A stretch of DNA of 33,153 nucleotides from NCBI GenBank assembly GCA_013202295.1, contig JABMRT010000135.1, forward strand, positions 1-33,153, in the 5' to 3' direction. The stretch comes from Candidatus Zhuqueibacterota bacterium (lineage in GTDB: Bacteria > Zhuqueibacterota > QNDG01 > JABMRT01). The notes under the pieces were generated by a model, which did not search any database, was not told where the DNA came from, and saw only the letters and a program-made list of their open reading frames with translations. Numbering within the stretch: the first letter of the stretch is position 1; the number at the start of each line of letters is the position of its first letter. Positions 1 to 33,153 of the stretch are shown here, piece after piece. Position numbers and translations under genes: made by a program.

Positions 1-693
1 CAGCAGTTTGAGCACACCGCTGACCTGATCCCCGAAATCGAGCTTGCCCTCTTTGGCCATCAGGGTCTGATAAATCGCGTAAGTCTCCGCCACCTCTTTC
101 TGCTTTTCCATTTCTTCCCGCGAGGAATCATCCTTGAAAGAAGCGGTTTTGGATTCCAGATCACGGACATATTTCTGATATGCTTTTGGAGAGATGTCTT
201 CATCTTTGGCGCGGGAGATCACGCCGAGCATGGCCTGAATGAATCGGGTGGGATCACTGAGCGGCCGAAAATGTTTGAGCGGAAATTCAAACAGATGATC
301 CCGAAAAAAGATAACCTGCTCGGCCTGGGACAAAACCTGTGCGTCGGGATTCAGTCCCAGCTCCAAACCAAACTCGCGAAGGGTTTTATCACCAAACGCG
401 TGAAATGTCGAGATCGGCACATGCGCGAATCCATAGGGGAGTAACACATCCACTCGCTCGCTCATCTCGGAGGCGGCCTTCTCTGTGAATGTCAGGGCCA
501 GGATCTCTTCAGGACGCGCCAGTTTACTCGTGATCAGATGCGCGATGCGATGTGTGACCACCATCGTCTTTCCCGTACCCGCACCCGCGACTATAAGGAG
601 CGGCCCCTCGCCATGCTCCACTGCCTCACACTGCGCATCCGTCAATTCAACGGGCGATGGTTTCGGGATGGATGTAAAAATATCTTCTTGCAT
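1..693 (-). CDS. UvrD/PcrA-type superfamily 1 DNA helicase, N-terminal part (cut by window edge)
   Basis: ATP-dependent DNA helicase or helicase-nuclease of superfamily 1A. The 231 visible residues hold the Q-motif glutamine (LTDAQCEAV, residue 21), Walker A GAGTGKT at 37-43, motif Ia (LALTFTEKAASEM) and motif Ib (STFHAFG). They end just after LDFGDQ, before the DEFQD Walker B box, so domain 1A is interrupted by the left edge. The start is ATG at 693 (MQEDIF); it has no strong ribosome binding site, but it sits at the normal distance before the Q-motif. Downstream domains, such as a C-terminal nuclease, cannot be seen, so UvrD, PcrA and long helicase-nuclease variants cannot be separated. An inverted repeat pair lies just upstream. 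Confidence 0.93.
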   Translation of the reverse strand, partial: MQEDIFTSIPKPSPVELTDAQCEAVEHGEGPLLIVAGAGTGKTMVVTHRIAHLITSKLARPEEILALTFTEKAASEMSERVDVLLPYGFAHVPISTFHAFGDKTLREFGLELGLNPDAQVLSQAEQVIFFRDHLFEFPLKHFRPLSDPTRFIQAMLGVISRAKDEDISPKAYQKYVRDLESKTASFKDDSSREEMEKQKEVAETYAIYQTLMAKEGKLDFGDQVSGVLKLL

Positions 694-708
694 ATATTTC
701 TATTTCAA

Positions 709-770
709 TCTCGTTCCATGGCTCCGCCGTGGAACGTATACCCGTTCCCACACAGAGCATGGGAACGAGA
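709..770. repeat. REPIN-like pair of inverted palindromic repeats
   Basis: Two diverged copies of a 28-base palindromic unit face each other across six bases (737-742). The copy at 709-736 folds with arms CGTTCCATGG / CCGTGGAACG and loop CTCCG (10 pairs, one G-T). The copy at 743-770 folds with arms CGTTCCCA / TGGGAACG. Read in reverse complement, the second copy aligns with the first along its whole length. Two palindromes in inverted orientation between two minus-strand genes is the architecture of a REP doublet. It lies 7 bases past the cstA stop and could also act as a transcript-end hairpin, but no T-run follows. Confidence 0.75.
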
Positions 771-777
771 GAGATTG

Positions 778-2382
778 TCACCCCCGCCTCAAGCTCCTCA
801 CCGCCTCAATCACCAACGAAACCGCCACACCGAACAGGACCAGCCCGAAACCCGCGAGGAGATAATTCCCCTTGGAAATATTTTGAATCACCAGAAGCAC
901 CAGCGCAGTCAAAGTCACAGCAAACATGAAGAGCATCGGATAAAAAACAAATCCCCGCTTCTTTTTTAACTTTGCCAGCCAAACCGTAATGGCCAAAAGG
1001 ACAAGTGCCGCGAGAAGCTGGTTCGCCGACCCGAAAAGGGGCCAGAGCGCCGTGCCCGTACCGGAAAAAGTCAGCACTCCGGCAGCCACGACTGTGATCA
1101 ATGTCCCCACGTAACGATTAGAAATCCATTGGAGTTTTGTGGATTTTAAGTAAGGTTCGGTGTATTCCTGAAAAACGAACCTTCCCAGACGCGTGGCCGT
1201 ATCGAGGGAAGTCAGTGCAAATGCGGAAATTGCGAGCGCGGCAAATGTCACCCCTATCTTCTCCGGGATACCCAGCACAGCGATAAACGATCCGACGCCG
1301 CTGGCAAACACTCCAATCGGCCCGCCGCCCTCGGTTGTAACAGCAATCCTGTAATCGGATTGTACCAATGTGATCGCCGTGATCAGCGCCATCACGGCCA
1401 GCACGCCTTCGATCAGCATGCCGCCTAATCCGATCAGCTTGGCATCGGTCTCTTTATTTAATTGTTTGGAGGTGGTACCCGACCCGACCAAACTGTGAAA
1501 TCCCGAAATTGCACCGCACGCGACTGTGACGAATAGGACGGGAAAGAGTGTGCCCAGATCCGTCTGAAAACCAGTCATTTTCGGGAAGTGAATAATCGGA
1601 TTCTTTACAAAAATACCGACCACACCACCGATCATAACCATATACAGGAGAAACGCATTCAGATAATCACGCGGTTGAAGCAGCGCCCAGACCGGTGTGA
1701 CCGACGAGGCAAACACATAAACGAAGAGAATGCCCAGCCACATCTCATAGGAAAGCATCAGTGGAAACCGAACTCCCAGTGCTACACTGCCAAGCAGGCC
1801 GACAAATCCAATCGCGGATGCCAATCCCAACGGAGTGCGCAGACGATACACGGCCTGTCCAAAGAGCAGTGCGAGGAGGATGAACAGAAAGGATGACGTA
1901 GCCGCAGCCGGTTCTTTCACGAAGGTGCTTCCGACCGCTCGTGCGAACACCGCCACAACGAGGATCAGCATGAACCAGGTGAAAATCAGGAAAACCTGCT
2001 TGCCGTTCTTGCCGATATATTCTTCGATCACTTCGCCCACGGATTTTCCACCGTGTCGAATCGAAGCCACAATGGAGGCGAAATCATGCACGCCTCCGAA
2101 AAAGAGGCTGCCGATTACAATCCAGAGGAACACGGGGACCCACCCGAACACGGCCGCGTAAATCGGTCCGAGTATCGGCCCCGCACCTGCAATGGATGCG
2201 AAATGATGTCCGAGCAGCACAGGCGGTTTGGCAGGGACATAATCCACGCCATCTTCTTTGGAATGCGCGGGTGTCTGACGCGATGGATCAATGTCAAATT
2301 TACGCACCAGAAAACGGCCGTACCAAATGTATCCAATGAGAAATATAAGAATGGAAGCAACAATCAGTATTGATGCGGGCAT
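778..2382 (-). CDS. cstA: CstA-family carbon starvation protein / pyruvate or peptide transporter
   Basis: Multi-pass inner-membrane transporter of the CstA family, linked in enterobacteria to peptide and pyruvate uptake during carbon limitation. Family blocks are clear: GHHFASIAGAGPILGP near residue 60, GGVHDFASI, PRDYLN, FHSLVGSGTTSKQ and SLDTATRLGR, with more than a dozen hydrophobic helices. At 534 residues it is the short form, without the long C-terminal part of the roughly 700-residue Escherichia coli CstA. An in-frame TTG at 2391 lies right on the AGGA of the ribosome site, so the ATG at 2382 (MPASIL), about ten bases after AGGA, is preferred. It lies downstream of a terminator that closes the lemA operon, so it probably has its own promoter. 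Substrate cannot be read from sequence. Confidence 0.95.
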   Translation of the reverse strand: MPASILIVASILIFLIGYIWYGRFLVRKFDIDPSRQTPAHSKEDGVDYVPAKPPVLLGHHFASIAGAGPILGPIYAAVFGWVPVFLWIVIGSLFFGGVHDFASIVASIRHGGKSVGEVIEEYIGKNGKQVFLIFTWFMLILVVAVFARAVGSTFVKEPAAATSSFLFILLALLFGQAVYRLRTPLGLASAIGFVGLLGSVALGVRFPLMLSYEMWLGILFVYVFASSVTPVWALLQPRDYLNAFLLYMVMIGGVVGIFVKNPIIHFPKMTGFQTDLGTLFPVLFVTVACGAISGFHSLVGSGTTSKQLNKETDAKLIGLGGMLIEGVLAVMALITAITLVQSDYRIAVTTEGGGPIGVFASGVGSFIAVLGIPEKIGVTFAALAISAFALTSLDTATRLGRFVFQEYTEPYLKSTKLQWISNRYVGTLITVVAAGVLTFSGTGTALWPLFGSANQLLAALVLLAITVWLAKLKKKRGFVFYPMLFMFAVTLTALVLLVIQNISKGNYLLAGFGLVLFGVAVSLVIEAVRSLRRG

Positions 2383-2421
2383 AATCTTCAATCCTGCATT
2401 ATATGCTAGAAAACTTGAGAT

Positions 2422-2464
2422 GGATATAAAAACATCCCCCTCTCTGATTAAACTGGAGGGGGAT
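2422..2464 (-). terminator. Rho-independent terminator of the TPM-nucleotidyltransferase-lemA operon
   Basis: Reading the minus strand, a perfect nine-pair stem ATCCCCCTC / GAGGGGGAT (2464-2456 with 2442-2434) has a 13-base loop and is followed by GTTTTTATAT. It starts 17 bases past the lemA stop and precedes cstA. Confidence 0.85.
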
Positions 2465-2480
2465 ATAGGAAATCAGAAAA

Positions 2481-3089
2481 TTAGAATTCCACCTTTGGTG
2501 CTGTCTGGGCCTGCTGATCCGCCTCGAAATAGGGCTTCTGTACAAAACCGAATATGCCCGCGAGAATATTCTGCGGAAACTGCCGGATCGTGCGGTTGTA
2601 TCGTTGCACGGCTTCGTTGAATCGCTTGCGTTCCACTGCAATCCGGTTTTCCGTGCCGGCCAGTTCATCTTGAAGGCGAATAAAATTCTGATTGGCCTTC
2701 AGATCAGGATAGCGCTCCATCACCACCATGAGCCGCTGCATTGCGCCGGAGAGTCCCGCCTGCGCCTGTTGGAATTTTGCCAAATTTTCGGGCGTCAGAT
2801 CTTCCGCCCTCAATTGCGTCACACCGCCCACTTTGGATCGTGCTTCAGTCACAGCCTGAAAAGTCTCCTGTTCATGCTTGGCATATCCCTTGACTGTTTC
2901 AACCAGATTGGGAATCAGATCGAACCGCCGCTGATACACATTCTGCACCTGCGCCCAGGTTTGATTCACATCTTCATCAAGTGTGACCATGCCATTGTAC
3001 GTATTCTTCACAAACCCGAACATCGACAACGCAAAAATCACAAACAACACCAGTGCAACCAGACAACCGATCTTTACTTTTTTACTCAT
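2481..3089 (-). CDS. lemA: LemA family protein
   Basis: LemA-type protein of 202 residues: a short basic N-terminus, one membrane helix at about residues 7-27 (VALVLFVIFALSMFGFV), then a long helical domain with family signatures NTYNGMVTLDEDVNQTWAQVQN, QRRFDLIPNLVETVKGYAKHE and the conserved C-terminal pattern around RYNRTIRQFP. The helical domain is expected outside the cytoplasmic membrane. GGAGGAG just before ATG 3089 fixes this start; an ATG twelve bases upstream overlaps that site and has none of its own. It is the last gene of an operon with a TPM-domain protein, its usual genomic partner, and a nucleotidyltransferase. Biochemical role of LemA is not established. Confidence 0.95.
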   Translation of the reverse strand: MSKKVKIGCLVALVLFVIFALSMFGFVKNTYNGMVTLDEDVNQTWAQVQNVYQRRFDLIPNLVETVKGYAKHEQETFQAVTEARSKVGGVTQLRAEDLTPENLAKFQQAQAGLSGAMQRLMVVMERYPDLKANQNFIRLQDELAGTENRIAVERKRFNEAVQRYNRTIRQFPQNILAGIFGFVQKPYFEADQQAQTAPKVEF

Positions 3090-3152
3090 CTGCTCCTCCA
3101 TATATCATTTATAATTCACAATTCATAATTCAACATTAATAATTATGGATTC

Positions 3153-3878
3153 CTACATCCCATCCACATGCTGACTCAAAGTACGGATCGCAGCAATGTA
3201 CGCTTTCAACTTCGCTTCCAACTCATCCTTGGAGAGTTTCACAGCACCAGTTCTAATCGCAAATAAATCGGAGAACAAAGCCGCATCCAGTTTAAACTCT
3301 TTACAGGTTTGCTCGATCACATCCTTCTTTGTAGTTGGAACTGCTTTTCCTTTCAATTTCAACAGCGCCCGGAAGATCGAAATAAACGCCACAATCGATT
3401 CTGCAATCAGAGATTTCAAGAACCGCTTATTCCCTTCAGTTTGGATGAATCCCTGACGCAGTTGGAGTAATTTCCCTTTGAGTTCCCGCTCGCATTGCAG
3501 ACGCAAATCCTTGGGATCAATGGATAGATCAGTCAGCACGTCCTTGCCTTGGATAATGGAATACGCAGCCTGCATGTTGAGAAATTCAATCGGGAAACTG
3601 TCCAGCGAAGCCGTAATGTACGATTCCGTCAGAAAGAGCGGAGAAGCCAGCCCCTGCTTGTGCCATTTTTTGATATACTTCTGAACCGGCTGAAGATCCG
3701 AGATACCTTTTTCAGAAAGCACAACCAGCGCATTCACATCCGATTTTTTGGTTACATAATCTTCAGTCACAGCGCTGCCATACACGATGATGGACACAAT
3801 CTCTGATCCGAAAAGAGACTGCACATCCTCTTCAAATTTTTGAATTTTTTTATCTAATAATTCAGGAATAGAACCCAT
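3153..3878 (-). CDS. Nucleotidyltransferase-fold protein between the TPM and lemA genes
   Basis: A 241-residue protein whose first 60 residues carry a polymerase-beta-like nucleotidyltransferase signature: IIVYGSAVTEDY followed by KKSDVNALVVL. In active members the second block reads D-x-D for metal binding; here it is D-x-N (SDVNA), which may weaken catalysis or mark a subfamily. The remainder (about 100-241) is helical with a KELKGKLLQLRQ segment and resembles the C-terminal helical domain of minimal nucleotidyltransferases. The start is set by GGAGG five bases before ATG 3878; the more upstream in-frame codons lack a site. It lies 21 bases after the TPM gene and 63 before lemA, so it is cotranscribed with them. 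Substrate unknown. Confidence 0.82.
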   Translation of the reverse strand: MGSIPELLDKKIQKFEEDVQSLFGSEIVSIIVYGSAVTEDYVTKKSDVNALVVLSEKGISDLQPVQKYIKKWHKQGLASPLFLTESYITASLDSFPIEFLNMQAAYSIIQGKDVLTDLSIDPKDLRLQCERELKGKLLQLRQGFIQTEGNKRFLKSLIAESIVAFISIFRALLKLKGKAVPTTKKDVIEQTCKEFKLDAALFSDLFAIRTGAVKLSKDELEAKLKAYIAAIRTLSQHVDGM

Positions 3879-3899
3879 ATTGTCCTCCGAATAGACCAA

Positions 3900-4649
3900 T
3901 TAAAATCCGCGTGAAGCGCCCCCGCCCCCGCTCATACCGCCACCAAACCCACCGAATCCACCACCAAAACTACCGCCACCTCCGAATCCACCACCTCGAC
4001 CACCGCCACCCATCATCCCACTGAGAAGCAGCCATGGCAAAATCCGGCCGCGTGTCACGATCATAAGAAAAATAAACAGGATGATTGGAAAAACACCTGA
4101 ACTCTTTTTGCGGGAACGTGTAGCAGGTTGTCTTCGAGCCGCAACCTGTTTGGTGCCGTCAATCGTCACACCTGCATCCTTCGCGATCACACCGGCCACC
4201 GCGGCAAGTCCCTGTGACAATCCCGCACCATAGTTACCATCACGCAGATCGGAAAGCACAAAGTCATCCAGAATACCGCCTGTTTTCCCGTCCGGCAGAA
4301 TCGGCTCCAATCCATACCCGACTTCAATTCGCACCTTGCGATCTTGCACGGCGAGTAGAAGAAGCACACCGTTGTCCTCGCCTTGTACACCAATACCCCA
4401 AGCTGCGTATAAATTGGTGGCAAAAGATTCGATGTCCATCCCGCCCAGACTGCGAATTGTCACAACCGCGATCTCTGCACCCGTCTCCCGCTTTACTGCA
4501 TTCGCGAGTGACTCCATCTGCGATTCGGTTGCGGATGGGATCACACCCGCAAAGTCATTCACCCAGCCTTTGGGTTTGGGGTAATCCTGCCCTGAAACGA
4601 TTTGGGGAAGGACAATTAAACACAATATCAAAGTGATAATTTTTTTCAT
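3900..4649 (-). CDS. TPM-domain (YgcG family) secreted/membrane protein
   Basis: A 249-residue protein with a signal peptide (MKKIITLILCLIVLPQIVSG, mature end QDYP), then a TPM domain at about 25-145 (VNDFAGVIPSATESQMESL, TGAEIAVVTIRSLGG, GEDNGVLLLLAVQDRKVRIEVGYGLEPILPDG). A hydrophobic helix follows near 190-215, then a glycine-rich tail ending in GGASRGF. This layout is typical of the family that travels with LemA. The TPM domain was first described as a phosphatase in plants and implicated in photosystem II repair; in bacteria its role is unclear. ATG 4649 is preferred to the ORF start nine codons upstream because it begins the signal peptide directly. First gene of the operon with the nucleotidyltransferase and lemA. 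Confidence 0.93.
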   Translation of the reverse strand: MKKIITLILCLIVLPQIVSGQDYPKPKGWVNDFAGVIPSATESQMESLANAVKRETGAEIAVVTIRSLGGMDIESFATNLYAAWGIGVQGEDNGVLLLLAVQDRKVRIEVGYGLEPILPDGKTGGILDDFVLSDLRDGNYGAGLSQGLAAVAGVIAKDAGVTIDGTKQVAARRQPATRSRKKSSGVFPIILFIFLMIVTRGRILPWLLLSGMMGGGGRGGGFGGGGSFGGGFGGFGGGMSGGGGASRGF

Positions 4650-4781
4650 GAGATCAACTCTCTTGTCATAAACCAATAAAATCTTGATTGAATGTCACAG
4701 TTGATAAACATACATAGAAAATAAATATTCAACTGAAACAGCATGTTGGGATTTTCGACCTGTGAATCGGATGGTAAAAAG

Positions 4782-5222
4782 TCATTTACCTTGAAAACGA
4801 TCAAGGCTTTCATTGAATGCACCGGATCGCATGAAGGCTTCAAAATCTTCAATGGATCGACAAATCGCATTTGAAAAAAGACGAACCACCCAGTTGGCCT
4901 GCATCGCTGTAATAGCGACAGTAAATGTGTGATGTTGTTTGGCTTCCCACATTTCAATACCGCTGCCCATGCTGGCTTCCGGCAGAAAAACGATCAGCAC
5001 ATCCGCTTCACGGACCAACTGAATATGTCGGTGAAATACTTTCTGGGCGAGGTTGTCGTCATAAGTCACTGAATCAGGATGTTCCTCAACCGGACAGTAA
5101 ACAGAACTGTCAATGAAAGCTTCCTCGATGACTTGTCGGATTCGATCACGATAAGATTGATCATGCACCGCGTTATCCTGATGAGAACCCTGAATGATAC
5201 CTGCGAGAAAAAATCGTATCAT
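4782..5222 (-). CDS. Nucleoside 2-deoxyribosyltransferase-like fold protein
   Basis: A 146-residue soluble protein with the outline of the nucleoside 2-deoxyribosyltransferase-like family: N-terminal strand and loop RFFLAGIIQGSH, a central strand ADVLIVFLPEASMGSGIEMWEA, in which the glutamate of GIEMWEA is at the usual catalytic position, and a C-terminal helical region. Length fits the family. Relatives transfer or cleave bases from (deoxy)nucleosides or nucleotides; the actual substrate is not predictable here. GGAG ten bases upstream supports ATG 5222. It is the last gene of the run from 10441 and follows the GxxExxY gene by 23 bases. Confidence 0.72.
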   Translation of the reverse strand: MIRFFLAGIIQGSHQDNAVHDQSYRDRIRQVIEEAFIDSSVYCPVEEHPDSVTYDDNLAQKVFHRHIQLVREADVLIVFLPEASMGSGIEMWEAKQHHTFTVAITAMQANWVVRLFSNAICRSIEDFEAFMRSGAFNESLDRFQGK

Positions 5223-5245
5223 ATGAAGTACACTCCAAATAAGAT

Positions 5246-5725
5246 TTAATGAAGTGGATTGCCTTCCCGTGTACGGCCCATTTCTCGATATGCCAGCGGC
5301 CGCAGCATGGCACCATCTTTACGCATTGGCGGACTGCTACTACCTTGCCGGCTCGGCAACACCCTTTTGTATTGAACTTTGGTGTTGCCAAAATTCATCA
5401 GTAAACCCACCGGGATGTCATTCTGCGACATGATTCGAAGTATTTGCTGAACCTCAATGTCACGAAGCTGCTCATCACTGCGGATCATTAAAATCACACA
5501 CTCATTCACAAGAAAATCCACCGGCACAGAGCCGATCTCGACGTCCTTGTATTTCACCTTGACCGACTGTGCTTCTTCGTATTGCACAGCCTTATCAGCC
5601 AATTCGATTTCCAGCGCCTTGTGATAGAATTCCACAGGGAATCCCGGCCCGACAATCTTGTGCACTTCCATGCAAGAGCCGATGACTTTATACACTGTTT
5701 CGTTGACTTCCTTTCCTAGGGACAT
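5246..5725 (-). CDS. GxxExxY family protein with altered nuclease active site
   Basis: This 159-residue protein aligns with the GxxExxY family (PD-(D/E)XK nuclease fold, unknown role): VIGSCMEVHKIVGPGF, VEFYHKALEIEL, VKVKYKDVEIGSVPVDFLV, QQILRIM, PVGLLMNFGN. In family members the strand after the D carries E-x-K (as in VIVELKAVE). Here the same place reads VILMIRSDEQL, so E becomes M and K becomes R. It also has about 30 extra C-terminal residues beyond the usual end at KRVLP. It is therefore probably inactive as a nuclease if the family is one. GGAGG seven bases before ATG 5725 fixes the start. It is 28 bases downstream of coaX. Confidence 0.85.
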   Translation of the reverse strand: MSLGKEVNETVYKVIGSCMEVHKIVGPGFPVEFYHKALEIELADKAVQYEEAQSVKVKYKDVEIGSVPVDFLVNECVILMIRSDEQLRDIEVQQILRIMSQNDIPVGLLMNFGNTKVQYKRVLPSRQGSSSPPMRKDGAMLRPLAYREMGRTREGNPLH

Positions 5726-5753
5726 TGAATTGCCTCCTGATGATAAAATCTCA

Positions 5754-6530
5754 TTATTGATTCCTTTCGTAAATAATGCGCATGCCTTCCAGCGTTAAAA
5801 ACCGTTCGGTTTTTTCAATGCGCTCAGAATTAATTTCAAAAATGGATGCCATTCCCCCCGTCGCAATGACGCTGACTGACTCCCATTTCATTTCTTTCTG
5901 GATTCGATCGACCATACCATCCACCAAAGAGACCATGCCCCACATGATACCGGATTGGATGCTCTGTTCTGTGGATTGACCCACCACGCGATCTGGTAAA
6001 TCGAGATCCACACGAGGCAGTTTGGCAGAGAGACGATGAAGCTCGTGTGACGCGCCGGCGAGTCCCAGCGCGATTGCACCGCCAAGATAAACACCCTTTT
6101 CAGAAATCACATCAAAGGTGGTGGCTGTTCCGAAATCGACGATAATCAGCGGCGCGCCAAACTTTTCATATCCGCCCACGGCGTTACAGATACGATCGGC
6201 ACCGACCATACGTGGCGTTTCATATTGGATTTCCAATCCGGTTTGAATCTCGGAATTCACAACCAGTGGTTTGATTTGATTGATCATCCCGGCTACATCG
6301 ATAAATACACGCGTCAGTGAAGGCACCACGGATGAAATGACCACACCATTCACATCCTCTAAGGAAAAACCCTTGGTTTCAAATCCATTCTTCAACAGGA
6401 TATAACACTCATCGGCCGTACGAGGCGCTTTGCTTGAAAACCGCCAATGCGCTATAATGGATTGGCCCTGTATCAATCCAATGACCATCTCCGTGTTGCC
6501 AATGTCAATTGCAAGCAGGTTAAATTGCAC
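5754..6530 (-). CDS. coaX: Type III pantothenate kinase
   Basis: Phosphorylates pantothenate with ATP, the first step of coenzyme A synthesis, in the cytoplasm. The ASKHA-fold markers of CoaX are present: N-terminal AIDIGNTEMVIG, VVISSVVPSL, PRMVGADRICNA with the catalytic aspartate, and VDFGTATTFDVI for phosphate binding, followed by GGAIALGL. Length (258 residues) is normal. Two in-frame GTG codons compete for the start; the one at 6530 has AAGGAGAG directly upstream and gives the usual short lead into the first strand, so it is chosen over 6548. Member of the run from 10441 to 4782, with the STAS gene 79 bases upstream. Confidence 0.95.
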   Translation of the reverse strand: MQFNLLAIDIGNTEMVIGLIQGQSIIAHWRFSSKAPRTADECYILLKNGFETKGFSLEDVNGVVISSVVPSLTRVFIDVAGMINQIKPLVVNSEIQTGLEIQYETPRMVGADRICNAVGGYEKFGAPLIIVDFGTATTFDVISEKGVYLGGAIALGLAGASHELHRLSAKLPRVDLDLPDRVVGQSTEQSIQSGIMWGMVSLVDGMVDRIQKEMKWESVSVIATGGMASIFEINSERIEKTERFLTLEGMRIIYERNQ

Positions 6531-6609
6531 ACCTCTCTCCTTGATCACAGTGGATCGATTGTTTCAAGATCTTTGTCTTCAAAATCTTTCAACCAAAGTT
6601 GAGATTCAC

Positions 6610-6963
6610 TTATGCTCCAAAATCAGCGATAAAATCATCCAGACCTTCTTGCTCTGTATCATAAACATCAATCGCGTCTTCCAGATGCGCGATACGAATC
6701 AAGAATTGAATCTTTTCACTCGGGTCGCAAAACCGCAAATCCTTCTCATGCTGATCGGCCTGTCGTACACCAAAAATGAGCGCACCCAGTCCCGTGCTGT
6801 CCATCATTTTAATTTTACTCAGATTAATCAGAAACTGTTCGCCGTCACTGACGATCAACTCGAGGAGCGCTGTTTTTAAATCGGGCGTCTCATGGCTGGT
6901 GACTTTCTCCATCATAATCCGTCCAACACTCACATTCCCTATTTTCTCGGTTTGAAGATGCAT
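6610..6963 (-). CDS. STAS-domain protein, anti-sigma factor antagonist type
   Basis: A 117-residue single STAS domain of the SpoIIAA/RsbV type. The phosphorylation loop MMDSTGLGAL contains Ser56, the expected target of an anti-sigma/serine kinase. The N-terminal strand VSVGRIMMEKV and the C-terminal helix are intact. ATG 6963 follows GGAGAGGG. No matching RsbW-type kinase, phosphatase or sigma factor is nearby, so its partner lies elsewhere. It is 26 bases downstream of radC in the same run. Confidence 0.9.
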   Translation of the reverse strand: MHLQTEKIGNVSVGRIMMEKVTSHETPDLKTALLELIVSDGEQFLINLSKIKMMDSTGLGALIFGVRQADQHEKDLRFCDPSEKIQFLIRIAHLEDAIDVYDTEQEGLDDFIADFGA

Positions 6964-6989
6964 ATCCCTCTCCTGCTTTCAATAGTATC

Positions 6990-7715
6990 CTAGTTGGATT
7001 TATGATTGATTAAATTTGATTCCGCAAAACTGTAATAAGCATTTCCCGCGATGATCACATGATCCATCACCGGGATGCCCATGATTCTACCTGAATGGAC
7101 AAGTTGCTTCGTAATCTCACGATCTTCATTCGATGGTTTGGCTTCTCCCGAAGGATGATTGTGCAGCAGAATCACGCCCGCTGCCAGATGATCAATCGCT
7201 GGTTTGAACACCTCACGTGCATGAACCAGACTTGCATTTAAGGTGCCCTCTGTGACAATAACATCCCGGAGTATCCGGTTGCCGCTATCGAGAAGCAGCA
7301 CGCGGAAGGTTTCCCGTTTCAGATCACGGAGTTGCGGAGCGAAAATGCGTGCCACATCCGACGGTGTTTGGATGCGCGGCTTTTCTTCTGTCGGACGGCC
7401 TTCCATGCGCCGGCCCAGTTCGAATGCGGCCAGGATGCGTGCGCCGCGCGCCGGGCCGATTCCTTTCATCCGGCCGAGTTCCGCCGCTCCGATGGATGCC
7501 AAGCCACTTAAACTCTGATACTCGACGAGCAACCGCTTGGCCACATCCACTGCCGTGATGCCGCCCGTACCTGAACCGATAAATAAAGCGAGCAGTTCAG
7601 CGTCGCTCAGGGTCTGCGCCCCCCGGCTCAGAAGTTTTTCACGGGGGCGTTCCTCCTTGGGCCATTCCTTGATCTTAGTGTGATAATAAGCCACATCTGA
7701 AACGGTCTGGTTCAT
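6990..7715 (-). CDS. radC: RadC/YsxA-type JAB (JAMM) domain protein
   Basis: The 241-residue RadC family layout is complete: the N-terminal UPF0758 region (PREKLLSRGAQTLSDAELLALFIGSGTGG), a helix-hairpin-helix (MKGIGPARGARILAAFELGRR), then the JAMM metalloprotease-like domain with HNHPSG, the downstream aspartate of SNED, and VMDHVIIAG. The family was named for repair, but a DNA-repair role was not upheld; its real function is uncertain. GGAG six bases before ATG 7715 decides the start over a TTG at 7727 and an ATG at 7721. It follows the glycosyltransferase stop by 15 bases. Confidence 0.95.
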   Translation of the reverse strand: MNQTVSDVAYYHTKIKEWPKEERPREKLLSRGAQTLSDAELLALFIGSGTGGITAVDVAKRLLVEYQSLSGLASIGAAELGRMKGIGPARGARILAAFELGRRMEGRPTEEKPRIQTPSDVARIFAPQLRDLKRETFRVLLLDSGNRILRDVIVTEGTLNASLVHAREVFKPAIDHLAAGVILLHNHPSGEAKPSNEDREITKQLVHSGRIMGIPVMDHVIIAGNAYYSFAESNLINHKSN

Positions 7716-7730
7716 CGGCATCTCCAAATT

Positions 7731-8483
7731 TTATCCGGTTTTTTTTTGGATCTCCCACAGTTTTGCATATTTCACAAACACATAACTGGAAGAAAACACA
7801 GCCAGAAGAAACCCTTCGATGCCATCCAACAGGCCAAGACGAAATATATACATTTTAAAGAACATATGCAGGGGACGAAACAGCAAATCCGCAATTCCCG
7901 TCCGCCTTCCATGCTCTTGAAGATCCTCAGCCGCGAGTGTGGTATACTTGTTGAATTTATCATAATAATGAATAAGCGAATCGTCTGTGTAATGAAGCAT
8001 TGGCTCTTTGAGTGTGCCGATGGATCCGTCAATAATCAGACTCTCATGAACACGCGCCGTATTGAAACGACCGGATTCGCGTTGAAACAAACGCACCACG
8101 TATCCCGGATACCAGCCGCCATGCTTCATCCATCGTCCCAGGAAAAATGCTTTTCGGCCCACACGAAACCCATGATGCGTTGTTTGGTTTTGGATAAGAT
8201 CCTGTATCTCTTTTGCCAGAGATTCCGGAACCCGTTCATCCGCATCCACCCAGAGCACCCAGCCACCGGTCGCATTCTCAAGCGCGAATTGCTTGGCCTC
8301 TGCATATCCTTTCCATTCGGTAAGGAGGACGTGATCCGTAATTTGTTTCGCGAGTTCAACCGTACGGTCCGTGCTGCCGGAATCAACCACAATGATCTCA
8401 TCTGTAAAGGACAAAGAGGCCAGGCAGGCTTCGATATGCTGCTCGACATTGAGCGTGATGATGATGGCTGAAAGCTTTTTCAT
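7731..8483 (-). CDS. Family 2 glycosyltransferase, WaaE/KdtX-like (LPS core)
   Basis: This 250-residue GT-A enzyme transfers a sugar from a nucleotide-sugar donor. IIITLNVEQHIEACLASL begins the fold, DEIIVVDSGSTDRT and the DxD-type WVDADERV form the donor and metal site, and HYTDDSLIHYYDKFNKYTTLAAEDL is typical of the group that includes the lipopolysaccharide core beta-glucosyltransferase WaaE. The C-terminal hydrophobic stretch (LHMFFKMYIFRLGLLDGIEGFLLAVFSS) suggests peripheral membrane attachment. ATG 8483 lies 7 bases after the stop of the heptosyltransferase-like gene and has no clear ribosome site, which suggests translational coupling. Acceptor sugar is not predictable. Confidence 0.92.
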   Translation of the reverse strand: MKKLSAIIITLNVEQHIEACLASLSFTDEIIVVDSGSTDRTVELAKQITDHVLLTEWKGYAEAKQFALENATGGWVLWVDADERVPESLAKEIQDLIQNQTTHHGFRVGRKAFFLGRWMKHGGWYPGYVVRLFQRESGRFNTARVHESLIIDGSIGTLKEPMLHYTDDSLIHYYDKFNKYTTLAAEDLQEHGRRTGIADLLFRPLHMFFKMYIFRLGLLDGIEGFLLAVFSSSYVFVKYAKLWEIQKKTG

Positions 8484-8490
8484 CGGGACT

Positions 8491-9573
8491 TTATGACACT
8501 TTCATTTTATGATGTTTCTTATTTCCTGGACCGGAAGCAGGATGTTCTTTTATTGTGCTTAGGAATCCCGTGATTTCTGACTCCACCTGATCCACGGTCA
8601 ACTCCTTCATGCATGCGCCGTCCAGGCAAAGGAGCCGGTTGCATCCAATACAGAATAAATCTTTTCTATACACCGCGAGACCGTTTGGACCATAGGGTCC
8701 CTGTAAATCAGGATTCGTCGGGCCGAACAATCCAACAGTCGGAGCACCCACCGCGGCCGCGATATGCATGGGGCCGGAATCATTTGCCACGACCAGTCCG
8801 CATCGTGCGAGCAATGCTCCGAGTTCTTTTAATGTCGTTGAAGGTGCCAATGTGAGCGTTTCCTCGGATAAGGAGCAAACCTCTTCAGCATATTTTTTTT
8901 CACCCGGCCCCCAAAGCACAATCACACGCGCATTAAAAGAGCGGACCATCCGTGTCGCCAGCTCGGCAAATTGGACCAACGGCCAGCGCTTGGCCTCCCA
9001 CGATCCCCAGGGGTGAATGCCCACAAGAAAATCGGAGGATTCGAACTCCTGTTTGATCCAGGCATCCATGCTTTTGGCATCACTTGTGTTAAAATAAAAT
9101 TGCGGTTCAGCAGATTGGATCGGAATGCCCAGCGCGCGTAATGCATCCAGGTTAAACTCGACTTCATGTACCCGATCACCTCGGGGTTCAACCCGTTTAT
9201 TATAAGCAAGCACACGTCCCCGGAATCGATATCCCACTCGCGTTGGAGACTTACTCAACCAGGTAATTAAAGCGCTTCGCGGATTACCGAACAGATCGAA
9301 TACCAGATCATATTTCTGTTTTTGAATCTGATGGAGAAAGCTGAGCATGGCAACGTTATATTCCAAACCGGATAAATACGCATTTCGATAGGGAAGGACT
9401 AGCACCCGATCCACATGGAGATTGTCTTCAATGACTGGAGTTGAAGCTTTCTCGGTCAGAAAATGAATTTCAGCATCTGGATAAGTCGCTTTCAAATTGG
9501 GAAGCACCGCTGTTGAGAGCACGACATCCCCAATGGCTCTGAGTTTTATCACAAGTATCTCAGAGGGCTTCAA
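8491..9573 (-). CDS. Family 9 glycosyltransferase (heptosyltransferase-like)
   Basis: A GT-B enzyme of the ADP-heptose:LPS heptosyltransferase family (WaaC/WaaF/WaaQ relatives). ILVIKLRAIGDVVLSTAVLP opens the acceptor domain, and VGIHPWGSWEAKRWP plus NDSGPMHIAAAVGAPTVGLFGPT form the donor domain signature. An added cysteine cluster (LFCIGCNRLLCLDGACM) is common in GT9 proteins. TTG 9573 is my preferred start: AAGGAAGG stands five bases upstream and the protein then begins six residues before the first strand; longer readings run inside the upstream gene. It overlaps the PHP gene by 14 bases and is followed closely by the GT2 gene, so both probably build one surface glycan. Confidence 0.92.
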   Translation of the reverse strand: MKPSEILVIKLRAIGDVVLSTAVLPNLKATYPDAEIHFLTEKASTPVIEDNLHVDRVLVLPYRNAYLSGLEYNVAMLSFLHQIQKQKYDLVFDLFGNPRSALITWLSKSPTRVGYRFRGRVLAYNKRVEPRGDRVHEVEFNLDALRALGIPIQSAEPQFYFNTSDAKSMDAWIKQEFESSDFLVGIHPWGSWEAKRWPLVQFAELATRMVRSFNARVIVLWGPGEKKYAEEVCSLSEETLTLAPSTTLKELGALLARCGLVVANDSGPMHIAAAVGAPTVGLFGPTNPDLQGPYGPNGLAVYRKDLFCIGCNRLLCLDGACMKELTVDQVESEITGFLSTIKEHPASGPGNKKHHKMKVS

Positions 9574-10441
9574 AACCGCCTTCCTTTCTGCTGAACTCAG
9601 GTGTTTTTCCCCAGCGGGTTTCAAGAACCGATTTCATATCTTCACAGATTGAATAGGGAACACTGTATTTACCCATAAGAAAATGGCCGTCCCGCCCACC
9701 GTGACAATCAGATCCCCCGGATATTAAGAGTCCATGCTCTCGAACAATATCCTGTAACTCCTGTGTCCTTGTTGGATTAATATTGGGATGCACAACTTCA
9801 AGCCCGTCCAATCCGGCCTTGATCAATTCAAGAATGATTACATCTGACATAATCGGCCCTGGATGGGCCAGAAAAGAAAGCCCTTTTGAATTTGAAATAA
9901 TCCCAATTGCTTCTTGTGGGGATATTTTGTATTTATCAACATATGCCTTGCCGCCATATCCAATGTACCGACGAAAAGCTTCCTGGAATGTCTCAACATA
10001 TCCTCGATCCATGAGCACTTCTGCAATATGGGGCCTGCCAATAGAACAGCCTCTGGCCTTGGCCTCAACGTCTTCAAGATGAATATACACACCCATGTCA
10101 TTCAATTTCTGAACGATTCGTGCCGCACGGCGCTTTCTTTCGTCTTGAAAAAGCTGTAAATATTCAAGGAGTTTTTTATCTGTGACATCAAAATAGTACC
10201 CAAGGATATGAATATCTCGCCCCCGTGCCTGGCTGCTCAATTCTACACCCGGGATTACATCAATATCATATTTTTTTGCGCATTCTATCGCTTCCTCAAT
10301 ACCTGAGAGCGCATCATGATCGACGAGTGCAACGGCTTTTAAACCCATTTCGTGTGCTTTCTCAATCACTTTTTCAGGGCTTAGAAGACCGTCTGAACAA
10401 TAGGAATGTAAATGCAGATCAGCCCATACTTCTTCGGTCAT
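9560..10441 (-). CDS. PHP-domain metal-dependent phosphoesterase (YciV/RNase AM-like)
   Basis: This 293-residue PHP hydrolase belongs to the TrpH/YciV group, whose members hydrolyse nucleoside 3',5'-bisphosphates or trim RNA 5' ends. Metal-binding motifs are in place: ADLHLHSYCSDG (His10 and His12), ALVDHDALSG, PGVELSS, FLAHPG and GGSDCHG. Lengths and motif order match the family. ATG 10441 follows a weak GGAT; TTG 10450 is the alternative. It is the first gene of the run leading through the two glycosyltransferases and radC, and its 3' end overlaps the heptosyltransferase-like gene. Exact substrate is uncertain. Confidence 0.92.
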   Translation of the reverse strand: MTEEVWADLHLHSYCSDGLLSPEKVIEKAHEMGLKAVALVDHDALSGIEEAIECAKKYDIDVIPGVELSSQARGRDIHILGYYFDVTDKKLLEYLQLFQDERKRRAARIVQKLNDMGVYIHLEDVEAKARGCSIGRPHIAEVLMDRGYVETFQEAFRRYIGYGGKAYVDKYKISPQEAIGIISNSKGLSFLAHPGPIMSDVIILELIKAGLDGLEVVHPNINPTRTQELQDIVREHGLLISGGSDCHGGRDGHFLMGKYSVPYSICEDMKSVLETRWGKTPEFSRKEGGFEAL

Positions 10442-10582
10442 AACATCCAACTTTCAATAGAACAGAAATCCATTCTGTATAAAAAAGGTACAGTTTCAAG
10501 TTGCTTTTTTATATGAAAATATTAAATTTAAAACTATAACACAAGTGAACAACATAACATATAAATAAAGGATCACAATCCA

Positions 10583-10912
10583 ATGAAAACAAAGCTCTAT
10601 TTCTCACTGATTTTAATTGGATTGTTATCCTGTCAATCATCGAATAAAACTGCACTCACCCACGACCAGCAAAGATTGGTTCTGATTTATGTAGATTTAC
10701 TTGCTCTTCAACAAAATGTATCGCCCACAAATCCAGCTTATAGCGATTCTTGCAAAGTAATTATGGACAAACATGGAATTTCTGAATCCTCGTATTCTAA
10801 TATTCTACAATCTTTAAACAGGCAACCGGAACAATGGGAAGCATTCTATCAGGCTGTCCTGACTGAGATTGATAGCCGAGATCAACAACAGGTTCAGCAG
10901 AACGGCGGATAA
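10583..10912 (+). CDS. DUF4296-like small lipoprotein
   Basis: A 109-residue exported lipoprotein: MKTKLYFSLILIGLLSC is a signal peptide with lipobox LLSC, so Cys17 should be lipidated. The rest resembles DUF4296-type proteins (LVLIYVDLLALQQ, then YSDSCKVIMDKHGISESSYSNIL, QPEQWEAFYQAVL), a pattern of a short helical domain seen mainly in FCB bacteria. Function unknown. ATG 10583 follows AAGGA at ten bases. It is one of few plus-strand genes and is transcribed away from the PHP gene; the 141 AT-rich bases between them must hold both promoters. Confidence 0.78.
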   Translation: MKTKLYFSLILIGLLSCQSSNKTALTHDQQRLVLIYVDLLALQQNVSPTNPAYSDSCKVIMDKHGISESSYSNILQSLNRQPEQWEAFYQAVLTEIDSRDQQQVQQNGG

Positions 10913-10926
10913 GAGCGCCCTCTTTT
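10911..10926 (+). terminator. Weak hairpin with T-run after the lipoprotein gene
   Basis: AAGAG / CTCTT with loop CGCC, overlapping the stop codon and followed by TT-A. Only five pairs, mostly A-T, so a doubtful terminator. The 218 bases beyond it, up to the DUF5658 gene, show no gene that I recognise. Confidence 0.25.
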
Positions 10927-11144
10927 ATGTGTTAAATGACAAAAAGTCAATGTCTGCTTGCTTAGATAATCGGGGGCCAAAAAATCCTTCAAAAGAGATG
11001 CGCAGATTTACTCTAGATCAGACCTTTAAATAACAGAAACATTTTCAAGGTTCATGCGCATGTAAGTGTGAGCAAACGACAGTTTATTGCAATCCTTATT
11101 TCAATATTATATTCTATTTTTTCTTGCAATTCTGAATTATTCAG

Positions 11145-11513
11145 TTATCGCATCAGTTGATAGATCGTAACTTCATAGATAATTAATCCTTCATAAAAAA
11201 GGATTAAAGCTGCTGCGATCTCTTCGAGTGATATCATGCCGAAAAATACACGAATTCGGCTGTTCCGGATTAAAAAAATCAGACCGGATGCTGTTAAAAA
11301 ATATTTTGCAAAAATAAAGAACCTTGGCCCCATTTCAATGGCATATCTCATGATGGGATTGGCCTCCCAGGCACCCATGCGTAATAAAGCCAGAGTCATA
11401 ATTGCATCTATTAAACACAGAAAGAGTGTTAGAACAACATACACCGTAAACTTGATATCAATGAGCTCTGAAGATTCAGATGCACCTATCAGTGCGGTCA
11501 ACCTCATTCTCAT
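11145..11513 (-). CDS. DUF5658-type small membrane protein
   Basis: A 122-residue protein with three membrane helices at about 22-45 (FTVYVVLTLFLCLIDAIMTLALL), 66-84 and 95-115. The block LIDAIMTLALLRMGAWEANPIMRYAIE matches the D...T...L..G..EANP pattern of DUF5658 proteins, whose function is unknown. ATG 11513 follows AGGAG at eight bases. It stands alone between the plus-strand lipoprotein and the signalling island. Confidence 0.75.
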   Translation of the reverse strand: MRMRLTALIGASESSELIDIKFTVYVVLTLFLCLIDAIMTLALLRMGAWEANPIMRYAIEMGPRFFIFAKYFLTASGLIFLIRNSRIRVFFGMISLEEIAAALILFYEGLIIYEVTIYQLMR

Positions 11514-11840
11514 GGGGTATCTCCTGTCTTATAGGGTATAAAAAGATAATAAAAAGCCCTTTATAAATCAAGATAAAACATTAATGTTCCATAGAGTCAT
11601 TTTTTTGGGGACTGAGGGATCACCACCTTAATATAACCACCAGTCCTTGTCAATAAAAAATTGTAGGAACGTATAAATTGGATTGCAAATCACAGTCCAT
11701 GATTGCAAATTTGACAAAAATGTAAATTTATGGGGACACCGACCAGAAGAATTTTCAAATATCTCTTAAACACCTCTGGATGAGATTGAGGAGAATTTCA
11801 TTATGAAAACTTTACAGGCAATGCACTTTACAAAGGATAG
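11514..11840. other. AT-rich intergenic stretch
   Basis: No confident gene. It should contain the promoter of the DUF5658 gene and the 3' end of the signalling operon. A GGACTG / CAGTCC inverted pair (about 11609-11646, loop of 26) with seven T residues before it is visible, but lies in the wrong order for a terminator on either strand. A very short open frame begins at 11803. Confidence 0.4.
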
Positions 11841-11856
11841 TCAATCCCTCTCTTGA
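11803..11856 (+). CDS. Possible 17-residue ORF with strong ribosome binding site
   Basis: ATG 11803 is preceded by GAGGAG at nine bases and opens MKTLQAMHFTKDSQSLS before TGA. It runs into the 3' end of the receiver gene on the other strand. It may be the surviving start of a gene that was cut when the signalling genes arrived, or chance. I do not recognise the peptide. Confidence 0.2.
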   Translation: MKTLQAMHFTKDSQSLS

Positions 11857-12215
11857 ATCGCCGCTTTTACTGCAGGCAACAACTCATTAATCATATTTTT
11901 TTTAATCACATATCCACACGCACCTCGTTCAAAAGCGGCTTTCTGATATTCTGCCACATCATATACCGACAGAATAACAATTTTAACTTTTGGAATAATG
12001 CCCGACAATTGTTGCGTAGTATCGAGCCCGTTCATTCCCGGCATACTGATATCCATGAGAATGAGATCAGGTTTTAGACGAATGGCCTCTTTCAGAACCA
12101 GAGAACCATCTTCAACTTCTCCAACAACTTTGAGTTGAGAATCTGATTCAATAATGGATACAATTCGTTTGCGAAACAGCACATTGTCATCCACAACGAG
12201 TATTGAATTCTTCAC
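11841..12215 (-). CDS. Single-domain response regulator (NarL-type receiver, no output domain)
   Basis: A 124-residue receiver: acidic pocket VVDDN (Asp8, Asp9), phospho-acceptor in LILMDISMPG (about Asp54), switch Thr/Ser replaced in VILSVYD, and conserved lysine in YVIKKNM. The sequence resembles NarL/FixJ receivers, but the stop comes directly after the receiver with no helix-turn-helix. It starts at GTG 12215; its GGAGGT site overlaps the TAG stop of the nine-PAS kinase, so translation is coupled and this is the likely phosphorylation target of that kinase. Confidence 0.93.
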   Translation of the reverse strand: MKNSILVVDDNVLFRKRIVSIIESDSQLKVVGEVEDGSLVLKEAIRLKPDLILMDISMPGMNGLDTTQQLSGIIPKVKIVILSVYDVAEYQKAAFERGACGYVIKKNMINELLPAVKAAIQERD

Positions 12216-12221
12216 TGTATT

Positions 12222-15200
12222 CTACCTCCCGGAAAGTCCTGTTTTGGAGAGGGGCAATTCAACCTGAATTGATGTCCCCTTCTTTGGCTCGGATTGAATA
12301 GTAATCGTGCCTCCAAGATTTGATGTTCTCTCCTGCATTCCCAGAATCCCGATTCCCCGGCTGGATGGGTCCCTTTGGTGAACCTTTTTCATATCAAAGC
12401 CGCGGCCGTCATCTGAGATTGTCAAACGCAATTTCCCACTCTTAAACATCCTGATGTGCAGTATCACTTCTTTCGCCCTGGCATGTTTCACTATATTATT
12501 TAGCGATTCCTGCACGATGCGATAAATCGCCGTTTCAATATCAGGATTCAACCGCTGTTGCAATCCTTTAAATTGCAGTTTAATTTTTATGCCCCATTGC
12601 TTTCGATTATGATTGACCAGCCATTTCAGAGCAGGTTCCAGTCCCAAATCATCAAGCATATTGGGTCTGAGATTGAGAGAGATATCATGCATCTGTTCAA
12701 GAAGCCCTTCAGCCAGTTGATCCGTTTCTTGTAAATGCACAGAAACCGGACGAGAGAGTTTTCCCTTCAATTCATTTTTAATGGATGTCAGATTGAGTTT
12801 GATACTAGTCAGGGACTGACCCATCTCATCATGCAACTCACGTGATAATCGTTTGCGTTCTTCTTCCTGTGTTCGAATGAGTTGTGTTGAGAGTCTTTGT
12901 AATTCTTTCCGATGCTGTTCAAGGGCTTTCTCCGCCATCTTGCGCTCTTCAATATCCCGGCAAACAGCCATAATTACTTTTTGTTCATGGAGCAAAAATT
13001 TGCTCAACATGATTTCTACAGGACAGAATGATCCATCTTTTCTTAGAATATTTGATTCAAATCGGACATTTGCTTTCTTATCAAGCTGCTTCCAGAATAT
13101 TTTTGGATCATCCCGTTTAAGAAAATCCGGATCCATATCTGTTATTTGCATTTTTAGAAATTCATCCTTGGTGTATCCCCAATCTTCCAGAGCCTTCGCA
13201 TTCACATCTAAAAAATGTCCCTCCATATCATGCAAGATAATCATAGACGATGTGTTCTCGAAGAGTGATCGAAATTTGATTTCATTTTCCAGGAGTGCTA
13301 TATCTGCCAGTTTTACCTCAGTCACATCATCAAACACTACCACAAGTTCACCAGAGGGTAGCTGATATATATAATTATCATACCACCCTGTGAGTTGGTT
13401 ATCTTTATACATTGAGATAGGATGATGTTTTGGTTTGCCCGTTTTCAGGACCGTTCTGAACGCTTCTATTAATCCAAACTCTTCGACTCCCGGACGTACA
13501 TCAAATATACTTTTTCCAATTAAAAACTTTCGACTCTGCCCATCAATCCGTTCACCTGCCATATTAAAATCTTTAAAAATGAAATCCTTACCGTGGTCTA
13601 TAACTTGATATACTGCCACCCCACTGCTCATGTGATTGAATAATTCGCGGTATCGTTCTTCACTTATAGCTATATATTTTTCAGCCATTCTACGTTCTGT
13701 CACATCTTGAATTATTCCGACTGCAACTTCAGCTTTGCCCGCTTTATTGAACTCAATATGCGAACGCGTTATAATCCATTTTATCTTGCCGTCAATGATC
13801 AATCTATGCTCTATGTTAGTCATGCCTGATTTATGCGATTTCTCGACTGACTCCGATATCATCTCAATATCATCTGGATGAAAAAACGCTTGATATGCCT
13901 TAAAGTTCTGAGGTATGCCATCCTCCGTAAAACCAATCACATCAAGTGCAGTTTGATTCCAATCAAATCGATCATTTTTAATATCATATTTCCATTGTCC
14001 GATCCCTGCGATCTCAAAAGCTTTCTGTAGATTACTCTCACTTTCTCGAAGCGTTTCATCATCCATCTGTCTTTTTGTTATATCGCGAATCGCTGCAATA
14101 TGTACTGACTTGCCTTTCCACTCGAAAAACCGGCCGGTTATCTCAACGATAAACTCTGAGCCGTCTTTCTTTTGATGATAACGCAGTGGAATAGTGACTA
14201 CATTATCTTTGATAATCGGTGTGGATTCGGTGACAAGTCGGGTTATATCCGGTTCGGCAGATAAATCGGTATTCTTTTTAGCGAGCATTTCATCATGTGT
14301 ATATCTATACAGAGCACATGCTGCTTCATTGGCCTCCAGAATCTGTCCGGTATCATTTTCTATTAAAAAGAGGGCATCCGATTCTAATTCAAATAATTGG
14401 CGATAAAGTTCTTCACTTTCTTGAAGTGCTACCATGATTTGCTTATGATCTGTAATATCCTGAAATGTTCCCCACATTCGTATGCATTTTCCGTCATGTA
14501 TCTCAGGATAGCCAGTCGTGTGCACCCACAACCGATTTCCCTTGGCTGATACAAGCTCCAACTCAACATCGTAGGGAATGCCTTCTTTCGTTGCGTGATT
14601 AACGACTTTAGCTATCTTGACTTGGCTTTCGTCAGGATAGAATTTAATCGCTTCTTCCACTGTTGGTATATAATCCATTGGTACTTCATGAATTCTTTTT
14701 GTTGTTTCCGTCCAAAATACAGTTTGGGTGTCAAGATTTATCTCCCAGCCTCCAACACGGGCGATCTCACCGGTTTTATTGAGTAACTCCTCGCTTTTCC
14801 ATAACGCTTCTTCAGATTTTTTACGGTCAGTTATATCTCGCGTTACTCCAATCACTTCAACTTTCCCTGTATCAGGATTGCTGCGGTAATATGATAGTAA
14901 TTCACCCCAAATCATGCTGCCATCTTTACATGGCAGTTCAAGTTCATCGATATGAACAACCGATTCGCCTGTCTTTTTAAACGTTTTAAAATGCACTGAT
15001 GTAAGTTTAAATAACTTTTCTCGGGATGATGGAATGACAGCTTCTTCTAAGGATTGAGTCATGATTTCTTCAGCCGTATACCCTCTCTGTTTAAACACGG
15101 AGGGACTCACATAAGTAAACTTTTGTGCTTCCACATCGAAAATCCAGATGACATCTGTAATATTCTCTGTAAGGAAACGATATTTCTTCTCACTTTGCGT

Positions 15201-16529
15201 AATTGCTTCATCTGCATTTTTACGTTCGGTAATATCTCGATCCACACCCCTGAATCCGACAAGATTATTTTCATCATCAAATATGGGAACAGCATTGCTC
15301 TCGAGCCACCTTATGCTTCCATCTTTATGACGCCATCGCATTTCAAGATTTTTCCATCCTGATTTATTCGCAATCCACTTAGGCATTTTAGATTCAATTA
15401 GCGCTCTGTCGTCCTCCAATATGAATTGAAAACTTGATTTAGCCAGTAATTCTTGTGGCGAATATCCAAGTATTTTTTCAATAGCAGGATTTGAATAGGT
15501 ATGCTTTCCATTTACATCAATCGTCCAGATCCAATCACGTGATGTTTCAAGTATATCACGAACAGTTTCCTCACTCCTTCTTAATGTCTCCTCTACCTGT
15601 TTGCGCTCTGTAATATCAATCACGGCACCACGCCACCCGATATGTTTCCCTTCACTGTGAACTGGAATGTTATATACTAGAATATTAATAGGTGTGCCAT
15701 CGTTTTTCATCGCCTGATATTCATTACCGGTTTGCCCCTTGTCCTCAAGCATCAACTGCATTTGCTTCCTGCCCCTTTTCATCTCTTCAGGAGGAAGCAA
15801 CTGTGATAGATTCAATCCCTTCTTTAATTCTGCTTGAGAATATCCAAACGTTTTAATCCCATGTTTATTGATATAGGTGAGATTGCCCCTTGTATCCATT
15901 TCAAAAACAGTTTGGGGTAACAACTCAGCCAGCTCACGGTAACGCTTTTCACTTTCAAGAAGAATATTCTCCGCTTTTTTTCGTTCAGATATATCACGAC
16001 AGATAGAAAGTGTTGTGGGTTTGTTTTTATAATGAAACAACCGTGAATGAATCTCAACCGGGATTTCATTGCCATCCTTAGTGATCAAAGTGCGTTCAAA
16101 AAGAGATTGCTTGTCTTGCATTAGTTTGCGGGATAATTTCGTAACATCAAGCAAGTGGTCTTTTGAGATAACATCCATTGGAGTACAATTCAGCAGTTCC
16201 TCTCGTGTGTATCCTAAAACCTCGACAGCCCTTTCATTGATATCCATAAAGGTATCAGGCATTTTTTCATCTGTGTATTGGTGAAGTAATACGAGATCAT
16301 TGGCATTTTGAAAAAGAAGTCTATACTTAGCTTCACTTTCGCCTAATTTATTTTCAAACCTTTTGCGCTCATTAATCTCATCCTGTAAATCCTCTAATAA
16401 ATTTAAGGCTGCATTGCGACTTTTGACCAATTCAATATTGGACGTTTTATCCTTAAATGTCCTCAGTTCCCTACGAAGTGATTGGACCTCATCAATCAAC
16501 TGAGTCTTGGTCATTTTTTCGACTTGCAT
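12222..16529 (-). CDS. Soluble sensor histidine kinase with nine PAS domains (NarX-type HisKA_3 core)
   Basis: A 1435-residue kinase without evident membrane segments. After a short coiled coil (1-60), nine consecutive PAS/PAC modules fill about 60-1205. They are countable by their opening helices (SEAKYRLLF, SEKRYREL, SEETVRDIL, SEKKYRFL, SEELLNKT, SEELYRQL, SESNLQKA, SEERYREL, NEIKFRSL) and nine closing D-I/V-T/E-E/D-R-K-like ends. The core is HisKA_3, with His1233 in ELHDEMGQSLTSIK, and a HATPase with SDDGRGFD and GIGILGMQERT. AGGAG seven bases before ATG 16529 fixes the start. It should autophosphorylate and pass phosphate to the coupled receiver at 11841. The signals sensed are unknown; no haem or flavin ligand was identified. 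Nine PAS modules is a high number. Confidence 0.95.
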   Translation of the reverse strand: MQVEKMTKTQLIDEVQSLRRELRTFKDKTSNIELVKSRNAALNLLEDLQDEINERKRFENKLGESEAKYRLLFQNANDLVLLHQYTDEKMPDTFMDINERAVEVLGYTREELLNCTPMDVISKDHLLDVTKLSRKLMQDKQSLFERTLITKDGNEIPVEIHSRLFHYKNKPTTLSICRDISERKKAENILLESEKRYRELAELLPQTVFEMDTRGNLTYINKHGIKTFGYSQAELKKGLNLSQLLPPEEMKRGRKQMQLMLEDKGQTGNEYQAMKNDGTPINILVYNIPVHSEGKHIGWRGAVIDITERKQVEETLRRSEETVRDILETSRDWIWTIDVNGKHTYSNPAIEKILGYSPQELLAKSSFQFILEDDRALIESKMPKWIANKSGWKNLEMRWRHKDGSIRWLESNAVPIFDDENNLVGFRGVDRDITERKNADEAITQSEKKYRFLTENITDVIWIFDVEAQKFTYVSPSVFKQRGYTAEEIMTQSLEEAVIPSSREKLFKLTSVHFKTFKKTGESVVHIDELELPCKDGSMIWGELLSYYRSNPDTGKVEVIGVTRDITDRKKSEEALWKSEELLNKTGEIARVGGWEINLDTQTVFWTETTKRIHEVPMDYIPTVEEAIKFYPDESQVKIAKVVNHATKEGIPYDVELELVSAKGNRLWVHTTGYPEIHDGKCIRMWGTFQDITDHKQIMVALQESEELYRQLFELESDALFLIENDTGQILEANEAACALYRYTHDEMLAKKNTDLSAEPDITRLVTESTPIIKDNVVTIPLRYHQKKDGSEFIVEITGRFFEWKGKSVHIAAIRDITKRQMDDETLRESESNLQKAFEIAGIGQWKYDIKNDRFDWNQTALDVIGFTEDGIPQNFKAYQAFFHPDDIEMISESVEKSHKSGMTNIEHRLIIDGKIKWIITRSHIEFNKAGKAEVAVGIIQDVTERRMAEKYIAISEERYRELFNHMSSGVAVYQVIDHGKDFIFKDFNMAGERIDGQSRKFLIGKSIFDVRPGVEEFGLIEAFRTVLKTGKPKHHPISMYKDNQLTGWYDNYIYQLPSGELVVVFDDVTEVKLADIALLENEIKFRSLFENTSSMIILHDMEGHFLDVNAKALEDWGYTKDEFLKMQITDMDPDFLKRDDPKIFWKQLDKKANVRFESNILRKDGSFCPVEIMLSKFLLHEQKVIMAVCRDIEERKMAEKALEQHRKELQRLSTQLIRTQEEERKRLSRELHDEMGQSLTSIKLNLTSIKNELKGKLSRPVSVHLQETDQLAEGLLEQMHDISLNLRPNMLDDLGLEPALKWLVNHNRKQWGIKIKLQFKGLQQRLNPDIETAIYRIVQESLNNIVKHARAKEVILHIRMFKSGKLRLTISDDGRGFDMKKVHQRDPSSRGIGILGMQERTSNLGGTITIQSEPKKGTSIQVELPLSKTGLSGR

Positions 16530-16559
16530 GGATTTCTCCTAAACACATATAAAGGAATG

Positions 16560-16620
16560 GTGTCTCTGCGAGTCCCGCATAAGCGGGGCGCGGCAGTCCC
16601 CTCAAAGCATCTGCATCACC
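16560..16620 (+). repeat. Palindromic repeat copy L1
   Basis: Begins TGTCTCTGCGAG, has the hairpin CCCGC-ATAA-GCGGG, then a CAGTCCCC-TCAAAG segment and ends ATCTGCATCACC. It shares start, hairpin position and end with the copy at 16999-17062, and forms an inverted pair with the next copy. Confidence 0.8.
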
Positions 16621-16689
16621 AAACGGAATATCTCACCTGCAAGGAGATTGCTTCGTCTCCCGCCACGGCGGGATCCTCGCAAAGACGAA
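16621..16689 (-). repeat. Palindromic repeat copy L2 (inverted)
   Basis: Read on the minus strand it runs CGTCTTTGCGAGGA, hairpin TCCCGCC-GTG-GGCGGGA, then GACGAAGCAATCTCC. It aligns with copy L1 over the opening and hairpin. Repeats with a core like GCGAGGA...GACGAAGCAATCTCC are familiar to me from many bacterial intergenic regions. It abuts the GIY-YIG stop codon. Confidence 0.75.
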
Positions 16690-16983
16690 TTAATCCAATA
16701 TGTCTTCCCATAAATCCCGCCATTCCGGATTCATTTTCTCAATCAAATCTATCTTCTTTATCCTTGATCCAGCTTTAATCTGTTTTTCACGACTGATTGC
16801 CTCATAAGCATCTTCAAATACTTCATAATATACCAATTTATCTACGTTGTACCTGCTTGTAAAACTCTTAACGATCTTCTCTTTGTGTTCCCATACTCGT
16901 CTTGGTAAATCACCAGTTACACCCGTATAAAGTACCGTATTGTGCCGGTTCGTCAAGATGTATACGCAGTAGATTTTATCCAA
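16690..16983 (-). CDS. Small GIY-YIG endonuclease-domain protein
   Basis: About 97 residues forming one GIY-YIG domain of the YhbQ/UvrC-N type: CVYILTN as the GIY strand, LYTGVT as the YIG strand, RRVWEHK with the catalytic arginine, SFTSRYNVDKLVYYE and AISREKQIK, then a short helical tail. It would nick or cut DNA with one metal ion. The start is unsure. TTG 16983, with AAGGA very close upstream, gives the usual family length. The frame stays open to GTG 17061, but those extra residues are simply the flanking repeat translated. Its base composition and position inside a repeat-bounded block suggest a selfish or domesticated unit, not part of the signalling operon. Confidence 0.85.
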   Translation of the reverse strand: MDKIYCVYILTNRHNTVLYTGVTGDLPRRVWEHKEKIVKSFTSRYNVDKLVYYEVFEDAYEAISREKQIKAGSRIKKIDLIEKMNPEWRDLWEDILD

Positions 16984-16998
16984 TTTCCTTCTCAAAAG

Positions 16999-17062
16999 TG
17001 TCTCTGTGATGAACTCCGCAAAGCGGAGTGACGAAACAGCCCCCAAAGGAATCTGCATCACC
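16999..17062 (+). repeat. Palindromic repeat copy R
   Basis: Begins GTGTCTCTGTGA, has the hairpin CTCCGC-AAA-GCGGAG, then CAGCCCCCAAAGG and ends ATCTGCATCACC. Direct repeat of L1, with both arms of the hairpin changed together. The bases just after it (GCAAGGATGAAT) look like the start of a second, truncated inverted copy. Confidence 0.8.
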
Positions 17063-17075
17063 GCAAGGATGAATC

Positions 17076-19634
17076 TTACCCGTTGGCCTTATCCGGCACT
17101 TTGTATTTCTTTTTCTGACCCAATTCTTTATATAGCATATTCACTTCACGTTTTAAATCGATCATCCGGTCTTCACGACCAACCATAAGTTTGTTAAATT
17201 TTTCCAAATCATCTATTTTTTGTTTTAAAGACACCTCTGCGATTTTTCTTTTAGTAATATCTCTTATCACTGTGAGCCGACACTCCTCATTTTCTATCAC
17301 AATCGGTCTTGCTCTTACTTCAAGGAATAGCACTGAACCATCTTTTTTAATTCCCCGATGTTCATAGGGGGCAGTGATATTGTTTTTCATATTGGATTGA
17401 ACCATTTCCAAATCTTCAGGATGCACAAGATCTTTAAAATTCTTGGTTATAAACTCATCATGGGAATAGCCATAGATCTCTGCAATTTGCTGATTCACAT
17501 CAACAACCTTCCCCTGCCTGGAAATTCCAATACCCTCGAATGTGGCCTCTGCCAATCGTTTATATCTTTCTTCGCTCTCTTTTAAAGCGAATTCTGACTT
17601 TTTTCGTTCTGTGACATTTTCTACAACCGCAAGAATCCGGTTAATTTTCCCATCTTCATCCACCAATGGAACTGTTTGATAGAGTTGGAATTGCTCACCG
17701 ATTTTCATTTCAAATGAAGTTTCCTCACCTTTGAAAGTCTTCAAGTAATGTTTTTTAACAAGAGGTGCATTCTCTCCAAACACTTTTTTGAGTGGCAATC
17801 CAATAAAGTCATCAGGATTGAGTCCCTGATTCTTAAATTCCTGCCCGGAAGTGAATCCCACTGTCATATCTTTTTCTATGATAGATATGTAGGAATGTGG
17901 ATAATTCTCGGCGATCTTCTGAAGCAGGACTTGGTTATCTTTAAATGTTTTCTCGGATATTTTCCGCTCAGTAATATCATTAAAAAGTACGACGGCAAAA
18001 TCCTGCAAGGATTGAAATGCAAACACCTCATACGCTCCCAGAATCTTTCCATATTCATAATTCACTTGTTCAGAATGCCAGGGAATACCATCAGATGCCG
18101 CGCGCCGATACATGTGAGGAATCTCTGTTTCTGCCAGTGGAGGAAAAGCCTCTTCAATGGTTTTACCGACAAACTGCTTACAATCAACGCCCAATATCAT
18201 ACTGGCCGCCGGATTGTTATCCACAAATACAAGGCGTCTGCCCGCTTCGAGTTTATAGACATGCATCCCCATGGGTGTTTCATTGACGATCGCTCTGAAC
18301 TTCTCTTCACTCTCTCTGATTTGAGCTTCCATCTTCTGTCGTTCTGTCATATCCCGGCCGACCGAGACAAAAAATGATTTCCCTGATTCTGGATCTTGAA
18401 TACCCGTAACACGATACTCATAGGGAATTGACCGTCCATCCTTCGTGAGAAGTGAAAGTTCGATTGTTCCCTCTTTCTCTTCAGCAAGCCGTTCCATAAA
18501 GGGGATGCCTCGCTTTAAATCTTCTTTGCTGTAATAGGACATCGGCGCCGGCAATTTGGCGATCTCTTCCGCTGAATATCCGGACACATCTTCAAATGTT
18601 TTATTCCATCTTACAGCTTTGCCATTCTCCGGATCAAAAACAAAGAACGTATCCATTTGGGCATTTAAAGCATTGTCTGTAAAAGATTTTTCATGACGCA
18701 AAGCGCGTTCAGCCAACTCACGTGCTTCTTCAAGTTCATATTTATACAGGGCAAAGGCAATATCATCTACAAGTTCTTTGAACAATTCTTGTTCTTCTTC
18801 ATCATTTTGATAGACAAGAGGAACAGCCACCGACATCACACCAAATACTTTATCTGCATACTCAAGCTTCATCGTAAAGCGGCAGAAATCTTTCTCGTGT
18901 TCGTGAAGCGGACAATTCCGGCAAACAGGTCCCGAACTGGCGATGGCGGAGATCCCCGTGTCATTTAGCGCTAATTTAACACATTTCGGATATTTAGAGA
19001 CGGAACCCTCTAAATATTTTTGAAGTCGAAGGAACTCACCTTTTGGTGCCGCATGCGCAAATTTACTGAAACGATCTGAATGGTCATACAATGCAATCCA
19101 GGCTCGTTGATATCCCAATGTTTCAACCAGATTATCACAGGCGCCCTGAAGCATTCTATCTCTATCCGTCTCTTTGGTAATGAGCTGATTGACATTTCGG
19201 ATTGCCCGTAGCACCTGATTCACATGTGCCAATCGCTCTTCCCGATCCCTTAGCTGACGATCCATGTCATGTTTGAAAATAGCCAATTTGATTGTGCCTT
19301 GAATGGTTTGCCGATTGACAGGTTTGACGATAAATCCATAAGCCTGTGTTTCTTTCACCCGCTCAACTGTATCTGGATCTGCATAGGCAGTAAGAAATAT
19401 CACAGGAATATCATATTGGGCCTGAATACACTTCGTCGTCTCAATCCCGTTCATCGGACCATTGATCTTGATATCCATGAGAGCCAGATCGGGTGGATTA
19501 TCCTTGATCAGCTCAAGTGCTTCCTCACCGCTGGAAGCGATGCCAATCACCTCATAACTTAAACTCTTTAAAGTAGCCCTCACGTCTTCGGCAATAATCA
19601 TCTCATCTTCAACAATAAGAATTCTTGCACTCAT
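17076..19634 (-). CDS. Receiver-GAF-PAS4 signalling protein without kinase or other output domain
   Basis: An 852-residue soluble protein: receiver at about 4-120 (IVEDE, LALMDIKINGPMNG with the acceptor aspartate, FLTAYAD, FIVKPVN); a GAF-like domain at about 150-305 with a cysteine cluster GPVCRNCPLHEHEKDFCRF; then four PAS modules (about 315-440, 445-560, 570-690, 695-810), each ending in D-x-T-x-R-K/Q. The C-terminus is a helix FNKLMVGREDRMIDLKREVN. This short motif is common in PAS proteins, often before a kinase core, but here the protein stops. It may therefore act as a phospho-controlled scaffold. GGAG six bases before ATG 19634 fixes the start; an upstream ATG overlaps that site. The repeat-bounded GIY-YIG block begins 13 bases past its stop. 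Confidence 0.92.
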   Translation of the reverse strand: MSARILIVEDEMIIAEDVRATLKSLSYEVIGIASSGEEALELIKDNPPDLALMDIKINGPMNGIETTKCIQAQYDIPVIFLTAYADPDTVERVKETQAYGFIVKPVNRQTIQGTIKLAIFKHDMDRQLRDREERLAHVNQVLRAIRNVNQLITKETDRDRMLQGACDNLVETLGYQRAWIALYDHSDRFSKFAHAAPKGEFLRLQKYLEGSVSKYPKCVKLALNDTGISAIASSGPVCRNCPLHEHEKDFCRFTMKLEYADKVFGVMSVAVPLVYQNDEEEQELFKELVDDIAFALYKYELEEARELAERALRHEKSFTDNALNAQMDTFFVFDPENGKAVRWNKTFEDVSGYSAEEIAKLPAPMSYYSKEDLKRGIPFMERLAEEKEGTIELSLLTKDGRSIPYEYRVTGIQDPESGKSFFVSVGRDMTERQKMEAQIRESEEKFRAIVNETPMGMHVYKLEAGRRLVFVDNNPAASMILGVDCKQFVGKTIEEAFPPLAETEIPHMYRRAASDGIPWHSEQVNYEYGKILGAYEVFAFQSLQDFAVVLFNDITERKISEKTFKDNQVLLQKIAENYPHSYISIIEKDMTVGFTSGQEFKNQGLNPDDFIGLPLKKVFGENAPLVKKHYLKTFKGEETSFEMKIGEQFQLYQTVPLVDEDGKINRILAVVENVTERKKSEFALKESEERYKRLAEATFEGIGISRQGKVVDVNQQIAEIYGYSHDEFITKNFKDLVHPEDLEMVQSNMKNNITAPYEHRGIKKDGSVLFLEVRARPIVIENEECRLTVIRDITKRKIAEVSLKQKIDDLEKFNKLMVGREDRMIDLKREVNMLYKELGQKKKYKVPDKANG

Positions 19635-19758
19635 GCTAAACTCCGGCATTTCATTTTTGAAATCGATATTTTTTGTAGACTGATTTTTAGTCGTGTCCTA
19701 AAATATAAGAATCGCAATTCAGGATCATACTCAATGGTTAAAATCGATAAGCTTAAAA

Positions 19759-21264
19759 TTATTTTCTGTTTATTGGCTTATCTATTTGTATGGTAAATCT
19801 TGTCCCGCCCTCTCTGCTGATTTCTATCGACCCACCAATTTGCTCGGTCAGAATATGAATAAGCTGCATACCTAACGAACCCTTTTTTTGAAAATAGACA
19901 TCATCAGGCAAACCAATACCATCATCGATAACCGTAAGTTCATATTGATCTTTTACTGATTTAAATAGAATCTGAATTTTGCCTTTTCTTTCATCCGGAA
20001 AAGCATATTTTATCGAATTGGTGATCAGTTCATTGATGATCAATCCGAAAGGAATGGCAAGATCAATGCTCAATTCAACCGCCTCAACTTTAATCTCCAA
20101 TCGGACTTTACTGATATCAACACTGGCTCGAACAATCTCGGTTGTCATGGTCTTCACATAGTCATTAAATTGAATGTTTGCAAAATTATTCGAACGATAA
20201 AGTTTCTCATGAACCAGTGCCATTGAGTAAACCCGCTGTCTGCTGTTCTCAAACGCTTGTTTGGCTGCCTTATCTTCTATACGGTAGGATTGCAAGTTGA
20301 GCAGGCTGATGATAATTTGAAGATTGTTCTTTACACGATGATGTATTTCTTTCAAAAGAATTTCTTTTTCTTCAAGGGATTTCCGGATCGTCTCATCTGC
20401 ATGTCTTCGATTCGTGATATCACGATCGATACCTCTGTAGCCCAAAATATTGCCTTTTGAATCCAGAATGGGCATTCCGCTGGTCTCCAGAATGACCTGA
20501 TGTCCCCTTTTATGAATGGAATGACTCTCCAGATTATGAATAGGAGATTTTTCTTTAACATGCCTCTGGAAAATCTTTAAATTGCGTTCAGCCTCATCAG
20601 GAGCCATGATTGAAAAGGGGCGGCGTCCAACCATTTCCTCTGCATTGTATCCAATCAGTTCCTTCACATTGGGACTACAATAGGTTAACACACCCTTGGC
20701 ATTGACCTCCCATATCCAATCGCTCGTACTTTCAACGAGAGCACGGAACCGCTCTTCACTGGCACGAAGCGCCTCTTCAGCATAAGAGATTTGTACGACC
20801 TCTGCGACAGTCTTGGCAATGGTTTCAAAAAACTGGTCTTCTTCGGGTGAAATCACATGCTGTGTAAACAATGCCATCACACCCAAAGGCTGATTATCTT
20901 TTGAATGTAACTTGTATCCGGCAAATCCGATCAGATCCAGCTCTTTCGCCCACTTCTGATCATGTACTCTCAGATCTTTTGTTACCGTATCCGTGATAAA
21001 CTTCTCATCCTTGCCCGATGCAACACGACCGATCTTGTAACATCCGAAGGGCACACGCTGGTGAACTTTTCCATCAAGGTGGGTATATCGACCCGCACTT
21101 GCTGAAAGATGCAGACAGAGTTCCTTGTGCCGACACACATGGGGGCCGCTTTTATATTGAGCATGGATACAATCCAATGAACAGCGATCACCTGGTTGGA
21201 TCAACCAGATACGTGCAAAATCCGCATGAAAAGCTTTCACAATATGCTCAACAACCATTTGCAT
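19759..21264 (-). CDS. GAF-PAS-HisKA_2 histidine kinase, 3' half of a frameshifted gene
   Basis: 501 residues: GAF domain at about 1-160 (FHADFARIWLIQPGDRC, then C-x4-C and C-x5-C pairs), PAS at about 167-285 (SEERFRALVESTSDWIWEV), HisKA_2 with phospho-acceptor LKEIHHRVKNNLQIIISLLNLQS, and HATPase with IINELITNSIKYAFP, VIDDGIGLPDD and LGMQLIHILTEQIGG. The kinase core is complete. The ATG 21264 has no ribosome site and lies two bases past the stop of the preceding gene; the reading frame stays open upstream as ANILNVK. In relatives I remember, this GAF domain continues directly from the PAS protein upstream. So this is most likely the second half of one gene of about 930 codons, translated, if at all, by coupling. 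Confidence 0.9.
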   Translation of the reverse strand: MQMVVEHIVKAFHADFARIWLIQPGDRCSLDCIHAQYKSGPHVCRHKELCLHLSASAGRYTHLDGKVHQRVPFGCYKIGRVASGKDEKFITDTVTKDLRVHDQKWAKELDLIGFAGYKLHSKDNQPLGVMALFTQHVISPEEDQFFETIAKTVAEVVQISYAEEALRASEERFRALVESTSDWIWEVNAKGVLTYCSPNVKELIGYNAEEMVGRRPFSIMAPDEAERNLKIFQRHVKEKSPIHNLESHSIHKRGHQVILETSGMPILDSKGNILGYRGIDRDITNRRHADETIRKSLEEKEILLKEIHHRVKNNLQIIISLLNLQSYRIEDKAAKQAFENSRQRVYSMALVHEKLYRSNNFANIQFNDYVKTMTTEIVRASVDISKVRLEIKVEAVELSIDLAIPFGLIINELITNSIKYAFPDERKGKIQILFKSVKDQYELTVIDDGIGLPDDVYFQKKGSLGMQLIHILTEQIGGSIEISREGGTRFTIQIDKPINRK

Positions 21265-21266
21265 TT

Positions 21267-22550
21267 TTACATTGAGGATATTTGCCCGAGTAAATCTTCT
21301 TTTAAATCATTTAGACCAATCAACCACTTCTCGTTCTGCTTTCGAAGTGTAATGTCCTCGCCTGAGCTAAGAGAACTAACGGTCTTTCCATCTACATCTT
21401 TGATGAGTGTATTGTGCCAGGCGATGAGACGCTCATCCCCATGTCTGGTTAACACCGGATTTTCATGATATTCAACAGGTTTTACCTTTCCATGCATAAT
21501 TTTATCAAATACAGACTTGACCTCTTTACGGTTTATCTCTGGGATGAATGTATCAAACCAGTTTTGTCCCAGAATCTCCTTCTCCGAACACCCTAATATC
21601 TCACACCCCTTCTCATTGATCATCGCTACAGTCTGATCACGGTTAATTACCACAAACATCACACCTGCAAGATTAAAATATTGTTGAGCACGTGTATGTT
21701 CAGATTGCACTGCAAGCTCAGCCTCTCGTTTTACTGTAATATCACGAGCCGTAGAAAGCACGACATTCTTACCCCGCAACTTGATTGGATGCCCAGTTAT
21801 CTCAACATACTGTGGTTTCCCGTTTTTTATAATCAATTTGAGTTCATCCGGCCCCGTGATGTGACCCTGTATTTGCCGGGCGAAAATGCCTAACGCTTTT
21901 TTTATTTGATCAGGAGCCAATAGACCGGCTTTTTGGAAGTTTTTTCCAATGAGCTCATCACGTTTCATCCCAACCAGTTTCTCAGCAGCTTTATTTCCAT
22001 CAATGAACCGGCCTTTCAGATCGTTCACATACATTGCATCCGGTGCATCATCAAAAAGAATTTGGAAGCGTTCCTGACTCTCTTGCAATGCTTCTATCGC
22101 GTATAAATGGGCGGTCACGTCACGAATCGCACCGATCATTCCGGCCACTTGCCCTTCTTCATCTTTTATCGGTGACTCATCGACTTCAACAATTCGTTTC
22201 TCACCATCTTTACAACAAACTTCAAGCATATATGGTTTTTGTCTTCTTCCAGTCTTCAATGCTTTTTGCGTAGCCTTAAAACCCTTTTTATTCATGGAGT
22301 GATCGGTTGTCAAGGTCGTCCATTTAACCATCATTTCATCTGGAGTATATCCCATAATCTCAAAGCAAGCAGGACTGACATACGTCAATTGATGTTTTGA
22401 ATTATGGATGTAAAAAATTTCATTGGCATGCTCAGTGATCTGCTGAAGCCGATCTTGACTGGTTTTTAGTATTTCTACGGTTGTCTTCTGATCCGCTAAA
22501 ACCTTTTCCAAAAATTTGACTCGCTCTTCAAGAGCAGTTATATTAGACAT
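21267..22550 (-). CDS. Three-PAS sensor fragment, 5' half of a frameshifted histidine kinase
   Basis: 427 residues: short coiled coil (1-35), then three PAS modules at about 30-150, 155-275 and 285-405, closing with AIRDVTAHLY, TARDITVKRE and GEDITLRKQ. The last natural part is WLIGLNDLKEDLLG, which in similar kinases leads into a GAF domain; here the frame breaks to QISSM and TAA. The missing continuation is the next gene, in the frame reached by removing one base near 21278-21285. AGGA eight bases before ATG 22550 supports the start. Without the second half it has no catalytic domain. Confidence 0.88.
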   Translation of the reverse strand: MSNITALEERVKFLEKVLADQKTTVEILKTSQDRLQQITEHANEIFYIHNSKHQLTYVSPACFEIMGYTPDEMMVKWTTLTTDHSMNKKGFKATQKALKTGRRQKPYMLEVCCKDGEKRIVEVDESPIKDEEGQVAGMIGAIRDVTAHLYAIEALQESQERFQILFDDAPDAMYVNDLKGRFIDGNKAAEKLVGMKRDELIGKNFQKAGLLAPDQIKKALGIFARQIQGHITGPDELKLIIKNGKPQYVEITGHPIKLRGKNVVLSTARDITVKREAELAVQSEHTRAQQYFNLAGVMFVVINRDQTVAMINEKGCEILGCSEKEILGQNWFDTFIPEINRKEVKSVFDKIMHGKVKPVEYHENPVLTRHGDERLIAWHNTLIKDVDGKTVSSLSSGEDITLRKQNEKWLIGLNDLKEDLLGQISSM

Positions 22551-22592
22551 ACATTCATCCTCTTGATTGGATGCAACAGCTCAATAACAATC

Positions 22593-22964
22593 TTATTCTT
22601 CTGCCAATAATTCATTGATCATTTCCAGTAATTCTTCACTGGAAAACGGTTTGGCCACTGTCCGGTCCGCGCCTACTCGTTTGGCAATATCCAGATAGCC
22701 GTACGGCTCATTGCTGCCCCCACCCGACATGGCAATAATTTTCAGGTTTGGATAATCCTTCTTTAATTCGATGATTGTGGTAATGCCCTCTTTGCCGGGC
22801 ATTACAATATCCGTAATGATTAAATCAAAAGGCTCTTTCTTATGCATGGCAATACCCACACCACTGTTTGGTACATCGATTATAAAATGGCCTTTATAAA
22901 CCAGAAGTTTTCTGAGTGCAGTAAGTAGATGTGGATTGTCATCAATAATTAGAATGCGTGCCAA
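22593..22964 (-). CDS. Single-domain response regulator (CheY-like)
   Basis: A 123-residue receiver: IIDDN acidic pair at 8-9, acceptor in LIITDIVMPG, IIAMSGGG with the switch Ser, and VAKPFSSEEL with the conserved lysine. No output domain. It starts at TTG 22964, supported by GGAAGGAG six bases upstream. It lies 32 bases past the upstream kinase and 42 before the split kinase, so it probably receives phosphate from one or both. Confidence 0.93.
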   Translation of the reverse strand: MARILIIDDNPHLLTALRKLLVYKGHFIIDVPNSGVGIAMHKKEPFDLIITDIVMPGKEGITTIIELKKDYPNLKIIAMSGGGSNEPYGYLDIAKRVGADRTVAKPFSSEELLEMINELLAEE

Positions 22965-22996
22965 TTAAGGCTCCTTCCTGTTTTTGATTGAATGGA

Positions 22997-24094
22997 CTAC
23001 TCTCCTTTAAACTTCATGCGAAATTCTGTCCCCTTCTCAACATGCCAACTCGTTTCGGCCTTAATTTGATCGCAGAGAATTCGAACCAGTTTCAATCCAA
23101 GTGTATCAATTTCCTTTGTATGAATATCCTTGGCCATGCCGATACCGTCATCACGGATTGCAATCTCATGCACACCCTTCTTAGTATGCAAAGAAATTTG
23201 AACCATTCCCTTGCGGTTTTTCGGAAATGCATATTTCAGTGCATTGCTGACAAGTTCGTTTATAATCAGTCCGCATGGAACGGCCTGATCAAGACTCAAA
23301 GAAATGGGCCGGATTTTGAATTCCATTCTAATACGGTTCCCGTGACCGTAGGTCTGAAACAATTCCATGACCAAAGCTTCGATATAAACCTTAAGATCGA
23401 TAGTTGCGAAATTCTCGGATTGATATAACTTTTCGTGAACCAGTGCCATAGACCGGACACGCCGGTTGCTTTGTTCAAGTATTTTTAAAATATTCGGATC
23501 GCTGATCCGATGAGCCTGCAAGTTTAAAAGACTGCTAATTATCTGCAAATTATTTTTTACACGGTGATGAACTTCTTTGAGCAGGATCTCCTTTTCCTTT
23601 AAATCTTTTTGTAACTGATCCTCTGCATGTTTTCGCTCAGTCACATCATTTGAGACCTTGATGAAATGTGTAATCTCTCCTGCTTCATTCTTAAGCGGAG
23701 AGATCTGTGCGGCCTCCCAGTAAGATTTGCCGCTTTTCCGTTTGTTCTCAAACTCACCCATCCATGTCTCGCCTGATCTAATCCTGTTCCACAATGTTTG
23801 ATAGAATATATTGTCTTGTCGGCCAGAGCTCAAGATCCTGGGATTTCTTCCCACTACCTCATTTGAAGTATAGCCAGTAACAAGACAAAACATAGAATTT
23901 ACGTATTCAATGCATCCTTCTGTATTGGCAATCACTGTAATGCTGGGACTCTGGGAGACGGCAATGGACAACTTTTTCCATTCTTTTTCAAGCTTCGAAA
24001 GGTCATTTATTTTATCCTGGAGCCAGAGGTTTTTCTTTTTTTCAGCGTTGAGCGCCTTCTCAAGTTTTTTGATATTTTCTTTATTTTCACTCAT
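22997..24094 (-). CDS. PAS-HisKA_2 soluble histidine kinase
   Basis: 365 residues without evident membrane helices: coiled coil at 1-45, one PAS domain at about 45-165 (AVSQSPSITVIANTEG, GRNPRILSSGRQ, VSNDVTERKHAE), HisKA_2 with LKEVHHRVKNNLQIISSLLNLQ, and HATPase with IINELVSNALKYAFP, IRDDGIGMAKD and LGLKLVRILCDQI. The PAS domain resembles aerotaxis-type flavin-binding PAS sequences (ENKRKSGKSYWEA), which is a weak hint only. ATG 24094 lies 6 bases past the end of the decayed kinase gene, so it was part of the same transcript. It is a close paralogue of the kinase half at 19759. Confidence 0.94.
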   Translation of the reverse strand: MSENKENIKKLEKALNAEKKKNLWLQDKINDLSKLEKEWKKLSIAVSQSPSITVIANTEGCIEYVNSMFCLVTGYTSNEVVGRNPRILSSGRQDNIFYQTLWNRIRSGETWMGEFENKRKSGKSYWEAAQISPLKNEAGEITHFIKVSNDVTERKHAEDQLQKDLKEKEILLKEVHHRVKNNLQIISSLLNLQAHRISDPNILKILEQSNRRVRSMALVHEKLYQSENFATIDLKVYIEALVMELFQTYGHGNRIRMEFKIRPISLSLDQAVPCGLIINELVSNALKYAFPKNRKGMVQISLHTKKGVHEIAIRDDGIGMAKDIHTKEIDTLGLKLVRILCDQIKAETSWHVEKGTEFRMKFKGE

Positions 24095-24100
24095 CTGATC

Positions 24101-24514
24101 TCAAGCCTCATCAGCTTCGTGTTTAATTGGGTAATGAAAGGCAATCGTAAAGCACGATCCTTTGTCAGAAGAATATTCCAGATGTCCGTGAATCTAATTG
24201 GTTAACATCTTTACGAGTTGCAGACCCAGAAACATATCCAGCCGGATACCCCGCTCGCGATGCCACTTGGCTTCAAGTACACCAAATGCAGCGACAGTAT
24301 CCTTTTCATAATCCTCATCCGGATTCAATTCAGGCACCGCATCACTTTTTTCTAAAACATGGAGTATCGCTTCGGACAATCCGGCAATTGAGACACGCCA
24401 AGCCTCTGCCAGCGTGGAGGTATATTTCGTATAGTCCCGTTCTTTGGCATAGTTGAGCACTCGGTGCATCAGCCAATCTTCATTGGTTTTTATAAGCTCT
24501 ATTAGTGTTTGCAT
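24101..24514 (-). pseudogene. Collapsed histidine kinase: RsbRD-like N-terminus joined to the last part of the ATPase domain, with in-frame TAG
   Basis: Residues 1 to about 95 (MQTLIELIKTNEDWLMHRVL, TKYTSTLAEAWRVSIAGLSEA, FGVLEAKWHRERGI) match the RsbRD-type N-terminal domain found at the head of sensor kinases. Directly after DMF comes LGLQLVKMLTN, the G2 end of a HATPase domain, then TAG at 24194-24196. The same frame continues IHGHLEYSSDKGSCFTIAFH to TGA at 24101, the normal kinase C-terminus. So the middle of the gene was deleted in frame, and a CAG or similar codon became TAG. LGL occurs in both parent regions and may have been the deletion joint. GGAG supports ATG 24514 over TTG 24535. 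Confidence 0.85.
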
Positions 24515-24830
24515 AGAACTATTCTCCGATGTCAATCGCTCATATAAAATTACGATTTTTTTCTAATTGCAATACGTGTTTAATTCTGCTGGCGGCGCAG
24601 TCCAGGATGCGATATAAAAATAGGTGGTAATAATTGGTGTTTATCATGATAAATCGATTCTTTTGAACTCAAACACCAGTGGAAATTGGACAATTTTATT
24701 TTGTATGATCAAAAGATCAATACAGGTCACACACAGTCAATATAACAGGTGCAAGTATTATTCCTGCAAAGATGCGATTAAATGGATTGTCTTATTATAG
24801 TTACCTTCCGTTAATATGACAGTTGGATTC
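24515..24830. other. Intergenic region upstream of the signalling island
   Basis: No gene seen. It should hold the promoter of the kinase operon that begins at 24514. A perfect 14-base palindrome at 24640-24653, a surrounding GGTGTTT / AAACACC pair with a loop near 27, and a small TGATC-AAAA-GATCA hairpin at 24706-24719 are the only structure I find. Confidence 0.4.
24640..24653. promoter_or_regulatory. 14-base perfect palindrome, possible operator
   Basis: TTTATCATGATAAA, a perfect palindrome about 126 bases upstream of the start of the signalling array. It could be the site of a dimeric regulator; AT-rich palindromes also arise by chance. Confidence 0.3.
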
Positions 24831-25193
24831 TCACTCAGCTAATATTTCTATGATTTCACCGGATTGGATCGTCTTAAGTTTGGACACATCATTGACAATC
24901 TTAGCGAATACATTCACCGGACTGGCCGCTTTGGGCAGGTCATTAACACTCATCGGTGTGGGACCGAAAAAGATACAGAACGCGCGGCCTGGCGGCCAAT
25001 ACCCCAACTCCCCGATTTGGATATCAACACGGGCATCGGATTCAAGATCAAGTTGCACATCGATCTCAAAATAGATCTCATCACCCCAGCGAATTGCCTT
25101 GCCCTGAATCGGGAGAGATTTCAAGATTGCCTCAGCCGTCGGTGTCTCATACAGCTCAGCTTGAAATGTTTCGGAATTACATTTTATAATCAT
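24831..25193 (-). CDS. Cyclophilin-like fold protein (TM1367-like)
   Basis: A 120-residue protein of the small cyclophilin-like beta-barrel family: ETPTAEAILKSLPIQG, IRWGDEIYFEI, the hallmark IGELGYWPPGRAFCIFFGPTPMS, and ASPVNVFAKIVND. The family shares the cyclophilin fold but lacks the established prolyl-isomerase residues, and its function is unknown. It ends with EIIEILAE. ATG 25193 (MIIKCN) opens the first strand directly. It sits 58 bases past the TIGR03545 gene. Confidence 0.85.
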   Translation of the reverse strand: MIIKCNSETFQAELYETPTAEAILKSLPIQGKAIRWGDEIYFEIDVQLDLESDARVDIQIGELGYWPPGRAFCIFFGPTPMSVNDLPKAASPVNVFAKIVNDVSKLKTIQSGEIIEILAE

Positions 25194-25251
25194 TGTCGGT
25201 GATTTCTTTGTTTCTCACTGTATACCATTTACCGTGTACTATATACTGCTT

Positions 25252-27129
25252 TTAAAACAGCCCGTCAATCAAATCTCCGGCCTTATCCTTCAACTTGTTC
25301 TCTTCTGCTTTCTTCTTGGAGTCGATATCCTTTTTTATCAGATCAATCTTGGCTTCGGCAGCCACACGTTGTGCTTCTACCTGCTCGGCATAAGTATCAA
25401 TTTTCTTCTGATACTCGGCCCGTTTCTCTTTATATAGTTTGTCCACCTCGGCCATTTTTTCGCGCTTGATCTGATCGAGCCGGGCACGCACCTTATTTTG
25501 CGCATCCTGGAGTGCTTTGCTTCCCATCGCTTTCAGCTCTTTGGATACGCGGTCATCCAGGTTGGAATCCATACGCATTGTCAGATCATCGCCTTCTCCG
25601 GTGATACGGACATTTAATGTCACAGTATTCAGGTTTTGGATCACATCACGGACAATGCCTATGAATTGGTTCGATGTATTCATCGATGAAAAATCAAATC
25701 CGAGATTGGATGCGGTCACATTCAGCGTGATGTCAAACTGATCACCTTCAAACACGGCCACTGCCTGAATAGCTGCCACACCTTTCTGAATTTTACTCGG
25801 CAGATATGCGGATTCCTGAATTGAGACATTGTTCAAACTTACGCGATCCATGCGCAACTCGAACCGGTCTTTGGCAATGGCCTCAACATGATCAAGCATA
25901 GCGCTGAGTTGAATGGATCGCCCATCTCCCCTTTGTCCCTGCAGATTGACTTCAGTCGGTCGCCCATATACCCAGGGCTGTGAGTTGATGCCATTGGCCT
26001 CTCCCTGCAGAATCAGACCGGGCACGTCATCCGTGGAACCGGTTTGACCGGAAAGATGCGCGGTTTCGATTAGGAATTCTGGATAACCATGTCGATTGGC
26101 GTAGTGGATCGTTTGTCCTTTCATCCGTTCAGGCTTGGCTTTTTCGGTTTTATCGGACTTTTTGGGCATGTATTTCCGAATGGTTTGGACGGTAGCGAGA
26201 GTTTGATTCACGCGATGCACCACGGTACCGCCGAACAGCATCAGCCCGATATTTTTAACAGATAAGTCGGGCAATTTTGCCTTAGCCAGTACATTGGCAT
26301 AATCCGCTTTATACCAGTCGTCCACGCTTTGGATGTAGGAGCCGGTGCGGTTGAAATCGATCTTGAATTGCTTCTGCCTCGCCTTCACAGTATCCTGGAG
26401 CATTCTCAGAGTCTTGTTCGCGGATTGCAACTTATCGAGTGCTGTCACCAATTCGGGGATGGTCTTGATTGCTTTAGGATTAATTTGTTGAACTGTGATT
26501 CGGATTTTTTGAAGATCTTCCTCAGGCTGGAATTCGCGGAAAAAGGTCTCCCAGCTTTTCGAAGTATTGAGCACATCTGCCTTGGAGGAATCTAGCTTCT
26601 GCGGCATACTCAATTCGGCCATCACGATCAGGCTGTCGAGGTTCAGACTCTTTTTCAGCCGGGCCGGATCGAAATCCATGACAGGCAGGTTCTGTATTTC
26701 AGCGGTCAATTTGGACCGTGTCTTGTCAAACACATCGGGTTTGTCGGATTTCTTCTTCTCCTTCTTCGGTTTTTTGGGGATCGCTCCATCCGTCTCACGC
26801 GGGGTGCCGGTTCTCACATCTGCCAGCGTCATCTCCCGGATCACTGTCTTCTTGCGGAGCAGAGCCGCTACATCCATTTGAAACGCGGTGCGTCCCGTCT
26901 CAAGCACATTCTGCATTGTGCTGTTGGGATCCGTCACTTGAAGCCGCTGCCATTCGATGGACAATCCTGCAACATCAAGATCAAGCCCGTCAATTTCAAC
27001 CTTCGCGCCCACTGCCGCTGATCCGGCCTTTTCCAATCCGGACTCCACCCATTTATCTAAAAAGAATAAGGACAGAACCACGCCGATGGCGATGATCACT
27101 GCCAGAAATATCAGTCCTTTCCATCGCAT
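25252..27129 (-). CDS. TIGR03545 family protein (large membrane-anchored, AsmA-like style)
   Basis: A 625-residue protein: one N-terminal membrane helix (WKGLIFLAVIIAIGVVLSLFF, about 3-24), then a large region outside the membrane beginning VESGLEKAGSAAVGAKVEIDGLDLDV, a lysine-rich linker (KKPKKEKKKSDK), beta-rich repeats and a long C-terminal coiled coil rich in K, E and A (about 530-620). This matches the TIGR03545 family, whose opening resembles AsmA/TamB-type lipid-transfer proteins. GGAGG seven bases before ATG 27129 fixes the start, although the frame is open 26 codons further up, inside the next gene. It follows the TIGR03546 gene by two bases; these families occur as a pair. Function unknown, probably envelope. 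Confidence 0.9.
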   Translation of the reverse strand: MRWKGLIFLAVIIAIGVVLSLFFLDKWVESGLEKAGSAAVGAKVEIDGLDLDVAGLSIEWQRLQVTDPNSTMQNVLETGRTAFQMDVAALLRKKTVIREMTLADVRTGTPRETDGAIPKKPKKEKKKSDKPDVFDKTRSKLTAEIQNLPVMDFDPARLKKSLNLDSLIVMAELSMPQKLDSSKADVLNTSKSWETFFREFQPEEDLQKIRITVQQINPKAIKTIPELVTALDKLQSANKTLRMLQDTVKARQKQFKIDFNRTGSYIQSVDDWYKADYANVLAKAKLPDLSVKNIGLMLFGGTVVHRVNQTLATVQTIRKYMPKKSDKTEKAKPERMKGQTIHYANRHGYPEFLIETAHLSGQTGSTDDVPGLILQGEANGINSQPWVYGRPTEVNLQGQRGDGRSIQLSAMLDHVEAIAKDRFELRMDRVSLNNVSIQESAYLPSKIQKGVAAIQAVAVFEGDQFDITLNVTASNLGFDFSSMNTSNQFIGIVRDVIQNLNTVTLNVRITGEGDDLTMRMDSNLDDRVSKELKAMGSKALQDAQNKVRARLDQIKREKMAEVDKLYKEKRAEYQKKIDTYAEQVEAQRVAAEAKIDLIKKDIDSKKKAEENKLKDKAGDLIDGLF

Positions 27130-27131
27130 AA

Positions 27132-27656
27132 TTAGGCCTCCATCCCTTTTATTTTCGTGTACACTTTCACCAGTTTGCTGCCCTTCATAATCTTGACAAT
27201 TTTCCATTTATCGATTTTGGCGTTCCAGGTTTCACGATAGCGACGGACAAACCATTTAAACCAGAAATAATTGGGCAGGACTAGAATCAGTGCGACCGCC
27301 AGGCTGCCCATCACTACCGTATTGTTGAAAAGGGACAAAGGGGCAATTGGCGCATTGTAAAGATTGGTCCATGCGCCCTGTAAGGTGGAGATGCGTACGA
27401 GAATGTAAAATCCTAGCGAATGGAAAAAGGGATCAAAAATCCAGGCGATAAGACTGAACAAGGCCAGCGCCATGGTTGCAGCGGCGAGATTAATCTTGAA
27501 AATGATGATGAGAAGCAGAACAATCAGATTGTGTAGACAGGCCAGGGGCGTCAGTCCGGGAATGGTTCCCAGCGCAAATCCCCACGCGATCTGATTGGGC
27601 GATGCTCCGGATCGAAGCACCTTGATAAATTTACTGAGAAGCTTTAAGAAAATCAT
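27132..27656 (-). CDS. TIGR03546 family membrane protein (DUF2062-like)
   Basis: A 174-residue membrane protein: LLSKFIKVLRSGASPNQIAWGFALGTIPGLTPLACLHNLIVLLL is the DUF2062-like opening, followed by three further helices (about 55-75, 80-100, 115-140) and a basic cytoplasmic tail (WFKWFVRRYRETWNAKIDKWKIVK). It matches TIGR03546, the standing partner of the TIGR03545 protein encoded just downstream. ATG 27656 has AAGGGGG upstream. Its stop is placed within the ribosome site spacer of its partner, so translation is coupled. Confidence 0.9.
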   Translation of the reverse strand: MIFLKLLSKFIKVLRSGASPNQIAWGFALGTIPGLTPLACLHNLIVLLLIIIFKINLAAATMALALFSLIAWIFDPFFHSLGFYILVRISTLQGAWTNLYNAPIAPLSLFNNTVVMGSLAVALILVLPNYFWFKWFVRRYRETWNAKIDKWKIVKIMKGSKLVKVYTKIKGMEA

Positions 27657-27823
27657 AGTTCCCCCTTTAAATTTGGGAGTTATCGATAATTCTAATGATG
27701 CAGAAAACCATTGATGGGAAAGAACAGAAAACTTAGTGTAACATAGAAATATTCCTGAATAGATGCCAAGCTTTTTACATGAAATGCGCCGCTGAGATCA
27801 GAAAAAAATCATCTGTAAATTCG

Positions 27824-28180
27824 TCAGAATGTAATAACCTTATCACTGTCAATGACCCACTCTGCCAGAGCAGACATAGTGGATTTTTCAGCGCCCTCGA
27901 AATAGGGTTAATTTTTATATATGCCGCAACGTGCCATGCATGTTCCACAGACCTTCACCGGAACACCCTGCGCGATAAGTGCCTTGAGCATTTTGGATAA
28001 ATTCTGGTCGTACCCTGCAGTTGGCTTGCACACATCCCGGGCCATATCTACTGAATCATTCATTAGAAACAGTCTGACTTCCTGTCCGGTTTCAAGGAGT
28101 TGCCCGGCCAGACGTAATCCGTTCCATGTGATATCCGTACTGTCATAAGGGGCACGGTTAAAGATTATTAGGATTTTCAT
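27824..28180 (-). pseudogene. DsrE-family protein gene interrupted by an in-frame TAA
   Basis: The first 90 codons encode a DsrE-type sulfur-relay fold: MKILIIFNRAPYDSTDITWNGLRLAGQLL, VRLFLMNDSVDMA and VKVCGTCMARCGIYKN, with the active-site cysteines of CGTCMARC. A TAA at 27908-27910 then stops it. The same frame continues PYFEGAEKSTMSALAEWV to DSDKVITF and TGA at 27824, which is the normal family C-terminus, and the full length of 118 residues is the family norm. CAA (Gln) to TAA is one transition. AAGGAG precedes ATG 28180. The 90-residue product lacks the last strand and helix. A sequencing error is possible. Confidence 0.85.
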
Positions 28181-28209
28181 TCGCGCTCCTTTTGCTTCAC
28201 GGTTTCCAG

Positions 28210-29454
28210 TTACTTATTATTTAACCGAACGGATTGCTTCCGTTCCAAACGCGCCAGCCGGTATTCAAGATCATGACGGTCGATCTGATAATTGGCATGG
28301 AGATGGAGTTCTTCGAGTAGCTCGATCCGCTCAATAGCCTTTTTTGCGAACGGAATCGCTTGTTCGGGATCATCCACTTTGTGCTCATAATATTTGGCCA
28401 GCTCTTCATAGGGGGAGACTTGAAATGAAAAATGCTGAATGAGATGTCGCCAGATCTGGATGGCCTTATCCCAATCTCCATTCCGCTTGAGCGCAAACCC
28501 GAGCAGATGAAGTGCATCTTCTTTATCTTCGGATGTGGGTTCGAGATCCAGTGCAGCGCGGTAATAGGATGCCGCTTGATCAAAACGGGAGAGCGCGTCC
28601 ATCGCCCGGCCAAGACTGACCATGTCCTGCGATTCAGAAATGTGGATTTTAGGTTTGGTATAAACCTGCCCCAATGTGGTCATCAACGCAGCGAGAGAAA
28701 CAATATCCCAAAAATTATGATGAAACACGGGCTCAAGCGGCGCGGGATTTCCGGAGCGGAGATATTCAAAATAGAGGGAAGGAATTTGCCAGCCGGGTAC
28801 ATCCCCTTCTCGTTTAAAGCGGAGAATATTGGATTCGATGTTGGACAAACTGCAATCGCCCAATCGTCGTTTCCAGATGCGGCGGGCTGAAAACAACAAA
28901 TCCAGATGCGGTTTGTTTTGAACCGGGTCCCCCATGCGAGATAGCGTAAACCTTGAAGACAGCAGATTGAAATCATAGCATTTCCCGTTATAGGAGACAA
29001 AGGACTCGGCCTCATCTAGCAGAGAATATACAGAATCCAGCACGGCCCGCTCTTCATTAAAATCTCGCATGAAGTATTGCTGTACCGAGAATCCATTATC
29101 TTCAAAAAAGCCGATGCCGATCATGAATGGCACCGTGCCCGCGCCTCCGGCAAGCCCCGTGGTTTCAGTGTCAATGAAAAGTGTGCGTTTGGGATTGATG
29201 TTTTTCAGGGAATCGGACTTGCCGATGAGACCGAAAATGTCAGAGGGAATTTCGAACAGGCCGTTCAGATCCACCTCTCCGTGAGGTTCACTGAATGGAT
29301 GGGTTTCTTGCGTGCGGAAAAATTGGCCGAATTTGTTTTCAACCGTCTCACCTTTAATGATTTTGGAGAGATCCGGTATCGGCCTTTTGGACTTCTTCTT
29401 TTCACCCAGACCCAGTGAAGGGCCGAGTAAATCGAGTTTATCCTTCAGATCCAT
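28210..29454 (-). CDS. RNase H-like (YprB-type) exonuclease domain with TPR repeats
   Basis: A 414-residue protein. After a variable 90-residue lead, an RNase H-like fold runs from about 90 to 260: LFIDTETTGLAGGAG with Asp95 and Glu97, SYNGKCYDFNLL with the third acidic residue, and HNFWDIVSLAALM with the last one, a DEDD-like set as in YprB ribonuclease H-like proteins. About 285-385 is TPR-like (RFDQAASYYRAALDLEP, ALHLLGFALKRNGDWDKAIQIW), suited to protein contacts. ATG 29454 overlaps the AhpD-like gene by 17 bases; the longer frame upstream is only a shadow of that gene. Substrate unknown; members are expected to act on DNA or RNA. Confidence 0.88.
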   Translation of the reverse strand: MDLKDKLDLLGPSLGLGEKKKSKRPIPDLSKIIKGETVENKFGQFFRTQETHPFSEPHGEVDLNGLFEIPSDIFGLIGKSDSLKNINPKRTLFIDTETTGLAGGAGTVPFMIGIGFFEDNGFSVQQYFMRDFNEERAVLDSVYSLLDEAESFVSYNGKCYDFNLLSSRFTLSRMGDPVQNKPHLDLLFSARRIWKRRLGDCSLSNIESNILRFKREGDVPGWQIPSLYFEYLRSGNPAPLEPVFHHNFWDIVSLAALMTTLGQVYTKPKIHISESQDMVSLGRAMDALSRFDQAASYYRAALDLEPTSEDKEDALHLLGFALKRNGDWDKAIQIWRHLIQHFSFQVSPYEELAKYYEHKVDDPEQAIPFAKKAIERIELLEELHLHANYQIDRHDLEYRLARLERKQSVRLNNK

Positions 29455-29806
29455 CGACTGGACCACCCATTTGGATTTTCTCGAACATTTCAAACGCAGT
29501 ACGCACATGGGGAATCGCGATCGAACCGCCCACCACAAGTGCCACGCTCATGACTTCCTCGAACTCTTCCTTGCTCATCCCCTCTTCCACACAGCGGTCG
29601 ATGTGGTACAGAACACAATCGTCGCATCGAAGTACGGTGGAAGCCACCAGACCGAGCAGCTCCTTGGTTTTCACATCCAGTGCACCTTCGCGGTACACCG
29701 CGGAATCAAGCGCAAAGAACCGTTTCAGATCCAGATTTTCTGATGAAAGGATCTTCTCATTCATCTTCTCACGATAGGCTTTGAACTCATTCAGATCTTT
29801 TACCAT
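29438..29806 (-). CDS. Carboxymuconolactone decarboxylase family (AhpD-like) protein
   Basis: A 122-residue all-helical protein of the AhpD-like family. The redox motif is intact: ASTVLRCDDCVLYHIDRCVEEG, that is CxxC followed four residues later by the histidine, with KTKELLGLVAS before it and VGGSIAIPHVRTAFE after it. Such proteins serve as peroxidase or disulfide reductases with small thiol partners. ATG 29806 opens MVKDLNEFKAYREK; no strong ribosome site. Its end overlaps the RNase H-like gene, indicating cotranscription. Confidence 0.92.
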   Translation of the reverse strand: MVKDLNEFKAYREKMNEKILSSENLDLKRFFALDSAVYREGALDVKTKELLGLVASTVLRCDDCVLYHIDRCVEEGMSKEEFEEVMSVALVVGGSIAIPHVRTAFEMFEKIQMGGPVDGSEG

Positions 29807-29871
29807 GACTGTCCTTCATTGCTTTTGATTTTTTGTAAAATACGAAGTTTTCAATTCAAATCAACGAAAAA

Positions 29872-29907
29872 TCTCCCCTTCAGGGGAGACCCTCGGCTTC
29901 GCCGAGG
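29872..29907. repeat. Double-hairpin intergenic repeat
   Basis: Two perfect seven-pair hairpins in a row: TCTCCCC-TTCA-GGGGAGA (29872-29889) and CCTCGGC-TTC-GCCGAGG (29891-29907), followed by AAGAGGGGTGTCCC. Repeats starting with TCTCCCC-GGGGAGA are common in intergenic DNA. It lies between the AhpD-like gene and the terminator of the secreted-protein gene. Confidence 0.7.
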
Positions 29908-29926
29908 AAGAGGGGTGTCCCATACG

Positions 29927-29960
29927 CAAAAGTCCCCGGCACTTCTCAAGTGCCGGGGAC
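29927..29960 (-). terminator. Strong rho-independent terminator of the secreted-protein gene
   Basis: Perfect 13-pair stem GTCCCCGGCACTT / AAGTGCCGGGGAC (29960-29948 with 29944-29932), loop of three, followed on the minus strand by TTTTG. It lies 37 bases past the stop at 29998. Confidence 0.85.
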
Positions 29961-29997
29961 ATCAACAGCCCATAGCCTATTGCCAATTGCCTTTTCT

Positions 29998-31050
29998 TTA
30001 CCGAACCATCATCACCTTCTGCGTCTTGTGCACATTGCCTGCATTTAGCACGAGAAGATAGGTGCCGCTTGCAGCAAGCTGACCTGAGCTGTCTTTTCCG
30101 TTCCAGTGAATGGAGTAGTTGCCCGCGGATTGATGCGCGCCGGAGATAATTGTATTAATCGTGCGGCCCAGCATATCCACCACGGAAAGGGTGACATTGG
30201 CATCTTCAGCCAAAGTATATTGGATCTTGGTCGAAGGATTAAACGGATTAGGATATGCCGGCAGAAACTCTGTCATGGCAGGCAGCTCAGCAAGCGTGAT
30301 GGTAATCATATCTTTTTGGGTGACGACGTATTTTGTGTCTACATCAGAAAGACGATATGAATAGGTCGCGCCAATTTGCACATCTTCATCAACAAACTGA
30401 TACTCCGTTTTTGCAGAAGTGTTGCTCTGGCAGCGCAATTCTTCATTGACGTCGAATGAGGCGATTGTCTGTCAAAACCCAGCATTTGGTTCTCGCTCTA
30501 AAATATAACCGAGATTGTCGAGTTCACTTTCAGTGACCCATTCGATAATAACAGACTCACCCTGTTGCCTGGCTGACAAAGATAAAAGACCAACTGGCAG
30601 TGAAGCATCACCAGAAATAGTTAATGTATAAGAACTAAACGACCATGCATCAGCATAAACAACAATAGATGTATAATATGACGATTGCACTAAATGGCTT
30701 TGGGGTGAATTACTTTGCATGATCGTTGTACTAGTGACCTCAGTTCCTTCACGGTAACCATCTGTCCAATTCTCACAATAGGAAAAACCAGCATTACCAT
30801 CAGACAGGCTAATATTTATAGTCCCTGAACTACCATACGGAATCAACCAGAAATCAGTATCATCACCTGTATAAAGAAAATAACCATCTACATTACCTGT
30901 ATATATACCATTCGAGCTTATAAAATTACCGGATGATTCAGCCTGGCCCGTGGTATTATTTGGTTCTATTTCGGCAGTTTGCGTATATCCAATCGAAAAT
31001 GATGTAAAAATCAAGATACTGATAATACAAACCTGCATTATTCTGTTCAT
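29998..31050 (-). pseudogene. Secreted protein with C-terminal (type IX-like) sorting domain, interrupted by in-frame TGA
   Basis: One reading frame of 351 codons is broken by a single TGA at 30472-30474. The first part has a signal peptide (MNRIMQVCIISILIFTSFSIG), a PPC-like beta domain (AEIEPNNTTGQAES, GDDTDFWLI) and the start of a fibronectin-like module (VIIEWVTESELDNLGYILER). The second part continues that module (QTIASFDVNEEL, SAKTEYQFVDEDV, YSYRLSDVD) and ends with a FlgD-like or type IX sorting domain (LPAYPNPFNPSTKIQYTL, LVLNAGNVHKTQKVMMVR). In relatives the interrupted spot reads W-QTIAS, so TGG to TGA explains it. GGAGG eight bases before ATG 31050 fixes the start. The truncated product lacks its surface anchor signal. 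A terminator follows. Confidence 0.85.
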
Positions 31051-31392
31051 GGTAGTATCCTCCATACAATTAGAAGACAGAAATTAAAAAAGACATAAAA
31101 GGTTTAGTCAATAATAATAATAATGGATGCAAGTAAAATATTTTAATTTAAAAAAGAATTATTAGTAACTATATTAAAAAGGTAATACATCTTATCTATA
31201 TCCAGAAAATATAACAACCTTTCTGGAGAAAGATAGTGACAATAAAAGAGTCTTGCTAACCTAGATAATTCTTGAATAATTTACAAATCCTCATTACGTT
31301 TATTGCAATCAATATTTACAAAATAACCTTGCTTTAAAAAACTGAATACCGTACATTTTAACGTCAACAATAACCACATAACGGGAGTTCTT
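31051..31392. other. AT-rich divergent intergenic region
   Basis: No gene seen. It must carry the promoter of the secreted-protein gene and that of the toxin-antitoxin operon. A run of AATAAT units lies near 31111-31126, and a perfect eight-pair inverted repeat TCCAGAAA / TTTCTGGA at 31201-31227 (loop of 11) is not followed by a T-run, so it is more like a binding site than a terminator. Confidence 0.4.
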
Positions 31393-31683
31393 ATGGAAAC
31401 CCTGGATATAAAAAACATCAAACCACTCACTGATTTTCGCAATCACATGAAAGAATACATCAATGAGCTCAAGGTTAATAAAAAACCCATTATCCTGACC
31501 CAGCACGGCAAAGGAACTGCCGTGCTTCTTGATGCTGATAAGTATCAGGAACTTCAAGATCAGATCGATTTCATGCGAAAAGTGGCGCTTGGCCTTGATG
31601 ATATAAAGCACAATCGTGTTCATCCTTTCTCAGATGCAGTCCAAGAAATGGATCAAATCATATCACAAGCAGAGACCAAATGA
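31393..31683 (+). CDS. Phd/YefM-family antitoxin
   Basis: A 96-residue antitoxin: the N-terminal Phd/YefM fold (IKNIKPLTDFRNHMKEYINELKVNKKPIILTQHGKGTAVLLDADKYQEL) should bind its own operator DNA, and the C-terminal helices (about 55-96) should wrap the toxin. GGGAG five bases before ATG 31393. The last four bases overlap the toxin start (ATGA). Usual autoregulation by the antitoxin-toxin complex is expected. Confidence 0.93.
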   Translation: METLDIKNIKPLTDFRNHMKEYINELKVNKKPIILTQHGKGTAVLLDADKYQELQDQIDFMRKVALGLDDIKHNRVHPFSDAVQEMDQIISQAETK

Positions 31684-31964
31684 AGCTCGTGATCTCATCA
31701 AGTGCAAAACTGGATCTGTCGGAGATCGTACGATACATTGCTGACGACAATCCACAAGCAGCACGACAATGGATGCAGTCAGTTGTGGACAAAATACAGA
31801 AACTATCATCTTTCCCCGACCTTGGAAGAGTAGTCCCTGAATATTCCGATGATTCAATTCGGGAAATCATTGAAGGGCAATATCGAATCGTGTACAAAAT
31901 AAACAACAAGGATGACACCATCTGCATCATAGTAATTCATCATTCTAAGAGACGACTTATTTAG
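31680..31964 (+). CDS. RelE/ParE-superfamily toxin
   Basis: A 94-residue toxin of the RelE/ParE fold: VISSSAKLDLSEIVRYIADDNPQAARQW, IQKLSSFPDLGRVVPEYSD, IREIIEGQYRIVYKINNKDDTICIIVIHHSKRRL. The motif order YRIVYKI...IIVIHHSKR fits the ParE-like branch, so both gyrase inhibition and ribosome-dependent mRNA cleavage remain possible. It overlaps its antitoxin by ATGA and follows the usual antitoxin-first order. Intact in length. Confidence 0.93.
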   Translation: MKLVISSSAKLDLSEIVRYIADDNPQAARQWMQSVVDKIQKLSSFPDLGRVVPEYSDDSIREIIEGQYRIVYKINNKDDTICIIVIHHSKRRLI

Positions 31965-32008
31965 ACTCGAATTGGAATATAGCTCACCAAAATGGAATCC
32001 AGCACACC

Positions 32009-33153
32009 ATGAAAAAAACAATCCTCATCGGACTCGGACTTCTCCTCATTTTCACACAATGCAACAAGCAGGAGGACAGCCAGCAGCTCCACGCGTTCCG
32101 TCTCCATCATGAAATTCTGACGCTGGATTCCCACACCGATACCCCCCTCAACCTCCTCCGCCCAGGATGGGACATCGGTGTAAATCACCCGATAGGCGAT
32201 CCGCGAAGCGGTCAGCTTGATTTGCCCCGCATCAAACGCGGTGGTTTGGATGCGGCCTTTTTCGCCGTATTCATACCTCAGGGCGAGCGCACTCCCGAAG
32301 CTTACGAACGCGCCTCCACCCGCACGGATGAACTGATTCGATCCATTCGCGCTGTCTATTACAAATATCCTCAACAAATTGATCTCGCCATCAGTGCCGA
32401 TCATGTCCGTCTGATTGCGAAGCACGACATGTTCTCCCTCCTGATCGGACTTGAGAACGGATACCCGATTGGCAACAACCTGTCGCGGCTTGCCCAATAT
32501 TATCAATGGGGAGTTCGATATATCACACTCTGTCACACGAGTAACAATCACATTTGCGATTCTTCGACGGATAAGAAAGGACCGGAATGGAACGGGCTCA
32601 GCCCGTTTGGCGAGGAGATGGTTCGTGAGATGAACTGCCTTGGGCTGATGATTGACGTCTCGCATGCGTCGGATCAAGCCTTTTTCGATGTGCTGGATCT
32701 GAGCCAAACCCCGGTCATTGCTTCCCATTCCAATTGCCGGACTCTGTTTGATCATCCCCGAAACCTGACGGATGACATGCTCCTGGCGATCGCGGAAAAC
32801 GGCGGTGTGGTTCAGCTGAACCTCTGCTCCTTTTATTTGAAGGAGCTCGCATCCAATCCCAAACGCCAGGCGTCGCGGGACTCATTGCGCAAACTTTACG
32901 GGAATTATTACTGGCAGCAAGATCCCATAAAACGGGAGGCATACTTGGAAGGATTGGCCGGGATCGACCAACAATATCCTGCGGATCAAGCAACTGTACA
33001 GGATCTGGTGGATCACATCGATCATGCCGTCCGGATTGCGGGCATCGACCACGTTGGCATCGGCTCAGACTTTGACGGCGGTGCCGGATTGGCCGACGTG
33101 CAGGATGTCTCCCAATTTCCCCTGATTACATTGGAACTTGTGAAACGCGGTTA
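32009..33153 (+). CDS. Peptidase family M19 (membrane/renal dipeptidase type), 3' end beyond window
   Basis: The 381 visible codons encode a zinc dipeptidase of the amidohydrolase fold, running off the right edge. N-terminus MKKTILIGLGLLLIFTQC is an export signal; Cys18 could be lipidated although Gln at -1 is unusual for a lipobox. Metal ligands match M19: DSHTDTP (His42, Asp44), the glutamate in LIGLENG, and the later histidines of IDVSHAS and IASHSNCR; HVGIGSDFDGG follows. Enzymes of this family cleave dipeptides, including D-amino-acid ones, in the periplasm. ATG 32009 has a poor ribosome site and overlaps a six-codon frame upstream. It lies 44 bases after the toxin gene. Confidence 0.93.
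   Translation, partial: MKKTILIGLGLLLIFTQCNKQEDSQQLHAFRLHHEILTLDSHTDTPLNLLRPGWDIGVNHPIGDPRSGQLDLPRIKRGGLDAAFFAVFIPQGERTPEAYERASTRTDELIRSIRAVYYKYPQQIDLAISADHVRLIAKHDMFSLLIGLENGYPIGNNLSRLAQYYQWGVRYITLCHTSNNHICDSSTDKKGPEWNGLSPFGEEMVREMNCLGLMIDVSHASDQAFFDVLDLSQTPVIASHSNCRTLFDHPRNLTDDMLLAIAENGGVVQLNLCSFYLKELASNPKRQASRDSLRKLYGNYYWQQDPIKREAYLEGLAGIDQQYPADQATVQDLVDHIDHAVRIAGIDHVGIGSDFDGGAGLADVQDVSQFPLITLELVKRG

Follow-up and report, generated by a model that had tools for sequence, protein, structure and literature searches.

In globin-coupled sensors the dimer interface is formed by helices G and H (PMC12805357), and the N-terminal domain of RsbR has been described as a non-heme globin domain (PMC6614362). 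A further kind of described system that bears on the locus analyzed here is the HisKA_2/HATPase_c sensor kinase (PF07568 with PF02518). The window (the whole 33,153-nucleotide stretch of contig JABMRT010000135.1) carries on its minus strand, at 24101-24514, a gene remnant whose tail is the C-terminal end of the ATPase of such kinases. Unlike them, the remnant lacks HisKA_2, any PAS domains and most of the ATPase, since only positions 75-108 of the 111 of HATPase_c are left, and hence it cannot be a kinase. We conclude that it is very probably a kinase pseudogene, produced by an in-frame deletion and a nonsense change.

The remnant is read from 24514 as 106 sense codons (24197-24514) that begin with the ATG (24512-24514), followed by a TAG, 30 open codons and a TGA, whereas the plus-strand reading of the same interval was ruled out by several stops. 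The start codon is preceded by CGGAGAATAGTTCT, with a GGAG 9 bases upstream of the ATG, and the protein sequence is MQTLIELIKTNEDWLM...RGIRLDMFLGL / QLVKMLTN*IHGHLEYSSDKGSCFTIAFHYPIKHEADEA, where the slash follows FLGL and the asterisk is the TAG. Residues 1-98, ending in FLGL (24221-24514), are the N-terminal part of an unnamed sensor domain with a predicted globin fold. The putative deletion junction, CTG GGT CTG (Leu-Gly-Leu, 24221-24229), is common to this front domain and to the ATPase tail. The region 24104-24229 encodes about 35 residues from the C-terminal end of a HATPase_c of the HisKA_2 type, plus a short tail. This region is interrupted by the premature TAG at 24194-24196, and the original stop, TGA at 24101-24103, is separated by 6 bases from the start codon of the kinase gene that follows. 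The earlier note, which did not give the strand, had described a front domain that runs in frame into the end of a HATPase domain at LGL, and a TAG inside the ATPase tail after which the frame stays open to that TGA; the homologue alignments and the tail profile presented below agree with this, and all the details of the observation that were open to checking proved correct.

Residues 1-98 matched nine homologues at 32-60% identity, four of them from genomes of the same phylum and five from other records titled cyanobacteria or Bacillota. All the alignments of the front piece end at FLGL or at most one residue from it, but none of the nine homologues stops there: each lies in an open frame of 601-1314 aa. 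Past FLGL, in the second half of the domain, which is conserved, the homologues share [FM]KYYRQxYLDL...FDRIELxxCxEW, followed by a PAS-type region, and this continuation, which is less well kept in the homologues L006 and L007, is absent from the remnant. The large in-frame loss joining two ends at LGL, proposed in the earlier note, is thus borne out by nine of nine homologues continuing in long open frames. The missing continuation was also searched for elsewhere in the genome and was not found (best E 0.19, in the PAS region only), so that a relocation of the lost middle within the genome was rejected. The remnant is the sole copy of the front domain in its genome, and the domain was not found in the two genomes of the same family that were examined.

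When the tail was compared with Pfam HATPase_c, the match had an E of 0.014, which is below the curated cut-off. The tail also matched the ends of HisKA_2 kinases encoded by related genomes, at 45-55% identity for the best of them, and a profile built from 23 such kinase tails gave the real tail 49.5 bits, versus 12.4 bits for the best of 5000 shuffles, so that the match is not due to chance. The part that follows the TAG scored 25.8 bits by itself on the same profile, again above the best shuffle. The TAG stands at the Gln of an LTxQ sequence present in most related kinases, and this observation upholds the proposed nonsense mutation in the tail. Since the Gln codon is mostly CAG, a single transition suffices to generate the TAG. 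A reading of TAG as a sense codon was ruled out because several long genes of the window end in TAG, e.g., those at 22997-24094 and 12222-16529.

The codons at the junction of the remnant are CTG GGT CTG CAA. At the corresponding LGL, an intact kinase (L017) has CTG GGT CTG CAG, and intact front domains have CTG GGA CTG (L005) or CTG GGG CTG (L010). A deletion between two LGL stretches of this kind that share a codon phase would keep the frame automatically. No convincing larger-scale flanking repeat that could explain the deletion was found around the remnant. In the explanation that we favor, the ancestor would have been a multidomain cytoplasmic histidine kinase composed of the globin-fold sensor domain, one or more PAS domains, HisKA_2 and HATPase_c. 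The middle would have been removed, in frame, by a deletion of some 1 to 3.4 kb that ran from the Leu-Gly-Leu codons of the front domain to those of the ATPase and was possibly mediated by the short repeat at these codons, and a C-to-T type change would have converted the Gln codon of the ATPase tail into TAG. The loss is estimated at ~1140 codons if the ancestor was like L005 (about 1283 aa), or at ~350 codons if it was a kinase of minimal size that had a single PAS domain. We infer that a deletion took place, that a short repeat mediated it, how much was lost, which of the two events came first and that the function is gone. The remnant keeps 25 of the 26 positions that are conserved in at least 8 of the 9 homologues, and the tail can be recognised just as easily; the lesions therefore look recent. 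From the sequence, this suggests an ordinary and apparently recent gene death; selection on the short product would, however, likewise predict an in-frame join and 25 of 26 kept positions. No relevant description of a comparable case was retrieved from the literature.

The deletion could instead have fused two neighbours; the front domain would then derive from a signalling protein, and the ATPase tail from a second kinase encoded just downstream. The front domain is promiscuous, with HisKA_2, other kinase or GGDEF-EAL outputs across organisms, and several kinases stand in tandem within the cluster. However, two full-length homologues from the same phylum, L005 (about 1288 aa) and L007 (1314 aa), are PAS-rich kinases that already have the HisKA_2/HATPase_c output to which the tail belongs, so that one gene is enough and a fusion of two appears rather unlikely. 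If it were true, the outcome would be the same, a pseudogene.

The remnant stands first in a cluster of kinase and response-regulator genes, all described here on the minus strand. The next gene (22997-24094) encodes an intact PAS-HisKA_2-HATPase_c histidine kinase, and is followed by a single-domain response regulator (22593-22964); these genes next to the remnant are still open. A second broken kinase (19759-22550) then consists of two parts in different frames, a PAS-PAS-PAS part (21267-22550) and a GAF-like-PAS-HisKA_2-HATPase part (19759-21264). In the relative L081, a member of the same order, one frame of 1680 aa is continuous across the break of this second kinase (window positions 21255-21310). 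Two of the 14 HisKA_2 matches of the genome are in the cluster of the remnant. Between 17076-19649 and 12222-16529, the kinase cluster also contains a gene with a GIY-YIG nuclease domain (16690-17061).

The presence of two broken kinases within 5 kb suggests either decay of the cluster, which may be decaying as a whole, or a local sequence error. In the latter case the join or the TAG, together with the frame change of the neighbouring kinase, would be absent from the organism, and the proximity of the two broken genes in a draft genome of 303 contigs is compatible with such an assembly or sequencing error. Assemblers, however, commonly use words longer than about 9 bases, and the likely common sequence at the join is only about 9 bases; furthermore, no break was seen in the other long frames of the window that were checked. 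We consider this explanation very unlikely.

What the short product might still do was evaluated with an AlphaFold2 model (pLDDT 83, pTM 0.74) made not of the remnant, but of a homologous domain that is intact. The modelled helices of this domain comprise residues 2-12, 14-27, 35-58, 75-88, 94-114 and 119-171. The remnant ends at model position 100, shortly after the fifth helix begins, so that little of this helix and nothing of the sixth is left. The 106-aa product represents about 100 of the roughly 150 residues of the domain. The 106-residue peptide may still be translated, but by analogy with globin-coupled sensors we expect it neither to adopt the sensor fold nor to dimerise, and it should not be able to phosphorylate anything. 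The earlier note had regarded the product as mainly an RsbRD-type domain that could act by itself as a regulatory domain; the absence of the last two helices makes this unlikely. That such a product is still made and acts by itself is scarcely credible. In its favor are an undamaged start codon with its GGAG and the retention of 25 of the 26 strongly conserved positions, but a recent lesion also predicts high conservation. Against it, the cut falls inside predicted helix 5 so that the last two helices are lost, helices G and H are the dimer interface in globin-coupled sensors (PMC12805357), and none of the homologues found is short and free-standing.

The front domain deserves attention in its own right. 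At least nine other proteins carry it in intact form, and across several phyla it is joined to kinases and GGDEF-EAL proteins (intact domains of alignment A1 are located at L010:7977-8492, L005:4645-5160, L008:5886-6401 and others). The outputs of L010, L006 and L013 are other kinase types (L013 was read only up to the start of the kinase), and those of the cyanobacterial homologues are of the GGDEF-EAL type, as read from their sequences. A distant relative of the front domain, with 28% identity, was observed in a hybrid kinase (L089:2953-5358) of the Rhodovulum plasmid pRSMBA that adjoins the torA/torD (TMAO reductase) genes, a neighbourhood that hints at redox state or oxygen as the signal.

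A search of Pfam and NCBIfam gave no model for the family. The front piece had been labeled RsbRD-like, and this label did not hold: no PF14361 match was obtained with the remnant, with five intact homologous domains or in the genome, and the comparison of the front-domain profile with ten RsbRD_N members gave a probability of 0.3%. Membership of the RsbRD family was rejected on both grounds, and what is shared is only the predicted globin-like fold, the model of the intact domain being similar overall to the RsbR N-terminal domain 2bnl (TM 0.55-0.58). Unlike RsbR/RsbRD, moreover, the front domain is not followed by a STAS domain. Protoglobin (PF11563) likewise gave no profile match, and 0.3% in the profile comparison, so that membership by sequence was rejected as well. 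No sequence relatives were found among solved structures. When the model of the intact domain was compared with solved folds, the best Foldseek matches were globin-coupled sensors (E 0.013, TM about 0.6), and the predicted fold is similar to that of HemAT, AfGcHK, DosC and BpeGReg (TM about 0.53-0.64), although the identity to these sensors is only 8-14%. As in globin-coupled sensors, the front domain is N-terminal in kinases or GGDEF-EAL proteins, and its fourth helix ends with a near-invariant His. This residue, His87 in A1 numbering, is present in 10 of 11 sequences, and aligns with a His of protoglobin sequences in a profile alignment that is itself non-significant. To judge from the sequences, heme binding by the front domain is a lead, not a result. 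Tentatively, the front domain could be an unnamed globin-fold family and a possible uncatalogued heme or redox sensor, with a His where globins hold heme.

These results make the remnant a clear example of the death of a signalling gene in which both scars can still be read, and they are a warning to annotators that the 106-residue frame should not be called a functional regulatory protein. The unnamed domain family, of which the window holds a broken copy, is more worth following than the death of the gene, and this is to be done in its intact homologues.
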